Shown here: positions 1 through 64,000 of the stretch, in pieces
Position numbering within the stretch: position 1 is the stretch's first letter
How the letters are laid out: every line of letters begins with the position of its first letter
From: Bacteriovorax sp. MedPE-SWde
GTDB taxonomy: Bacteria > Bdellovibrionota > Bacteriovoracia > Bacteriovoracales > Bacteriovoracaceae
Assembly: GCA_001874305.1 (NCBI GenBank)
Contig: MPCU01000006.1
Coordinates: forward strand, 1 to 64,000
Reading direction: 5' to 3'
DNA: 64,000 nt
Program-made: the position numbers and the translations under genes
The notes under the pieces: generated by a model
Seen by the model: only the letters and a program-made list of their open reading frames with translations
What the model was told of the DNA's origin: nothing
The model's database searches: none

Positions 1-38
1 TGTTTGTTTTTGTTTCCGTTTTGTTTGGGTCGAGGGCG

Positions 39-105
39 ATAATACGTATAACCGCCTCACACGTCAATACCTTTTTTTATTATTTATCATTTTTTTTTAG
101 AATAA
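39..105 (-). promoter_or_regulatory. Strong leftward promoter with UP element, rRNA-operon style
   Basis: Read on the minus strand, a -35 box TTGACG (67-62) is followed by a 17-base spacer and a -10 box TATTAT (44-39). A GC-rich discriminator (CGCCCTCG) comes next, with the predicted start near base 32. Upstream of the -35 box, bases 68-105 are almost pure A/T with two A-tracts, as in UP elements. GC-rich discriminators with UP elements are typical of growth-rate and stringently controlled stable-RNA promoters. The gene it drives lies left of base 1, so its nature is inference. Confidence 0.7.
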
Positions 106-231
106 TATTAATAGTTTAGTCCAGATTAGGCACTGCTTATTTATAACATTAGTAGTACTTATAAAGAGTCTGTGTTAGAACATATTTTCAGTATGTTACA
201 ATCACAGGGTAATTATAGAAGGAAAGAGATA

Positions 232-594
232 ATGAAAGACTTAAACGTGAAGAAAATACAGCATACCTTAGAAGAGTTCGTAAAAGAGAGGAACTGGGAT
301 CAATTTCACTCAGTAAAGAACTTAACAATGGCCCTTTCTGTAGAAAGTAGTGAGCTTGTTGAGCTTTTCCAATGGTTAACTACTGAGCAATCAAACACTA
401 TTAATGAAAGAGAAGAAGACTTTATAAAGGTAAAAGAAGAGGTCGCCGACATATTTGCGTATCTTCTTAGAATTTGTGACAAGCTTGATATTGATATCGA
501 AGAAGTCATTATGGATAAGATACAAAAAAATCGAGAGAAATATCCTATAGACAAGAGTTATGGTCTTGCTACAAAGTACAACCAACTCAAATAG
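232..594 (+). CDS. MazG-like nucleotide pyrophosphohydrolase (RS21-C6/dCTPase type)
   Basis: Small all-helical house-cleaning NTP pyrophosphatase of 120 residues, expected to hydrolyse a non-canonical or excess (d)NTP to NMP and pyrophosphate in the cytosol. The Mg-binding signature is visible: E38-S-S-E41 in helix 2 and E70-V-A-D73 in helix 3. The tail motif KNREKYP is typical of the RS21-C6/dCTP pyrophosphatase branch. I start it at ATG 232 because a GGAAAG ribosome-binding site lies just upstream. The longer GTG start at 172 adds 20 residues unlike the family. It is divergent from the strong promoter at the left edge and ends at a bidirectional terminator shared with pheT. The exact nucleotide substrate cannot be read from the sequence. 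Confidence 0.85.
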   Translation: MKDLNVKKIQHTLEEFVKERNWDQFHSVKNLTMALSVESSELVELFQWLTTEQSNTINEREEDFIKVKEEVADIFAYLLRICDKLDIDIEEVIMDKIQKNREKYPIDKSYGLATKYNQLK

Positions 595-602
595 AATAAA
601 AA

Positions 603-632
603 AAGGGCCAAACAAGGCCCTTCTTTTTTATT
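603..632. terminator. Bidirectional Rho-independent terminator between the MazG-like gene and pheT
   Basis: Stem AAGGGCC/GGCCCTT (603-609 and 616-622) with a six-base loop, followed by a T-run on the plus strand. The A-run before the stem (597-604) gives a T-run in the minus direction, so it can also stop pheT transcription. Confidence 0.85.
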
Positions 633-657
633 CTTAATGTTATTTAAATCCATTCAT

Positions 658-3081
658 TTACTGTTTTAAAGGGTATCCGGCCTTTTCAAGTGTTGCAACA
701 ATCTTTGTACTTGCTTCAGTAATAAAGTCTCCACTTAAAGTCTGGTTTCTATCTAGAAAATTAGATCTTAACGTTACAGACTTTTCTGTTTCACTCATTG
801 TAAAGACATCTACAACCTTAGTAGATTGTAATTCTTTTATTTTAAGCTTACTTAAAGCACCAACAATCTTGGCAACTTCAGTGTCTGCATTCGTAACAAC
901 AGTACAGTCAAAAGTAGAACCAGGAAACTTTGGAAGAGGAAGATACTTTGTCTTATCTTTTACTTCTCTATCTTCAAAGCTACTCATATCAACGAGGGAA
1001 ATTGAAACATGACCTTTGATTTTAAAAGACTTTAAAACTATCGGATGAATACTTAGGATAACTCCATCCATCTTTCCTTGAATTCTAATATTGTAGAACT
1101 CAAAAGGATGGACACCCTTCCATTGTTCATCAACGATATTGTTTTTAAACTTTGGGTGCTTTTCAGATAATTGGTAATTAATATTAGAGCTATCTAGTAG
1201 ACGAGTTGTATCGTTAACAAGATTCATAAAAGGTGTTTCTTCTTTTGAGAAGTGTACTAGACCAATCATACTCTTTTCTTTTCTAAAGTCCTTATCGTCA
1301 GCATGGTACGTCCTACCAATCTCGAAGAACTTACATCCCTCAAAATTCTTAGCGTTCTTAGAAACGGCCTCTAAGAAGCTAGGGATCATACTAGTTCTCA
1401 TAAGTTCAGTATCTTTAGAAAGAGCATTGATTAATTCAAGTCCTCTATCAACTGGCCACATAGCTTTCTTTAAAAGCGACTCACCAACCATTGGGTAAGT
1501 CATAACTTCGTAAGACTCTCCATGATAGACCATGAAGTCTCTAAGTTTTCTATGAAGTTTCTGAGCAGGTGTTAACCTTACTGGGAATACATCAAATTTT
1601 GGAGAGATTGGCTCAATATTATCAAAACCAATAATACGTCCAATTTCTTCAAGAAGACATGATTCGCACTCGACGTCTTTAGTAGCTCTATAACTTGGTA
1701 CAGTTACTTCAAAAGAAGAAGCATCACCGTCGACATGAAAGTCTAGTGATGTAAAAATCTTTTTCATATCTTCAAAGCTAACTTCTTTTCCAAGTTGTTT
1801 AACAAGAGACTCTGCACTTGATTTAATTTTAACTGTTTCAATTTTTGAAAGGTCTGGCCCATCATATTGAATACCACCATTAACTTTAGCATCAGGTGAT
1901 TCTTTTAATACATATTCAAGTGTTCTTAAAAGAGTTCTCTCTAGAAGTAATGAATCAAGAGTCTTTTCATAACGTGATGAAGAATCTGTTCTTAGCCCTA
2001 GACGAGTAGAAGTTGTTCTTACTTGAGAAGCTTTCCAGTTTGCTACTTCGATGAAAATATTCTTAGTGTTCTCATCGACACCACTATTTAATCCACCCAT
2101 TACACCAGCTAGAACTAGAGGTTGTTCAGAGTCAGAGATCACCGTATCTGAAGCAACAAGATTTCTCTCAACCTCATCTAAAGTTGTGAATGTAGATTCA
2201 GTTGAGTTTCTTTTTATAAATAATGTATCACCTTTGATCTTGTCTCTATCAAAAATATGAAGAGGCATACCAAGTTCGATCATTACATAGTTTGAGATAT
2301 CAACGATATTATTAATTGGTCTAAGGCCAACAGCTTTTAAACGTTTTTTAAGCCAACTAGGAGACTCTCCAACAGTTACGTTATCGAGGCTTAGTCCAAA
2401 GTATCCAAGACAACTTGAATCACTATCAACACTTACTTTCATAGGTGCACTTGAGTCAGTTATAAGAGCTCTCAAACCTTTTTCCCATTCTGATGAGAAT
2501 GGACTATTTAGTTTACTATCAAAGACAGTTGCAAATTCTCTAGCAAGTCCAAAGTGTCCCCAAAGATCAGGTCTGTGAGTTAGTGACTTATTATCTACAT
2601 CTAAGAGAACATCTTGAGTTTCATTGAATAGCTCAAGCATAGTTTGTCCAAGAGGAGCATCACTTGCTAGCTCTAGAATACCTGCAGACTCTTCTGCAAA
2701 ACCAAGCTCTTCTTCAGAACAAAGCATTCCTTCAGAAAGAACTCCCCTAATCTTCTTAGGCTCAAGAGTTAAGCCATTTGGCAAAGTGATCCCAAGAGGC
2801 GCATAAGCAGTTCTCATACCAACTACAACGTTGGCAGCACCACAAACAACTTGAAACTTCTCTTCACCATTTGTAAATGTAACGAGGTTAAGTTTATCAG
2901 CTTCGGGATGCTTTTCTTTTTCAAGAACTTCAACAACTCGAATCTTAGCGAGGTGAGCTCCAACAGTGAGAACGTCTTCAACCTCAGCCGTAGCAAGAGT
3001 AAACTTCTCACCAAGTTCTTTTGGAGATAATCCCTCAGGTAGAGTTACAAAATCTTTTATCCAGTCAATACTAATTAGCAT
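658..3081 (-). CDS. pheT: Phenylalanine--tRNA ligase beta subunit
   Basis: Beta chain (807 residues, normal length) of the cytosolic alpha2-beta2 enzyme that charges tRNA-Phe. Domains in order: an EMAPII-like tRNA-binding fold at about 40-150 (KHPEADKLNLV), the B3/B4 editing region at about 210-390 that clears mischarged Tyr-tRNA, B5 at about 400-475, the catalytic-like core to about 690, and a C-terminal ferredoxin-like anticodon-binding domain (PLPKFPGSTFD at about 715 onward). It lies 33 bases downstream of pheS on the same strand, the standard pheST operon order, and ends at the terminator at 603-632. ATG start at 3081 with a GGAT sequence upstream. No missing domains. Confidence 0.97.
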   Translation of the reverse strand: MLISIDWIKDFVTLPEGLSPKELGEKFTLATAEVEDVLTVGAHLAKIRVVEVLEKEKHPEADKLNLVTFTNGEEKFQVVCGAANVVVGMRTAYAPLGITLPNGLTLEPKKIRGVLSEGMLCSEEELGFAEESAGILELASDAPLGQTMLELFNETQDVLLDVDNKSLTHRPDLWGHFGLAREFATVFDSKLNSPFSSEWEKGLRALITDSSAPMKVSVDSDSSCLGYFGLSLDNVTVGESPSWLKKRLKAVGLRPINNIVDISNYVMIELGMPLHIFDRDKIKGDTLFIKRNSTESTFTTLDEVERNLVASDTVISDSEQPLVLAGVMGGLNSGVDENTKNIFIEVANWKASQVRTTSTRLGLRTDSSSRYEKTLDSLLLERTLLRTLEYVLKESPDAKVNGGIQYDGPDLSKIETVKIKSSAESLVKQLGKEVSFEDMKKIFTSLDFHVDGDASSFEVTVPSYRATKDVECESCLLEEIGRIIGFDNIEPISPKFDVFPVRLTPAQKLHRKLRDFMVYHGESYEVMTYPMVGESLLKKAMWPVDRGLELINALSKDTELMRTSMIPSFLEAVSKNAKNFEGCKFFEIGRTYHADDKDFRKEKSMIGLVHFSKEETPFMNLVNDTTRLLDSSNINYQLSEKHPKFKNNIVDEQWKGVHPFEFYNIRIQGKMDGVILSIHPIVLKSFKIKGHVSISLVDMSSFEDREVKDKTKYLPLPKFPGSTFDCTVVTNADTEVAKIVGALSKLKIKELQSTKVVDVFTMSETEKSVTLRSNFLDRNQTLSGDFITEASTKIVATLEKAGYPLKQ

Positions 3082-3114
3082 TTCTATATATCCTTATTTA
3101 TTTTAATTTAATTT

Positions 3115-4176
3115 CTAATAGTCTTGGAATTGAGAGTTAAATCTCAAGTCCCCGCTTTGCAGGTGTCTAATATCATCAATTCCGTACTTCATCATAACGA
3201 GACGATCAAGACCGAGACCAAAAGCAAAACCATTATACTCATCAGGATCAATTCCACCTGCTCTTAAAACATTTGGATGAACCATTCCACAAGGAAGAAG
3301 CTCTACCCAACCAACGTGCTTACAAACAGAACATCCCTTACCAGAGCAAACCTGACATTTAATATCCAGCTCAAATCCTGGCTCAACAAATGGGAAGAAC
3401 CCTGGGCGAAGCCTTACTTCAACATCTCTCTTAAAGATCTCTTTAAGAGTTTGCTTCATAAAGTAAATGAGGTTAGCAACAGATATATCCTTACCAACCA
3501 TCATTCCTTCTAATTGTTGAAATACCATCTCGTGTGAAGCATCTGTTCTTTCACATCTATAAACTGTCCCTGGAGCGATGAATTTAAATGGAGGTTTTCT
3601 CCCCTGCATTCCTCTTACCTGAATAGTTGAAGTGTGAGTTCTTAAAAGGTGCTTATTTCCCTCTTCAGATTTCTCATCCTTAAACCAGAATGTATCCTGC
3701 ATATCTCTAGCTGGGTGATCACCTGGAATATTTAGTGCCTCAAAGTTATAGAACTCTGTTTCAATATGTGGACCATCTAGAATATCAAATCCCATTGAAA
3801 GGAAGATATCTTCGATTTCTTGGCGTATAAGAGTTCTTGGGTGAAGACCACCGTGTCTCACAGACTTTTCTTTAATTGCGTCTGTAAGAGTTATATCAAT
3901 TTTATTCTTAGCAAGCTTTTCATTGATTGCAGCAAGTTCAATACCTGCGAGCTTGTCAGCGATAGCAATCTGCATTTTGGTCTTTATTTCATTGGCCTTT
4001 GGACCAATTGCTTGTCTTTCCTCTGGAGTGGCGTTCTTAAGAGATTTAAGAATTTCAGAGACCTGACCTTTTTTGCCAAGGTAGCTAGATTTATGGTTAA
4101 GAACATCCGGCTGAGTATTGAGATTTTCAAGCTCAGAAGAGAATGTCGAATATGCGCTTTCTAATTTTTCAAGCAT
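3115..4176 (-). CDS. pheS: Phenylalanine--tRNA ligase alpha subunit
   Basis: Catalytic alpha chain (353 residues) forming Phe-AMP and transferring Phe to tRNA-Phe. An N-terminal coiled-coil arm (about 1-90) is followed by the class II aaRS core. Motif 1 region contains GPHIETEFYNFEALNIP, motif 2 contains the stretch YRCERTDASHEMVFQQLEG, and motif 3 is GLGLDRLVMMKYG near the C terminus. A four-cysteine cluster (CQVCSGKGCSVC, about 280) is a common zinc-like insert in bacterial PheS. ATG start at 4176 has AAAGGAAAG a few bases upstream. First gene of the pheST operon; the structured-RNA segment at 4266-4668 lies upstream on the same strand. Confidence 0.97.
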   Translation of the reverse strand: MLEKLESAYSTFSSELENLNTQPDVLNHKSSYLGKKGQVSEILKSLKNATPEERQAIGPKANEIKTKMQIAIADKLAGIELAAINEKLAKNKIDITLTDAIKEKSVRHGGLHPRTLIRQEIEDIFLSMGFDILDGPHIETEFYNFEALNIPGDHPARDMQDTFWFKDEKSEEGNKHLLRTHTSTIQVRGMQGRKPPFKFIAPGTVYRCERTDASHEMVFQQLEGMMVGKDISVANLIYFMKQTLKEIFKRDVEVRLRPGFFPFVEPGFELDIKCQVCSGKGCSVCKHVGWVELLPCGMVHPNVLRAGGIDPDEYNGFAFGLGLDRLVMMKYGIDDIRHLQSGDLRFNSQFQDY

Positions 4177-4265
4177 CGTCTTTCCTTTAAGATATTAGGG
4201 TATTGCAACTACGCATAATTCCATGCAAACACAGAAAAATCAAGTCAAAATAATGCTATAGGACT

Positions 4266-4307
4266 AAGAATTAGAAAGGGCCTGTAAGCTAAAAAGTCGA
4301 CAGGCCC
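4266..4307 (-). terminator. Terminator of the candidate structured RNA
   Basis: Stem GGGCCTGT (4278-4285) with ACAGGCCC (4300-4307), eight perfect pairs with a 14-base loop. On the minus strand the stem is followed by TTTCTAATTCTT. Because the T-run lies on the left, it fits minus-strand transcription, that is, an RNA coming from the 4.3-4.7 kb segment and ending before pheS. Confidence 0.7.
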
Positions 4308-4668
4308 ATAATAGATCTCATGCTAGTAAGTAGAGTGGTTCGAGGGGTCATGCCCCAGGTATGCGCTCGCCATAAAGAATCCGTGGCAAACGGCGAATAG
4401 TGAATGTATAGAAATCATATTAGGAACGCTATGGCCCCAAAATACCCTCCTGAAGACTCGCGACCCCTTTCGCTTCAAAGCTCACCACAATGAAGTGACC
4501 CGTTCGTAAATCCCGGAGATGGACCCCAGGAAAGAGGTTGGTCTTACACCGCTTTGGCAATTCTTAACACATAGATAAAAAATCTGAAGCGCAAGAACTT
4601 TGCTCCAAGACACTTTCGAAATCTTGTCGCCCTTTCCACGGGTTTCTATCCATTCAATTTAGCACCGT
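4266..4668 (-). ncRNA. Candidate long structured RNA, unknown class
   Basis: This stretch has no convincing ORF and is clearly richer in G and C than its surroundings, which in an AT-rich genome is typical of stable RNA. On the minus strand I can pair: CACGG with CCGTG (4668-4664 with 4641-4637); a GAAA-capped hairpin CAAGA/TCTTG (about 4626-4606); an extended arm in which GTGG and AGGGGTC (4486-4460) meet GACCCCTCG and CCAC (4350-4335); an inner pair GCCATA/TATGGC; and a terminal CCGT/ACGG hairpin (4394-4382). It ends in the terminator at 4266-4307. The 5' end is not defined. None of the signatures of RNase P RNA, tmRNA, SRP RNA or 6S RNA is present. The class is unknown and the transcript itself is inferred. 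Confidence 0.45.
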
Positions 4669-4681
4669 GACACATCTCACA
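4666..4681. promoter_or_regulatory. CRP-like palindrome
   Basis: CGTGA-N6-TCACA on the plus strand (TGTGA-N6-TCACG on the minus), one base off the perfect CRP/FNR-family consensus TGTGA-N6-TCACA. It sits at the right edge of the structured segment. It could be an operator for the RNA or simply the base of an RNA hairpin (GTGA/TCAC). No CRP-family gene is in the window. Confidence 0.3.
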
Positions 4682-4813
4682 AAAGCCTTTTTTCACATTG
4701 TTTTTGTCTCGTACTCCTCAAATATAGTTCATGCCTATAAATACCTAGGTTTTAGCTGAGCTTTATTAAGAAATACCACTATAGACTTGAGGAGAGGTAG
4801 GTAAATTATAAAT

Positions 4814-4867
4814 ATGGAATTAGTTCAAAATGTGAGAAGAAGTGCCCATGATAATGGGAATAAATAA
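4814..4867 (+). CDS. Possible 17-codon mini-ORF or small RNA ending at a terminator
   Basis: ATG at 4814 opens 17 codons (begins MELVQNVRR, ends DNGNK) and the TAA is immediately followed by the terminator stem at 4868. A purine-rich GAGGAGAGGTAGG lies upstream, but the last AGG is 12 bases from the ATG, farther than ideal. A small RNA of about 100 bases, or a leader-peptide arrangement without a downstream gene, is equally possible. Coding status is unproven. Confidence 0.2.
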   Translation: MELVQNVRRSAHDNGNK

Positions 4868-4900
4868 GGAGGTCTTAGAGACCTCCATATTCTTTTTATT
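4868..4900. terminator. Rho-independent terminator, probably bidirectional
   Basis: Stem GGAGGTCT (4868-4875) and AGACCTCC (4879-4886) with a three-base loop, then ATATTCTTTTTATTT on the plus strand. In the minus direction the stem follows the stop of the heptose kinase gene (4896) and is trailed by TTATTTATT. Confidence 0.75.
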
Positions 4901-5924
4901 TATTATGCATTTTCTTAGAAATTATATCAAAGTAATCAAGTAGCTCTTCTTGATTTACAGTTGCTGTTCCCATTTTACCAACAACAACACCTGCACCACA
5001 GTTACTTACCCATGCCGCCTCTTCAAGAGTCGCACCTGTTTGTAGAGCAGAAATAAGAAGAGAAATAGAGGTGTCCCCTGCCCCTGAAACATCGTAGACT
5101 TCATTGGCAACAGTTGGAATATAGCGAACGGTGTTATCAAGCTTGGTATCAACAAGGGCCATCCCTTCTGCACCAAGAGTAATAACAAGTTTCTCTAACT
5201 CTAGATCTTTAACTAAGATGGCCGCCATTTCGTCCACATCAGTAATGTTATAGTAACCTAGTGCCTTAACCATAATCTCCGCTTCATTTCTATTTGGTTT
5301 TAAAAGGTTAACACCTTTATAGAATTCAGGAGGTGTTGTTCTACTTGGATCTACAGCAATTAACTTATCTGAGTCCTTATATTGAACAACAAGCTTTTCA
5401 ATAACTTCTTTAGTTAATGTACCCTTTGCATAATCTTCAAGGATTAGAGAGTCGTGACCTTCACTTAAGTCAGTAATTCTTGATACAAGTCTTGATTGAA
5501 CTTCATCATTTATTGGTTTCTTAGATTCGTAGTCAATACGACAAATTTGTTGAGTATCAGTAACAACTCTTTCTTTGAAAACAGTTGGACGCTCTTCACA
5601 ACGAACGATTCCCCAAGTTGATATCTCATTCTCTTCAAGAAGGTTTTCAAATATATTGGCGTTTTGATCATCACCAACAACTCCACAAAGAGTTGATTTA
5701 ATATTAAGTGATTTTAAATTATCAGAAATATTTGCAGAGAGACCTAATTTTAGCCACTCTTTTTGTACATCTAATAATGGTACAGGGGCCTCAGGAGAGA
5801 TCCTACTTACTACTCCACTTGTGTACTTATCAATCCCAACATCCCCTACAACAAGGATTGGTTTTAATGATTCAAACTTAGAAACGATTTCTGAAAATCT
5901 TTCTTTTGAGATACTTAGTGTCAC
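4896..5924 (-). CDS. rfaE1: D-glycero-beta-D-manno-heptose 7-phosphate kinase (RfaE/HldE kinase domain only)
   Basis: PfkB/ribokinase-fold kinase of 342 residues that phosphorylates heptose 7-phosphate at C1 for ADP-heptose and LPS inner-core synthesis. The family hallmark SRISPEAPVPLL follows the N-terminal GDVGIDKY, and the ATP and catalytic-base motif DVSGAGDT is near the C terminus. E. coli HldE fuses this domain to a nucleotidyltransferase. Here the polypeptide stops after the kinase, so an ADP-transferring partner must be encoded elsewhere. GTG start at 5924 follows directly on the TAA of the heptosyltransferase, with GGAG upstream, so the two are translationally linked. Confidence 0.88.
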   Translation of the reverse strand: MTLSISKERFSEIVSKFESLKPILVVGDVGIDKYTSGVVSRISPEAPVPLLDVQKEWLKLGLSANISDNLKSLNIKSTLCGVVGDDQNANIFENLLEENEISTWGIVRCEERPTVFKERVVTDTQQICRIDYESKKPINDEVQSRLVSRITDLSEGHDSLILEDYAKGTLTKEVIEKLVVQYKDSDKLIAVDPSRTTPPEFYKGVNLLKPNRNEAEIMVKALGYYNITDVDEMAAILVKDLELEKLVITLGAEGMALVDTKLDNTVRYIPTVANEVYDVSGAGDTSISLLISALQTGATLEEAAWVSNCGAGVVVGKMGTATVNQEELLDYFDIISKKMHNK

Positions 5925-6998
5925 TTATTTCTCCAATATTGGTCTTATTTTTTTTAATATATCATCAACTTCAATTTTAGACATACATTCGAAGTATGGG
6001 CAAGTATCTCCTGCACATTTAAGAGATTCTCCACAAACGACATCTGGAGTTACAATTTCAATTTGTCCTTCTCCACGTGGTGCCCAACGCAATGCTGATT
6101 GTGCCTTAATTGGTGAGTAGATACCTAAAACAGGAACATTTAAAGTCGCTGCCAAATGCGTTGTCCCAGTACTTGGCCCAACAAAGAGCTTTGCAGTCTT
6201 TAAAATAGTTAAGTAGTGAGCAAGCCCTTTCTTAGCGCCATTAAAGAGAAATACTGATGATTGAAGACCTTCAGTATCTTTAATCTCATCTTTAATACCT
6301 ATTAAATAAGGTGCATCGCTTGGTGTATGTGAAATAATATAGTTAAACTTCTTAGGGTATAAGAGCTCTAGTCGCTTTATAAGCCTTCCATAATTTCTTG
6401 AAGTCCAATTGAGCGTGTGTCCAGTCATACCAGGGTGAATAAAAACAAGCTCTCTTTCAGGGTCAAGACCGTGTGCAGATAGCTCACTTTTAAACTCTCT
6501 AATATTAGGTGGATTATCCTTGATATTTATTTTTGGAATATAGGTTTTATCATCTACTTTTTCAAAGCCATCAAGGTGTCTTAAAAGATCAACATTATAG
6601 AATATCTCATGTTGAGCAACCTGTGATCTCTTTTGGCGAGTTCCACTATTGAGAACTAGGAATGTTGTCCACTTTGACAGTATTCCACCTCTAAGAGGAA
6701 TGCCCTTAAGCCATGCAACGAAGTTTGGGGTCTGGCTTCCACCTACATAGTAATAGAAGTCTGGCCTAAACTCTTTAAATATTGAAAAGCATTTCTTTAT
6801 TTTTCTTAGATAAGTATCTTTCTTTTCAAAGAGAAAGACTTTGTCTATGAAAGGATGGTCTTTATATATGTCTTTGCAAATAAATGAAGTGATGACTGCA
6901 ACTTCGGCACTTGGGTCAAGTTCCTTGATTGCTTCGGCCATTGGCATTGTTAAGATATTATCACCAATAGCGTCGCTTCTATTGATTAAGTACTTCAC
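5925..6998 (-). CDS. Glycosyltransferase family 9 (LPS heptosyltransferase-like)
   Basis: GT-B fold transferase of 357 residues acting at the inner face of the inner membrane, expected to move a heptose from ADP-heptose onto the LPS core. The N-terminal Rossmann half begins MKYLINRSDAIGDNILTMP, and the C-terminal donor-binding half has VFIHPG and the GT9 signature FVGPSTGTTHLAATL. Its neighbours (heptose kinase downstream) support LPS core work. Start is GTG 6998, whose GTGA overlaps the cmk stop. Conserved-length family member. WaaC, WaaF or WaaQ specificity cannot be assigned by eye. Confidence 0.85.
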   Translation of the reverse strand: MKYLINRSDAIGDNILTMPMAEAIKELDPSAEVAVITSFICKDIYKDHPFIDKVFLFEKKDTYLRKIKKCFSIFKEFRPDFYYYVGGSQTPNFVAWLKGIPLRGGILSKWTTFLVLNSGTRQKRSQVAQHEIFYNVDLLRHLDGFEKVDDKTYIPKINIKDNPPNIREFKSELSAHGLDPERELVFIHPGMTGHTLNWTSRNYGRLIKRLELLYPKKFNYIISHTPSDAPYLIGIKDEIKDTEGLQSSVFLFNGAKKGLAHYLTILKTAKLFVGPSTGTTHLAATLNVPVLGIYSPIKAQSALRWAPRGEGQIEIVTPDVVCGESLKCAGDTCPYFECMSKIEVDDILKKIRPILEK

Positions 6999-7687
6999 AG
7001 ATTGATTCCAATCTCGCTTGCTCTGTTACTCACCATACCTTTAAGGTGTGAGATAACAGTATCCAGAGGCATTTCACTTGTATCAACAAGCTCTGCATCA
7101 TCTGCCTTTTTAAGAGGTGCAACATCTCTGCCCATATCTTTATCATCTCTTTTTTTGACGTCTTTCTTTAATTGGTCAAGATCTACATCTTCTTGACCTT
7201 TATCAAGAAGTTGATCGTATCGTCTCTTTGCTCTGACTTCGATAGATGCTGTCACAAAGAATTTACAGAAGGCCTCAGGAAAAACCACAGTTCCAATATC
7301 ACGACCTTCCATAACACAAACCTTAGAGTTTGCGAGTTCTCTTTGAAAGTCTAATAAGAAAGTTCTAACTGGTGCAATTTGAGATATTATTGAAGCTAGC
7401 TTAGAGACATGGTGTTCTCTAATTCTCTCTGAGAGGTCAATACCATCTACCTTAATGAGAGAGCCTTCTTCGCTTTGATAATCAACTTTTATAGATTTAA
7501 GGAAGGACTCAACTTCTGAGTCAGAGTCGAGCGGAATTGAACGTTCATTTGCCACATAAGCAAGTGCCCTAAACATCGCCCCAGTATCTATGTAGAGAAT
7601 CCCTAGCTCTTTTGCGAGACTTTTAGCAACGGTTGATTTTCCGCTACCACTCGGGCCATCTATGGCTATGACAGAACAATGGGACAT
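6995..7687 (-). CDS. cmk: Cytidylate kinase
   Basis: (d)CMP kinase, 230 residues, making (d)CDP from ATP and (d)CMP in the cytosol. The P-loop is IDGPSGSGKSTVAKSLA at the N terminus. Further motifs are YIDTGAMFRALAY for CMP binding and EGRDIGTVVFP, plus the Arg-rich lid RAKRRYDQL. It is the first gene of a four-base-overlap chain with the heptosyltransferase and the heptose kinase. The linkage to rpsA seen in many bacteria is absent here. ATG start with AAGGAAGT just before it. Confidence 0.95.
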   Translation of the reverse strand: MSHCSVIAIDGPSGSGKSTVAKSLAKELGILYIDTGAMFRALAYVANERSIPLDSDSEVESFLKSIKVDYQSEEGSLIKVDGIDLSERIREHHVSKLASIISQIAPVRTFLLDFQRELANSKVCVMEGRDIGTVVFPEAFCKFFVTASIEVRAKRRYDQLLDKGQEDVDLDQLKKDVKKRDDKDMGRDVAPLKKADDAELVDTSEMPLDTVISHLKGMVSNRASEIGINL

Positions 7688-7788
7688 TCATACTTCCTTG
7701 AATATTTGTGTATTTTTAAATTCCGTCAAAAATACCAAAGAACAGGGGTATTTGACTAGACGCTTAGAATTATCTGAGGACTTTTTTT

Positions 7789-8712
7789 TTAACGCTTGGC
7801 ATAGCGAGGCTGAAGTAGGAATCTGAGATCATAACCTAAGTAGTACTTTATAGGTTTCATCTTAGATTTAAACTTGAGAATTGACTTTTGCCCATGCTCA
7901 AATGATTCCTTTTCAAGAGAGTGAACTCCACTTAGAAGGATTCTATAATATCTCTTTACTTTGTTGAAATAGTGATTCTTTGTACCTACAGGAAGTCCAG
8001 TTCTTAGCCTTCTTGAAACAAAACCTGGCCCCATATTATAAGCAACTGTTGCATAGCGATGAGTTTTAAAACGAGTAAGTAATCTTTTAAGGTAAAAAGT
8101 CCCCAACTCAACATTAGATCTAGGGTCATTTAAAAGCTGCATAACTAATTTCTTATCATTAGGTCTTTTTAAAAGACGACTTAGAAATGTTCCCGTATTT
8201 GGCATGATCTGCATGAGACCAGTTGCTGAAACAATACTACTTGCGCGAGGTTTAAAATGACTTTCTGTCCAAATAATAGAGAGAACCCAAATAGGGTCCA
8301 AATTATTCTTTTCACTAAAGTGAAATATATCAGATATATATAGAGAGGCACTCTTTCTAAGTGGTCTAGGTATTGTTTTAAGAACAGCACTATGTAGAAC
8401 GTTCTTATCAATAGCAGATATATATGAAGTACTTAGACTTCTATAGAAGCTTGATGCCTTATTAAAGTTATAGGTATCAAGTTGCACAGTACTTGAGGTC
8501 TTCTCTATTGTATTCGTAGTCTTTGTTTCTAAGACTGGACCATAGTGAGTCTCTGAGACGAGGTGCTTTAGTGAAACCATCTCTTCAACACCAATTACAC
8601 CTTGAAAAAGTACGAGTACCATAAAAAGGTACTTTCCACTCATACGTGCAAACTTGCGCAAGGCCATAATGTCGAAGGCAATACTTTGCCCAGAGCTAGT
8701 GTTCATGGGCAA
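7789..8712 (-). CDS. Exported lytic transglycosylase (SLT/GH23 fold)
   Basis: Periplasmic murein hydrolase that cleaves the MurNAc-GlcNAc bond to give 1,6-anhydro ends. The catalytic Glu is E150 in IIWTESHFKP, followed by ATGLMQIMP and AYNMGPG, the three classical SLT motifs. The C-terminal tail of about 90 residues after the domain is basic. A signal peptide is visible (YLFMVLVLFQGVIG, about 28-41), but the exact start is uncertain: TTG 8712 (GAGG upstream), ATG 8706, ATG 8667 or ATG 8640. Encoded upstream of cmk on the same strand with a 100-base gap, so co-transcription is not certain. Confidence 0.85.
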   Translation of the reverse strand: MPMNTSSGQSIAFDIMALRKFARMSGKYLFMVLVLFQGVIGVEEMVSLKHLVSETHYGPVLETKTTNTIEKTSSTVQLDTYNFNKASSFYRSLSTSYISAIDKNVLHSAVLKTIPRPLRKSASLYISDIFHFSEKNNLDPIWVLSIIWTESHFKPRASSIVSATGLMQIMPNTGTFLSRLLKRPNDKKLVMQLLNDPRSNVELGTFYLKRLLTRFKTHRYATVAYNMGPGFVSRRLRTGLPVGTKNHYFNKVKRYYRILLSGVHSLEKESFEHGQKSILKFKSKMKPIKYYLGYDLRFLLQPRYAKR

Positions 8713-8921
8713 TGTGTACCTCGAATTTTCACATCAAGTCTAGGCATTTATCGAATGACTAACAGCAATATCAGAAAAGAAAAATGACTTTTCTTACAGT
8801 TGAAAATTTCAAGAGCATATTTCCAATGAGTTAATGACTTTCTAAGCATTTGCACTAATAATATTTAAGACAAATAAACCGATAAATAGACTTATAAAAA
8901 ATACATAGAAATGGAGATCAA

Positions 8922-10991
8922 ATGACTGATATTGGCTTTAATCGCTTATCTGATGAAAATTCAGCTTACCTCGCTCAACACAAGGAAAATCCTGTACATT
9001 GGTGGCCTTGGGGTCCGGAAGCTATTCAAAGATCAAAAGATGAGAATAAACCAATCTTTTTAAGTGTTGGGTACTCATCATGTCACTGGTGCCATGTCAT
9101 GGCAGATGAATCCTTTAAAGATGAAATGACTGCAGATTTTCTTAATAAGAACTTTATCTGTATAAAAGTTGATAGAGAAGAATACCCAGATATTGATTCA
9201 TACTATCAACAGGCCGCTCAACTATTTACTCAAAGTGGTGGATGGCCACTTTCTGCATTTCTTCTGCCAGATCTGCGTCCTTACTTCGTAGGTACTTACT
9301 TTCCAAAAACAGTAAATGGAGAAGGTACTTCATTTATGGATCTTCTATCAGAATTAAATAGAGCATTCACTGAAGACAATGCCACAGCAATTGAAAATGC
9401 AACGAAGGCAACAGAAGCAATAGAGAAAGGATTTATTCCTGAAGACAAAGTTGAGTTTCAAGGACATTTTCCACCTCCAAATGCAGTAATGGATGTACTT
9501 GAGCAATTTAAAGATGCAGAAAATGGTGGATATGGACAAGCTCCAAAGTTTCCGCAATTTGCCTTCTATGAATGGGCACTAGAACAAATGCTTGAGGGAA
9601 TGATCAGTAAAGAACAAGGTGAGCATGTCATTAAGTCTCTTGAGAGAATGTTAATGGGTGGAATTACGGATCATGCCAGAGGTGGAATACACAGGTATGC
9701 TACTGATGAAGCTTGGACTGTTCCACACTTTGAAAAGATGCTCTACGATCAAGCAGGTTTTTTAAGAGTTTTAGCTAAGCTAAGTCTTCTCTATCCATCT
9801 CCCCTAGTATTCGATTCAATCTATAATACTTTAGAATATCTTCATACTGAAATGCTTGATGAGAAGAACTTCTTCTTCTCGGCACAAGATGCTGATTCCG
9901 AAGGTGTTGAAGGGTTATTCTTTACTTACACGGTTGAGGAGTTTGAAGACGCAATTAATAAAGGTGACACTGAAGACGAATTACTAAGCAAGAATTTAGA
10001 TAAGATTAAAAACTGGTTTGGTATAACAGAAAAAGGTAATTTTAATAATAACCTCAATATCATCACATTAGACCCTACTCTTTCAGAAGAGTACTTTGCA
10101 CCTGAAGGATGGGAAATTGTAAGACATGCTAGAAAAGCAATTCTTGCAGATAGAAAAATGCGAGTACCTCCAATGACTGATAATAAAGGAATTGCGAGTT
10201 GGAACTTTATGATGATCTCTGCCTTAGCAGATGTAATGCAATACTGTCAGATTGCTCCTATAAAATCAGCCGCTAGCCAGATATTTAACAACTTAGTTGA
10301 AGGTGTTTATAAAACATTCCTTATCAATGACGAAAATGGAATGAATATTAACCACACAACAACAAGACAAGGCTCTCTGCCTTATCTTGAAGACTATGTC
10401 TTCTTCGCTGAAGCTCAATGTCGTATTTATGAGTTAAGCTCAAACCCAATTTTCAAGCAGAACTTCTTTGATACTCTTCAATTTATTAGAGACCAATTCC
10501 TAGATGGGGATAAACTTCTAACAAGAGCTAAGAAAACTCAAGATCTTGAACTATACCCAAATCAAACAGTAACAAACTTTGATCAGTCTTTTAAATCTCC
10601 TGCTGCAACACTTATGCATCTCGTAAGAAGAGCATCTGTATTATTTAAGGACCATGATCTAACAGAAGACTTTAAAGATCTTCAAGAAAGAATGACTCAT
10701 GAAGTTTTGAAAAATCCAGCAGGTTCAGGAGAAGGGCTTAGAGCTCTTACATATCCAAAAGAAGCTTACAAAGTAATTAAGTGTCCAAAAGTTTGGTTAG
10801 ACAATGACGACTTTGCTAACTTTATAAGTTATTTCTTACCTCGTTTTGTTTTTGAGTATCACGAAGAAAAAGAAGAAACGTGGGAAATATGCTCAATTGA
10901 TCAGTGTGAGTTAACTGGAGAAGGTTTTGAAAACTTTGTTCAAACTCTAAGACCAAGTGGTCAAGAACAAGAGAATACACCTAGTGAGTAG
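8922..10991 (+). CDS. Thioredoxin-fold DUF255 / SPATA20 (YyaL) family protein
   Basis: Protein of 689 residues. The N-terminal DUF255 thioredoxin-like domain (about 5-165) carries NPVHWWPWG and the redox-type motif [10 protein letters not shown] long alpha/alpha-toroid region follows (about 180-650) with [20 protein letters not shown], a conserved hallmark of the family. Family length is normal. The biochemical role is not established; a redox function combined with a sugar-epimerase-like barrel has been suggested from fold alone. No signal peptide, so cytosolic. GGAG precedes ATG 8922. The downstream CoA-transferase-like gene overlaps its stop, so the two form an operon. Confidence 0.92.
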
Positions 10992-11910
10992 TCCACTATC
11001 AGGAAAACTCATCATAGATTTATCTCATAGATTACCAGGACCGCTCGCAGGAAAACTGCTGGCGGGCTCTGGAGCTAGAGTTATAAAAATTGAAGACAAG
11101 AAATTTAAAGATCCCTTTATTCAAGGCCTCTTTGCTGAAATGGATAACTCATTTCCAATTTGGTATAAACATCTCAATAAAGACAAAGAAGTTCTTAGAT
11201 TTGATTTTTCTGATAAAGAAGAATGTAAGAAAATCCAGGAACTTTGTCTTAGTGCAGATGGCATAATAATGGCGATCCCAACAAAACTTCAACTTAAACT
11301 TGGAGTAGATATTGAGAGCTTAAAAAGTGCAAATAGGCCTATTGCAATAATAAATCCAAAGGCAAGTAAGGATAAATCTCAAAGTATGCATGATCTAAAT
11401 GCTCTTGCTCTTACGGGACTTCTTACACTTCATGCTCAAACACATCATAAGCAAGATTTAGCGCCACCGTTTCTCCCAATTGCAGGAATTAACTTTGGTC
11501 AAAAAATGGCCTTTGATTTATTGGCAACAATGCTCAAGTCCAAAGAAGATAACACAGTGGTATCAAATAATAGTTACCTCTTTGAATCTACACAGGAAGT
11601 ATTCTCGTCATTTTGGCCAGAGGAGCTTCGAGATCAAAACCTCTTTCTCCACAATGGTCTCTACCCTTGTTATAATATCTATCAGACTAAGGACTCAAAC
11701 TATGTCGTTATGGCATGTGTAGAAGAAAAGTTTTGGGTGGAGTTTTGTGAAGCATTTTGTCTTTCATATACAGCGGATCAGAGATTTGAAACTGATGGGA
11801 AAATTCATTCACAACTTGTTGATTTTTTCAGCAACCTTAGTGAAGAAGAAGTTAAAGAGAAACTAGGTAATCGTGATATCTGTATAGATGTACTACATCA
11901 TACTAATTAG
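10984..11910 (+). CDS. CoA-transferase family III / alpha-methylacyl-CoA racemase-like protein
   Basis: Short member (308 residues) of the CaiB/BaiF/AMACR superfamily. [20 protein letters not shown] and GARVIKIED near the N terminus are the usual CoA-binding start. [11 protein letters not shown] holds the aspartate that is catalytic in the family, in the context GHDINYLAL of AMACR. Family members usually have 350-400 residues, so part of the second half is reduced. I choose GTG 10984 because the protein then begins right at the family motif; a GTG at 10957 would add nine residues. The start overlaps the stop of the DUF255 gene by eight bases. Substrate unknown; racemase activity is inference. 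Confidence 0.75.
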
Positions 11911-14534
11911 TTTTGAGTTAAAAGATTTTTTTCGGCCTTTAGTTTATCGACAAGAATTTTATTCGATTTGTTAATATCTAAAGGTCTGTATCCAGCAAAG
12001 AACCTCTTCCCTTTATAGTTTGAAAAAGTTGGAATAAGGGTAACCTCGACCTTTCTCTTATTTACAAGTTCATAGAGAATGAAAGCTTCACCTGGACTTA
12101 TTTCGTCTCTATTCTTAAGAAGCTCAGCAAGATTTACTTCTTTAACTCCATCTTTCACCTCTACTTTAACAAGCTTACTATTATTTGTATTATCAGAGAT
12201 TGAAGAAGCTTCAAGACTACCTTGAAAGAGTTTTGAAATTGCTGAACTCGAAGCTCTCTTAGAGACACTCGCCGGCGCCCTAACCCCAGGGGCAGTTTGA
12301 GACTTAATATCACCATCTTCAGGTGAAGAAACTCCAGTTGAAGATTTTCCAATTAGATCAGTCCTTGCAATATCTCCAATGTGTTCTTGTATTTGAGATG
12401 GCCCAGTACCATTATTTCTAGAACTATTACTATTTGCTACATTTCCAAATGGAGATGTATTAAGGCCCGAGTTTCCAGAAAGAGAAGTATCACTAGAAGG
12501 TGAATTGGCCCTACGTTGTGATCTACTTCTTGATTGTGAATCTGGATTAAGGGTCTTTGCGCTATATGCTTTTTGATCCTTATTGTTGATAATACTACTG
12601 ATATTTTCGTTATCTTCTCTAAGCTCATCTAATGTAGACATTAGAGAATTTAATTTATCATTTGCACTGCTCATAGAGTTATTTATTGTTTTAGAATTTT
12701 TAGAGTTTGTAGAAGCATTACGATTCTTAGACCCACCAAAAGAGAGATTAGCACTAGTTGACTCAAATCTTTTTATTGCACTATCGACATTAATATCTTT
12801 TTGAGTATGTGCTGCCTGTTTGGCCACTTTATTAATAGGTGCCTGAGAGCTTTGCTCCTCTTTTATTAGGCTATCACTTTTCTTAGTAACATCATGATTG
12901 GTTTGCTTTGACTCTTCACTTATACTTGCTATTGATTCTTGAGTCTCTACTTTCTTTTTACTATTGTCATCTTTAGATTTTCTTCCCTTTCTATCTAGAA
13001 AGCGAGAGAGTAAGTCCTTTCCACCAGTTTTGCTATTTGTCATTCTTATATGATCTGCAATTGAAGCATAAGCTTCAGGATCCCTTTCTTTAAGGTCATA
13101 TTGCTTTAGCGCTACTTCGATCTCTTTAATCGTGCCCTCTTCTTTTAATAAACTGAGTGCATCACACTTTAATTTCTCAATTGATACATCAGTGCTATCA
13201 AGACTTTTACACTGATAATTTGCCAATAGTTTATCAATATCTTTTTTCTTACAAAAACCCACGTCATCTTTTTGTCCATCGGTCTCACAGATTTCGCTAC
13301 AGAGGTTTAAGTTTTTACTCATTTCATTGGTAAACTTAACTGCGTTTTTAGCATTTTGAGAATAAACCTCACTTGGAAGATCATTGACACCAGTTAGGGA
13401 CTCCCAAACTCTATTGATACTCTCACTATTAGTCTCGCTCTTACATATTTTCTTAATACTCCCAAGCCCAGCAACAATGTCATCACTTTCTAGCTTTCCA
13501 CTATCAATGATGTTAAGAATATGATCAAACTTGTTATTCTTTGTAATATTTAAATCGAGTTTATTAATCTTATCTGAGCAGACTGCTTCTTTTACTTCTT
13601 TATTAATATCATTACATCTATTTATTAGTTTCTTTTTTAAATATGATTTAAGTTTAGTTGAACTTGTTATCTCACCTGAGTTTTTCTCAGGGCCAATCGT
13701 ATTCCATTCAGACTTTAATAAGTTAAGACCTTTCTTATCAACCGTACCGTCATTATTCATTTTTAGTAAGTTAAAGAATGAGACATCATCTGCTGAGTTA
13801 AAAGTATTATCAGAATCAAGAACAACAGAGTTATAAAGTAACTCTCTGTTCTTTTCATTAAGATATATATCAATTTCTTTTTTCTGAACAAAGAAGTTCA
13901 TACTCGGATGAACACAGAGATTCTCATTATGAATGTCAGGCTTGGCATAAGGACTAGTATAAAGACGTATTTCCTTTCCTAGTTTATCTACGAGATTATC
14001 AACTGAGAACTGATTGCTACCTTTAACGCCTATCGTTTCATTATCCTTTAAGTAAAAACCAAACATTTTCTTCATACGTTGTTTTACTTTAGGATCATTA
14101 GAGTTACATTGATTACCACTAAATTCAAAAGGTCGTTCAACACCACAGCTTTCAAAGATCTCAGCGTCGTTCGCAAGAGATGGCATCAAAGTTGCCAGTT
14201 GGGCAAAGTCAGTAGATAGTTTTTGAAACTTTGTCATGAGTGCATTACCAGTTTCTTCAAATTTTTCTTCATCACTTGCGATATTAACTGGTTTAACATC
14301 TTCATAATATGGTTTGAAACAGCTACACGTCTCATCTGAATCGAAGAGATCCATGTTTTCAATTTTTTGAATACAACCTTTCGGTGTTATACTTTCTAAT
14401 GTTTTAGTTAGTTTTAGTGACAGTGGTGCAGTAGATGCTTTCGTATCTTTTATGCATGGATTAACTTCAACTGCAAGAGATGATAATTGAAGTAATAGAA
14501 GTAATGCTAGTCCAGGGATCGTTCGTAAATACAA
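11907..14534 (-). CDS. Large exported Ser/Asn-rich protein, unknown family
   Basis: 875 residues, no recognised family. Signal peptide at 1-22 (IPGLALLLLLQLSSLAVE). The region to about 450 has scattered cysteines (CSCF, CSEIC, CKKKD) suggesting a disulfide-bonded secreted domain. Residues about 490-780 are Ser/Asn/Lys-rich and probably disordered. A last ordered segment of about 85 residues (SPGEAFILYELVNKR, FFAGYRPLDI) resembles a small alpha/beta module. Its start lies 28 bases inside the upstream gene and its stop overlaps the convergent CoA-transferase gene by the four bases TTAG. Likely periplasmic or surface located. Confidence 0.7.
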   Translation of the reverse strand: MYLRTIPGLALLLLLQLSSLAVEVNPCIKDTKASTAPLSLKLTKTLESITPKGCIQKIENMDLFDSDETCSCFKPYYEDVKPVNIASDEEKFEETGNALMTKFQKLSTDFAQLATLMPSLANDAEIFESCGVERPFEFSGNQCNSNDPKVKQRMKKMFGFYLKDNETIGVKGSNQFSVDNLVDKLGKEIRLYTSPYAKPDIHNENLCVHPSMNFFVQKKEIDIYLNEKNRELLYNSVVLDSDNTFNSADDVSFFNLLKMNNDGTVDKKGLNLLKSEWNTIGPEKNSGEITSSTKLKSYLKKKLINRCNDINKEVKEAVCSDKINKLDLNITKNNKFDHILNIIDSGKLESDDIVAGLGSIKKICKSETNSESINRVWESLTGVNDLPSEVYSQNAKNAVKFTNEMSKNLNLCSEICETDGQKDDVGFCKKKDIDKLLANYQCKSLDSTDVSIEKLKCDALSLLKEEGTIKEIEVALKQYDLKERDPEAYASIADHIRMTNSKTGGKDLLSRFLDRKGRKSKDDNSKKKVETQESIASISEESKQTNHDVTKKSDSLIKEEQSSQAPINKVAKQAAHTQKDINVDSAIKRFESTSANLSFGGSKNRNASTNSKNSKTINNSMSSANDKLNSLMSTLDELREDNENISSIINNKDQKAYSAKTLNPDSQSRSRSQRRANSPSSDTSLSGNSGLNTSPFGNVANSNSSRNNGTGPSQIQEHIGDIARTDLIGKSSTGVSSPEDGDIKSQTAPGVRAPASVSKRASSSAISKLFQGSLEASSISDNTNNSKLVKVEVKDGVKEVNLAELLKNRDEISPGEAFILYELVNKRKVEVTLIPTFSNYKGKRFFAGYRPLDINKSNKILVDKLKAEKNLLTQN

Positions 14535-15109
14535 TCAGTTCTCCCTAGCTCTTTACATGATTTAGCACCATTTCTCTTCATATAAGCAAGAAGCGACCTC
14601 CAACGGGTCTTCTCCTTACCTTCCGACTCTTTTAAAAATTGCATTGCCGCATCAAATACAGTCATGAAAGTTCCATCGTAACTCTTCATCGGTCTATTAA
14701 TTTCTAAACCGGCACCTACAAACGCTTTGAAATCATCATGGCTATATGTTTGAAAAGTATAGAAAACTATATTTCTATATCCGCAATGCATATAGTTTAT
14801 ATAATGAGAAAAAAATTCTTCTCTAGTTATCTTATACGTCTTTAAGAGCCATCGAATTTGATCTTCTGTGTAATTTGCACTCATTGTTTGAGTAATTATT
14901 TTACAAAACTCTCGAACATCACGACTAAGAAATATATTGCCAGTTCTTGCAAGTCCTTCAACCGTTTTTAATTGATCAGAACTCATAACCTCTAAGCTCT
15001 CACCACCAGATTTATGACAAGGAGTCCCTGCTTCCGCCTTAGCTGATGCAGTAAATGATATAGTCAGAAATGTAATTGCGACCAATAAAGCATTTTGAAC
15101 TTTTATCAT
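14507..15109 (-). CDS. Exported protein with an ankyrin-like segment
   Basis: 200 residues from ATG 15109, chosen because GGAGG lies at the right distance. The upstream in-frame start at 15157 would place 16 charged residues before the signal peptide. The signal sequence is MIKVQNALLVAITFLTISFTA. The mature part has four or five cysteines, and the stretch FVGAGLEINRPMKSYDGT followed by VFDAAMQFL resembles one ankyrin repeat (GADIN..DGxT..xxA). Function unknown. It overlaps the following 875-residue exported protein by 28 bases, so the two are co-expressed. Confidence 0.6.
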   Translation of the reverse strand: MIKVQNALLVAITFLTISFTASAKAEAGTPCHKSGGESLEVMSSDQLKTVEGLARTGNIFLSRDVREFCKIITQTMSANYTEDQIRWLLKTYKITREEFFSHYINYMHCGYRNIVFYTFQTYSHDDFKAFVGAGLEINRPMKSYDGTFMTVFDAAMQFLKESEGKEKTRWRSLLAYMKRNGAKSCKELGRTDCIYERSLD

Positions 15110-15268
15110 TGGTTCCTCCATAAGTGTCTTTCTGTCTTTTCGGCAGCTTATGAACATACTTTAATAAAATATTAATAATCACCTTGAGTTACTCTAAAGA
15201 TGTAGCACTTTTTACAACATATTATTGAAATGATTTGTACTTTCATTGCTAATAAATCAAAATAAAGT

Positions 15269-16021
15269 ATGACTAAAATCCTCATCTTATTCTTTTTATT
15301 ATCAAGCTTTGCGAGTGCAAAAGTTGTTGTAAAGGTTAGAGGTTACAACTTTGCTCCATTCGTTAATATCTCTCCTGATGGAGATGTTAGTGGTGCAACT
15401 ATTTCTATTTTGAATGAGCTTAATAAAATTCAAAGTAAATTCGATTTTAAATTCTACAAAACATCTGCGAAACGTAGATATAATCACTTCGATAACAAAG
15501 AAATAGACCTGATATTCTTTGAAGATAAATCCTGGGGCTGGGATAAATATGAAGTAGAACAATCAAAGCGCTTCGCCTCTGGAGGCGAAGTCTTCATAGC
15601 AAAGAAAGAATATAATCGCGACCAAAGCTATTTTCAAAACCTCAAAACGAAAAAGATTATAGGAGTACTTGGCTTTCACTACTCCTTTGCAGGATATGAA
15701 GCGAATGAAAACATATTAAAGAGACGCTTTAGTATGTTACTCACTTCGTCTCCTAGGTCCATTGTTGATCTCATCATTAAAGGTCGAGGTGATGTTGGAA
15801 TCATCACTGAGTCCCTATTGAGAAGACAACTAAAAGAGATACCATCTTTAAAGTCACAAATCCTTGTCTCAACGAAGTACGATCAAAGATACAAGCATAA
15901 AGTTCTTATTGGTATTAACTCTCCAATTAGTAAAAGTGAACTTAACTCATATATTGATATTTTAAAGGCCAATGGGGCACTAAAAACGATACTTGATAAT
16001 CATGGAATAAAGCTCTACTAA
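15269..16021 (+). CDS. Periplasmic solute-binding protein (SBP_bac_3 type)
   Basis: 250 residues with a signal peptide (ILILFFLLSSFASA, 4-17). The mature protein has the family-3 bilobal binding-protein pattern: KVRGYNFAPFVNISPDG, then SGATISILNEL, then a mid-domain GVLGFHYS and the hinge-side DVGIITESLL. Such proteins bind polar amino acids or similar small molecules. No ABC permease or ATPase gene is adjacent, so it may act as a stand-alone sensor or with a remote transporter. The residue pattern is divergent and the ligand cannot be predicted. Divergent from the exported-protein pair at 14507-15109. Confidence 0.7.
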   Translation: MTKILILFFLLSSFASAKVVVKVRGYNFAPFVNISPDGDVSGATISILNELNKIQSKFDFKFYKTSAKRRYNHFDNKEIDLIFFEDKSWGWDKYEVEQSKRFASGGEVFIAKKEYNRDQSYFQNLKTKKIIGVLGFHYSFAGYEANENILKRRFSMLLTSSPRSIVDLIIKGRGDVGIITESLLRRQLKEIPSLKSQILVSTKYDQRYKHKVLIGINSPISKSELNSYIDILKANGALKTILDNHGIKLY

Positions 16022-16126
16022 ATCACTCGTAAGAGCAACTTGTCACCAAAAAGGGGTCAAATAGACACCTCACGTCAAAACCACACCGCAAAAAAGCCCT
16101 AATAGACTGAAATCACGTAACGATTA

Positions 16127-16145
16127 TTGGCATACATCCTGCTTT
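16127..16145 (+). promoter_or_regulatory. Sigma-54 (RpoN) type -24/-12 promoter
   Basis: TTGGCATACATCCTGCTTT. GG (16129-16130) and GC (16141-16142) are separated by exactly 10 bases, as required for the -24/-12 elements. The consensus TTGGCAC-N5-TTGCT differs at two positions. Predicted start is near 16154, leaving a leader of about 90 bases before ATG 16246. An activator-binding site was not identified. Confidence 0.55.
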
Positions 16146-16245
16146 ATTAATTACAAAGCAAGAGACCAGACAGGAAGTTTGGATCCGAGGGCCACGTGAG
16201 AATTAAGTCAGGAAGTACTTATCACCTAGGCCAGGGAGAAACTTT

Positions 16246-16605
16246 ATGAAAGCAACATTATCAACAATCTTAGTTATAGTAATGGTGACAATAGGATTTT
16301 CATCATCTGTTATGGCGGCAAAGTCAAAGATACTAAGAGTAGATATTGATCTTGCAAAGAGAACATCAGTAGCAATGGCAATTGAGACATACGATGGAGA
16401 ATTCTACGACCTTAGTGAAGTTGCTGGTCTTAATAAATATAAGGGAAATGTAAAGGCCATAAAAAAGAAAGATATTATTAGGTTAAAAAATGGTGATGAA
16501 CTTGATGTTAATGAGATCAGATACCTTTTCGTAGCTAAGAGGCCAGTTGTTGGACCAAAAAGACCTAAAGGTATTAGCTTCAAAATGCCTGCTGACGAAG
16601 AGTAA
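16246..16605 (+). CDS. Small exported protein, unknown, behind a sigma-54 promoter
   Basis: 119 residues, no known family. Signal peptide at 1-24 (ILVIVMVTIGFSSSVMA). The mature part is a small lysine-rich, mostly beta-like domain (SVAMAIETYDGEFYDL, DIIRLKNGDELDVNEIRYLFV) followed by a Pro/Lys-rich end (RPVVGPKRPKG). CCAGGGAGA is the ribosome-binding site. The promoter at 16127-16145 implies expression under RpoN and an activator, for example in a growth-phase or attack-phase switch; that is inference. It ends three bases from the convergent methyltransferase gene. Confidence 0.65.
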   Translation: MKATLSTILVIVMVTIGFSSSVMAAKSKILRVDIDLAKRTSVAMAIETYDGEFYDLSEVAGLNKYKGNVKAIKKKDIIRLKNGDELDVNEIRYLFVAKRPVVGPKRPKGISFKMPADEE

Positions 16606-16607
16606 TT

Positions 16608-17318
16608 TTAAACGAGGATGTCATTCAGCTTCTTTTTAAGAACCAGCTGAATGGCGTCAGGGTCACTAGAAACAGCATTATCTCTATTACCGTCAAAGAC
16701 AAATCTATTACCATTTACAAAGTAGAGATAGCTTATTTCAAAACCACATTCTTTAACCAGATCCTCAAGAAATAACTGCTCAAAAACTACTCTCCTACCT
16801 ACTCCAGCTCTCTCAACAATAGAAAATTTTCCAGGAAAACTCTCAACTATCCAACTTTTATTCTCAACGAAAAACTCATTATTAGCGATCATCGTTTCAA
16901 TGATCATTATGCCGTTTTGAGATAATACTGAATTACTTCTCAGCAGGTAGTTCTTCACTTGTGAAATACTTTCAAGACAATGAATCATATGTGAATCTAA
17001 AATAAGATCAAATACCTCATCAATCTCTTGTATATTAAGAGCATTTAGAGCGACAAACTTAGTCTCAGGGTTAAGCCTACTTCCCAGATCAATTGCCGAA
17101 CTATCATTATCAATACAAATCAAGTTAGCGCCGCCATCAAGCTCGGATTTAACAATCTGAGACAAGACAGAATAACTAGAAGATCCCACTTCCAATAGCT
17201 TACTTGGTTTCACGGTCATTAACCCCAATGCCTTTCTAACTAACTGTAATAATGTAACTGGCACAGAATATTGCTTTTGAGTATTTTGTGTACTCTGATA
17301 AGTATCTGAAATCGTCAA
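16608..17318 (-). CDS. Class I SAM-dependent methyltransferase
   Basis: 236 residues with a Rossmann methyltransferase core. Motif I is SKLLEVGSSSYSVLSQ (GxG replaced by GSS), motif II is NLICIDNDSSAIDLG, and motif IV is FDLILDSHMIHCLESI. A post-motif GIMIIETMI strand follows. The acceptor is unknown; small molecules are typical for this Methyltransf_11/25 type. The start appears to be TTG at 17318 because GGTAGGG lies seven bases upstream and the next methionine (about residue 34) would cut into the fold. Divergent from the PilZ gene. Confidence 0.75.
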   Translation of the reverse strand: MTISDTYQSTQNTQKQYSVPVTLLQLVRKALGLMTVKPSKLLEVGSSSYSVLSQIVKSELDGGANLICIDNDSSAIDLGSRLNPETKFVALNALNIQEIDEVFDLILDSHMIHCLESISQVKNYLLRSNSVLSQNGIMIIETMIANNEFFVENKSWIVESFPGKFSIVERAGVGRRVVFEQLFLEDLVKECGFEISYLYFVNGNRFVFDGNRDNAVSSDPDAIQLVLKKKLNDILV

Positions 17319-17400
17319 AAAATCCCTACCCTTGAAAACATTTCTTATTTAATTCATTATATTAGGTGATAATTAAAGTATACAGTAACAAGGAAGACTT

Positions 17401-18027
17401 ATGGAAGTATCAACAAGAACAGAAACTACTGCTCAGAACATACAGGCCATCCTTAGAGAGCTCTGCCATAGCAAGGCAAGCATAGAGCTCGTAACTGAAG
17501 ATCAAGAAAAAATCAGCTGTATTATAGATAAGCTCGTCGGAGAAACGTCATTCCAAGTCACAATAAAGGGTAAGAATCAAAAGGACCTTCTCAAAGAAAA
17601 TAAAGAATACTCTCTAGGATGTGGTGGAAAAGAAGGTCAAATATATTCTTTTATATCTAGATGTTTAGATGACGGCACACCTGTCGTCACACTCTCCATT
17701 CCAGAGGAGATGAATGTCATAGAGCAAAGAAGTCACAAGAGATTTAGTACACTTACAATGAATAACCCGTACCTAGAAGTACTTACAGAAACAGGTAATG
17801 AAATCTATATACTGAATGACTTATCACAGGGAGGTTTATCCTTCCTTATCCCATCTCACCTAAGTGAAAAGGTCAGAATGGGTGATAAGATAAAGATTAA
17901 GAAAATGGGTAAACAAGTATTTCAAAACTACTTAGAGGGTATTGTCATTCATATAAGCTCTTTAAATTCTTCTACAACAAGTTCTTTAAAGATTGGCGTA
18001 CGATTTATGCCAGCGTCTAAAGAATAG
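17401..18027 (+). CDS. PilZ domain protein, probable c-di-GMP receptor
   Basis: 208 residues. The C-terminal half is a PilZ barrel with both c-di-GMP-binding elements: R110-S-H-K-R114 (RxxxR) and D140-L-S-Q-G-G145 (D/NxSxxG). The N-terminal half (about 1-100) resembles the YcgR-like flagellar brake N-domain in layout, with beta strands. No signal peptide or membrane helix, so it is cytosolic. In predatory Bdellovibrio, PilZ proteins tune motility and the life-cycle switch. The same role here is inference. Followed by a probable terminator at 18055-18085. Confidence 0.85.
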   Translation: MEVSTRTETTAQNIQAILRELCHSKASIELVTEDQEKISCIIDKLVGETSFQVTIKGKNQKDLLKENKEYSLGCGGKEGQIYSFISRCLDDGTPVVTLSIPEEMNVIEQRSHKRFSTLTMNNPYLEVLTETGNEIYILNDLSQGGLSFLIPSHLSEKVRMGDKIKIKKMGKQVFQNYLEGIVIHISSLNSSTTSSLKIGVRFMPASKE

Positions 18028-18054
18028 ACACCTTTTGCACAAACTACATAGTAG

Positions 18055-18085
18055 GGACTTTTAGATTCAAAAGAGTCCAGATTTT
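18055..18085 (+). terminator. Probable terminator after the PilZ gene
   Basis: GGACTTTT (18055-18062) pairs with AAAAGAGTCC (18069-18078) with a small bulge, followed by AGATTTTTGG. It separates the PilZ gene from the 1121-residue protein gene. Confidence 0.5.
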
Positions 18086-18134
18086 TGGCATTCTATTTCG
18101 TAATTAACTTTAATTATTTACGAGAGAGGAACCA

Positions 18135-21100
18135 ATGAAAAAACGTGGCACAGCACTACTATCAACAACACTAATTCTCTTCCCACTTCTTTCAATATCT
18201 CCAGTTGCAGTAGCAAGTGGTCATAAGAACTTTAGACATGATAGAAATATCGTCTCTAACTGGAAAGATTACTATAAAGGGACCCCTTCGTTTAAATTAA
18301 AGAAAGATCCAACAATGGCAAGATATAATGAACTGGTTGAACAAGCAGAAAAGAATGTAGAAGATGCGAAAGAAAATATAGCGCCATTTAATAAGATAAT
18401 AAATAACGAACAAAAGAATATTGTAGAAAGAAATAAGAAAAACTCTCAATTAAATAAAGAGATTATAGTAAAGACAAAAGAGAGAGTCTCTCTAGCAACG
18501 AAGGTTAAGTCTCTTGAGGGACAAATCAACCTAGAGAATGACGAAGTAAAGAAACAGGAACTTAAAAATAAATTAAATACAGTAAAGTCGAACCTAATTA
18601 AAGTAGATAACGAAATAATTAAGATATCTAATGAAAAACAAGAAAATATAAAACTTAATAAACAATCAAAAACAAAAATAGCGAATGCTAATAAAGAAGT
18701 TGCTCTACTAAGAACGATCTTGGCCAAATATGAAAGAGGTCTTAATAAATCTATAGAAAGAAAACAGAAATATAAAAAGAACCTTGTTCTAGACATTCTT
18801 GATAAGAATAATGAAGGTTCAAGAAAGGGCCATAGACATGCGATTGATGATGCAGATGAGCTAGCTATTGAAGTTGGTGAGCTGTACGGAACAAGAGATG
18901 GTGCAAGAGATGGTGAAGAAGACGGAATGATCTCTGGTCGTGATAAGGTAAGTCAGGAAGCAAGGGCCAACGGAGATAGAGCGGGAGCAACAGATGCCTT
19001 AGAAAGAGGGACTGAAACTGGTAGAAATGAAGGTCTTCGTGACGGTAACTATAACAGAGGGAAACAGGATGGGTCGATTCAAGGTATTCATCAGGCCCAA
19101 AACTCTGATGCTCAACTAAGAGGTTCTCAATTAGGTAAAGAACAAGGAAGTAAGCAAGCACAAATAAATGGTTTAAGAGACGGTACTAATCTAGGAGAGG
19201 CCCAAGCAATATCTAGCAATGAGAGTAAAGCTCTTCAACGCAAAGAAATTGATGGGGCATTTATTGGAGCATTTGCGAGGACAACACCTGTTTATCCAAC
19301 AGGTCGTGATCGAGGTGGACGATATAATAATAGAGCAACATATAAACTTGCAATTTTAAAAGAGGCCTATAAAGATGGGTATAACTTTACATATAACAGA
19401 CAACATAGAAGACACTTTAATGAAAGGGTAGAAGTTGTATACGAGAGTTTCTATTCAAAGCAATATCAAAGAAATTTCAATATCTTTGAAAATATGGACT
19501 ATCCTCAAGTAAGAGAAGAGAGTTTCCAATCAGCGAGAACAAGTGCATACAATAGAGATTTTCCTGGGCACAGATCGAATGCGAGAGCAAAGTATGAAAG
19601 AATTGCTTTTGAAAACCCTGATAAAAATGGAAGTGTTTACAAAGAAGTATATGAATCAGAAAGATCGTCAAGTTACAGTATTGAATATAGCTCGATTAAA
19701 GAAGAAGCACGAATAGACTCTAAAGATGAGACGTATCAAGCTATGTATCCTGTTGAAAAAGAAATCTCGAGAAAGAATGCACACTCTTCTACAGATAATA
19801 CATATAAGACGGCCGCAGTTCTAAAATTAGAATCAATTGAAGTTGAAGAAGTTGGAATAGACGGAGTTGGCTCAAGAGATGGAATTGTTCAACCAAACGA
19901 AAATAAAACTATTAATATTAAAGTTTCAAACTTTGGAAACGTTGCTAAGAAAGATGTGAAAGTACTAGTAAATGGTGTTTCATTTAGTGTTCCAAGTATA
20001 CCTGCAAGAACAACAGCAACGATAAAAGCAGTAGCAAAGTCTCAGGTAAATGGTACTCTTAAGTCTAGAGATAAAGATCAAGTCGTAATTGTTGCTAAAG
20101 CAAATGGTAAAATTGAAGCGAGGCATTTCTCTTCAATATCGAAAGGAATACTATCTTCACAAGTAGTGGATAATGGACTAGTCCAATATCCTCTAGAACT
20201 TGACCACCTTGCTCTTAGTTCAGAGCTCATTAGAGGAAAGAGTATCTCATTAAGAGCTAGAGTCTCTAATAAGTCTAATAAGAAGTATTCTGGGGTTAAA
20301 GTAATTTTAGAAAGTGATACTGATGGAGTTATTAAAAAAGGTTTTTCTGATTTAAATAACTTCAGTGGAGCAAAAACTATAGGTGACTCGATAGTAAGTG
20401 TGACAAAGAAAAGTGATAGTTACTCACCTATTCTAATTAGTGCTTACCTTGAAAAAAATGGTGTTATTGTTGGTGATGCTACAAACGCATTAAGTATCTT
20501 TGCGAAAGAGGCCTTTGATAACTCTAAAAAAGTTGTCGTTGCAACAGACTCACATCACTCACTTAGAAATACAAAAGATCTTATTCAAAGAGCTGGCGGT
20601 ATTGAAAACGTAGCGCTACTTGATACATCTATTAGAAGTGCTAATCAAAGTGTATTAACTAAAGGGCTCGAAAATAAAGCAGTTGTAATTGATACAAATG
20701 GAGATGTTTTAAGAAAACTTAGAACAACACTTAAGAAGTCAAAGAACACTGCACTAATATCTCTTTCAAAGGATAGTTTTCAGAATTTGACGAATCTTTC
20801 AGAGATTTATAAGAACTCAACTTACGCTGAGTTCAATATTGGAAATCAAAATAGACAAACAGGAATTAGATTTGCCAACCCAAGACTTAATAAAAATATT
20901 TCGTCATCACTACCAATTATCAGTGCATCTAAGACTAATTTTACTAAAGAGCTAGAAATTGCAAAGGCACTATCACAGTCTAATGATAATCTCCTAAGCT
21001 CACTTAAGAAGAATATCAAAGAATCAAACTTCTTTAATGGTAATGCGAAGATTGAAGGACTTGTTGAAGGTGCAACAATCAAATCATTTGATGAGATCAT

Positions 21101-21500
21101 GCAAGTCAATGGTGAATATATCGAGTCCATAAAGATTTTTGGAGACAAGGATATTGCTGATAAAGTGAATAAGGATAAGGCATTATTTCACAATAAATTA
21201 AATACTGCTCTAGGATCTAAGGCCAAAACGGATAATATCGGTCTCTATATGTTTGCATCGGAAGTATTTAACTCTCTTAACGAAGGGTTGAATAAACACA
21301 AACAATATAAGAAAATAATGAGAGAAGCCGTTACAAAGAGATTATTCACTTGGAAAAAAGGAATTTTCGGTAAGAAGAGAAAGGGTGCATTAAGTGAGAT
21401 CGAGAAGAAGCTTGGAACAATATCAAAGGTTTCAAAATCAGTTAGTAGCAAACTTAAAAGCTCTAAAGGACAACACAAGCCTTACAATCTTAAAAAATAA
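18135..21500 (+). CDS. Giant exported coiled-coil protein with GxxxG-type repeats and CARDB-like domains
   Basis: 1121 residues. Signal peptide at 1-28 (LLSTTLILFPLLSISPVAVASG). Residues about 57-215 form a long coiled coil rich in Lys/Glu/Asn. Residues about 249-359 are a repeat with glycine every four residues (GTRDGARDGEEDG and degenerate copies), like Yae1/DGxxxG helical repeats. Residues about 560-660 look like a CARDB/Ig-like domain (VQPNENKTINIKVSNFGN), and a second Ig-like domain lies at about 686-780. A Rossmann-like stretch (KKVVVATDSHHSL, NKAVVIDTNG) follows, and the C terminus is basic. GAGAGAGG precedes ATG 18135. Likely a surface or periplasmic structural protein; function unknown. 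The adjoining subtilase gene overlaps its 3' end. Confidence 0.75.
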   Translation: MKKRGTALLSTTLILFPLLSISPVAVASGHKNFRHDRNIVSNWKDYYKGTPSFKLKKDPTMARYNELVEQAEKNVEDAKENIAPFNKIINNEQKNIVERNKKNSQLNKEIIVKTKERVSLATKVKSLEGQINLENDEVKKQELKNKLNTVKSNLIKVDNEIIKISNEKQENIKLNKQSKTKIANANKEVALLRTILAKYERGLNKSIERKQKYKKNLVLDILDKNNEGSRKGHRHAIDDADELAIEVGELYGTRDGARDGEEDGMISGRDKVSQEARANGDRAGATDALERGTETGRNEGLRDGNYNRGKQDGSIQGIHQAQNSDAQLRGSQLGKEQGSKQAQINGLRDGTNLGEAQAISSNESKALQRKEIDGAFIGAFARTTPVYPTGRDRGGRYNNRATYKLAILKEAYKDGYNFTYNRQHRRHFNERVEVVYESFYSKQYQRNFNIFENMDYPQVREESFQSARTSAYNRDFPGHRSNARAKYERIAFENPDKNGSVYKEVYESERSSSYSIEYSSIKEEARIDSKDETYQAMYPVEKEISRKNAHSSTDNTYKTAAVLKLESIEVEEVGIDGVGSRDGIVQPNENKTINIKVSNFGNVAKKDVKVLVNGVSFSVPSIPARTTATIKAVAKSQVNGTLKSRDKDQVVIVAKANGKIEARHFSSISKGILSSQVVDNGLVQYPLELDHLALSSELIRGKSISLRARVSNKSNKKYSGVKVILESDTDGVIKKGFSDLNNFSGAKTIGDSIVSVTKKSDSYSPILISAYLEKNGVIVGDATNALSIFAKEAFDNSKKVVVATDSHHSLRNTKDLIQRAGGIENVALLDTSIRSANQSVLTKGLENKAVVIDTNGDVLRKLRTTLKKSKNTALISLSKDSFQNLTNLSEIYKNSTYAEFNIGNQNRQTGIRFANPRLNKNISSSLPIISASKTNFTKELEIAKALSQSNDNLLSSLKKNIKESNFFNGNAKIEGLVEGATIKSFDEIMQVNGEYIESIKIFGDKDIADKVNKDKALFHNKLNTALGSKAKTDNIGLYMFASEVFNSLNEGLNKHKQYKKIMREAVTKRLFTWKKGIFGKKRKGALSEIEKKLGTISKVSKSVSSKLKSSKGQHKPYNLKK

Positions 21501-22263
21501 TATTTTAGGGCGAGTAGTAATATTACTCGCCCTTTCTTCATACTCCTATTCATTCACTGTTACAATTTACGATACGGGTTTTTGCCCTAAAGATCTAAAA
21601 CTAAAGAATAAGAATATCGAGATCCTTCCAACTGTCGACTATACAAACTCCGTTAAAATTGATTGCAATAGAGATGCTTCAAGTCAAAGGCTTCATGGTC
21701 AAAAAGTTGCGCAAACTTTTATCGATAACCTCAAAGTTAAAGGTAAGATAAAGATTCGCCCTACCATTGTGTTTGACTCAGCAAAGAAGCAAAGTGCTAA
21801 GTATTGGCATCGAGCTTTTTCTGATTCTAATAATAGTAATATTGCAATAATTGCAGCAGGACTACCATTTAAAGGGGTTGCGCCAAATATTCCAATGAGA
21901 ACGAATACAATTTTTGTTTCTCAAGGAAAATATGGAAGAGGAATAAAGAAAGACCATAAGCTCTGGCCTCAAGAGTTGGCCAAGAAGTTTTCTAATATTA
22001 TTATCATAGGTGGCCACTATCCTAGAACAAAGTTTGACAAGGGTTATCCAGATAAACGCGCACTCTATAAAAGAGAAGCAAATTACTATTTTCCTGATAG
22101 AGCTGAAAATATAAACTTTACTGGATCGTCCTACTCTGTTGCATATGCAGCAGCAAAGGCGGTAAACCTCTGCTATAGAAAGAGAATTAAAATGGAGCAT
22201 TGTCTTGATTTGGCAAAGAAGGAGCTAGATTGGGATTACCCTCTTAAAGTTAACACCTATTAG
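21394..22263 (+). CDS. Small exported subtilase-like (S8) serine protease
   Basis: Up to 289 residues. The three catalytic blocks of a reduced subtilase are present in order: D60 in TIYDTGFC, H101 in RLHGQKVAQ, and S246 in TGSSYSVAYAAA (numbered from GTG 21394). A signal-like segment ILGRVVILLALSSYSYS precedes the Asp block. The start is problematic. The only conventional codons in frame are GTG 21394 (AAGGG upstream) and TTG 21412, both inside the preceding gene, giving an n-region of about 30 residues before the hydrophobic core. A non-AUG start near 21501 is the alternative. The terminator at 21508-21538 lies inside this signal-coding stretch. It ends in a TTAG stop overlap with the convergent NlpC/P60 gene. 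A protease acting on the neighbouring giant protein is a guess from position. Confidence 0.7.
   Translation: MRSRRSLEQYQRFQNQLVANLKALKDNTSLTILKNNILGRVVILLALSSYSYSFTVTIYDTGFCPKDLKLKNKNIEILPTVDYTNSVKIDCNRDASSQRLHGQKVAQTFIDNLKVKGKIKIRPTIVFDSAKKQSAKYWHRAFSDSNNSNIAIIAAGLPFKGVAPNIPMRTNTIFVSQGKYGRGIKKDHKLWPQELAKKFSNIIIIGGHYPRTKFDKGYPDKRALYKREANYYFPDRAENINFTGSSYSVAYAAAKAVNLCYRKRIKMEHCLDLAKKELDWDYPLKVNTY
21508..21538 (+). terminator. Terminator hairpin inside the 5' coding region of the subtilase gene
   Basis: Perfect nine-base stem GGGCGAGTA (21508-21516) / TACTCGCCC (21524-21532) with a seven-base loop, followed by TTTCTT. It begins eight bases after the TAA of the 1121-residue protein gene, the usual place for its terminator, yet it lies within the reading frame of the next gene. 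Confidence 0.8.
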
Positions 22264-22877
22264 TTGAGCTCACCTATCTTATAAAATTCATCAGATCTCA
22301 TAAAGTCATTTGGAGAGATTCCAAGCTTTCCTTGTGGCGGACGATGTCCGAAGTAGCTTTCCCAAAATTCCCAATTTCTCTTGTAGTTCATAGGTTTTTC
22401 ACGAAAGCTTTTAAAGTCGATAATATCATCGAGAATTTTATATATAAACTCTGAGCAGTATAGAGATTCATCATCCCATGTGAAATTATGGTCAAAAGGA
22501 ATACCATCATATTTATCAAAGTATAACTGAGCAAAAGACTCTCTTTTCAATTGGTTCATCTTACTTGGACGTAAAACTAAAGCTGGCTTAGTACTAAAGG
22601 TTAGGAATTTATCCAAATCTAAAAGGTATACCTCACCCAAAGACTGGCCAACGTAAGTCTTCTTACCCTTTTTAAGAATTACTCCTGAATGAGAATATGG
22701 CCCAAAAGTTTCATCTTCAATCATCTGACAAGACCAACAATCCATATCGAGAAGGATCACATCCCCTGTTTTTAGATGGTTAACATCAAAATCTGCCAAT
22801 ATACTAAGGCGTCCAAAAACAGATATTACAAATGTCAGAAGAAATAAAAATTTGCCCATTTTACCAATCTTTTCCAT
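22260..22877 (-). CDS. Exported YiiX/YebB-type NlpC/P60 superfamily cysteine hydrolase
   Basis: 205 residues with a signal peptide (KFLFLLTFVISVFG). It is a circularly permuted papain-like fold: the catalytic His comes first (H63 in GPYSHSGVILKKG) and the catalytic Cys later (C141 in SLYCSEFIYKIL). GDVILLDMDCWSC is the usual opening of the YiiX group. Family members are amidase- or acyltransferase-like enzymes on peptidoglycan or lipids, and the substrate here is unknown. Stops of this gene and the convergent subtilase overlap by TTAG. Its start is divergent from the 599-residue exported protein 90 bases away. Confidence 0.8.
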   Translation of the reverse strand: MEKIGKMGKFLFLLTFVISVFGRLSILADFDVNHLKTGDVILLDMDCWSCQMIEDETFGPYSHSGVILKKGKKTYVGQSLGEVYLLDLDKFLTFSTKPALVLRPSKMNQLKRESFAQLYFDKYDGIPFDHNFTWDDESLYCSEFIYKILDDIIDFKSFREKPMNYKRNWEFWESYFGHRPPQGKLGISPNDFMRSDEFYKIGELN

Positions 22878-22967
22878 AACTTATACTAATAGAGTCACAA
22901 ATACATCTATAGAAGATGCAAGCACTCTGGTTATACTAAAGAAGAATCAGGAATTTAAGGAAATTCT

Positions 22968-24767
22968 ATGTATAAAGTAAAAAATATTCTCATATCACTA
23001 TCTCTGTTGATTACCTTTGCCGTATCAGCTTCAGAAGAATGTAAGCCAGGCTATGGATGGGATAGTAATAGAAATAGATGTGTTCTTACACAGTCATCAT
23101 TAGATAATAGAGAAGAATATAAACAGTGTGAAGACGCTGAAAGTGAAGAAGCTAAGTCTACCTGTATAGAGAGTGAAGCGAAAAAAAGAGCTAGTACTAC
23201 TAGATCTGAATATGGCGATGATGTTAAAAGTGATGACGTAAATGATATTCAAACCAAGGGTCAAGTTACATCCGGTCTTATGTCTGCACTATCAATATTG
23301 ACTGCAATACAGGCCTATGCGATGAAGGACTCTATATCTGGAGCGTGGGAAGATACGGCACTATCAGTTAAAATATTTATGGGAACGTCTCTGGCAGGGT
23401 TCATAAAGACCGCCGCTCTAGAAAAAGATGTTGAAGATGAAACTGATAAATTAAAGTCTGAATTCGAAACAGAGGTCGCTGATAAATCCTCTATGAAAGA
23501 TGCTCAGTTAAGGTCGTTTGATTACCTTGAAAAAGAACAGTCATATCTTGAGAAACATTCTAAAGAACAAAAATCACTCTATAATATGATGGCAATGGGC
23601 TATACTGCCGCCTCTATAGCTGCGGCATATGACATATACTCTGGCGAAGGCTTTAAAAGTTGCGCAGGAACAGAGGTCACAAAAGGTGTCTCTTGGTTTG
23701 GTTCTGCTATCAAGAACCCTTGCTGGATTCTAGGCTTTGGCCTTGTCTCAGCAGGTTATGCTTATAGCCTTGGAACTGAAGCAAGCGAGCATGCTAAAGA
23801 AGCATCAAGTAATGTTTCAGAGATAAAGAAGCTCAAAGAAAAGTATGTTGTTAGTATTGCAAACTTCTGTCCTGATGGAAGAGAAGACTTAAAAAAACCT
23901 TACTGCTACTGTTACCTATCTGGTGGAGATAAGAATCCAAATAGAGAAAAGAGTGGGACGTGTCAGGCAATTTGGGCCGAAGCTACAAGTCTCTACGCTC
24001 AGACAACTGACTTCATAAGAGGTGGTGGAAATAAGTACAAAAGTGGCTGTGCTTACGTTGATGGTAAATTTGATGCAAACTGTGACTGTAAGAAGCTAAA
24101 AAATAGCAGCGGCCAAAATGCATGTATGAAAACAAATATGCCAAAGAGTGTATTAAGTTCTTTTGGTAATTTAAATACGAGTCCTGCTACAAATAGTATA
24201 AATAATATATTATCAGGGGATACGTCACCTACTGCTATCGAAACATCTGTTAATGATAATACAGCAATTGCAAAGAACGCTAGAGATGCAATAATTAAGA
24301 AGCTTGACCCTGCAGTAAAGAAAGGAACAGGTCTTTCTCTCGATCAAATTGGTAATAAGATGCCGTCAATTTTAAATAAATCAATTCAAAGTAGAGGTAT
24401 AAAATTAGCAAGTCTTCCTGATGCTTCCAAAAAAATGTCAGGGCTTAGACCTAAAATGCCGGAAGTAAGAAAGGCCTTGATTAAAAGCGGCAGTAAAGGC
24501 ATGGCGATGTTTAGAGGTGGTAAGTCACTTAAAAGCTCTAAGAAAGTCGTTGGGAAGAAGAAAAATAAATTCTTTAGCTTTGGTGACAGCTCATCAAGTG
24601 GAAGTGATGTTCAAAACTTTCCAGGTGAAGATAAGTTTATGAAAAAGAAGTATAAATATAGCAATGATATTAACAATGATAAGAGTGTTTCAATATTTAA
24701 AGTTATCTCTAATCGTTACTCTCAATCAGGTCTTAAAAGACTATTCTCTGATGATCAGGTCGAATAA
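22968..24767 (+). CDS. Exported protein with hydrophobic segments and a shared basic C-terminal module
   Basis: 599 residues, no recognised family. Signal peptide at 1-21 (ILISLSLLITFAVSA). A cysteine-containing start (CKPGYGWDSNRNRC) is followed by about four hydrophobic stretches between residues 103 and 270 (GLMSALSILTAIQAYA, LYNMMAMGYTAASIAAAY, CWILGFGLVSAGYAYSLG), so part may sit in a membrane. A second cysteine-rich region spans about 300-390. The last 85 residues begin FRGGKSLKSSKK and end near SIFKVISNRYSQSGLKRLF. They match the tail of the 864-residue protein encoded at 26097-28691. ATG is preceded by a weak AAGGAAATT. The VanY gene starts on the base after its stop, so the two are one operon. 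Confidence 0.7.
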   Translation: MYKVKNILISLSLLITFAVSASEECKPGYGWDSNRNRCVLTQSSLDNREEYKQCEDAESEEAKSTCIESEAKKRASTTRSEYGDDVKSDDVNDIQTKGQVTSGLMSALSILTAIQAYAMKDSISGAWEDTALSVKIFMGTSLAGFIKTAALEKDVEDETDKLKSEFETEVADKSSMKDAQLRSFDYLEKEQSYLEKHSKEQKSLYNMMAMGYTAASIAAAYDIYSGEGFKSCAGTEVTKGVSWFGSAIKNPCWILGFGLVSAGYAYSLGTEASEHAKEASSNVSEIKKLKEKYVVSIANFCPDGREDLKKPYCYCYLSGGDKNPNREKSGTCQAIWAEATSLYAQTTDFIRGGGNKYKSGCAYVDGKFDANCDCKKLKNSSGQNACMKTNMPKSVLSSFGNLNTSPATNSINNILSGDTSPTAIETSVNDNTAIAKNARDAIIKKLDPAVKKGTGLSLDQIGNKMPSILNKSIQSRGIKLASLPDASKKMSGLRPKMPEVRKALIKSGSKGMAMFRGGKSLKSSKKVVGKKKNKFFSFGDSSSSGSDVQNFPGEDKFMKKKYKYSNDINNDKSVSIFKVISNRYSQSGLKRLFSDDQVE

Positions 24768-25454
24768 ATGACATTAAATGAATTAACAGGAAGAACAACT
24801 GATCATCTTATCTTTGAAGAAAATACAAATCGCTACTTTCATAAAGATATTTACCAGGACTACCTCAGACTTAAGTCTGAGGCACTTCAACAAGGGATAG
24901 AGCTCTACGTACTTAGCTCTTTTCGTTCATTTGAAAACCAACTTACAATTTGGAATAAGAAAGCAAGAGGCGAAAGAACTCTCCTAGATGATGATGGAAA
25001 TGCGTTGAGATACGCTGACATGTCCCCTAACGAAGTTCTCTTTTCAATACTTCGCTGGTCTGCTCTTCCTGGAGCAAGTAGACATCACTGGGGAACAGAT
25101 ATTGATTTTGTAGATAAGAAAACCTGGCCAGAAGGATATGACGTTCAACTAATTCCAAGTGAGTTTAATGAAGGTGGTCACTTCTCCAAGTTTAGAAACT
25201 GGTTTGATCATTCAATTGATAACAACAATGGTTTTGGTTTTTTTAGACCATATCAAAGAGACCTTCAGGGAGTTGCTCCTGAGATGTGGCACCTAAGCCA
25301 TAAGGATATCTCAGCAAAGCTACTCTCTGCTTACTCTATGGACCTCTTTAGAGCACATTTACAAGCGCTAGATCCATCACAGATAGAACTTCATTCAGAG
25401 ATTGTTAATAATCAAGAAGAGATTTATAACCGCTTTGTTATAAATATTTCCTAG
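24768..25454 (+). CDS. VanY-type (M15B) D-alanyl-D-alanine carboxypeptidase family protein
   Basis: 228 residues. Zinc-ligand motifs of the LAS family are complete: SRHHWGTDID (H106, D113, pattern SxHxxGxAxD) and PEMWHLS (E172, H175, pattern ExxH). LSSFRSFENQLTIW is the usual substrate-side motif. The expected activity is trimming D-Ala or related residues from peptidoglycan stem peptides. No signal peptide is visible in this frame, so it may act in the cytosol or need a non-classical route. Its ATG follows the TAA of the 599-residue protein with no gap and no strong ribosome-binding site, implying translational coupling. Confidence 0.85.
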   Translation: MTLNELTGRTTDHLIFEENTNRYFHKDIYQDYLRLKSEALQQGIELYVLSSFRSFENQLTIWNKKARGERTLLDDDGNALRYADMSPNEVLFSILRWSALPGASRHHWGTDIDFVDKKTWPEGYDVQLIPSEFNEGGHFSKFRNWFDHSIDNNNGFGFFRPYQRDLQGVAPEMWHLSHKDISAKLLSAYSMDLFRAHLQALDPSQIELHSEIVNNQEEIYNRFVINIS

Positions 25455-25465
25455 GCCATCTCATT

Positions 25466-25891
25466 TTAAAATTCGTAATTCATAACACCTAGAGCTCTCA
25501 TCCACTCATCAGTAGGATCGAGTAAGCGACGGTTCTTCAAATCAAATAGTCCTGCCTCAATGGACATTGTATTGGCCACAGCACCATCAGAGTTAATCAT
25601 TTGCTGCTTAAGAGTGAGGATTTTACTATTTCTAAATCCATCGAAAATAGTTTCAATAACTATCTCTTCTCTGTTTTTAATTTCTCGCTTGTATTGAATA
25701 TTTAAACTTGTAACAACAGGACCTATCTCTCTCTTCTTTATTTCGCTAAGTCCCCAACCACCAGCAGTGATGAGATCCCACCTTGCTTCCTCATAGAGTT
25801 CCAAATATGTCGCATTATTCACATGTCCAAAAGTATCAAGATGCTTTTCTGTGATTAAAACGCTGTAGCTATGTTTTGTTATTTCGGTCAC
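25466..25891 (-). CDS. Acyl-CoA thioesterase, 4HBT hotdog family
   Basis: 141 residues, a typical single hotdog domain. DTFGHVNNATYLELYEEARWDL contains the conserved Asp-x-x-x-His-Val-Asn pattern and the long hotdog helix. The following strands (GPVVTSLNIQYKREIKN) are as in 4-hydroxybenzoyl-CoA thioesterase/YbgC types. It would hydrolyse a fatty or aromatic acyl-CoA in the cytosol; the substrate is not predictable. Stands alone and is convergent with the VanY gene (11 bases apart). Confidence 0.85.
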   Translation of the reverse strand: MTEITKHSYSVLITEKHLDTFGHVNNATYLELYEEARWDLITAGGWGLSEIKKREIGPVVTSLNIQYKREIKNREEIVIETIFDGFRNSKILTLKQQMINSDGAVANTMSIEAGLFDLKNRRLLDPTDEWMRALGVMNYEF

Positions 25892-26096
25892 TTGCTATAT
25901 CCTTGCCTAAAATGATTGCCACTATAATAGAACAAATAGGCCATTCTCACCAATATTGCGACCTAAATATTTCAATAACTTACACTAAGAACTAGCTTTA
26001 TTTGTCATTATCCGAGGCAAACGCTCAACATTTTACTCATAAATACCGAGTAGAAACATATAATTGTCTATAGACAAACTAAAACATGGTGAACTT

Positions 26097-28691
26097 ATGA
26101 AAATGAAAAGACTATTTTATCTGACAAGTGTGCTTAGCTTAACTTGTTTACAGCCAAACCTTTTAGCAGATCAATTTGATGAAATGCAAAGAGATATAGA
26201 AATGTCTAAGGATGCTTGTAACGGTGACGCCAATGCAAATATCAATATCATTAATGGTCAAACAACTATAACATGTTCAAACGGAACTGTTGTCTCTGTG
26301 GAAGAAGGTCCAGAAGAAGTTGGCAATACTAACAACCAGATAACAGACTCATACTCTAATTCTAATTCTAATAGTTTTTCAAGAGATGACTGTACTCCTG
26401 ACAATTATTCGAAACATGACATCTGTGCGGACCTTCAGTTAAATGAAGTAAACAGAAGTCTGGCAGCACAGTGTGAAAATAATGAAGACTGTGAAGTTAT
26501 AGATCAACATGGAAATTATAACATTAATGGTAAACATCATAGAGTATATGCTTCAGAGAATAAGAATGGCTCAGAAGGTGACCGCTCTAAATTCTCATTA
26601 CACCAAGTAGACGAAGAAGGTTTTACAATAGAGGGATCAGAACAATTTACAACAATTGACAATGCAAGCAACTATAGAAAAACCTCAAGTGTAGAAAAAC
26701 TTGATAATGAAGTTGTTAAAGATGAAGTTGTTAAAGATGAAGTTGTCAAAGATGAAGTGGTCAAAGATGAAGAAATTGATAATACAGAAAAAGAATCAGT
26801 TCCAAAAAGTAAAGAAGTAAAAAAAACCACTGAAGTAGCTGGCGGTAGCGATAAAGCTTCAGGCTCTTTTTTAGAAGTATTAAATACAGTTGGAGAATCA
26901 TCTTTTCCAGACGAAGACATGGATGCGGCTTACCCAGGTACTCCAATGTTCAAAGAATGTCAGAAGGTAATAACACAGGCCGAGAGTTCATGGCTTGAAA
27001 TAACAAATACAGACACTAATTCATTTTATGCTGTTTTTTCAAAAGTTGCTAATCACTACACAAAGAAGAGTATGGATGCCAACTGGAAACCTGATAATAT
27101 CGCAAACAAATGGAAAGAAGTTAAAAAAATAAAAAATGCTGATGGGAAAATGAGTGCCTCTGACAGAGAATTTTTAAGTTCAGCAAAAAAGCCCATGATG
27201 AAAGCAACTTCATCTGCTCTTAAGAGAACAAGAAACTGTATCCTACTTGTTGAGGCAACAAGAGGAAACTTCCACGTCGTTGAAGGTAGCGAACCTATTT
27301 ACAAAGACAAAGAATATAGAAATCCAGAAACTCAGAAATCATTTGATCAAAGACTAAAGTGTCAGTCAAATGGACTAGAGACAATGGACTTTGTAAAGTG
27401 TAACTCAATGCTTCTGGCATATAATGCATCAAAGATTGCAATTGAAGGTAATAATGCTATTCAAGCATTTCAAGCGCAAGAATACGGTAATGAAGCAAAT
27501 CTTGAACTTATGAATAGTACGAGTGATGGTAGTGATGTATCGACAAAAGCACTAGAAGTTCAAAGAGACGGTATTTCAAAACAAAAGACTATGGCAGAAA
27601 CTAGAAGTGCTCTTCAAGCAGCTAAAGTCGCAGCAATGGCCGGTTATGCGAAGTCACTCCCAGACCAAGATGAAATAGTAAGACTATGTGCTGCAGGTAA
27701 TAAGATGAGTCCTACGATGACTGCCCTTTCATTAGACTTTAAGAGTGCTCTCTCTGTTTCATCTAGGCTTTTAGATGTTTACGGAGGTAATGATGAAGAC
27801 CAGTGTACCGAAGCATATGAAACAGGACAACACGCCCTACTAATGAATAGAGGACAAGTTGCAATTTCTTATGCAATCGCAGCTGAAGCGGGAGTTGAAG
27901 CGACAAAAGAATTTATGGCCGCTGATACTCTAGATAGACAAAAAGGAATGATTGACGGAGTTATCGATAGAGTCAAAGGAATGGAGACTGTAGACCTTCC
28001 TGAATCAGCTTTTCAAACTCCAGAAATGGTAACATTCTGCCAGGCAAACCCTAACGCTCAAGAGTGTGTTGGATTTGGAGCAGGAATGACAACTAACGTT
28101 CAAAGTGGAGGCCTCTCATTCACAGGAGGACTTGGAACGAATGAAGTAATGGACGTTCCAACTTCATCTGATAATGCTACAGCAATTACGGATGGCTCGA
28201 CAGATGAAAGCTCAGCAATAACCGGTCCAAAATCAAGAGCAATTGCAAGTGTAGATAAAGGTGGTGGATTCTCAGGACCTACGGCCGGTAAGGCAAAAAT
28301 ATCTTCTGCACCTGTTGGTTCAAGTGGAGGTGCCGGAGGTGGTGGCGCTCCAAGCTCTGGAGGTCTAAGTGGTTCTGGTCCTGGAGGATCAGGAGTAAAG
28401 GGAGCATCAAGTCGTTCAGGAAAGAGATATAAGTTAGGCTACAGTGGTGGAAGTCGACCACTAAGTTTTAGAGGAGGAAGAAAGTCCTCTAGCAGAAGCA
28501 AGAAGTCTGGATTTCAAAATCCATTTGCAAAAATGGGGAAAAAGAAATCAAAGACAGATGTTTTCAACTTTAGAGGTCTTGCAAGTAAGGATATTGGTGG
28601 AAAGAATGGAAACCTATTCAAGAGAATCTCTAAGAGTTATGAAACAATGAATAAGAAAGATCGCTTATTAAAATATAAATTAGCTGAATAA
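26097..28691 (+). CDS. Large exported low-complexity protein with EVVKD repeats and a shared C-terminal module
   Basis: 864 residues from ATG 26097 (GGTGA just upstream). The TTG at 26064 would add 11 charged residues ahead of the signal peptide MKMKRLFYLTSVLSLTCLQPN. Features in order: Asn-rich start with cysteine pairs, four EVVKD repeats (26709-26768), an alpha-helical middle with cysteines (LKCQSNGLETMDFVKCNSM and more), a Gly/Ser-rich linker (GGAGGGGAPSSGGLSG), and a basic tail. The tail starts at FRGGRKSSSRSKK and ends NLFKRISKSYETMNKKDRL, aligned in order with the tail of the 599-residue protein. No family recognised; probably secreted or surface bound. A clear terminator follows at 28704-28735. 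Confidence 0.7.
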   Translation: MKMKRLFYLTSVLSLTCLQPNLLADQFDEMQRDIEMSKDACNGDANANINIINGQTTITCSNGTVVSVEEGPEEVGNTNNQITDSYSNSNSNSFSRDDCTPDNYSKHDICADLQLNEVNRSLAAQCENNEDCEVIDQHGNYNINGKHHRVYASENKNGSEGDRSKFSLHQVDEEGFTIEGSEQFTTIDNASNYRKTSSVEKLDNEVVKDEVVKDEVVKDEVVKDEEIDNTEKESVPKSKEVKKTTEVAGGSDKASGSFLEVLNTVGESSFPDEDMDAAYPGTPMFKECQKVITQAESSWLEITNTDTNSFYAVFSKVANHYTKKSMDANWKPDNIANKWKEVKKIKNADGKMSASDREFLSSAKKPMMKATSSALKRTRNCILLVEATRGNFHVVEGSEPIYKDKEYRNPETQKSFDQRLKCQSNGLETMDFVKCNSMLLAYNASKIAIEGNNAIQAFQAQEYGNEANLELMNSTSDGSDVSTKALEVQRDGISKQKTMAETRSALQAAKVAAMAGYAKSLPDQDEIVRLCAAGNKMSPTMTALSLDFKSALSVSSRLLDVYGGNDEDQCTEAYETGQHALLMNRGQVAISYAIAAEAGVEATKEFMAADTLDRQKGMIDGVIDRVKGMETVDLPESAFQTPEMVTFCQANPNAQECVGFGAGMTTNVQSGGLSFTGGLGTNEVMDVPTSSDNATAITDGSTDESSAITGPKSRAIASVDKGGGFSGPTAGKAKISSAPVGSSGGAGGGGAPSSGGLSGSGPGGSGVKGASSRSGKRYKLGYSGGSRPLSFRGGRKSSSRSKKSGFQNPFAKMGKKKSKTDVFNFRGLASKDIGGKNGNLFKRISKSYETMNKKDRLLKYKLAE
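26709..26768 (+). repeat. Four tandem 15-bp repeats encoding EVVKD
   Basis: Units at 26709-26723, 26724-26738, 26739-26753 and 26754-26768, consensus GAAGTTGTTAAAGAT. The last two carry T-to-C/G changes, so the array is old enough to have diverged. It is in frame and may vary in copy number by slippage. Confidence 0.95.
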
Positions 28692-28703
28692 AAAGTATTC
28701 ATG

Positions 28704-28735
28704 CACTAGGGACAAAGCGTCCCTAGTGTCCTTTC
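28704..28735 (+). terminator. Rho-independent terminator
   Basis: Ten-base perfect stem CACTAGGGAC (28704-28713) / GTCCCTAGTG (28719-28728) with a five-base loop, followed by TCCTTTCC. It closes the 864-residue exported-protein gene. Confidence 0.8.
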
Positions 28736-28821
28736 CCCCCTAGTCGTCACTAATAAATTCAACAACTTACTCTGTTCAACTTTGGCATCAAAAGTGAAAT
28801 ATCTCTGTGTAGGAGGTAAGA

Positions 28822-28950
28822 ATGACAAAGCATAGAGACACCGTGAAAAAAGCACTCAAAATAACTGATTTCGAATTAGTTTTCGTTAAGTTAGAGATAT
28901 TATTCATATTATCAGTCACTTTATGGATACTTATGCTTGTAGGTCATTAA
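28822..28950 (+). CDS. 42-residue single-pass membrane peptide
   Basis: Short ORF with a strong ribosome-binding site (AGGAGGTAAG directly before ATG 28822). The product has a basic, charged N terminus (MTKHRDTVKKALK) and one hydrophobic helix (LFILSVTLWILMLVG, about 27-41) ending in His. The positive charges at the N side predict a C-out orientation. Unknown function. It lies alone in the gap between a terminator and the TPR gene, which starts 76 bases later, so it could be co-transcribed with it. Coding is supported by the ribosome-binding site and the helix, but conservation is unchecked. Confidence 0.6.
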   Translation: MTKHRDTVKKALKITDFELVFVKLEILFILSVTLWILMLVGH

Positions 28951-29026
28951 TTTTTACGCTTTGTATTGTAAATACGTAATTCTTTAGGCATATTAGCACG
29001 GATAGCAAACTAGTTCAGGGAAGGTT

Positions 29027-30211
29027 ATGAACTCAATTCAAGAAATTTTACTAAGTGAAATGACTCAAGCGAAGTCTTATATAGATAGACTATTTCACGC
29101 GCTTGTTGAGCTCTCAGACGGCCACAATCACCCTAAAGTTCGTGAAGCATGCTCTGATCTTACAGAGGACCTAGAAACACTTGTGAGGACTAACCTTCTT
29201 CAAGAAAAGTTTACTAGCGCACACCTTATCCATAGAAATAACTTAAAATCAGCAAGACAGAACTTTAAAGTAACAACTAGCTTCGTTGAAAGCTTTATTA
29301 CTTTTGGTTCAGATAAGAAAGACTTAGCAATTACTATCTCAATGATTATAAATACAATTTATAAGCATGCTTATAGAATTCATCTTCTTACTCAAAAGGT
29401 AGCAGAACTAGACGTTCAACCACCTAGAATGGGAATGATAAAAGAAGTAACTAAGGAAATTGAATCACCAAAGAAAGGACCAGCTCCAGTTAGAAAAGTC
29501 GGACCATTCACTGTTTTAGAAGGTGGATTAGTTGATGAAGAAATAGAAGAAAGCTTAGAAGAGCAAGTTGTTCCTCCAAAGTTATACCAATTAGATATTG
29601 AAGAACTTCTCTACTCTACAGCTGAGCAGAACACTACGTCACTGCTTGGTCTTGAAGGAAAGAGAGAAGAAAAATACGAGCTTCACTTAGCGGAAGGTCA
29701 CAAGCATGCTTATAAGAAAAACCATGAAGAAGCTCTCGAGAGTTTTGAAAAGGCATTAACTTATAAGGAAAATGCAGAAATCATAACTCTTATCGCTTGG
29801 GTTCATTCACTTCTTGGTGAAAACGAAAAGTCTAAGAACTTATGTATAAAAGCAATCTCATTAGATCCTGATTATGGTCCTCCATATAATGACCTAGGAA
29901 CTTTACTTTTAAATGAAGGTCAAGTTGAAGAATCAATCAAGTGGTTTGAGCTAGCTAAGAAAGCACCAAAGTACCAAAATAAAGAATACCCATATATCAA
30001 CGCTGGTCGTGCCCATATGATGGCGCAAAACTACGAAAAAGCTATGACAGAATTTGAAATAGCTCTTACTCTTTGTCCTGAAAATGAAGATCTTCGCAAT
30101 ACAGTTGAAAAACTAGAAAGAACTTTAAATAGAGATATGCCTGAGTATGATTTCAAGGTAAAATTCAATGAAGAAAACCTTGATAATCATTCACCTCAGG
30201 AGGACCTGTGA
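29027..30211 (+). CDS. TPR repeat protein
   Basis: 394 residues, cytosolic. The N-terminal helical region (about 1-130) is of unknown family, and an acidic linker follows (about 140-200). Three to four tetratricopeptide repeats then occupy about 225-365: HAYKKNHEEALESFEKAL, AISLDPDYGPPYNDLGTLL, and YEKAMTEFEIALTLCPEN. TPRs mediate protein-protein contacts, and no partner is indicated. GGAAGG precedes ATG 29027. Its stop overlaps the GTG start of the NIF3 gene (GTGA), so the two proteins are made together. Confidence 0.85.
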   Translation: MNSIQEILLSEMTQAKSYIDRLFHALVELSDGHNHPKVREACSDLTEDLETLVRTNLLQEKFTSAHLIHRNNLKSARQNFKVTTSFVESFITFGSDKKDLAITISMIINTIYKHAYRIHLLTQKVAELDVQPPRMGMIKEVTKEIESPKKGPAPVRKVGPFTVLEGGLVDEEIEESLEEQVVPPKLYQLDIEELLYSTAEQNTTSLLGLEGKREEKYELHLAEGHKHAYKKNHEEALESFEKALTYKENAEIITLIAWVHSLLGENEKSKNLCIKAISLDPDYGPPYNDLGTLLLNEGQVEESIKWFELAKKAPKYQNKEYPYINAGRAHMMAQNYEKAMTEFEIALTLCPENEDLRNTVEKLERTLNRDMPEYDFKVKFNEENLDNHSPQEDL

Positions 30212-30972
30212 GTCTTTGTCGAATTGAACTCGATAATTTTTTAAAAGAACTTCTACAAATTAATAACTTTCAAGACTATGGGCCAAATGGACTACAGATT
30301 GAAGGTAAAGAAAAAATTTCAAAAGTAGCCTTTGCTGTTTCTGCACAAAAACATTCAATTAATGAAGCTGTTAAACAAGGTGCAGACTGCCTTATTGTAC
30401 ATCATGGACTCTTTTGGAAATTTCATGGAACACGTACAATCACAGGATCATTTGCAAAAAGAGTAAAACCCCTTATAGAAAATGAAATTAACTTATTTGG
30501 ATATCACCTACCTTTAGATGCACATATGGAAGTTGGAAATGCGGCGGCCATTGCAAAAAAAATTGGTCTAAGTGAACTTGAACCTTTTGGAGATTACAAA
30601 GGTACTCCAACAGGGGTTAAGGGCGTTTTTAAATCCCCTATCAGTGATCAAGAACTAAGAGAGAAACTAGAAGGTATTCTAAGTCATAAAGTCATGCACT
30701 CCGCCCCCGATTCAGAACTAATAGCATCAATGGGGATAATTACAGGTGGTGCAAATTCAGAGTGGCGCCTTTGTATAAAAGAAAACCTTGATAGCTACTT
30801 AACAGGTGAAATGAGTGAGCATGATTGGCATGAATCTAAAGAAGAAGGAATCCATATGTTTGCTGGTGGCCATAATGCTACTGAGCAATTTGGTGTTCAA
30901 GAGCTTATGAAAACCCTATCAGATAAGTTCGATGTCGAGTGCCTCTATATCCCAAGTGATAATCCAGCATAA
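30208..30972 (+). CDS. NIF3-like / GTP cyclohydrolase I type 2 family protein
   Basis: 254 residues, the short (no-insert) form of the DUF34/NIF3 family, normally a hexameric ring with a two-metal site. Metal-ligand motifs visible: LIVHHGLFW near residue 69, GYHLPLDAH near 105, and a C-terminal GGHNATEQFGVQEL. Biochemical function in bacteria is unsettled, so I do not assign cyclohydrolase activity. GTG start at 30208 overlaps the TPR gene stop, with CAGGAGGACC as a strong ribosome-binding site. A hairpin follows its stop. Confidence 0.9.
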   Translation: MSLCRIELDNFLKELLQINNFQDYGPNGLQIEGKEKISKVAFAVSAQKHSINEAVKQGADCLIVHHGLFWKFHGTRTITGSFAKRVKPLIENEINLFGYHLPLDAHMEVGNAAAIAKKIGLSELEPFGDYKGTPTGVKGVFKSPISDQELREKLEGILSHKVMHSAPDSELIASMGIITGGANSEWRLCIKENLDSYLTGEMSEHDWHESKEEGIHMFAGGHNATEQFGVQELMKTLSDKFDVECLYIPSDNPA

Positions 30973-30991
30973 AATGTAGGCGCTTTTATTA

Positions 30992-31024
30992 ATCAGGGTT
31001 TAAAAAGTATAAAACCCTGATTTC
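30992..31024 (+). terminator. Stem-loop after the NIF3 gene, probable weak terminator
   Basis: Ten-base perfect stem ATCAGGGTTT (30992-31001) / AAACCCTGAT (31012-31021) with a ten-base loop; only TTC follows instead of a full T-run. Confidence 0.55.
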
Positions 31025-31133
31025 ACAATAGTCATATAGTAATTCTAAAGACTTCCATAACATAATATATTTAAACGAAATATAGTCCCCTCGTTTGTTA
31101 ATCTCTACACATTACTGCTGATAGGGATGAAAT

Positions 31134-32270
31134 ATGCTAATGCGAGATTTCTTTAAAAAATACAAATATATCGATGTTGTAGAATCATCGGGCTGGTCTG
31201 ATATTAATGAAATGATCAGGACTATTAATCAAGGAAACAAACAAGGTGAAGTGGCCCAAAACCGCTATGAATACCCTCTTGGGAACAAGAACTTTATCTC
31301 TATGAATTTTCACTCAAAGCACTGCTTTATAATGAAAGAGAAAGGTGTTGTAAAAGGAGTTGCCACAATATCAATTCAGGATATTTTCTTAGAAGGTAAA
31401 CTAAAGCGTGTTGCTTATTTAAGTGATCTTAAAATTGCTAGTGATTTCTGTACTACAGGAAAGCGAGAATGGAGATCTGCATTTCAAGATATCATAACAA
31501 ACAAAGATCGAATAAATGAGCTCAAAGAATGTGAGTTCATATACGGACTTATAGATGAAGAAAATGATGCTACTAAGAACCTCTTTAGTCGATTTGATAA
31601 GACAGTAACCATGACTGAATTAAAACAATATTCTATTCATAATATATTTACCAAGAAGTCTGAAATAGAGCTACCGTCAAACAATATAGAAATTCGACTT
31701 TCAAAACATCAAGACATAGATAAAATCAAAAAACTCTCAATTTCTGAAATGCAGAAATCCAATTGGTGTGACTCTCCAAAACAAATCATTAATGATCTAG
31801 AACGTTATATTCAAAGTGGACAGTCCATTGTTGTCTTAAAGGATGGTGAGATTGTCTCCCATGCAGCATTTATCAGGACTAAGATCGATAAAGTAGAACT
31901 TGAGGATATAAGCTCAAAGTTCAAAATGGCAAAATCTCTTCTGCCCCTCTTCTCAACAGGACTAACTAATTCATCAGAAGGAATTGAAAAACTCAATAGT
32001 ATATACCTCACACAGCTTTGTATAAAGCATGACCTTGAACCAAGTGAAAGAGTAGAAATCTGCCAAACAATAATTCAAGCAATAATAAATGGTAGACACC
32101 AACAAAAAGAATCAATTCTTACGATATCTACTATAAAAGATCGAGCGATAGACAAGGCCTTAGAGTCATTCATATCAATCTCCAAAGAAATGAATATGAT
32201 TAGTTTTTTAAAGAAAGAAGAAATGGCCATTGAAGATATCAATGACCTAGATTATGAAAAAGTAAGTTAG
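31134..32270 (+). CDS. Probable GNAT-like acyltransferase, two-lobed, unknown substrate
   Basis: 378 residues, no signal peptide. Two halves each show acetyltransferase-like features. The first has GVVKGVATISIQDIF then RVAYLSDLKIASDF, resembling the beta4-beta5 splay of GNAT enzymes. The second begins IEIRLSKHQDIDKIKKLS and has VVLKDGEIVSHAAFI, a typical GNAT beta2-beta3 hairpin. The acetyl-CoA loop Q/RxxGxG/A is not clear, so activity is uncertain. GGGATG precedes ATG 31134; a second ATG six bases later is an alternative. Stop overlaps the convergent hotdog gene by TTAG. Confidence 0.55.
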   Translation: MLMRDFFKKYKYIDVVESSGWSDINEMIRTINQGNKQGEVAQNRYEYPLGNKNFISMNFHSKHCFIMKEKGVVKGVATISIQDIFLEGKLKRVAYLSDLKIASDFCTTGKREWRSAFQDIITNKDRINELKECEFIYGLIDEENDATKNLFSRFDKTVTMTELKQYSIHNIFTKKSEIELPSNNIEIRLSKHQDIDKIKKLSISEMQKSNWCDSPKQIINDLERYIQSGQSIVVLKDGEIVSHAAFIRTKIDKVELEDISSKFKMAKSLLPLFSTGLTNSSEGIEKLNSIYLTQLCIKHDLEPSERVEICQTIIQAIINGRHQQKESILTISTIKDRAIDKALESFISISKEMNMISFLKKEEMAIEDINDLDYEKVS

Positions 32271-32773
32271 CGACGTGACTTCTTTTTAAGTGATAAAGTA
32301 AGTGTAAACTCAGCAACAGGCTCATCATCAATATCTGGACAAGTTGCAGTTATCTTAACTGGCATATTATGTCGTTCATCACTTGAGACAACCATTTCTA
32401 CAAACTTTTGAATCTCTTCTCCCTGCTCGCAGGTAAAGTAAGTATCGCCTTCAGCTCTTTTTAAAAACTCCGCATGAAAGTCTTTAAATGCCAAAGAGAC
32501 ATTCTCTCCACTATTGATAATTAACTTCATAGCAGCAAGCCCACCGGCAGCATCTGCCCCACAAGCAAGAACTCCAAAGTACATAGACTTTAAGTGATTC
32601 TTAGTTCTTCTATTTAAAGGAATTTTTACTACACAACGCTTGTTCGTTAACTCCTTTACAGAAGGAGAAATCCAAAACAAAAGCGGAACCTTCATTAGTC
32701 CAAAAGCACGTATCATCGCTGTGTCACGATATTGTGGTGGAATGATCTGATATATCTTTTTTGCAACTTTCAC
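32267..32773 (-). CDS. DUF4442 hotdog-fold protein (thioesterase-like)
   Basis: 168 residues. The hotdog central helix with CGADAAGGLAAMKLI and the preceding RTKNHLKSMYFGVL match the DUF4442/YiiD-C-terminal type, followed by FKDFHAEFLKRAEGD. These proteins are related to PaaI-like thioesterases, but their substrate is not established. It is the third gene of the putA-proC transcription unit: its ATG overlaps the proC stop (ATGA). Whether it serves proline metabolism or is a passenger cannot be told from the sequence. Confidence 0.8.
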   Translation of the reverse strand: MKVAKKIYQIIPPQYRDTAMIRAFGLMKVPLLFWISPSVKELTNKRCVVKIPLNRRTKNHLKSMYFGVLACGADAAGGLAAMKLIINSGENVSLAFKDFHAEFLKRAEGDTYFTCEQGEEIQKFVEMVVSSDERHNMPVKITATCPDIDDEPVAEFTLTLSLKKKSRR

Positions 32774-33585
32774 TTCTTATCCCCTTTTAATTCCATGGTT
32801 CTCTTATGTGCGGCCTTTAGGGCCTCCTCAATTATAATACCGAGACCTTTTTCTTCAAAGACTTTTAACGCTTCAAAAGTAACTCCCCCTTTGGAAGTCA
32901 CATTATCTCTTAGAGTTTGTGAACTTTCACTCGATTGGAGCATCATTTCTGCGGCACCTTTCATGGTCAGAGCAATAACCTCTTTTGAAACATCTGGCGA
33001 AAAGCCTCTTTTACTAAGGTCATTACTCATGTGTCTCGCGATCTCAAAGAAGTATGCAGGGCCACTACCAGAGTAAGGAGTGATAGTATCAATATCAGAT
33101 TCATCATTTAAAATGAAACTCTTTCCTGTTTGAGAAAGACCAATCTCAAGAGAATCAAGAAGCTCATTAGTAACTGTTGGTGTTGACCATATAGCACTTA
33201 CACCAAAACCTACTTTTGAAGGAGTGTTTGGCATAACTCGAATAACTTTAGAACTTAGAAATGACTCTGAAATTGTTGCAGAGCTTACACCTGCTAATAA
33301 GGAAACGTACGTAGCAGTCTTTGTACAGTCTAAATTTAAAGCATTTATCACAGTGCTAACATCTAAGAGCTGCTGAGGTTTCATTCCTAGCCAAATAGTG
33401 TCAACATTATCAATTTCACTTAAATGAGTAATAGAGTTAATTCCATTCTCTTTTGCAAATAATAGAGCTGAATTTCCTGAAGGTGTATAGATATAGAATT
33501 TATCTCCACAGGCAAGCCTGTCTTTAATAAACGGAGGTAATAGAGCAGACACCATATTGCCTGCTCCAAGGATTAAGTGGTTCAT
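32770..33585 (-). CDS. proC: Pyrroline-5-carboxylate reductase
   Basis: 271 residues, normal length. Rossmann NADPH-binding start HLILGAGNMVSALL, followed by the P5CR signatures VIRVMPNTPSKVGFG and the C-terminal LRDNVTSKGGVTFEALKVFE. It reduces pyrroline-5-carboxylate to proline in the cytosol. ATG overlaps the putA stop (ATGA), so the reductase is made from the same message as the proline-degrading PutA. That is an unusual pairing, suggesting a proline/P5C cycle or P5C control. Confidence 0.95.
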   Translation of the reverse strand: MNHLILGAGNMVSALLPPFIKDRLACGDKFYIYTPSGNSALLFAKENGINSITHLSEIDNVDTIWLGMKPQQLLDVSTVINALNLDCTKTATYVSLLAGVSSATISESFLSSKVIRVMPNTPSKVGFGVSAIWSTPTVTNELLDSLEIGLSQTGKSFILNDESDIDTITPYSGSGPAYFFEIARHMSNDLSKRGFSPDVSKEVIALTMKGAAEMMLQSSESSQTLRDNVTSKGGVTFEALKVFEEKGLGIIIEEALKAAHKRTMELKGDKK

Positions 33586-36500
33586 AAATTAGAAAGCTCC
33601 ATAGGTGCCCCATGTCTCATAACATTTACTGCGTATGATCTCTCATTGGTATATGTATACATAAGCTCAAAGTGATTCTTAGAAGAACTTGACTCCATAG
33701 GTGTTACAAATCTCGTCATAACATTTGTCCCAATAACATCACCAACTTCATGAATTACCTTACTAATTCCTTGAGCATCACCATCAATAATAACGACATC
33801 AGCATCATCTTTAACGGCGGCAGCAATTTGTTCAAGTCCCACAAAGTAGCAAGAAACGTTACGTGAAGAAAATCTATTCTTAATAAGAATATCGATTAAA
33901 TATCTCCACCAAATATAAGATTTTTGATTTGTACAAAGAACAGTTACACCAACACCACAGGCAAGGGCCATAAGGAAGTTAATAAAAGTTTCGATATTAG
34001 GTTTTTCATTTAAACTTATATAGAGACACGATTCTTTAAAGGAATCAAATCGAGAATAATTTAACTGCCCCGGAATAACTCTATTATCTCTTCCTTTTTC
34101 TACAACAACTTGGAAATCATTAATTAACCAACTTCTAAGAGTTTGTAACTTTTCTTTATCTCCACCGAATATTCCAGGAAATAGCGGTCCAAAATTGTTA
34201 ATGATAGAATCAAGTGCCCTAACAACTCTTTCCGCGCGAGATGCTAAAGGAAGACCACTGCTTTTAGCAGTTCTAACTTCATAATCACTCCCTACTTCAA
34301 AGAGAGACTTAGACTCATCAGAAATATCGTTTGAAATTACTTGAAGTGAACGTATGTAATCAACACCTCCGGCCTTAGGACCAGTACCGGACATTTTAAA
34401 TCCACCAAAAGGTTCAATACCAACACGAGCACCAGTAATTGGTCTATTTACATATATATTACCGACCTGCATTTTTGAAATACAGTAATCGATATCATCT
34501 TGTGATTGTGAAAATATTCCACCAGTTAAACCAAACTCTACACTATTAAAAACCTCTAGCCCCTCATCTAGGCCATCAACACCAATAATATGTATTACAG
34601 GAGCAAATAGCTCGCGCTGAGAATAACTATCTTTAAGGAGCGCTCTAGCTTTTGGAACTTCAAGTATCGTTGGTCCTACACAATGACCAGGTAGTTCTTC
34701 TTCACTTCTATTGATGTGAACCTTACCTCCAAACTCTTCTGTTTCAAGTACAGCTTCTTTAACTTGGCGAATAAGACGTGATTTCTCATCTCCACTGACA
34801 AGAGGATTAATAAATACAGAGAAATCATCAGAGCCACCAACTTTAATATCTCTTGCGGCCTCTGATAATCTTTTAGCAAGTTTATCTTTTATTTGATTAT
34901 CAACAATGACTCTAGAGCATGCTGAACACTTTTGTCCTGCATGGGCAAAGGCCGAATAAAGAATACCGGAAACAGTTTCATCTAGTTCTGCATTATTAGT
35001 AACAAGGACAGCATTCTTTCCACCCATCTCTGTTATTACTTTCACTGGGTATTCACGCCCTGTAAGCTTGTTCTTATAAAGTCTTTTAGCTGCTGTTTTA
35101 GCGATATGAACACCAACTGGCTTTGATCCCGTAAATACAATTGCACTTATATCAGAATTCTCAATAAGTGTTTGTCCAACAGTCTCTCCAACTCCAGGTA
35201 AATGAACTAACGACTCCTTAGGTACTCCGGCCTCAATTAATAGATTAATAAGAGTATTCGATATTAGTGGTGTTTGCTCGGCAGACTTTAAAATAACAGT
35301 ATTTCCTGCAATAAGTGAACTTACAACCATGCCACAAGGTATTGCGAGAGGAAAATTCCAAGGAGCAATAACAGCAACAGCACCACGAGGAGCAAAGCTC
35401 CCCGACTCTGAAACAACTTTTTGTTCTCTAATGTAGAAGTTTATGAAGTCAATGGCCTCATCAACATCAGCAAGTGCTTCATTGATGGCCTTACCAGATT
35501 CCTTCATAATGAGGGCACTCAACTCATTTCTGCGAGCATGCATGAGATCACTTGCTTTCATCATGACACATGATCTTTCAATCCAAGAGAGATTTGACCA
35601 AGTGCCTTTATAAAAGTCACTATCAACCATACTAATCGCCCTAGTCGCATCGTCAGTTGTAGCAAACTGAATCGTTCCTATAAGAGTCTTATTGTCCGAA
35701 GGTGATTTAACTTCGACAATTTCTCCATGGTTTTCAAAAGTACTTGTATATTTTATCCCAAGGGACTTTTTAGAAAAAACATCTATAGCTGACTTTACAG
35801 TTGATAACTCATCATCAAGATAGGTTCTAAGGATTGGCATATTAAGAAATCTTCCATCTATTTTAGAGATAGAAGGATCAAGGGCCAATTTACCTTCTGT
35901 TTTATTGTTAGAGAATACTTCACTTGGAGAAAGAAGCTTAACTTTCTTTTTATGAGATCTCATAATTGTAAGTACACCAACTTGTGACGAATTTTCCATA
36001 ATACGACGAACAAGATATGCCATTCCAACGATTAAGCTTCCTATTGGAACATAATTCCTTACAGGCCAATTCATCTTTGCCATTGCTGTTGAAAGGGCTT
36101 CATAAGTCATATGAAGACACTGGTGTTCTATAACTGGAATCTCTTTAAATTGAGTTTCACGTAGAGCTTCAGCAAAAGCATGATCGGAAAAGTTATGACT
36201 AGCTAAACATAATTGAATATGTGGATTAGCTTTAAATATTTCATAAATCATCTGCCTAAAATGAATATCTGTTTCTTCTTTGTTTAAAAATTCAGGAGCA
36301 TCATGACCATGGGCCTCGGCCTCAATCGTTTCAGCATCCCAATATGCTCCCTTTACAAGACGTATGGCCATAGTCATACCACGTTCTTTAGCAAGCTCGA
36401 CGATATCATTAAGATGTGCCATACCATCACGTAAGTACGCTTGTACTACAATACCTGTTTGGTCATAATCTGTTAGCTCTTCAGTTTCAAGTAGTAATTT

Positions 36501-37727
36501 CTTATATATTTTAAAGACAACATCTCTATAGAGATAGTGTTCGGCATCGATATTGATAAAGACTGAATTCTCTTTACCACTAAGAAGTATTTTCTTTAAC
36601 CTTGGAGCAACAAGATTATAGGTATAATCAAATGCTTCAGGCTTAAAATCAGAACAAAGAGCTGAAACTTTTATAGAGACATGAGCCCGAAGTACACCAG
36701 CGCTATTCTTTTCACCTTTACTTATGTGAAGAGAGAAACCTTTTACTAGTTTTAGCACCTCATTCATATAGTGATCAGCTTCTTTTTCCGAAACAACAAG
36801 CTCACCAAGCTGGTCTAGTGTTACGTCTCGACCAGTACCAAAGAGTTCTTTAAAACTTTTCTCTGCTAACTCAATAGTTTCACCTGCTATAAACCTCTTC
36901 GCTAAGAAGCGAACTTTAAAACGAATAATTGTTGCAAGAAGTTTTGCAGGTATAATTGAGAATACCAGGTATCCAAGATAAAATAAGGCAGTCCACAAAA
37001 CAGGAAGCGCTCTCTCATCCCCTTTTAATCCAAGTCGTTTCGCTCTTTTAGAATCAACGATGAGTCTCTTTAAAGCTTCAAGTAAAATACGTTTAACCTC
37101 AGTTCCATTTAGGTCATGATCAAGAGAAGGCAGGATTGCGAGAAATTTAAGAAGGTGAACTCTTAAGAGTGCATAGCTCGCAGTTAAAGATAGTGCAAAA
37201 TCTGAAAACTTTTCAAAAACTACTGGACGATAAGAATTAAGGTTCGTCATTAACTCTGCTGTTATCTCATCGCTTCTTTTTCTTAGTTCATCAGTTTCTA
37301 TTTCTGTTAATGCTTTTAGTTTTTGTCTCTTTGAAACAATTTCACTGATTCCAGGATAGTCGTCAGTCTTTATTAGAGAAATTCTCTCAACATATTTTTT
37401 AAAGTCTTTATAAGAATTTTTTTCAAGTTTATTCTCAAGAGAATCTTTATTCTTTTCTATTTGATCCAATAAGAATACTTCGTTAAATAGTCTTACGCTT
37501 GCAAGTCGTAAACACTTCTCATCAGGATGTATACTTAACAAATAATGTACCCCATTGAGAATCACTTGAGTTTTAAATGGTGTATCGAAATCGGCCCAAA
37601 ACATTAACTCTTCTTCAATTGTTGTATTGAGCTTGTCTTCTAATATAAAGAACTCTTCTAAATGCTGATAAAACTTAAATACCCAGTCATTTGAAAGCTT
37701 AAGTTCGCAAATTTTTGGAATATGCAT
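33582..37727 (-). CDS. putA: Bifunctional proline dehydrogenase / L-glutamate gamma-semialdehyde dehydrogenase
   Basis: 1381 residues, converting proline to glutamate with FAD then NAD+ at the inner membrane face. The proline dehydrogenase barrel spans about 330-620 (VSIKVSALCSDF, RLVKGAYWDAE, LASHNFSDHAFAEALRE). The aldehyde dehydrogenase module spans about 680-1150 with IVFTGSKPVG, catalytic base E900 in ITEMGGKNA and nucleophile C934 in GQKCSACSR. About 200 further residues at the C terminus form an ALDH-like tail domain. The N-terminal ribbon-helix-helix repressor domain of E. coli PutA is absent, so this form cannot repress its own operon. A hydrophobic patch at about 250-270 (LPVLWTALFYLGYLVFSII) may aid membrane contact. 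GAGG precedes ATG 37727. Confidence 0.95.
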   Translation of the reverse strand: MHIPKICELKLSNDWVFKFYQHLEEFFILEDKLNTTIEEELMFWADFDTPFKTQVILNGVHYLLSIHPDEKCLRLASVRLFNEVFLLDQIEKNKDSLENKLEKNSYKDFKKYVERISLIKTDDYPGISEIVSKRQKLKALTEIETDELRKRSDEITAELMTNLNSYRPVVFEKFSDFALSLTASYALLRVHLLKFLAILPSLDHDLNGTEVKRILLEALKRLIVDSKRAKRLGLKGDERALPVLWTALFYLGYLVFSIIPAKLLATIIRFKVRFLAKRFIAGETIELAEKSFKELFGTGRDVTLDQLGELVVSEKEADHYMNEVLKLVKGFSLHISKGEKNSAGVLRAHVSIKVSALCSDFKPEAFDYTYNLVAPRLKKILLSGKENSVFINIDAEHYLYRDVVFKIYKKLLLETEELTDYDQTGIVVQAYLRDGMAHLNDIVELAKERGMTMAIRLVKGAYWDAETIEAEAHGHDAPEFLNKEETDIHFRQMIYEIFKANPHIQLCLASHNFSDHAFAEALRETQFKEIPVIEHQCLHMTYEALSTAMAKMNWPVRNYVPIGSLIVGMAYLVRRIMENSSQVGVLTIMRSHKKKVKLLSPSEVFSNNKTEGKLALDPSISKIDGRFLNMPILRTYLDDELSTVKSAIDVFSKKSLGIKYTSTFENHGEIVEVKSPSDNKTLIGTIQFATTDDATRAISMVDSDFYKGTWSNLSWIERSCVMMKASDLMHARRNELSALIMKESGKAINEALADVDEAIDFINFYIREQKVVSESGSFAPRGAVAVIAPWNFPLAIPCGMVVSSLIAGNTVILKSAEQTPLISNTLINLLIEAGVPKESLVHLPGVGETVGQTLIENSDISAIVFTGSKPVGVHIAKTAAKRLYKNKLTGREYPVKVITEMGGKNAVLVTNNAELDETVSGILYSAFAHAGQKCSACSRVIVDNQIKDKLAKRLSEAARDIKVGGSDDFSVFINPLVSGDEKSRLIRQVKEAVLETEEFGGKVHINRSEEELPGHCVGPTILEVPKARALLKDSYSQRELFAPVIHIIGVDGLDEGLEVFNSVEFGLTGGIFSQSQDDIDYCISKMQVGNIYVNRPITGARVGIEPFGGFKMSGTGPKAGGVDYIRSLQVISNDISDESKSLFEVGSDYEVRTAKSSGLPLASRAERVVRALDSIINNFGPLFPGIFGGDKEKLQTLRSWLINDFQVVVEKGRDNRVIPGQLNYSRFDSFKESCLYISLNEKPNIETFINFLMALACGVGVTVLCTNQKSYIWWRYLIDILIKNRFSSRNVSCYFVGLEQIAAAVKDDADVVIIDGDAQGISKVIHEVGDVIGTNVMTRFVTPMESSSSKNHFELMYTYTNERSYAVNVMRHGAPMELSNL

Positions 37728-37754
37728 TTACATACCTCGTCTAAAGATGTTTTT

Positions 37755-37782
37755 TTGTATTTTCATGAATTAACGGTATAAT
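37755..37782 (+). promoter_or_regulatory. Sigma-70 type promoter of the receiver gene
   Basis: -35 TTGTAT (37755-37760), 16-base spacer, perfect -10 TATAAT (37777-37782). Predicted start near 37789, about 43 bases before ATG 37832. Confidence 0.65.
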
Positions 37783-37831
37783 ATTTCCATATAATCACTT
37801 AGTTGAAAACCAAAATCAAGCGAGATTAAAC

Positions 37832-38188
37832 ATGGCGTCAAAGATAGTATTAGTAGATGATGATGATAAAATTGCAGAGCTTTCTGGACAATCATTAATC
37901 TCTAAAGGTTATGACGTAACAATTTTCACAGAACCGGCCCTCGCCATTGAATTTATTCTAACTCACAGTGATGTCGATATTATAATTACAGATAATATTA
38001 TGCCAGGAATCAACGGCCAAGAACTTATCGAAAAATGTTATGAAGAAAGACCAGACCTAAAGTTTATCCTAGCAACTGGTGACGACAGCTCAGGTATTGA
38101 AATATCTCAATACAATAATTCAGTTGTGATAGTACCAAAACCATTTAAGAGAAAAGACCTTATCGACGCAATCGAGGCCTTTAAGTAA
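37832..38188 (+). CDS. Stand-alone response-regulator receiver domain
   Basis: 118 residues, a single CheY-like domain with no output. The acidic pair is in LVDDDDKIAEL, the phospho-acceptor Asp in DIIITDNIMPGINGQEL, the switch Thr in FILATGDD, and the conserved Lys in VPKPFKRKDL. No cognate histidine kinase is adjacent. Such stand-alone receivers work in phosphorelays or bind a target protein directly. TAA is followed immediately by the ATG of the next gene, an exported protein, implying coupled translation. Confidence 0.92.
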   Translation: MASKIVLVDDDDKIAELSGQSLISKGYDVTIFTEPALAIEFILTHSDVDIIITDNIMPGINGQELIEKCYEERPDLKFILATGDDSSGIEISQYNNSVVIVPKPFKRKDLIDAIEAFK

Positions 38189-39319
38189 ATGATTAATGCT
38201 TTAGCTATAATATTCACCATTCTACTATGTGCTAAAACAAGTGCTGTTCAGATATATACGATGAAAGATCTTAATGTTCTTTATGAGCAAAAGGCATATA
38301 AGGAATATCTAGCACACGCTCTCGACATAAGACCCTCACTAAGAAATAAGAAGTGGCGAGAGTTAACGACAAAAATGGCCAGTGACTACGTTAGCTCCTT
38401 AATTAATAAAGGGGTCTCAACTTATAATGGGTTCAAGTATATTGAAAACCTTACTAATATTCCTATTTTAAAAAAAGATGACTTCTTTCAATTAAAGAGA
38501 ACACAATACGCATACTCCTATTTTAAAAGCTGCACTAAAGAGACTTGTCGTAAGGAATTTAAAGAGTTCTGGAGAACTGCCAAACATTATCCAGACTATG
38601 ACTTTAAATTCTATGAACTCTTCCGCCTGAAAGACTCAAGGACGACCAATTACATTCTACCCTACTTCACCAAATCAAGTGGCTCAGAATTCTATTGTAA
38701 GAAAGGTCATGTAGTTAATGATCTTGTAAGAATACTAGAGACGGAGCTAAGATTAACACGTATAGGAAAGTCTAAAGAAGTAATACTTAAGTTTGCGGAC
38801 AAAGATTGTATAAGTTCTCTTTCAAAACAAATTACGGAATCTCTTCTTAGCTTGAAAAAGAGTAATATGAAAAAGATAACACTTTTTAAAATACTCAAAT
38901 CGAATAATTTAATTTCAAATTCAGATGAAGACTTATTCTTTGCAACCTACATTCTTCAAGGACCTATTGTTGGAGAAGTTTTTAATCTGGCCTGGAACAG
39001 AATTATCAAGGTATCCCAAACTTATAAGAGAAGAGAAAAACTACTTCGAAGAATGCTAAGTATGGACCCTCTTCCGGGAGAAGTCTTTGCTCATCCAGAC
39101 ACAAGTAAAAGAGATACTCTTATAAAATTCTTTCACCGAAACTTTCCAGAGTACCTTGAAGGCTATGTTAAAACATGTATTAATTATTATTCGGGAGCTG
39201 TAGAGCATCCTTATGGTAACCCTACAATACACTGTGATTCTCTTATGAAGGCCACAAAGAAAAGGCCCTGGATTCAGGACCATTTAAAAATTAAATATTC
39301 TGGTTCAAAGAAGTTTTAA
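38189..39319 (+). CDS. Exported protein of unknown function
   Basis: 376 residues with a signal peptide ending around residue 20 (ALAIIFTILLCAKTSA). The mature part is helical and basic with several cysteines (CTKETCRKEF, YCKKGH, TCINYY, HCDSLMK) that probably pair in the periplasm. Repeated short helical segments resemble solenoid or SLT superhelix-like packing, but no catalytic motif is seen. Starts directly after the receiver gene and ends two bases from the convergent GNAT gene. Confidence 0.65.
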   Translation: MINALAIIFTILLCAKTSAVQIYTMKDLNVLYEQKAYKEYLAHALDIRPSLRNKKWRELTTKMASDYVSSLINKGVSTYNGFKYIENLTNIPILKKDDFFQLKRTQYAYSYFKSCTKETCRKEFKEFWRTAKHYPDYDFKFYELFRLKDSRTTNYILPYFTKSSGSEFYCKKGHVVNDLVRILETELRLTRIGKSKEVILKFADKDCISSLSKQITESLLSLKKSNMKKITLFKILKSNNLISNSDEDLFFATYILQGPIVGEVFNLAWNRIIKVSQTYKRREKLLRRMLSMDPLPGEVFAHPDTSKRDTLIKFFHRNFPEYLEGYVKTCINYYSGAVEHPYGNPTIHCDSLMKATKKRPWIQDHLKIKYSGSKKF

Positions 39320-39320
39320 A

Positions 39321-39776
39321 CTAAATAGTCTTAACCCACTCAGTTGTATGACCCTTTCTTCCTAATTTCTTAGATGACTTAACGTAGCCATGACTTTCAT
39401 TTAGAGAATATTGTCTAAAATTATCAATAGCACAGTAATGAATTATTTTAGCGGCCTTAAGAAATGAAGCTTGCTCTTCGAAGTAGTCCATAATTCTGTG
39501 AGAGAACCCGCTACCTTGATGTTGCATTTTTATCGAAGTATTCTTGCAGTGTAGCTCCGAGTTATCGAACTTACAAAAAGCTGCAGCGATAATTTCTTCG
39601 CCAAGGTTAACAGAGTATAATTGCCAACCATCCTTTACTTCTCTTCGAATATCATCAAGTGTCCACTTAAAGTCTGGACTATCTGAAAACGCATCGATGT
39701 TAAAGTCGAATACATTCTTTATTTCGGCATCTTTAGTCGCTTGAACGAACGAAAGATCTATTGCATTCCCTTGCAT
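39321..39776 (-). CDS. GNAT family N-acetyltransferase
   Basis: 151 residues with the full GNAT layout. YSVNLGEEIIAAAFCKFD is the beta2-beta3 hairpin. MQHQGSGFSHRIMDYFEEQA is motif A with the acetyl-CoA pyrophosphate loop QGSGFS. A C-terminal YSLNESHGYVKSSKKLG gives the beta6-beta7 part. Transfers an acetyl group to an unknown amine substrate in the cytosol. Monocistronic or co-transcribed after the cytochrome c gene. Confidence 0.8.
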   Translation of the reverse strand: MQGNAIDLSFVQATKDAEIKNVFDFNIDAFSDSPDFKWTLDDIRREVKDGWQLYSVNLGEEIIAAAFCKFDNSELHCKNTSIKMQHQGSGFSHRIMDYFEEQASFLKAAKIIHYCAIDNFRQYSLNESHGYVKSSKKLGRKGHTTEWVKTI

Positions 39777-39804
39777 ACTTCCTTCCTAGTTATATGAGAG
39801 TAAA

Positions 39805-40101
39805 TTACTTTAGAGTAGAAATATAAGCAGACAGGTCTTTATAGTCCTGATCTGATAAGTTCTTTATAAATGGTAACATAGTTGGGTTCTTTCTTTCACC
39901 CTTTTTAAAATCTACTAGTGATTTATATATATACCAATCGAATTGCCCAGAGATTCTAGGTGCCTTCATTGACTTCTTTCCCTCACCTTGTGATCCGTGA
40001 CAAGAAATACATTTTGAATATAGTTTAGCTCCCTTAGCTGCATCTTGAGCAAGCGTAGAAACTGATAAAATAATTAAAACTGCTGAAACAATGCCCTTCA
40101 T
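39805..40101 (-). CDS. Small periplasmic class I cytochrome c
   Basis: 98 residues with a signal peptide (VSAVLIILSVSTLAQ). Haem is attached at C31-I-S-C-H35, and the distal ligand is probably M75 in NPTMLPF, in the spacing of c553/c4-like monohaem cytochromes. Conserved GxGxxK/PxIxGQ elements (GSQGEGKK, APRISGQ) are present. It would carry electrons in the periplasm. The System II assembly genes resB-ccsA encoded at 44.6-47.7 kb can provide its haem ligation. Confidence 0.9.
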   Translation of the reverse strand: MKGIVSAVLIILSVSTLAQDAAKGAKLYSKCISCHGSQGEGKKSMKAPRISGQFDWYIYKSLVDFKKGERKNPTMLPFIKNLSDQDYKDLSAYISTLK

Positions 40102-40151
40102 AAAACCTCACATAAGCCAACGTATATTGTATGATATTAACTGTTTAACGC

Positions 40152-40805
40152 TCATTGAGCAACCAGTTTTATCTCCGTACTGCACAAACTAAACTGAAAA
40201 TATTCTAATAAAGTCGTCATGAAAACTTCAAAGTGCTTACTCTCAAGTAGTGAAGGCCCCACAGAGAGTAGGATCTGGTCTTCTTCAATGGATACCAATT
40301 CGATATTATCGCTAAGCAACAATTCAAAACATGGAGAGACTCTTTCTAAAATATCTGAAACATTCTGTATTCGTTGCTCAAGGTTTAAATCGTTCCATTC
40401 TACAAGATTGACGCCTTGCTTTAACAATAGGGCATTACCAAATGAGCTCACCATTGTCGAAATCGCGTCATTTAACCACTTTCTTGACGCTGTAACGTTC
40501 TCCCATGCCGGAAGGTGATTCTCATCACGAACAAAGCTCTCAACCTCTCTAAAAGTTACTTTAAAGATATGGCGTATTCCCAATCGTGAAACAAGTTCTA
40601 AAACTCCACATAAGAGCGAGATTCTCTCTTCGTCTAGTTTTTGATTACCAATATCTATTCGCCAATTAGTAATATTTGTCTTTTCATCTAGGTTAAAATA
40701 AAGATCTGCCCCAAGAAAGCTATCGCTTACTAGATGGAGATCGTGACCTTCAAACTTATTTGATAGTGACTTATCAAGTAAGTCCTTTGCTATTTTCGAA
40801 ATCAT
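40152..40805 (-). CDS. Protein of unknown function
   Basis: 217 residues from ATG 40805, which has an AAGGT upstream. An in-frame start at 40895 would run 87 bases into the divergent gene and is less likely. No signal peptide and no recognised family. Mixed alpha/beta composition with a Leu-rich central helix (ISLLCGVLELVSRLG) and an acidic C-terminal half. The start codon lies only 13 bases from that of the thiamine pyrophosphokinase-like gene on the other strand. Confidence 0.55.
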   Translation of the reverse strand: MISKIAKDLLDKSLSNKFEGHDLHLVSDSFLGADLYFNLDEKTNITNWRIDIGNQKLDEERISLLCGVLELVSRLGIRHIFKVTFREVESFVRDENHLPAWENVTASRKWLNDAISTMVSSFGNALLLKQGVNLVEWNDLNLEQRIQNVSDILERVSPCFELLLSDNIELVSIEEDQILLSVGPSLLESKHFEVFMTTLLEYFQFSLCSTEIKLVAQ

Positions 40806-40807
40806 TA

Positions 40808-40813
40808 TATAAT
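40808..40813 (+). promoter_or_regulatory. -10 box implying a leaderless transcript
   Basis: Perfect TATAAT whose last T lies six bases before ATG 40819, so transcription would start at or next to the A of the start codon. A good -35 box is not visible (best guess TTTGCT at 40787-40792). Confidence 0.4.
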
Positions 40814-40818
40814 ACCTT

Positions 40819-41427
40819 ATGAGCTCTATAGATATATTTGAATCATCAAAGTCAAAGACTATACAAATTATTGGTCCATGTCCATTTAACATCAATCTAA
40901 TTGTTGATCTTCCTACAATATTTATAGATGGCGGAATACAGCATAGACAAAGAATTCAGGACTCTAAGACACTTAGTGTCGGTGATGGAGACTCCAATCA
41001 GACACAGTATAAATTAGACATCCCCTTCAAAAAAGATAAGTCTTTTTCAGACCTACAAGGATCGTTTCAATATATTCCTGATTTTGTGAGCGAGATAAAC
41101 CTTTTAGGTTTTCTTGGAGAAAGAGCTGATCACGAATTTTCCAATATTCTTGAGCTATTTTCTCTATGCAAACAAAGACATAACTTTGTAGCAAAACTTG
41201 AGGACAGTATTGAGATATTCTCTCCTGGCACCTATCACATAAATCATAATGGCTTAATTAGTTGTTATACGTTTGAAGATAACCTCGTGTCCATAGAGGG
41301 CGATATAAAATACCCTCTAAGACAAGAAAAGATTACACCGCTTAGCTCAAATGGACTTAGTAATGAGGCCCATGGAGACGTAAGCTTAGAGGTTTCTAAG
41401 TCTCCCCTAGTTATTTTTAAGAATTAA
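40819..41427 (+). CDS. Thiamine pyrophosphokinase-like protein
   Basis: 202 residues, resembling thiamine diphosphokinase (thiamine + ATP to TPP + AMP). The three catalytic-domain motifs are recognisable: IFIDGGIQHR (family ADGGAN), VGDGDSNQ (family GDFDS), and LGERADHEFSNI (family GGRxDHxLAN). The C-terminal thiamine-binding beta domain is present but degenerate. I see no Shine-Dalgarno sequence; a TATAAT lies just before the ATG, so it may be translated from a leaderless mRNA. Its 3' end overlaps the convergent penicillin-acylase gene by 21 bases. Confidence 0.7.
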   Translation: MSSIDIFESSKSKTIQIIGPCPFNINLIVDLPTIFIDGGIQHRQRIQDSKTLSVGDGDSNQTQYKLDIPFKKDKSFSDLQGSFQYIPDFVSEINLLGFLGERADHEFSNILELFSLCKQRHNFVAKLEDSIEIFSPGTYHINHNGLISCYTFEDNLVSIEGDIKYPLRQEKITPLSSNGLSNEAHGDVSLEVSKSPLVIFKN

Positions 41428-43767
41428 AGTTGAGTGAAGGTTCTTCTTTATATCTTCTAGGTTTAAATATTGATTTCGATACTGCCCCTTAAGAAACCTT
41501 TCTCTTTGATCGTCATAAAAAGGACTTAACATGTGACCAGAGTTTCCAAGCGGAAGTATTCCAAATGATACCTCTGGACGGGAGAAATCAATAACTCGCC
41601 TGGAGCTTGGCCCTGACTTTACGGCATGCCCATTCTCACAACCCTTTCTTCTGTTATGATTAATAACATTAATTGCTCCAGCAATTGGGTATGGACCTTT
41701 GTTAAACACCTTGCCTAATAATTTATTCATTCCAAATGCGTGCGGGAATTCAATAGTATGTAATCTTCCCCACTTCCATGAAGAAATATCATTACCTAAT
41801 TCTCTTTTGAGACTCTTCACTGTTTCCTTAAAAACTTTAACTATAGTCTCTTGGGACGTTTCAATTTTGTCTGTAGATTGATTATCCCACCATCTATTTT
41901 CTAAATCGTTAAATAGTCTCTGATGAAGATTCCATGAAGCAGTAGTGTTGCAGTATAGCGACAAATCACTAGAGCTAAGCTCATCTAAGACAACAGGAAA
42001 GAACTTATAATTGAAATGGTTGTAAATAGAGGCACCAACACTATCGATAGCACTGAGCCCATCCCATTTTATTAATTCGGCCATGGCCTTTCTTTCTAAA
42101 TCATTGAGATGATGTCCCATCCCTCTTAAAACCGAAATAATTTTATCACGATATTTTAAAGCAAAAATATCAAGATTTGATATCTGAACCCAACGCATCT
42201 TTTTTGCGTCCCACTTTGAGCTCATTTTTAATAAGTATTCTATAGTGTCGTGACGATTCTTTGGATACCAAAGCCCTTTAAGATCAATTCTTTCAGAAAT
42301 ATTCGAATCATCTGGTTTATCATTTGTTGAAATAATAATGCCATCTACAGGATTTTTCCTATGTGGTTTTAAATCAAAATCATAGACTCCAAGAATTTCA
42401 TTATCTTTATTATTAACATGGTTACTATCTTCAGGATGTGACCGTTTATAAAGAGCACCAAATATTAGCTGAGCGATATTTCCAGATTTATCTGCGTAGA
42501 TAATATTCATTCCCGGTGACTTACCGTGCTTTACAGCTGCTCTGACATCATCCAAACTTTTTGCGCGAGACATATTATAAAAGGCCAACATTGGTTTATT
42601 GTCATTTAGATAGTATGCCCAATTTAGAGAAATTCCCTTGCGTTCAATTATATTATCAGCAAGAGGCCCTCTAAAAGTCCAAGCGACATTCATGACATGG
42701 TCTTCTTCGCCACGAATCCTTATCGTTTCTTTTCTAGAATTAAGAGGTTTTGAAATACCTTTAAAAGTATAGTTGCCATCTTTAATTTCTTCCTGAAAAA
42801 GGTCCATGTCATCCATATACGACATTGTAAGCCCCCAACCATAATCACGATTATGTCCCATTGCAGGATATGGAATAAGAGGAAGGAAAAGACCGTACAT
42901 TTCGTAGCTATCTTCCTCACTATTTAAATGTGCCTCGTACCAAATATTTGGTAGAGAAAAAGTAATATGGGGATCAGATGCCAGAATTGGTGCTCCACTC
43001 TTAGTCCTTTGACCATCAATGGCCCAGGCGTTTGAGCCTTCGATTGGAGATAGATTTGCGAGAACTTTATCAATCCCTAAAACTTTATCAATACCATAAC
43101 TTGAATTATTAAAAGTAGTAGTCTTAAGCTCTCTCTTAGTACCGACAGACGTTAGCATATCAAGATCTCTTCCTTTTACTGAAGAGGCAATACTAGAATG
43201 CATTTGGTCTTGTTTTAGCATTGGAGAGAAGCTGTATGCCAAATACGTATAAACATAGTAAGCATCCATAATAGAGAACTTCTTCGGTTTTACTCTAAGA
43301 ATTTTATACTCTACAGGGGCCGGATAATTATCGATATAAAAGTTAAGACCATCGGTATAACTTTTAAAGTCCGCAAGAACTTCTTTTGGCAATAGCTTAA
43401 TTCGATCTTTAAAAGTTCGATCCGCACCTAGTACTCTAAAGAGTTTATCCACTTCAAGTGTTTTACTACCAATAATTTCAGCAGTAGTCCCAGACCCTGC
43501 CCTTCTGATCATGTCGTATTGAAAGAGACGGTCGCTGGCCATAACAAAACCAAGTCCGAAATACATATCAGTTCTTTTCTTTGCGTAGATATGAGGAACT
43601 CCTTCTGAGTCCCTATGAATAGTAACTTTATCACTAAGTTGCTCTATTCTAACCTCTCCACTCATTAGTGGCGAAGAGATTTTTATCACAACATAGAAAT
43701 AAGTAATGATAGACAATGTCACTATACATAGAGCTGCTGCTATAACACCGATTTTATTCTTTATCAT
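41407..43767 (-). CDS. Penicillin acylase family Ntn-hydrolase
   Basis: 786 residues from ATG 43767 (AGGTGATT upstream); the start at 43824 would overlap the divergent gene. An N-terminal membrane or signal helix (IGVIAAALCIVTLSIITYFYVV) exports it. The polypeptide should self-cleave before S245 in EGSNAWAIDG, the beta-chain nucleophile, with the beta-chain motifs GAPILASDPH and YPAMGHNRDYGWG following. The family splits amide bonds of beta-lactams, N-acyl-homoserine lactones or other acyl amides. Quorum-signal or antibiotic hydrolysis are options, but substrate cannot be read from sequence. Confidence 0.9.
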   Translation of the reverse strand: MIKNKIGVIAAALCIVTLSIITYFYVVIKISSPLMSGEVRIEQLSDKVTIHRDSEGVPHIYAKKRTDMYFGLGFVMASDRLFQYDMIRRAGSGTTAEIIGSKTLEVDKLFRVLGADRTFKDRIKLLPKEVLADFKSYTDGLNFYIDNYPAPVEYKILRVKPKKFSIMDAYYVYTYLAYSFSPMLKQDQMHSSIASSVKGRDLDMLTSVGTKRELKTTTFNNSSYGIDKVLGIDKVLANLSPIEGSNAWAIDGQRTKSGAPILASDPHITFSLPNIWYEAHLNSEEDSYEMYGLFLPLIPYPAMGHNRDYGWGLTMSYMDDMDLFQEEIKDGNYTFKGISKPLNSRKETIRIRGEEDHVMNVAWTFRGPLADNIIERKGISLNWAYYLNDNKPMLAFYNMSRAKSLDDVRAAVKHGKSPGMNIIYADKSGNIAQLIFGALYKRSHPEDSNHVNNKDNEILGVYDFDLKPHRKNPVDGIIISTNDKPDDSNISERIDLKGLWYPKNRHDTIEYLLKMSSKWDAKKMRWVQISNLDIFALKYRDKIISVLRGMGHHLNDLERKAMAELIKWDGLSAIDSVGASIYNHFNYKFFPVVLDELSSSDLSLYCNTTASWNLHQRLFNDLENRWWDNQSTDKIETSQETIVKVFKETVKSLKRELGNDISSWKWGRLHTIEFPHAFGMNKLLGKVFNKGPYPIAGAINVINHNRRKGCENGHAVKSGPSSRRVIDFSRPEVSFGILPLGNSGHMLSPFYDDQRERFLKGQYRNQYLNLEDIKKNLHSTLILKNN

Positions 43768-43811
43768 AATCACCTTTTTAATTTGGTCGAGTTCTGTGTA
43801 AAATAGTAACA

Positions 43812-44495
43812 ATGGAAGTATCAAATAGTAAGAGATATCATTTTCTAGATTTTATTCGTGGCCTGGCCGTATGGCTCATGGTCTACTTCCATTTCTTCTA
43901 TGACTTAAATCAATTTCAGTTTGTAAGCATTAATTTTCAAAGGGACCCTTTTTGGTTCTACCTACCGAGATTAATTGTAACCCTCTTTCTTTTTGCAGTA
44001 GGGTTATCAATGTCTATTTCACACAAAGGACCTATCAGACGACGTCCCTACTTTAAGAGGTTATCAAAAATTGGTATTGGCGCTCTTATAATAAGCTTTT
44101 CAACCTACTTTATGTTTCCAAAGAGCTGGGTTTATTTTGGAACACTGCACTGCATATTCTTTTGCACAATTCTTATTACTCCACTTCGACATCGCTACTT
44201 CCTAAGCTTTGTTGCAGCGTGCATAATATTAACACTTGAGGTCATCGGTTACGATATTCCATTTTGGACTATGCAACATGCTTCAATGGATTATATTCCA
44301 CTTTTCCCATGGGTAGCAGTTTGCTTACTAGGAATTTTCGCTAAGTATTTAAAAGTTCACAAAATTCCAATGCCTGAAAATAAATTAACAAAGTTATTTA
44401 TTGTACCAGGTAAGCACGCATTTATAATCTATATCATTCATCAACCAATACTCTTTAGTTCTGTGTACCTGTTTCACAAAATCGTATCTAAATAA
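43812..44495 (+). CDS. DUF1624 / HGSNAT-like integral membrane acyltransferase
   Basis: 227 residues with about six hydrophobic helices. FLDFIRGLAVWLMVYFHFFYDL is the hallmark opening of the DUF1624 group (RGLAxxLMxxxHxxxDL). FLFAVGLSMSISHKG and a GTLHCIFFCTILI helix follow. Related to heparan-alpha-glucosaminide acetyltransferase, which moves acetyl groups across a membrane to a sugar amine; transfer to an envelope polysaccharide is a guess. Divergent from the penicillin-acylase gene with 44 bases between starts. Confidence 0.85.
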   Translation: MEVSNSKRYHFLDFIRGLAVWLMVYFHFFYDLNQFQFVSINFQRDPFWFYLPRLIVTLFLFAVGLSMSISHKGPIRRRPYFKRLSKIGIGALIISFSTYFMFPKSWVYFGTLHCIFFCTILITPLRHRYFLSFVAACIILTLEVIGYDIPFWTMQHASMDYIPLFPWVAVCLLGIFAKYLKVHKIPMPENKLTKLFIVPGKHAFIIYIIHQPILFSSVYLFHKIVSK

Positions 44496-44568
44496 TTGGA
44501 ACTGTTTGTGTTTTTCTAGCCGAGGTCTACCAAGTATGGTAAATCCTTAGAAGAAATAATGAGGTTCT

Positions 44569-46212
44569 ATGAATAATCTATATACGAAAGTAGAGCGCAC
44601 AGTCGGTGGGCTTAAGTTTGCAGTTTTTATCATCTTACTTTTTTCTTTGATGATGACGATTGGTACATTTGTTGAAAGTTACTATGGTACAGATTTTGCC
44701 AATAGACTAATCTATAAGACTCCCTTCTTCATGGGAATCCAGTTCTGTATGTTCCTTAGTATTTTATTTGCGACTTTTATTAGGCTGCCAATAAAGAAGA
44801 GACTACACGGTTTCTATGTCATCCATACAGGACTAATCACAATTGGAGTTGGCTCCTTTGTTACATATGTAGCAGGGATTGATGGAACTATTCACTTACC
44901 TCCTCTCACGCCAACAAGACAGATTGTATTAAATGAAGATGTTATTGAAGTTGTTATGCCTGACCATAACAAGAGGGCCTCGGTAAAGCTTCCATACTCA
45001 GCAATGGCGACTGATCTTGATATTCAATACGCCGATGTAAAAGTTACAAAATTCATTCCATTTGCAGAAAAGAAACTATCTTGGCAAGAGGAGATGAACC
45101 CAACAACTTCTCCAAATATTCACTCAACGAAGTATAATGTAGCTAACCCTAATGTTGCTCAAGATTTTATTCTCTCGCTTCATCCTGAGGCCTTTGACTT
45201 TAAAGCTTCTTTAACTATGGGTCTTCTAAATATTACCTATCTTCCAAAGGCAATGGCAGAGTGTTTTACAAAGCAAAGTAAGGAGAAGCTTATCCTATGG
45301 AACTCAGTTGAATCGACTTGTTCAACAACTGAAGAACTTGGAATAAAAGTACAAAAGACATCTACAGGAAAGAGATTCTTCGCTATTAAAAATGATAAGA
45401 CTGTCTACTCATTTCTTCCAGATATCTCTCCCTGGGCAATGGATGCAGACCTAAAGCCCATTACAAATGCACCAATAAGAGTATTCTCAATGAATCTATT
45501 TGAAGAGAAGCCTCACCTATTTCTATTTGGAAAGAGTGCTGCCTTCTATGATAAAGACGAGGACAAATGGATATTTGAAAAATTCGACTCTAAAGGTGAA
45601 ATGGATCTACCTTGGATGGGATTTACTCTTTCACTACTAGAACATCACGAAAAGAAAGTTCCTACATATATTCCAGAAGAAACACTTCCGATACAAAAGA
45701 ACGGTGCACTGATTAAAGGTGACTACAAAGCGGCAAGAATAAAAATCAGAGATAAAGAATACTGGGTAACATCTGAAAGACCAGTGAGCTTACTTATTGA
45801 TGGAAAGAAAGTAACAGTCTATCTGACTAAGAGATCTTTCATGCTTCCTTTTGAGTTTACACTGGCCAACTTCAAGATGGACAAGAACCCAGGTACAAAC
45901 TCTCCGGCAAGTTATGAGAGTTTTGTTGATCTCTTCACAGACAAGGGAACATCAAGACACCATATTTATATGAATAACCCACTAAAGCATGATGGTTTTA
46001 CTTTTTATCAAGCATCATATTCACAAGACAGAGAGACTGGTCAATATAGTTCGACATTAAGTGTAAACGTTGATCAGGGTCGTGTGATTAAGTACCTTGG
46101 TTCAATCCTGCTTGTTATTGGGTCTATCTGGCACTTTATAATTAATGGAAGAACACGAAGAAAAGAAAATGATATTTTAGGGCTTGATCCTAAAGGAGAT
46201 AATAATGCGTAA
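44569..46212 (+). CDS. resB: Cytochrome c biogenesis protein ResB (Ccs1)
   Basis: 547 residues. With CcsA it forms the System II haem exporter and cytochrome c synthetase. Three N-terminal membrane helices (GLKFAVFIILLFSLMMTIGT, GIQFCMFLSILFATF, FYVIHTGLITIGVGSFV) precede a long periplasmic domain with HHIYMNNPLKHDGFTFYQASYS, the conserved ResB end motif. A final helix (YLGSILLVIGSIWHFII) is followed by a charged tail. TGAGG precedes ATG 44569. Its last eight bases overlap the ccsA start. Confidence 0.93.
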   Translation: MNNLYTKVERTVGGLKFAVFIILLFSLMMTIGTFVESYYGTDFANRLIYKTPFFMGIQFCMFLSILFATFIRLPIKKRLHGFYVIHTGLITIGVGSFVTYVAGIDGTIHLPPLTPTRQIVLNEDVIEVVMPDHNKRASVKLPYSAMATDLDIQYADVKVTKFIPFAEKKLSWQEEMNPTTSPNIHSTKYNVANPNVAQDFILSLHPEAFDFKASLTMGLLNITYLPKAMAECFTKQSKEKLILWNSVESTCSTTEELGIKVQKTSTGKRFFAIKNDKTVYSFLPDISPWAMDADLKPITNAPIRVFSMNLFEEKPHLFLFGKSAAFYDKDEDKWIFEKFDSKGEMDLPWMGFTLSLLEHHEKKVPTYIPEETLPIQKNGALIKGDYKAARIKIRDKEYWVTSERPVSLLIDGKKVTVYLTKRSFMLPFEFTLANFKMDKNPGTNSPASYESFVDLFTDKGTSRHHIYMNNPLKHDGFTFYQASYSQDRETGQYSSTLSVNVDQGRVIKYLGSILLVIGSIWHFIINGRTRRKENDILGLDPKGDNNA

Positions 46213-47728
46213 TATTCAAAAGCTTATTGCGGCCTTCTTATTTACAGCATCTATATTTGCTGGAGAAATTTACTTCTGTACAAATGACATAGGTAAAATG
46301 CCTCTCCTTCAAGGAGGAAGAGTTAAGCCACTTAGCGTACATGCCAAGGAGTCAATAAAGCACCTTACAGGAAAAAGTAAAATAGATGGACTTTCAGCGC
46401 CACAAATCTACTGCCTGCTTTCAGCAAGTGCCTTTGGAATGCCTAATAAGCTCAACCTTAAAACAAGAATTGAGCATAAGGACACGAGAAAGCTCCTCGA
46501 TGGAAAAACGGAGATGAGCTACAAAGATCTTTTAGACGAGCAACGAACTATTAGAACAGCGTGGATGAGAATAAAAGATGAGACAAGTGCTAAAAAAGAT
46601 CTAAATAGACTTATGGCGAAGATCGCTCTCTACCAGGATATAGCTAGTGCAAGTAACTGGACCATTCCTCAGTACACGGGTAATAAAATCTCTTGGATAC
46701 CTCTAGCAGCTTTCCTTACTGAAGATAAGGTAAAGGCCGCAAAATTATCAGGCGGGAATCCTTTTGAGAAGCTCTTCATTGATGCAAAGAATGAATATAT
46801 AAAGATAGATGGTGACTTATTTCTACTTGAATATAAGTACGATCAAATGCAGTTAATGAAAATTGCAATGATATTAACACTAATTGCTCTAGCGGCCCTG
46901 GTTCTATTTAAAAAATTTGCAATAGCTCTTGGACTATCTGTTGTAATTGTAGTTCTTCAAACGGCGTTCTTGGCGCTAAGAGTTTATATCTCAGGTAGAG
47001 CTCCTGTTACAAATATGTATGAAACTGTGTTATTCTCAGGTTATGGTGGGCTAATTCTCGCTATGATTATTGGTCACTATAAGAAAGAAAAGACATTCAT
47101 TTACATGGGTCTAGCCTACAACTTATGTTGTCTCATGATGATTAACTTTGCAGGTTCAATGGTAAATGAGTCAATCAGTCCTCTGGTACCTGTACTAAGA
47201 GATAATTTTTGGTTAAGTACCCACGTTACAACTATCATTATCTCTTATGGGGCACTTGCTCTAAGCTGGGTAATGGCCAATACAATTATAGTTAAGAAGT
47301 TCTTCTCTAAACTTACAAAAGCAGATGAAATTTATTATAACGACCTGATCTATACAAGTCTGAAATATGGAACAACTCTACTTGCCGCAGGAATTATTCT
47401 TGGTGGTGTTTGGGCCGATTATTCATGGGGAAGATTCTGGGGGTGGGACCCAAAAGAAACTTGGTCTCTAATTGTCCTATGTATTTATATTGCTATCCTT
47501 CATGGAAAGTACACCGCCTGGATTCCAGCACATAGATTTGCACACTTAATTGCAGCAGCATTTATGAGTGTTATGATGGCATGGTTTGGAGTTAATTATA
47601 TTTTAGCTAGTGGCCTGCACTCATATGGTTTCTCTGAAGGTGGTGCAATATTCCTTGGATCATTCTTCGCAATTCAGACACTAGTACTTCTCATTACATT
47701 TAGAAGTTCAAAGCAGACTAAAGCATAA
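46205..47728 (+). CDS. ccsA: Cytochrome c biogenesis protein CcsA (ResC) with an exported N-terminal domain
   Basis: 507 residues from ATG 46205 (AAAGGAG upstream). A signal peptide and an N-terminal periplasmic part of about 200 residues with MPLLQGGRVKPLSVHAKES, as in the C half of CcsBA fusions, are followed by eight or so membrane helices. The haem-handling WWD motif is complete: WGRFWGWDPKETWSL. Histidines flanking it (THVTTIII and the later AHRFAH) are the expected haem ligands. Works with ResB to load haem onto periplasmic apocytochromes c such as the one encoded at 39805-40101. Confidence 0.95.
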   Translation: MRNIQKLIAAFLFTASIFAGEIYFCTNDIGKMPLLQGGRVKPLSVHAKESIKHLTGKSKIDGLSAPQIYCLLSASAFGMPNKLNLKTRIEHKDTRKLLDGKTEMSYKDLLDEQRTIRTAWMRIKDETSAKKDLNRLMAKIALYQDIASASNWTIPQYTGNKISWIPLAAFLTEDKVKAAKLSGGNPFEKLFIDAKNEYIKIDGDLFLLEYKYDQMQLMKIAMILTLIALAALVLFKKFAIALGLSVVIVVLQTAFLALRVYISGRAPVTNMYETVLFSGYGGLILAMIIGHYKKEKTFIYMGLAYNLCCLMMINFAGSMVNESISPLVPVLRDNFWLSTHVTTIIISYGALALSWVMANTIIVKKFFSKLTKADEIYYNDLIYTSLKYGTTLLAAGIILGGVWADYSWGRFWGWDPKETWSLIVLCIYIAILHGKYTAWIPAHRFAHLIAAAFMSVMMAWFGVNYILASGLHSYGFSEGGAIFLGSFFAIQTLVLLITFRSSKQTKA

Positions 47729-47737
47729 AAAGTACTT

Positions 47738-47768
47738 AGGCCTTAGAGACTAATCTAGGGCCTTATAT
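47738..47768. terminator. Terminator between ccsA and the receiver gene, probably bidirectional
   Basis: Ten-pair stem AGGCCTTAGA (47738-47747) / TCTAGGGCCT (47754-47763) with one G-U pair and a six-base loop. TATATT follows on the plus strand and AAGTACTTTTT on the minus. Confidence 0.7.
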
Positions 47769-48145
47769 TATGATTTTAAAAGTGTTTTAAGTCTTAGAAT
47801 AAGCTCAAAGAATCCATCTGGTTTTAAGAAAATATTTTGTGGGTTCAATATATAATCAAACTCTTTAGAAAGACTCATTTTTAAATCAATAAAGCCTGTT
47901 ACAATAAAAATTTCTACACACATTTTCTTAGAAGTACTTTCAATGAACTTTAAAATATCTTTAGCAGATCCTTCACCTACATAGTGAAGATCTAGAACAA
48001 TTATATCAAAGTCTTGTTCCTCAATTATCTTAATAGCGCTACTGGCATCAGCAGCAGATGAAATTTCAACATCAAGGCCATTAAGGCCAGATGCAAAGAT
48101 TGTCTGTAATTCTTTTTCATCTTCTACATATAAGAGTTTTTTCAT
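47768..48145 (-). CDS. Stand-alone response-regulator receiver domain
   Basis: 125 residues. CheY-like: acidic pocket in LYVEDEKELQTIF, phospho-acceptor in DIIVLDLHYVGEGS, switch Thr in IFIVTGFID, and Lys in IFLKPDGFFEL. Single domain with no output or kinase next to it. It lies downstream of the terminator at 48192-48225, so it is transcribed independently of the 398-residue protein gene. Confidence 0.9.
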   Translation of the reverse strand: MKKLLYVEDEKELQTIFASGLNGLDVEISSAADASSAIKIIEEQDFDIIVLDLHYVGEGSAKDILKFIESTSKKMCVEIFIVTGFIDLKMSLSKEFDYILNPQNIFLKPDGFFELILRLKTLLKS

Positions 48146-48191
48146 ATCTTTATTATCACACAGAAATGGGTCTGCTCCAATAAATAAAATT

Positions 48192-48225
48192 GATAAAAAA
48201 AATGCCCCTTATTAGCAAGGGGCAT
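48192..48225 (-). terminator. Rho-independent terminator of the 398-residue protein gene
   Basis: Nine perfect pairs ATGCCCCTT (48202-48210) / AAGGGGCAT (48217-48225) with a six-base loop. The A-run on the left becomes eight T residues after the stem on the minus strand. Confidence 0.88.
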
Positions 48226-48253
48226 CTCAAATGAATTTAAATTGAATTAAAGT

Positions 48254-49450
48254 CTAAAGATCAAAAGCATTTATATACTGAGATTTCATAACTTTTGCGG
48301 CCTCATCATCACCTCTAAGTAAGAAATTTGTCAGTAGAGCACCTTCAGTGATCTGTTGAGTCTCATAGAATGACTTCATATAATCTTGCGCAAAGTCCTT
48401 AATGAATGCTGGCATTGATACAAAGCTTAGACCTAGTCTCGCAAGAGTTAGAACAGATCTAATTCTCTTAATTCTCTTTGGTCTATCAAAGCTATAGGCG
48501 ATTGCCGGCTTACTATCCATTTTATTATTCTTGTCAAAAAGGTTAATGATAACTCTTTCATCTTTATAAACAACTTCTTGGAAAGCGTAGCTATATCTCT
48601 CACCTACTGAAGAGTAGAGATTCTTAAAGTTTCTAAGCTTTGTTGAACCAACTCTAAAACCAGCATAGAACTTTGAAGATCCATACCTTGACCAGTTCAG
48701 CTTCGCCTTACTTGATTCCCAAAATGCATACCAAGGAATTCTTGACTCATATACAGATGAGAAAATTGAGTCTGCTTCTACCTTAGTTAATCCAAGTTCT
48801 GCAGCAGGAAATAGCTCTAGGTAAGTTAGAAGGTTATTTTGATGATATAGTCTTCTCTTAGTAATCATTTTCTCAATTTCTGTGATTGCATATGCCGCAG
48901 TATTTAAGAGTGGAATTGTACTAAGTTTCTTTCTCGCAAAGTTAAGTCCCCAAGAAACAACTTGGTGAGTAATAGCTCTCTTATAAAAGAAAGATGAGTT
49001 ATCTGGCTTAGCAACAAGTTGAGGATCAATATAGAAGAAAGCTTCTTGAAGCTTACTTTCGAATTTAGTAATTACTTCATTAAAAACAGGGTTATTAAAG
49101 ACAGCTTCAAAGTCGATATTCCCAAGTTCTTGCATAGAGGCAACAATGTTTTCAACATTCTGATCACCTCTAGTTCTAACCGCAGAATTCTCATCATCAT
49201 AGAGAAGAGTTCTCATGTCATCACCATAGTTTCCAGATTCTTGTGCCATGAGAGCTTGCTCTTGTAGAAGCTGCTCTTTTATATACTTCATGTAGTCAGT
49301 AACTTTAAAAGAAGTTGTTAGAGACTTATCTCTGACAGCGATTAGCTTTCCCTCTTTTCTTACAAATTCAAATCTATTTGCAAATTCATTTGCAAGAACT
49401 GTCGTGTTTATTGAGACAAGGCACAATATTAGCCCTAAGAACTTTCTCAT
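48254..49450 (-). CDS. Exported protein of unknown function
   Basis: 398 residues with a clear signal peptide (KFLGLILCLVSINTTVLA, 3-20). The mature protein is mostly helical and rich in Lys, Phe and Tyr, with no cysteines of note and no family I recognise. Features: an acidic stretch GNYGDDMRTLLYDDEN at about 75-90, helical centre, and a C-terminal LARLGLSFVSMPAFIKDFAQ. GGAGG precedes ATG 49450. It has its own terminator, so it is a monocistronic unit. Confidence 0.65.
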   Translation of the reverse strand: MRKFLGLILCLVSINTTVLANEFANRFEFVRKEGKLIAVRDKSLTTSFKVTDYMKYIKEQLLQEQALMAQESGNYGDDMRTLLYDDENSAVRTRGDQNVENIVASMQELGNIDFEAVFNNPVFNEVITKFESKLQEAFFYIDPQLVAKPDNSSFFYKRAITHQVVSWGLNFARKKLSTIPLLNTAAYAITEIEKMITKRRLYHQNNLLTYLELFPAAELGLTKVEADSIFSSVYESRIPWYAFWESSKAKLNWSRYGSSKFYAGFRVGSTKLRNFKNLYSSVGERYSYAFQEVVYKDERVIINLFDKNNKMDSKPAIAYSFDRPKRIKRIRSVLTLARLGLSFVSMPAFIKDFAQDYMKSFYETQQITEGALLTNFLLRGDDEAAKVMKSQYINAFDL

Positions 49451-49531
49451 TATTTTCCTCCATGAAAATCTTTGTTCTAGTTTAAACCTAGTCTGGATTT
49501 CACAAAAGTAAATGTAAGAAAAGAAGAGAAA

Positions 49532-50257
49532 TTATCCGGCCAATTGACCGAGTATATAACTCCACATATTGTCTCTAAGCTTGAGAGAAGTGATGGCCGT
49601 ATCAATTCCTTCTTGTCTCTTTATTTCACTATTTCCACAAAGAAGATCGAAACATTTACCGGCAAGGTCTCCATGCTCATCACCATCAAGCTCTATATGT
49701 CTTTCGAGATAGTAAATAAGGTTTGGGCAATCGAGTTCATTTGACTTGAGCTCGGCAACGAGAGGGCCAAAGATATCAGGAATAAGGTTTTCACGTCCAT
49801 AGAAGAATGCGGCCGCTATTTTGTGGTGATCATTACTTGTAGAGAGCTCTATATTAAATTTAACAAACTCTCTTATAGGACCTGGCAGGGATTCATAATC
49901 CATGGTTTCCAAAAAGTTTCTTAAAGGATATTGATCAGCATTGATATCATCCATTGCATCAAGATACATAGTAAAGTGATCTGTATATCCCCCCTTTCCA
50001 TCTTCATCGCTTTCTTCACCGAGAACTATTTCATTGATGAACCTGGCCAGATCCTTTGGGTAAGGAGAAGGACGCCACGGTACACTCACACATGTAATCT
50101 CTCTTTGAAGTCCTTTTAATAGAGACATAAAGTCCCATACAGCAAAGACATGCCACTTCATAAACACTCTTATATTATCAAGAGTAGATATCTCTTTATA
50201 TATAGGATGGGTTTTAAGTTGATTATGTAGTTCAGTGATTTGATTTGAGTTAGACAT
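49532..50257 (-). CDS. DUF3050 family protein (haem-oxygenase-like fold)
   Basis: 241 residues, no signal peptide. The opening FMKWHVFAVWDFMSLLKGLQ and the following RFINEIVLGEESDEDG match the DUF3050 group, which is related to the haem-oxygenase/TENA helical fold. A late LERHIELDGDEHGDLAGKC supplies the family's conserved His/Asp/Glu residues, suggesting a metal site. Biochemical function of the family is unknown to me. Encoded downstream of the 601-residue receiver-like protein with a 48-base gap, so possibly co-transcribed. Confidence 0.82.
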   Translation of the reverse strand: MSNSNQITELHNQLKTHPIYKEISTLDNIRVFMKWHVFAVWDFMSLLKGLQREITCVSVPWRPSPYPKDLARFINEIVLGEESDEDGKGGYTDHFTMYLDAMDDINADQYPLRNFLETMDYESLPGPIREFVKFNIELSTSNDHHKIAAAFFYGRENLIPDIFGPLVAELKSNELDCPNLIYYLERHIELDGDEHGDLAGKCFDLLCGNSEIKRQEGIDTAITSLKLRDNMWSYILGQLAG

Positions 50258-50305
50258 AACTCGTTTTACTATAAATAGAGATAACTTAAAAGGAATAATG
50301 AGATG

Positions 50306-52111
50306 CTACGTCGCATCATCACTCAGTTCCTTGCTTTTTTTTTCTAATTCTTTCGCGACTAAATCTGTTTTAACCTTTTCATTAAGTTCTTTAAAGTTTT
50401 GCTCTTCTTCTTCTCTTTCTTTTGATTTGTGCTCAGTGTAAACCTCATTCACATATCGTCTTAACTCTTTCTTTTCAACTTCACCTATTGAGTGAATAAG
50501 ACCTTTAAACTTTAAGTTCTCACCATCTACAATAAACTTCTCGTCTCCCTGTGGAATCAATTTAATCATCATCTTAAAGGGATAATCAACATAGTAACTA
50601 CCAAGCTCAAGCTCATTTTTTGAATTAAAGAATATTTCAGACTCACTTATTCCAATCATCTCTATCGAGTGTTCAAAGTATGCTCTGCTGAGTTCATTCG
50701 TTTTACTAATAAAGTACTTTGACTCAATAAAGTCATTCATTGTTAAGCGACCGTACTTTGATGGATCTTCTTTTCTCAATTCGATAATCTTATTTTTGAT
50801 ATGTCCTTCAAACTTTTCAGTCTGTTTCTTTTCAAAAACTTTTGCCATCTGAAGAATTATATCAAAGTTAATCGGCCCACTATTTGTCAGAATCAACTCA
50901 TAACGAAATGTATCCTGAAAGGCCTTAGAAGAAAAAGTATTACAATTAAAAATAATCACAAATGGCGAATAATCTTCAATCTTATTAACTTTACTTATCA
51001 GCTTAGAAAAGAAATCAGTCATTCCATTTTCATTCTTAGAAATGATTTCATTCTTTTCTTCTTCGGTTAATTCAATATCTTCATCTATATCAGCAAATGG
51101 AATTTGATAAACAATCAAATTTGGAAGGTATCTACTAATTTGTTCAAATTGGTCATCAAATCCAGTTTGTACACGTACTGTATAAGGAAAAGAATCTAGT
51201 TTTCTTTCTTCTGTTGCAAGAAAATCAAGAAACTCATCTACTATTAGTATCTTTGTTACTTTTGCAACTTTTGAGTCTTTATTATAAACAACCCATTCTT
51301 TATATTTTTTCTTAATATTACGAAGCTGAATTTCGTGATCACTAATTCTCTGCTCTTGATTCTGCTTTATTCGAGAAATTTCTTTTTCTCTCTCGTCCTT
51401 ATCTTCAATGGTCATTGCATCGTCCATTTCAAATTCTGGCTCACTAAGATCATCTAAAAAGTTTACTGTTAAATCATATGAGTATTTATAGTTGTAGTAG
51501 AGATCTTTAACACTTCGATTTTTGACAGTAAAAAGGTTACATTTATTATATTCACTTGGAATAACCGTATCAATCTTTAACACATCACCAACATTAAAAC
51601 GGCTATCACATTCAACATGTAAATAGTCCTCTCCAAAGTATCCAATTCTCATGACTTCTTTTAAAGTCGATTCAGAGCTGGCCTTTGCCAATGCGAAGTG
51701 CTTCTTTGATGCTTCTTTAGGGTAGCGAAGCATGTACGGGTGATAAACAACATCGTGCATCTCTGCACCCTTAAGGAAGACAAAATCGAAACCTTGAAGT
51801 AGTGCTTCCTCAATATGATTGGGGTTATCAGTAAGTCCAATTAAAGGGATTTCTTTTAAGGACTTTATTCTCTTTAAATAAAGAGACAATTGAAACATTT
51901 GTTTATTTTCTTTAGAAAGATCAATATAGATAAATGAAGGTCTTAACTCCATCAGTTCAACAAGTTTAGTATTTACAAGATCAAAAGAGAAGATTGGATA
52001 GTTATCAAACTCAAATTCAACGTGCTCATACGTAGTCCTAAACCTATTTTCTAAGGCCTGCCAATATCCTCGGTCATCACCGATATAGAGTACACGTTTA
52101 TTCTTCTTCAA
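50306..52111 (-). CDS. Receiver-like / PilZ-like signalling protein with two degenerate receiver folds
   Basis: 601 residues, cytosolic. The N-terminal receiver-like domain (about 5-125) keeps RVLYIGDDRGYW, FIYIDLSKEN at the phospho-acceptor position and FVFLKGAE for the Lys, with an Asp-Leu-Ser context unlike active receivers. A PilZ-like or beta segment follows (MRIGYFGEDYLHVECDS). A Glu/Lys-rich coiled region lies at about 225-280, and a second receiver-like fold begins KVTKILIVDEFLDFLAT. The C terminus is strongly charged and helical. A signalling adaptor whose input or output is unknown; phosphorylation competence doubtful. Confidence 0.65.
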   Translation of the reverse strand: MKKNKRVLYIGDDRGYWQALENRFRTTYEHVEFEFDNYPIFSFDLVNTKLVELMELRPSFIYIDLSKENKQMFQLSLYLKRIKSLKEIPLIGLTDNPNHIEEALLQGFDFVFLKGAEMHDVVYHPYMLRYPKEASKKHFALAKASSESTLKEVMRIGYFGEDYLHVECDSRFNVGDVLKIDTVIPSEYNKCNLFTVKNRSVKDLYYNYKYSYDLTVNFLDDLSEPEFEMDDAMTIEDKDEREKEISRIKQNQEQRISDHEIQLRNIKKKYKEWVVYNKDSKVAKVTKILIVDEFLDFLATEERKLDSFPYTVRVQTGFDDQFEQISRYLPNLIVYQIPFADIDEDIELTEEEKNEIISKNENGMTDFFSKLISKVNKIEDYSPFVIIFNCNTFSSKAFQDTFRYELILTNSGPINFDIILQMAKVFEKKQTEKFEGHIKNKIIELRKEDPSKYGRLTMNDFIESKYFISKTNELSRAYFEHSIEMIGISESEIFFNSKNELELGSYYVDYPFKMMIKLIPQGDEKFIVDGENLKFKGLIHSIGEVEKKELRRYVNEVYTEHKSKEREEEEQNFKELNEKVKTDLVAKELEKKSKELSDDAT

Positions 52112-52247
52112 ATTAATAACCCTATGTTAGTTATACTTCTTAGTTTATTCTAACAGGCCTATATAGGATCTTATATAAATCAAATAGTTAGAGTTTCTTA
52201 TTGAATTTATTACAAAAAAACTGACAATAATTTATGCCAAATGGCCT

Positions 52248-52667
52248 CTATACTTCAAAATCATCGTAATTTTGAACATAGAACTCATCTAGCTCTTTCG
52301 TAAAAAACCTTCTTACAAAGTATTGGCCAACTCTAATTGTAGCTACGAAACCAAAATTTTCAAGCTTTCTAACCGATTGATGAATTTCTTCAATCTTCAT
52401 ATCAAGTTGATTAACCATATCTGTTAACGAGAGTAACTGAGATATACCATGCTTCTTATAGAGATTTGGTCGACACCAAACTCTACGATACAAGTACATA
52501 AGAACTAATACCTCAGTTCGAGACAATTTAAAATCAACAAGTACCTGATCAAAGAATATGTCTGGTATTTCTGAATGTGTGGGATTTAGGCCTTGCTCAA
52601 GAGTAGATGGGGCCTCATCGTCTTCGCGATTTTTGTGAGTAGCGATAATAGAATGTATATCAACCAT
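52248..52667 (-). CDS. Small winged-helix DNA-binding protein
   Basis: 139 residues. DFKLSRTEVLVLMYLYRRVW followed by HGISQLLSLTDMVNQLDMK and EEIHQSVRKLENFGFVATIR has the order of a MarR-like or replication-initiator-like winged helix: helix, helix, recognition helix, wing. Acidic N terminus. No effector domain. Targets unknown. Encoded upstream of the 601-residue receiver-like protein on the same strand (136-base gap). Confidence 0.65.
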   Translation of the reverse strand: MVDIHSIIATHKNREDDEAPSTLEQGLNPTHSEIPDIFFDQVLVDFKLSRTEVLVLMYLYRRVWCRPNLYKKHGISQLLSLTDMVNQLDMKIEEIHQSVRKLENFGFVATIRVGQYFVRRFFTKELDEFYVQNYDDFEV

Positions 52668-52757
52668 TTTTTACCTCACGGCTAACATGCCTTATTCTAT
52701 TTTGGCCTGTTTTCTATAATTTATCTACGCTATATTTATTTAGGAAAAAAATGCCGA

Positions 52758-53915
52758 TCAGAATAGCTCGTTAACGAGATCTCTCTTTAGCTTTATTCGT
52801 TCTTCTTTACCAAGACCCTTAGAACTTGGTCTGAAGTTAGCAAGCCTATCATTCCAAGTCTGAACTCGTGACAGTAGAGCTCTATCAAAGTTCAGCCGTG
52901 CTTTAATACTTGAGATCAGATCCATGAAGAGAATTTTCTCATCAAGACTAGACTTTGAAATATCTCTATAAAGCTCAGAACACTGAATAAGCTTTTCTCC
53001 ATTTTTTAATGATTGCCCAAAGTAAGAAATAATCTTTCTCTTTGTGTCTGATGAAAACTCATAACTAAGACAAAGCCAAGCAAAAAAGTGTTCCATAGAA
53101 AAAGGGATCATCCCATTCTCCGAATCAGCAGTGCCAAGCTCTGTTATAAAGCTCATGTCACCAGGAGTCGATATCTCATACTTATCTAAGACATCAGCGA
53201 GATCCTTAAAAAAGATGAGAGTTTTTGATTTTATAAACTCAGTTCTTAAATAGTAATTAGAGATAGATTCTAAGTTAAACTCCGATAACAAGCTCTGAGT
53301 TTCCATACTTATATTAAAGTTTAATGAGTTTTTAAATCGAATTAACCTCAATAGCCGAACTGGGTCCTTACTAAAGTCCTCTCCAACATGCTTAAGCTCG
53401 CGAGTAGAAATAGAACTTAAACCATTGAAAGGATCAATGAGAGTGAACTCATCCTTTGCAGCAGGTACACCAAAGAATATCCCCATTGCATTTATCGTAA
53501 AATCCCTACGCTTAAATGCTCTCTGATAATCAAGATTTGATATATATGAAGGCTCAAAGTTCTTATGGGAAAAATCATTATCAATATGTTTTTCAACTCG
53601 AGGAGAAGAGAATTCAAGTTCATTTCCATCTATCGTAATAGAGAAAACATTGTGTCCTTTATTTTCAACTTTTAGGCCTAAGTCCTTTTCCAGCTGAGTA
53701 AACATCCTTAAAAGCATACGCTCCCATCTCTGCTCATCGTACTCAAAAAGGTGTTTAATTTCGAAATCTAGATCTTTTGATATTATACCATCTAAGAGAA
53801 AGTCTCTCACTGCTCCCCCAACAAGGGTTAAGCAAAAACCTTGCCTAGAGATGTAGACAGTGACATCGTAAGCAGACTTTGGAAATGAAGAAAAGAACTT
53901 CTTTGAATCAAACAT
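52758..53915 (-). CDS. cca: CCA-adding enzyme / poly(A) polymerase family tRNA nucleotidyltransferase
   Basis: 385 residues, class II nucleotidyltransferase that builds or repairs the 3' CCA of tRNAs. Catalytic core: LVGGAVRDFLLDG and SKDLDFEI (the DxD carboxylates), then RRDFTINAMG and DPFNGLSSI, then DPVRLLRLIRFKNSL. The C-terminal part is shorter than in poly(A) polymerases, favouring CCA addition, but poly(A) polymerase activity cannot be excluded. Ends in SSKGLGKEERIKLKRDL. Its start lies four bases beyond the stop of the LysR gene on the same strand, so they are probably co-transcribed. Confidence 0.85.
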   Translation of the reverse strand: MFDSKKFFSSFPKSAYDVTVYISRQGFCLTLVGGAVRDFLLDGIISKDLDFEIKHLFEYDEQRWERMLLRMFTQLEKDLGLKVENKGHNVFSITIDGNELEFSSPRVEKHIDNDFSHKNFEPSYISNLDYQRAFKRRDFTINAMGIFFGVPAAKDEFTLIDPFNGLSSISTRELKHVGEDFSKDPVRLLRLIRFKNSLNFNISMETQSLLSEFNLESISNYYLRTEFIKSKTLIFFKDLADVLDKYEISTPGDMSFITELGTADSENGMIPFSMEHFFAWLCLSYEFSSDTKRKIISYFGQSLKNGEKLIQCSELYRDISKSSLDEKILFMDLISSIKARLNFDRALLSRVQTWNDRLANFRPSSKGLGKEERIKLKRDLVNELF

Positions 53916-53919
53916 ATTC

Positions 53920-54819
53920 TTATAAAAGAGGATTAGACTCTTTAGTTAGACGTTCAAGAGTTTTTCTTACTCTTACAAGCTCTGTTGCATCTTTATGATA
54001 AACAATATAGAAACGCCCATTATCAACTTCAAATTCACTTCCCAAAGTAGCAATCTTATCTTGATAGAAAGATCTATTTAAAACGTGATTTGGCACAACA
54101 GCTATCCCCAGCCCTTCTTTCACGGCCTGTAGCATATTTCCATGTGAGTTAATAACATACTTAGTATTTAAGCTCTTAGGCATTTTACCAAACTTAACAC
54201 GACACCAATTAAAAAAGAGTTTATCTTCTTGTTCAAAAAGAATAGTTGGAATAGTCGAAAGATCTTCAAGAGTCATCTCTTTCGTAATATTGAATGGATT
54301 ATCCTTTGGAAATACTAGCGTTACTTTCTCTTCACTAAGTAAAACTTTTTCACCAACATTTGGTAGCGCACCTTCAGGTAGAATAAGAAAATCTAACCTA
54401 TAGTTTTCAAAATCTCTGATTAGCTCTTCTTGAAAACCAAGACTAATAGAAACTGCCAAATCGGGGTATTCTTTTGCAAAGCTTAGAAGCTCTGGGGCAA
54501 GCCAAGACTTTCCAACACCAATTAGTGTCCCTATCCTAACCTTACCAGTCATGCTATCTTTATCATGTTGGATTTCAACAAGTGTATCATCGAGATGAGT
54601 TAGGAAACTTGAAGCTATAGAGCAAAGCTTTTCCCCTTCTTGGGTAAGAACAACTCTTTTTCCCGAGCGCTTAAATAGCTTTACACCAATCTTACTTTCA
54701 AGGTTTTTTACCGATTGAGAAATCGCCGATTGTGTAACACCAAGATCCTCAGCGGCCTTAGAAAAGCTTCTGGCACGTGCAACAGCAACTAATGTATGTA
54801 ATTGACTAGTTTCAATCAT
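53920..54819 (-). CDS. LysR-family transcriptional regulator
   Basis: 299 residues. The N-terminal winged helix (about 1-65) contains VARARSFSKAAEDLGVTQSAISQSVKNLE, with the usual R-x-G-x-K (LFKRSGKRVVLTQEG). The effector-binding periplasmic-binding-protein-like domain (about 90-290) has VRIGTLIGVGKSWLAPELL and KEGLGIAVVPNHVL. AGAGG precedes ATG 54819. Transcribed divergently from the exported-protein gene at 54956, 136 bases away, the usual placing of a LysR target. Ligand unknown. Confidence 0.93.
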   Translation of the reverse strand: MIETSQLHTLVAVARARSFSKAAEDLGVTQSAISQSVKNLESKIGVKLFKRSGKRVVLTQEGEKLCSIASSFLTHLDDTLVEIQHDKDSMTGKVRIGTLIGVGKSWLAPELLSFAKEYPDLAVSISLGFQEELIRDFENYRLDFLILPEGALPNVGEKVLLSEEKVTLVFPKDNPFNITKEMTLEDLSTIPTILFEQEDKLFFNWCRVKFGKMPKSLNTKYVINSHGNMLQAVKEGLGIAVVPNHVLNRSFYQDKIATLGSEFEVDNGRFYIVYHKDATELVRVRKTLERLTKESNPLL

Positions 54820-54955
54820 TTAAATCCTCTACAATTAATGTTATTAGGTTGAACTTATAGTCATTATAACCGAAAGTCTAGTGACTTACACTTATTTCAC
54901 AGCTTTCCCGAGCTTTTCACTCAAGCTATCCTCAAAGCATACCGATGAGATGCAC

Positions 54956-56794
54956 ATGAAAAGCTCCAAAATTGTACCTTTATCTATTCTGTTTGCGATT
55001 TCTGCTAGTTATCTAATTGGTATAAAGCAAACGCTTACCTCTGTTTCACCCTCAAGATTACCAGCTTCTAAAGTGAGGAATGCATCTTCTAACTGTATTG
55101 ATGCCATAAAGGATCTTCACTACGGTGCAAATAAGGGGCAAAGACTAAAGAGGCTAAAACAAGCAAGAGCTGAAAACGATTTCAATACTTTTAGTGAAGT
55201 CATAATGAATAGTCACGATAATACCGCCATAAAAAAGGGCGAGGTCCCGAATGGGATAAGTACAAAGAAAGCAGACTTTATTGAATACCTCATGAGAAGA
55301 ACTAATAACGATTATGTTACAGCATACTTTCAACACTACGAGCCTCAGGACTATGAAACATGGGGTGTTTTTGATTACATAACTAAAGCAAAGGACTTAT
55401 CTACAGAAGAGGGTGAACTCGTCTACACGAAAATGATGGGATGGTACGACAACTATGTAAGTTATAGGGAAAGACTAAATGACCAGGTTGTAAAGAGTTT
55501 TGAATCTAAAATGAGATATGAAAAAACTCTTGAGCATCTTGAAAAAAATAAAAAAGAAATAAATTCATTTAACTTTAGGAATGGAAATAGATATTACATA
55601 GAATTACCAGTCGCTGTAAAAGATGAAAAAACGGGTCACTGGTCTATTGAAAAAGAAAGACAAGGCTTTTCAAATATGCCAAATCTTAAAAACTTCATCA
55701 AAGATATGGAGACAGAAGTTGACGAAAATTTCTCAGATGGACTCCTTGATGAAACATTCTATGAGAGTAGAATTTTTAAAGTTATAATCGACCAGGCCTT
55801 TCATAGAAAAAGACTTGAATTTATAAGAGATAGACTTGGTGATTTGCCTGACTCTAATCTCACTTCTACACAAAAAGAAATATTTGAAAAGTTTGATAAG
55901 GCATTACACGAAGGCGACTATATGCCTAGAAGTGACGCATTTACTTTTCAGCAAAATAAGGAATTAAGATCTGAGCTAAAATCATTTTTTAAAGGCCAAA
56001 AAAGTAGAAGAAAAGTTCTAGAGAACTTTCGCCTAAGACTTGTTAGAAAGTTTGGTGATGAGATCAAGGACAAATCCCAGTACTTCTCAACTATAAAAGC
56101 AGTACTATGGGGACAAACAATTGTAGCAGGATTTGGTGTAGTCATTGGTACAGCAATGCTTCCTTTCACTGAAAATGAATATGTACTCTACTATACCTCT
56201 AGATTTCAAAACTGGTTAAATGATGTCCTACTAGCATCACCATTAAAGACAACGTTAACAATGCATGAGTGTGCAAAGCAAAATAGACAGTTTAGTGTAG
56301 AAAACGTTTGCCTTGCATCTTTTCTCTACTCCCACCTCTCCAGTAAATTATATCAGTCAAGACTTGATGCAGACTATGACTACACCAAGGATGAAGAATA
56401 CATAAAGAGAAGAGAGGAGCTGACAGAAATTTACTTTGAAAAGCGTGATGAGCTCAATGTCTCAAAGTTCTTCTCAGATAATATGCAGTATGTAAAAGAG
56501 GAGGCCTATCACCACTATACGGCAATTACATTCCTTGACCTTGCGGAAACAACAGATATTAGAATAGCAAAAGAAGGCATTTCAAGAGAGGCCAAAGAAG
56601 ATATTTACGATTATTTAACAAGCTCTCATCGTCCAGAAGATGAACAAAAACTAATAGATTCCATAGAGAAAAAAGTTGGTCAAAAATTTACTGTATTAGT
56701 GAAAGATATAAAGGATGAACTTCCGGCCTATGCTAAAAAGATGCGTTCAACAGGTAGTGTTCGAGAAGATATAAAAGTGTTTATCGATAAGTAA
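54956..56794 (+). CDS. Exported protein, possible LysR target
   Basis: 612 residues from ATG 54956 (GATGAG at suitable distance; alternatives ATG 54950 and GTG 54881). A signal peptide or anchor is seen (IVPLSILFAISASYLIG). The mature protein is rich in charged helices (Glu/Lys/Tyr, e.g. YEKTLEHLEKNKKEINSF) and has a hydrophobic patch (TIVAGFGVVIGTAMLPF) in the second half. Two cysteines near the patch (HECAKQ, NVCLAS). No family recognised. Ends convergent with the response regulator gene (two bases between). Confidence 0.6.
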   Translation: MKSSKIVPLSILFAISASYLIGIKQTLTSVSPSRLPASKVRNASSNCIDAIKDLHYGANKGQRLKRLKQARAENDFNTFSEVIMNSHDNTAIKKGEVPNGISTKKADFIEYLMRRTNNDYVTAYFQHYEPQDYETWGVFDYITKAKDLSTEEGELVYTKMMGWYDNYVSYRERLNDQVVKSFESKMRYEKTLEHLEKNKKEINSFNFRNGNRYYIELPVAVKDEKTGHWSIEKERQGFSNMPNLKNFIKDMETEVDENFSDGLLDETFYESRIFKVIIDQAFHRKRLEFIRDRLGDLPDSNLTSTQKEIFEKFDKALHEGDYMPRSDAFTFQQNKELRSELKSFFKGQKSRRKVLENFRLRLVRKFGDEIKDKSQYFSTIKAVLWGQTIVAGFGVVIGTAMLPFTENEYVLYYTSRFQNWLNDVLLASPLKTTLTMHECAKQNRQFSVENVCLASFLYSHLSSKLYQSRLDADYDYTKDEEYIKRREELTEIYFEKRDELNVSKFFSDNMQYVKEEAYHHYTAITFLDLAETTDIRIAKEGISREAKEDIYDYLTSSHRPEDEQKLIDSIEKKVGQKFTVLVKDIKDELPAYAKKMRSTGSVREDIKVFIDK

Positions 56795-56796
56795 TT

Positions 56797-57180
56797 CTAC
56801 TTAATATATCCATTAATGATATCTTTGAGATATTGAAAATCAACGGGCTTAGGTATTAGCATCTTTGCCCCTAATGATTCGGCCTTAACTTTATAGTCAT
56901 CTCTCGAATACGCCGAAACCATATAAACATCAACATCCGACCACTTCTTCTTAACTTCTTCAAGTAAAGAGTATCCATCCATTTCAGGCATATTTATATC
57001 TGAAAATATAACACAGCGATCTTCATCAATATCATTGGAGTTCATATAGTCTAGACATGTGCGACCACCATCAAACGAATGTAGCTCAATCAAACCATCA
57101 GATATTTCTTTCTTTAAAAAGAGCTCATATAATTTAAAAATATCAGTTTCATCGTCGACAACTATAAGCTTTATATTCAT
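56797..57180 (-). CDS. Response regulator, receiver only, partner of the adjacent histidine kinase
   Basis: 127 residues. Acidic pocket LIVVDDETDIFKLYE, phospho-acceptor Asp in CVIFSDINMPEMDGYS, switch Ser in VYMVSAYSRDD, Lys in LIPKPVDF. No DNA-binding or enzymatic output, so it signals by protein contact or within a phosphorelay. Located 24 bases after the histidine kinase gene on the same strand, which makes that kinase its probable phosphodonor. Confidence 0.93.
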   Translation of the reverse strand: MNIKLIVVDDETDIFKLYELFLKKEISDGLIELHSFDGGRTCLDYMNSNDIDEDRCVIFSDINMPEMDGYSLLEEVKKKWSDVDVYMVSAYSRDDYKVKAESLGAKMLIPKPVDFQYLKDIINGYIK

Positions 57181-57204
57181 TTATTTCCTATGCGAAATCA
57201 AATA

Positions 57205-59367
57205 TTATTTACTTCTATTTAACCCCAGAGGGAGAATTATAGCAAACTCGGAAAATTCTCCTTCTTCACTAGATATTTTTAACTCTCCTTGATGGGCCAT
57301 AACAATATCGTGAACCATAGAAAGTCCCAGGCCAGTTCCTACGCCTGTTGGCTTAGTTGTATAGAAAGGCTCAAGAATTTTATTCTTGGCCTCATCTGCT
57401 ATACCAATGCCATTATCTTTGATCCTTACAACAAATGATTCTTCGGTTACATTATCAATATTAATCCAAACTTGAGGAATAAAGTCTTCTTCATACTTAA
57501 GTTTCTCACTTAGCGCAAAGAAAGAATTTTCAAAAATATTGAGAATCAACCTTCCAAAATCCTTCGGAATCAGAGAGGCCTTCTCTACAGATATATTCTT
57601 ATGAATTTTTACATTTATTGGATTACTTGCTCTCATCGAATGAAATGCCAACCCCCAGTATTCATCAACAATCCCTTCAATATCTACTATTTCAAAATCA
57701 TCAAATTCGCCAGTTCGTGACTGTTGCAACATACTATGGATAATTTTTTCAGAGCGCCCGCTATTAGATATAATAATATTTGAAAGCTCCTCAAGAGTTT
57801 CATAATCAGAGCTTAGTGAAGCAAGATCAATCTTCCTTTCATCTTTTTTTATAGACTCTAGTAGTCCATTTAGTTCATTAACTTTCATTGCTATTATTTT
57901 TGCTGAATTAACAATGAGGTTTAATGGGTTCTTAATTTCATGGGCAATACCTGCAGACAAAGTCCCCAAAGAAGCAAGCTTCTCTTGGGCAACTAATTTA
58001 TTTTTAAATTTATTCAAATCTTCAAGCGCCTTTTGTAGATTTTCATTTTTTTGATTTATTTCGAGTGTTCTCTCGTGAACTGTATTTTCGAGATTATCCT
58101 TGTTTAATTCCAACTCGTTAAATAAGTCATTGTTTTTTTCAAGAGCAGAATTAATAGATACAATCATCTCATGGATGAACATTGCAAGTTCCTGAACTTC
58201 CTTAGGGCCATCACCAATAACTCTAGCGTCTTTTAAATTCTTAATATCTATTTTTCTTACTAAATTCGATAGTTTCTTTAAAGGAGAAGACATAGCACCT
58301 GCAACAAAGAAGCCTATAAAAGAGAACACTATGAGTGATAGTATAGACGCAGTGATTATTTCATTTTGTATTTTAACGACCTTCTTAGAAAGGTCACTAT
58401 GATAAACAGAATGGGTAATATACCAATTAAAAGGTTCAAACTTTTTTACAAAAGCAACTTTCCTGTATTTATAGTTGTTAATATCATTAGGAGAATTCCA
58501 AACATACTCATATGCCCTCTCCGTAAGAGCTGCATCAATATGCATGTCAAAGAGGTTCTCTCCTGTTACCGGATTATTTATCCCTTTAAGATTTACCCCT
58601 TTTAAAAGCGGATGAACTAATATTTTTCCATCCCCTTGAAAAATATATGTATAACTAAGTTCATTTCTTTGAAGAGTCTTAAATAATTTTTCAAGGCTAG
58701 ATATAATACTACCTTTTCTCTTTTCAACCTCTGACTCTATATCATCTACATAAGTTCCAGTTACAATTAACCAATCCCACTTCTTATATATGACTCCGTG
58801 TCCGACTTTTTCAAAATGACCTGACTGTCCCAGCCTATCCCAATAGTATGACGTTGAACCTTCACCATTCACTATCGCTTGCTCATACATTTCTTTAATA
58901 TGAAGCTTTCCTCTCTTATCCGTAACTTTATTAGCATCAATTCCAATCAAAGATTTTTTAGGATGTGCAATAATTTTTAGATTTTTATCAAAGACGAAGA
59001 AGTAATCATTATTCCCATACTTTAATTTACTTATTTCTTTCAGAGCATCTCTCTGCGCCACCTTTAAACTTGTTAGACCTCTTTCATGTCTTTGTTTATG
59101 ATTATCAATGAAAGAGAAGACTAACTTTGTTAGATTTCTAAGCTCAGTCTTTTTTTGAGAGACAATATTCTCTCTATACATCTCAAGATTCTTCTTCTCA
59201 CTATGAAGCAATAGGTTTATTGAATTTAGCATGTCTTCAAAGCGTAACTTTTCTGCATTTAAAAGTGCTGTCTCTGTGCGATAGCTCACCGTAAGACTCA
59301 CAATGAGTACAGCAAGGCAAAGAAAGCCAATGAGATAACTTAGAATTCGAACGCGAAAACTATTCAT
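57205..59367 (-). CDS. Transmembrane histidine kinase with periplasmic Cache domains
   Basis: 720 residues. TM1 (about 8-28), a periplasmic part holding two Cache-like ligand-binding folds (YFFVFDKNLKIIAHP and WDWLIVTGTYVDDI in the first, SYTYIFQGDGKILVHP in the second), and TM2 (about 345-367). HAMP-like and coiled-coil linkers follow. The dimerisation helix has H476 in GIAHEIKNPLNL, and the ATP-binding domain has NSFFALSE (N box), IKDNGIGI (G1) and GVGTGLGLSM (G2). Autophosphorylates on H476 on sensing a small molecule, unknown here. Drives the receiver encoded immediately downstream. Confidence 0.93.
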   Translation of the reverse strand: MNSFRVRILSYLIGFLCLAVLIVSLTVSYRTETALLNAEKLRFEDMLNSINLLLHSEKKNLEMYRENIVSQKKTELRNLTKLVFSFIDNHKQRHERGLTSLKVAQRDALKEISKLKYGNNDYFFVFDKNLKIIAHPKKSLIGIDANKVTDKRGKLHIKEMYEQAIVNGEGSTSYYWDRLGQSGHFEKVGHGVIYKKWDWLIVTGTYVDDIESEVEKRKGSIISSLEKLFKTLQRNELSYTYIFQGDGKILVHPLLKGVNLKGINNPVTGENLFDMHIDAALTERAYEYVWNSPNDINNYKYRKVAFVKKFEPFNWYITHSVYHSDLSKKVVKIQNEIITASILSLIVFSFIGFFVAGAMSSPLKKLSNLVRKIDIKNLKDARVIGDGPKEVQELAMFIHEMIVSINSALEKNNDLFNELELNKDNLENTVHERTLEINQKNENLQKALEDLNKFKNKLVAQEKLASLGTLSAGIAHEIKNPLNLIVNSAKIIAMKVNELNGLLESIKKDERKIDLASLSSDYETLEELSNIIISNSGRSEKIIHSMLQQSRTGEFDDFEIVDIEGIVDEYWGLAFHSMRASNPINVKIHKNISVEKASLIPKDFGRLILNIFENSFFALSEKLKYEEDFIPQVWINIDNVTEESFVVRIKDNGIGIADEAKNKILEPFYTTKPTGVGTGLGLSMVHDIVMAHQGELKISSEEGEFSEFAIILPLGLNRSK

Positions 59368-59490
59368 TAATAAACCTCTGTCATAGTAATTTACTATATA
59401 AAGACGAACAGTTTCTTATTTTAATACTTTCTTTGAAAAAACAAAGACTTAGAGTGAATTTTAAAGATATTTTAATAGAATAATATATAG

Positions 59491-59551
59491 ATAATGGGCC
59501 TCTTTGCCCATTATTTGAGAAATTCTAGTGACCCCATACACGAGGTCACTA
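59491..59551 (-). terminator. Two tandem stem-loops after the small Cys-rich gene
   Basis: TAGTGACC/GGTCACTA (59526-59533 and 59544-59551) lies right after the stop on the minus strand. It is followed by ATAATGGGC/GCCCATTAT (59491-59499 and 59506-59514, six-base loop), after which CTATATATTATTC is U-rich but has no long T-run. They probably end the 92-residue protein gene. Confidence 0.55.
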
Positions 59552-59558
59552 AATGAGA

Positions 59559-59837
59559 TTAAATCTCGTGAAGACAATCAGATAGACACATTGGAATCTG
59601 AGAATCAGGAAGTGCAAAACACTTCATTTCACATGAATACTCTGTCTCAAGATCAAGAGACTTAAGCCCTAAATCTTCCATACAGAAACTCATCTGACTA
59701 TTGTGACATTGAGTAAAGTCTGAACCTTCTAGGTCCTTACAAATTTCAGTCGCTTGCTTAGCACAAACTTTTAGAGTTCCAGCTGAAATATTTGCAGCAA
59801 ATAGAGTTACCACGATTGCAAGTATCATTTTCTTCAT
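59559..59837 (-). CDS. Small exported cysteine-rich protein
   Basis: 92 residues, no family recognised. Signal peptide at 1-19 (MILAIVVTLFAANISAG). The mature part of about 73 residues has eight cysteines (VCAKQATEIC, QCHNSQMSFC, SCEMKCF, CLSDC), suggesting a compact four-disulfide periplasmic or secreted protein. Acidic overall. AAAGGATAT precedes ATG 59837. Encoded downstream of fusA, but separated by the fusA terminator, so it has its own promoter. Confidence 0.7.
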   Translation of the reverse strand: MKKMILAIVVTLFAANISAGTLKVCAKQATEICKDLEGSDFTQCHNSQMSFCMEDLGLKSLDLETEYSCEMKCFALPDSQIPMCLSDCLHEI

Positions 59838-59930
59838 TAGATATCCTTTTTAAAAACAATTAATAATAATTTGGTTTGGGAACAATAGTGAAGAATTAGC
59901 GCATGGTAAACAAAATAATAATCAGCTTAT

Positions 59931-59959
59931 AAAAAAACAAGGCCCTCAAAAAGAGGGCC
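59931..59959 (-). terminator. Rho-independent terminator of fusA
   Basis: Seven G/C-rich pairs GGCCCTC (59941-59947) / GAGGGCC (59953-59959) with a five-base loop. On the minus strand the stem is followed by TTGTTTTTTTATAAG. Confidence 0.85.
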
Positions 59960-59990
59960 CCATTATATAAAACAATTTTAAAACTAATTA

Positions 59991-62156
59991 TTAATCGTCG
60001 CTAGCAAGCTTCTCAGCTCTTTTCGCCATAACATCTGTTTGAATGTTAGATGGACAATCCATATATCTAGAGAATTCCATTGTGTATGTTGCTTTACCTG
60101 CAGACATAGATCTTAGGTCATTTGAATAACCAAACATCTCAGAAAGAGGTACTTCAGCGTTAACGATAACTTCTCCACCTGGATCAGTTTCTGAACCTTG
60201 GATCATCCCTCTTCTAGAAGAAAGGTCACCAATAACAGAACCTTGATACTCATCAGGAGTTGTTACTTCAACTTTCATAACTGGTTCCATAATTACTGGA
60301 TCACAGTTTCTGATAGCTTGTCTCATCGCCTGTCTTGCAGCAATACGGAATGCCATATCTGATGAATCGACATCATGTGACTTACCATCTCTTAAAAAGA
60401 TTTCACAGTTAATAACTGGGAATGCAGCAAGAGGACCTTTGTCCATAACGTCTTGAAAACCTTTCTCACAAGCACCAATGAATTCGTTAGGAATAGACCC
60501 ACCCTTAATTTCATTGCTAAACTTGAATACCTGATCTTCTTTATCTTTTTCTTCTTCAACAAGAGGTCTAAGAACACCAACAACCTGACCAAATTGACCA
60601 GAACCACCAGTTTGCTTCTTGTGAGTGTAGTCAAAGTTAGCTTCAGTTCTAATTGTTTCTCTGTAGTTAACCTGAGGAGCACCAACAGTTACTTCTGCAC
60701 CGAACTCACGCTTTAATCTTTCTACGTAAATTTCAAGGTGAAGCTCACCCATACCAGCAATTCTTGTTTCACCTGATTCTTCATCTGTGAAAACATGGAA
60801 AGTTGGATCTTCTTTTAGGAATTTCGCAAGACCTTTAGACATCTTCGCTTGCTCATTCTTGTCTTTACAAGAAATTGAAAGCTCGATAACTGGAATTGGA
60901 ACGTGAATACCTTCAAGAGAAAGGTTCATGTTGTCATCGTTTCCTACGAAAGTATCACCTGAAGCACAGTCAATACCAACGATAGCGATGATATCACCTG
61001 CGTGAGCAGAATCAATATTCTCTCTATCATTTGAGTTCATACGAACCATACGACCAATTCTTACTTTCTTCTTAGTTCTAGTATTGTAAACAGTTTCACC
61101 CTTATTAAGAGTTCCTCTGTAAATTCTAGTATAAGTTAACTGTCCAAATTGCTCATCAGTGATCTTGAATGCCATAGCAAGTAGATCTCCAGCTGGATCA
61201 GGGATAACGTCTACAGTTTTATCTGTATCTGAATCTTGAGCAGTTGGCTCAACACATGTAAGTGGTGAAGGTAGGTATCTTGCAACAGCTTCCATAAGAA
61301 CCTGAACACCTTTGTTCTTAAATGCTGACCCCATATATACAGGAGTAAGTTTAAGAGATTGAACACCAATCTTAATACACTTATGAAGTTCTTCTTCAGA
61401 TGGCTCTTCACCTTCTAAATACTTTTCCATAACTTCATCATCATACTCAGCAACAGCGTCAATCATAGTTGAACGAAGTTCTTCTACTTTATCAACAAGA
61501 TCAGCTGGAACTTCTTCAATTCTAACATTCTCTCCGTTGTCTCCATCAAAGAAATATGCTTGCTTAGTAATAAGGTCAACAACACCGTTGAATCCTTCTT
61601 CAGCACCAATTGGGTGTTGCATAAGAACTGCGTTGTGGTTTAGTTTTTCAGTTAGAGCATCACGTCCGTTAAATGCGCTCGCCCCCATTCTGTCCATCTT
61701 GTTTAGGAAAGCAAGTCTTGGAACATTGTAACGCTTCATTTGTCTATCAACAGTAATTGACTGTGATTGAACACCAGAAACAGAACAAAGAACTAGGATC
61801 GCACCATCAAGAACACGAAGAGATCTTTCAACTTCAACAGTAAAGTCAACGTGACCTGGAGTATCGATAATATTGATCTTAGTTTCCTTATCAATACCAT
61901 CAGCAAAAGTAGTACCTTTTCCAGTAATACCTTTCCAGAATACAGTCGTCGCTGCAGAAGTAATTGTAATACCTTTTTCTTTTTCAAGTTCCATGTGGTC
62001 CATAGTTGCACCAGCACCACCACCACGAACATCTTCGATCTTGTGGATCATGTCACAGTAAAAAAGGATTCTTTCAGTAAGAGTTGTCTTACCAGAGTCA
62101 ATGTGGGCAGAGATTCCGATATTTCTCGTCTTTGCCATAAGCTTGTTAGTAATCAT
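59991..62156 (-). CDS. fusA: Translation elongation factor G
   Basis: 721 residues from ATG 62156, selected because GGAG lies at the proper spacing; the ATG at 62201 has none, and a longer start would add 15 residues. GTPase driving ribosomal translocation. G1 is HIDSGKTT (18-25), where most bacteria have HVDAGKTT; the switch region carries EKGITITSAA, G3 is DTPGHVDFT, and G4 is NKMD. Domains II-V follow, with GSVIGDLSSRRG in domain V. The IDSGKTT form is known from spirochaetal/planctomycete/deltaproteobacterial-type (spdEFG) and mitochondrial factors. It stands alone, outside the usual str operon. Strong promoter upstream. Confidence 0.95.
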   Translation of the reverse strand: MITNKLMAKTRNIGISAHIDSGKTTLTERILFYCDMIHKIEDVRGGGAGATMDHMELEKEKGITITSAATTVFWKGITGKGTTFADGIDKETKINIIDTPGHVDFTVEVERSLRVLDGAILVLCSVSGVQSQSITVDRQMKRYNVPRLAFLNKMDRMGASAFNGRDALTEKLNHNAVLMQHPIGAEEGFNGVVDLITKQAYFFDGDNGENVRIEEVPADLVDKVEELRSTMIDAVAEYDDEVMEKYLEGEEPSEEELHKCIKIGVQSLKLTPVYMGSAFKNKGVQVLMEAVARYLPSPLTCVEPTAQDSDTDKTVDVIPDPAGDLLAMAFKITDEQFGQLTYTRIYRGTLNKGETVYNTRTKKKVRIGRMVRMNSNDRENIDSAHAGDIIAIVGIDCASGDTFVGNDDNMNLSLEGIHVPIPVIELSISCKDKNEQAKMSKGLAKFLKEDPTFHVFTDEESGETRIAGMGELHLEIYVERLKREFGAEVTVGAPQVNYRETIRTEANFDYTHKKQTGGSGQFGQVVGVLRPLVEEEKDKEDQVFKFSNEIKGGSIPNEFIGACEKGFQDVMDKGPLAAFPVINCEIFLRDGKSHDVDSSDMAFRIAARQAMRQAIRNCDPVIMEPVMKVEVTTPDEYQGSVIGDLSSRRGMIQGSETDPGGEVIVNAEVPLSEMFGYSNDLRSMSAGKATYTMEFSRYMDCPSNIQTDVMAKRAEKLASDD

Positions 62157-62234
62157 TGCGTTCTCCACGTATGAAATTATCTTATCTACAATGTTAGACA
62201 TTATTAGTTAATTTTATTCGATATACAGTCGCAC

Positions 62235-62263
62235 ATCTTAGTGAAATTCAATGCATGAGTCAA
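62235..62263 (-). promoter_or_regulatory. Sigma-70 type promoter of fusA
   Basis: Minus-strand -35 TTGACT (62263-62258), 17-base spacer, -10 TAAGAT (62240-62235). Start near 62228 gives a leader of about 70 bases to ATG 62156. Confidence 0.65.
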
Positions 62264-62339
62264 TCAGGTAGGCAAAAAAAATATACAAAACAGACATTGT
62301 TGAGCAAAAAACTTTTTTTCATGAAATGAAAACTCTGTA

Positions 62340-62368
62340 TTGACAATAAATGCTGAAATCCTTAAAAA
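62340..62368 (+). promoter_or_regulatory. Sigma-70 type promoter of the 209-residue protein gene
   Basis: Perfect -35 TTGACA (62340-62345), 17-base spacer, -10 TAAAAA (62363-62368). Predicted start near 62375. This places the upstream in-frame ATG 62350 inside the promoter and argues for the start at 62401. Confidence 0.55.
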
Positions 62369-62400
62369 AATCGGTACTATTCCACGGAGACATTTTCAAT

Positions 62401-63030
62401 ATGAGCGATATTTCAAAGCAAGACCTATATGAGTCTGTAAAAACACTTGTTGAGACTACAGATAAGCATATCCACCTAGGTCAGCACAAGCTGTTTACAC
62501 TTGTTACAGTGGCCTTTCAGTACTTCCTATTTCATTCTACAAAGAATCCTGGGGCCTATATTGTCAGGATTGAAGACGCTAAGCTCGCAGATAAACTTGC
62601 TAAGAAATGTAAAGATCCTTCAACGAGAAAGTTCATTCAACAATTATTGATGCCAAGAAAGATCAAATTTAATAAATCTATGATCTATTTGGACTTCTTC
62701 AATATTAATAGCTGGAATATGACGGCGGAAATCCCTAAAGAGAAAATCAAGGGCGCTTTAATCATCAAAGATTCTGGTGAAAAGCCAATGGACCCAGTAC
62801 TTGAAGCCTCCGAGGCAGATGACGAGCACGCAGCGATGCTGGCCGGTCTACCTGAAGACTACTTCATGTCTTCTCTAACAGACTTTGTACCTAAAACGAT
62901 AACTATATCTTTTGAAGAGAGTATTCAAGGCCTCACATCTGTAAATTTCCCATTTATTGTTAAAGAAGAGAATAAGACAATTTCTGGCGTAACGATCGGA
63001 AATGATGTTAAGTGGGATAACTTAGATTAG
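62401..63030 (+). CDS. Protein of unknown function
   Basis: 209 residues from ATG 62401; GGAGA lies 11-15 bases upstream and the promoter at 62340-62368 ends before it. No signal peptide; no family recognised. The N-terminal helical half (VETTDKHIHLGQHKLFTLVT) is followed by a beta-like segment with WNMTAEIPKEKIKGALIIK and an acidic linker (EASEADDEHAAM). The last 60 residues are strand-rich (ITISFEESIQGLTSVNFPFI). Probably cytosolic. It is divergent from fusA, sharing the 200-base intergenic region. Confidence 0.6.
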   Translation: MSDISKQDLYESVKTLVETTDKHIHLGQHKLFTLVTVAFQYFLFHSTKNPGAYIVRIEDAKLADKLAKKCKDPSTRKFIQQLLMPRKIKFNKSMIYLDFFNINSWNMTAEIPKEKIKGALIIKDSGEKPMDPVLEASEADDEHAAMLAGLPEDYFMSSLTDFVPKTITISFEESIQGLTSVNFPFIVKEENKTISGVTIGNDVKWDNLD

Positions 63031-63080
63031 TTAATTCAACTACTTACGATCTAAAAATCATATCTATCAAAGACTTTTTA

Positions 63081-63101
63081 CACAGTGCGTTGCGCACTGT
63101 G
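63081..63101 (+). other. Perfect stem-loop downstream of the 209-residue protein gene
   Basis: CACAGTGCG/CGCACTGTG (63081-63089 and 63093-63101), nine perfect pairs with a three-base loop TTG. No T-run follows on the plus strand; on the minus strand TAAAAAGTC follows. Could be a weak terminator, a message-stabilising stem or an operator. Confidence 0.5.
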
Positions 63102-63156
63102 CCACATCATGCTACTAATCCCCTATTCTAAATCAATTAAGTTTTACGGGGGTAAA

Positions 63157-64000
63157 ATGCTAAACCTTAGATGTCTATTAAAGAATACTCTTATCTTAGG
63201 TGCCATATCTGCTAACACAATGGCCGCACCAACTGTTGATATGACAGAGAGATGGAACGACCTTATGGGCGACTTCAATATGGATCCTCAGTATCATGGT
63301 TTCTGCTATCTTGACCCATCAGGTGAACTCAAAGGTCCCAATCCCCATAGAAGAATAAGACTTGCCTCAACTACAAAGCTAGTAACAGCGCTTATGGCCA
63401 TTGAAAAACTAGGGCCAGACTATGAATATACGACAAAGTTCTATTGGAATGGAAAAGACTTACACATCAAAGGTGATCAAGACCCAGTCCTGAGTATGAG
63501 AAAGCTATTCTTTCTTATCTCTCAGCTAAATAATGTTGGGATTACCAAAATAGAGAACTTAACTTTTGATGGAAACTTTAAAGTCTTTTCTAAAGTAGAA
63601 TCAGTAGCTATGTCTGAATTTAAACCAAGTATAAAATCTACTAAGAAATATCTTAAAGACTACTTCACTGTTTCTGAGTGGAATATAATAGCAAAGCTAT
63701 ATAAGAATTTTATTAAATCCACACCTAAAGAAGTCATTGATGACCTTCAAATTAGAACAGACATTTCTGATATTAAACTTGAAGTTGGAAACATAAGCAA
63801 TGCTGAAGAAAATCCGTTAAAAGAAAAAGACCTACAAACATATGAGATGGTTTCACCAAAAATTGCAAAGTACCTTAAAGTTATGAATGTCGCCTCTAAC
63901 AACTACATAGCAGATCAGGTCTTTGAAAAAATTGGTGGTAAGGCCGCTTACCATGAGTATATTCAGAATTTTATCAAAGAGAAATTTGGTAATTATACAG
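63157..64000 (+). CDS. dacB: D-alanyl-D-alanine carboxypeptidase/endopeptidase, PBP4 family (S13), 5' part
   Basis: Cut by the window edge after 281 codons. CGGGGGTAAA precedes ATG 63157. A signal peptide (TLILGAISANTMA) exports it to the periplasm, where S13 enzymes remove the terminal D-Ala or split peptide cross-links. Active-site motifs present so far: S71-T-T-K74 (SxxK) in LASTTKLVTALMA, and S247-N-N249 (SxN) in NVASNNYIAD. The third motif KTG must lie beyond base 64000. The distance between SxxK and SxN is about 176 residues, shorter than in E. coli PBP4, so the inserted domains are reduced. Confidence 0.88.
   Translation, partial: MLNLRCLLKNTLILGAISANTMAAPTVDMTERWNDLMGDFNMDPQYHGFCYLDPSGELKGPNPHRRIRLASTTKLVTALMAIEKLGPDYEYTTKFYWNGKDLHIKGDQDPVLSMRKLFFLISQLNNVGITKIENLTFDGNFKVFSKVESVAMSEFKPSIKSTKKYLKDYFTVSEWNIIAKLYKNFIKSTPKEVIDDLQIRTDISDIKLEVGNISNAEENPLKEKDLQTYEMVSPKIAKYLKVMNVASNNYIADQVFEKIGGKAAYHEYIQNFIKEKFGNYT

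Follow-up and report, generated by a model that had tools for sequence, protein, structure and literature searches.

Analysis of the window, a stretch of 64,000 nucleotides from Bacteriovorax sp. MedPE-SWde, led to the identification of what is very probably a free-standing RNA gene, which combines a variant c-di-GMP-I aptamer with a structured domain specific to the family Bacteriovoracaceae and possesses its own terminator before pheS. The predicted gene of ca. 380 nt lies on the minus strand at about 4655-4270; both ends are approximate, the 3' end being placed at the terminator and the 5' end deduced. This is close to the bounds of 4266-4668 given in an initial annotation of the same DNA. 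The interval bounded by pheS (3115-4176, minus) and by a sugar-kinase-like gene (4896-5924, minus) is devoid of ORFs of at least 60 amino acids on either strand, and the G+C content reaches 0.49 at 4301-4500 as compared to ca. 0.31-0.43 in the flanks, in agreement with the ORF-free, G+C-rich region described in that annotation. The minus-strand terminator that it proposed corresponds to a hairpin at 4307-4278 (GGGCCUGU...ACAGGCCC) followed by the U-rich sequence UUUCUAAUUCU, and hairpins trailed by a T-run are located at the equivalent place in most relatives. The folding energy of the region does not differ significantly from that of shuffled sequences on either strand (z = -1.6, with 10 of 100 shuffles equally stable), so the complementary arms alone prove nothing; the structure is accepted as real because the homologues covary strongly. 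The RNA's own promoter in the window is weak. A shared sigma-70 promoter at a fixed distance is not significant across the family, single genomes do have good sites, and a search for a FliA-type promoter for the RNA gave none. The kinase gene and the RNA are separated by a stretch with a hairpin (4868-4886) that reads as a terminator on either strand. An ORF of ca. 177 amino acids, present between the two genes in 16 of 43 relatives (e.g. L003, 939-1472), is missing from the window (4660-4895), which has lost it.

The 5' third of the RNA, for which the initial annotation could name no class, is a diverged c-di-GMP-I aptamer. The best-conserved stretch among the first homologues, AAACCCGU..GGCGA..CGAAAG..GGAGCAAAG..UUGCC, resembled this aptamer, and a cmscan of 126 bases matched the c-di-GMP-I riboswitch family RF01051 to 4641-4553 on the minus strand with 25.8 bits (E = 0.0014), which falls short of the gathering score of 35 bits. 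A comparison with Rfam, suggested earlier as a check, therefore had a divided outcome: the sub-threshold match emerged from the short scan, and default and larger Rfam scans of the window gave no match at gathering thresholds. The default scans overlook the aptamer because its score is under the cut-off and it is lost at the filters. In a whole-genome search with RF01051 only a place elsewhere was reported, with 15.8 bits. At the syntenic place in the relative G011 the score is 36.5 bits, above the gathering score, and RF01051 used alone, with no model of the family, matches G011, G026, G033, G074, G057 and G018 at the same site past the kinase gene; pheS comes next in G033, G057 and G018, and the contig of G074 ends just after the RNA. 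In agreement with the initial annotation, which had found no match to either, the RNA is neither RNase P RNA (RF00010) nor tmRNA (RF00023), which gave no match at this place and whose genes are both located elsewhere in the genome. A phage origin was considered as well and gave no match. That the RNA belongs to an entirely unknown class is hardly credible; the window's lack of an Rfam match at gathering thresholds would fit such a class, but the RF01051 match, the reciprocal models and the contact residues described below contradict it.

The aptamer (domain 1) occupies 4646-4545 on the minus strand, including the Rfam part, and shares with RF01051 (GEMM-I) the P1-P2-P3 layout, the GAAA tetraloop, the contacts G20, A47, A48 and C92 and the covarying helices. 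ACCCGU (4643-4638) forms the 5' strand of P1 by pairing with GCGG (4552-4549). The P2 hairpin (4626-4606) carries the tetraloop (CGAAAG, 4618-4613), and both partners change in seven of its eight helix pairs when relatives are compared. GCAAAG (4603-4598) contains the ligand-stacking adenines A47 and A48 in Vc2 numbering (PMC3764141, PMC4744006), the covarying helix P3 spans 4598-4559, and UUGCC (4560-4556) harbors the ligand contact C92; the three residues are present in 45 of 45 family sequences. The Vc2 positions are our own mapping, made via the Rfam alignment of the window. In an alignment of the 45 sequences with a covariance model, which is fitted to the structure and thereby biased in its favor, 95.7% of the cells are paired, versus 34-46% for slid structures, and both partners vary in 17 of the 24 aptamer pairs, such double changes being seen in 262 cells versus 69.5 +/- 8.0 in shuffles. 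Stem P1 varies little. The seed pairs covaried already in a plain MAFFT alignment; the first MAFFT alignments of the aptamer (A3 and A4), being out of register, were excluded.

Ligand-contact roles have been described for G20, A47 and C92 (PMC4744006, PMC3764141), and these residues as well as A48 are each invariant in the family (45/45). For the c-di-GMP-I class, C44-G83 is described as a conserved or universal interhelical pair (PMC3764141, PMC4744006), whereas here position 44 is A in all 45 sequences and position 83 is U in 44 of them, so that a Watson-Crick C-G pair is absent. Because C44-G83 is replaced we file the RNA as a variant and not as a plain member of the class. We read the A-U combination as a compensatory change by which the interhelical pair would be kept in another form; the joint change alters a contact called universal in the class and accounts for the failure of standard annotation to detect such genes. 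The RNA further differs from RF01051 members in the rebuilt internal loop of P2 (GA opposite GA or AA), in the new second domain and in the lack of a regulated gene after it. P2 is one pair longer. The GAAA tetraloop is conserved. Its receptor has the sequence CUAAG...UAUG in many relatives but departs from this in the genus of the window, where the window itself has CUUCAG...CUAUG. The low Rfam score, the altered P2 loop and the altered receptor could point to a decayed aptamer that is kept for another structural role and does not bind c-di-GMP, but this is very unlikely, since decay would not keep G20, A47, A48 and C92 in 45 of 45 sequences, nor change both partners of the interhelical pair jointly.

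Homologues of the RNA were first sought by comparing nucleotide sequences of relatives, and five genomes, including the window's own and G063 (E = 7e-4), yielded convincing matches; another BLAST match (L007) was discarded as a chance antisense match within a protein gene. Covariance model R1, built from six family sequences and refined to R2, matches 44 of the 129 Bacteriovoracaceae genomes, of which 42 strongly, with E values from 1e-29 to 4e-7; the matches to the other two, G162 and G039, are at chance level. A model of domain 2 alone (R3) found two more, G021 and G016, missed by the first R1 scan, which brings the homologues to 44 family genomes. The weak R1 or R3 matches in G162, G039, G028, G070, G025, G185, G181 and G024 were judged to be chance. 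Each genome carries a single copy apart from G156, whose assembly is contaminated to 9% and has two. For about two thirds of the 129 genomes the models gave no match; in these the RNA is lacking or has diverged beyond recognition. In the reciprocal direction, R1 and R2, made from the family only, recover independent RF01051 sites in other families of the phylum (best E = 3e-8); on 17 other loci searched alongside they gave nothing significant.

Domain 2 covers 4545-4453 on the minus strand. Its P4 arms (4545-4531 with 4471-4453) enclose a hairpin at 4530-4512, the 3' strand of the possible pseudoknot P0 and hairpin P6 (4495-4473, loop GUGGUGAGC). Common to the relatives are P4, which brings AAGAC..CUUCUUU near GAAAGAAGG..GUCUUU, the P6 loop GUGGNGAGC and a subsequent GGGAGG. 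A structure-free alignment of 36 sequences has 86% of the domain 2 cells paired, versus 40-57% when the structure is slid, and contains 136 cells with changes on both sides versus 48 +/- 7 in shuffles. Both domains thus covary strongly across homologous loci, a check that the initial annotation had proposed, and its claim of a structured, lineage-specific RNA is confirmed by this covariation. In both genomes found with R3 the aptamer is located directly upstream of domain 2 (R2 E = 1e-19 in G021 and 4e-15 in G016), which indicates that the two domains travel together. The whole RNA is followed by pheS in G021 (L207); at the G016 locus (L208) neither the kinase gene nor pheS occurs within the 2.5 kb examined. 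The two domains may also be connected by base pairing: ACCCGU can pair with GCGG or ACGG just past the aptamer (P1) or with ACGGGU in the P4 loop (4503-4498, P0), and these pairings are mutually exclusive. All four central positions of P0 form standard pairs in 34 of the 36 genomes, but its strands hardly vary, and a permutation test of the duplex gave no genome-specific matching signal; the P0 pseudoknot is at most a plausible candidate.

The gene neighborhood bears on whether the RNA acts in cis, as a c-di-GMP riboswitch that controls terminator read-through into pheST. The kinase gene is upstream on the same strand in 41 of 43 loci, and pheS follows on the same strand in 31 of the 39 loci with more than 1 kb of sequence (slightly less than 1 kb in one of the 31); G004, G001 and G063, for example, have the RNA upstream of pheS, at the same site as in the window. 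This arrangement would suit a cis-acting switch, and c-di-GMP-I riboswitches with long expression platforms are known (PMC11218506). Such control is nevertheless very unlikely. The RNA has no pheS next to it on the same strand in nine genomes (G003, G043, G015, G023, G066, G029, G026, G042 and G011): in G003 it precedes a different gene, in G023 it adjoins pheS on the opposite strand, and in the seven others there is no pheS within ca. 1.5 kb. Besides, pheS has its own promoter-like site, TTGATT-17-AATTAT (4243-4215, minus), located past the RNA's terminator and with the same motif in G004. Because of this site and the nine copies without an adjacent pheS, we conclude that the RNA is not a pheST leader. 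In G003 (L050 / L004), which belongs to the window's genus, the RNA lies between protease-like and rlmN-like genes, and its place before the rlmN-like gene reads as a relocation of the RNA gene.

The merRNA of Bdellovibrio, mentioned only as an analogy in the initial annotation, turns out to have the same ligand class as the window's aptamer. Genome G187, which we take to be that of Bdellovibrio bacteriovorus HD100, was not matched by R1, and R2 gave E = 0.23. The sole RF01051 site of HD100 (1,073,868-1,073,951, minus) falls within merRNA as published, and exactly one such site occurs in 21 of 24 genomes of the genus. In HD100, merRNA occupies 1,073,741-1,074,185 on the minus strand (445 nt); it is massively expressed in the attack phase. 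Karunker et al. reported that they saw it conserved only within the Bdellovibrio lineage, and they proposed that it is a c-di-GMP store (PMC3627812). The RNA described here resembles merRNA in that it is a stand-alone RNA from the same phylum, contains a single c-di-GMP-I aptamer, occurs once per genome and has its own terminator and no downstream regulated gene. The two differ in gene neighborhood and in the position of the aptamer, which is well inside the HD100 merRNA and at the 5' end here. On inspection, no common sequence beyond the aptamer and no domain 2 were found in the HD100 merRNA. The Bacteriovoracaceae RNA can thus be regarded as a distant counterpart of merRNA, a likeness that concerns the class of the aptamer and the stand-alone architecture, and it probably works like merRNA. 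It would be transcribed as a separate unit and would bind c-di-GMP in the manner of merRNA. In our incomplete coverage of the literature no published description of it was found.

If the likeness extends to function, the aptamer could serve as a sponge or store that soaks up c-di-GMP and releases it later, as proposed for merRNA, with domain 2 contributing stability only. The shared aptamer class and stand-alone design, the massive attack-phase expression of merRNA (PMC3627812) and the single copy per genome speak for this role, which we hold to be possible but would not bet on. Domain 2, however, equals the aptamer in conservation and covariation and is accompanied by a mini-ORF with a codon-like pattern, which exceeds what a sponge needs; given the conserved domain, a role as sponge alone is less likely, and there are testable parts to mutate.

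This mini-ORF follows domain 2. AGGAGG (4451-4446, minus) resembles a Shine-Dalgarno sequence, with GGAGG conserved in nearly all relatives, and at 4440-4429 the minus strand reads UUG GGG CCA UAG (M-G-P-stop). Start and stop are kept in 36 of 42 relatives, with UUG or AUG mostly 3-5 nt past GGAGG and a stop within three sense codons. The general pattern is UUG-GGN-CCN-stop, and its variation is codon-like, occurring at wobble positions: the encoded forms are M-G-P (18), M-D-P (9) and M-G-I (3), with M-E-P, M-G-N, M-G-K, M-F, M-I and M-stop once each, and the stops are UAA (20), UAG (13) and UGA (3). For the 12-nt form the entropies by codon are 0.44, 0, 0 / 0, 0.88, 1.72 / 0.61, 0.76, 1.71 / 0, 0.2, 0.95, highest at third codon positions. 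In a similar count a mini-ORF was present in 31 of 40 sequences versus a shuffled mean of 3.7, a null that ignores shared ancestry and concerns a pattern noticed before testing. G016 has AUG GGU CCU UAG; G021 has no minimal ORF. Dimerisation via GGNNCC was considered in place of a mini-ORF and rejected, as few members are palindromic. Translation of the mini-ORF is a lead only. Bacterial minigenes, i.e. ORFs of two or three codons such as mg2 of axe-txe, likewise combine a strong Shine-Dalgarno site with a start, one or two sense codons and a stop (PMC8708949); the present one differs in its location, a putative riboswitch RNA instead of an mRNA leader, in the mostly used UUG start and in that it would mostly encode -Gly/Asp-Pro-stop. 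If translated, the pattern would constitute a new kind of riboswitch output.

For the action of the RNA we propose the following mechanism, which seems to us the likeliest one but as a whole is tentative. Binding of c-di-GMP would close stem P1 of the aptamer, and as P1 competes with P0 for the ACCCGU strand, the ligand would alter the presentation of domain 2, including that of the ribosome-binding site and the three-codon ORF. The RNA would then itself act as an effector that senses c-di-GMP, instead of switching pheST. The more specific form, in which switching between P1 and P0 opens and closes the ribosome-binding site of the M-Gly/Asp-Pro-stop ORF and the RNA is a c-di-GMP-gated minigene, we consider rather unlikely. 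If it were true, the c-di-GMP level in the predatory cycle would govern the trapping of ribosomes or tRNA by an orphan RNA, or else the protection of this RNA by itself.

Stand-alone c-di-GMP-I RNAs are spread over the phylum, and in the Bacteriovoracaceae the aptamer is always joined to the second conserved domain. In several other families of the phylum a single c-di-GMP-I RNA is located before a queE-like gene (L018, L019, L022-L024, L028 and L031-L032), and in several of these queE-associated loci GAAGAGG...CCUCUUC arms flank the aptamer, which is another stand-alone architecture. A second type of RF01051 site within the family (L034, G041:C29:2320-2391, 45 bits) is non-syntenic and lies directly before an ORF; it is possibly an ordinary cis riboswitch. 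Finally, the Bdellovibrio merRNAs (L100, L029, L025 and 18 other loci) contain a short ORF after AGAGGUG, reading MEGTNTYKDWFHSP* and variants thereof, ca. 130 nt past the start of the aptamer region. This ORF persists in most of them, the stop is lost in four and the frame is broken in one (L104), and a conserved peptide was rejected as it breaks down in 5 of 21 genomes. Because the stop or frame is lost in these five genomes, the conserved GGAUUGGUUUCAUUCCCCUU may instead be an RNA element.
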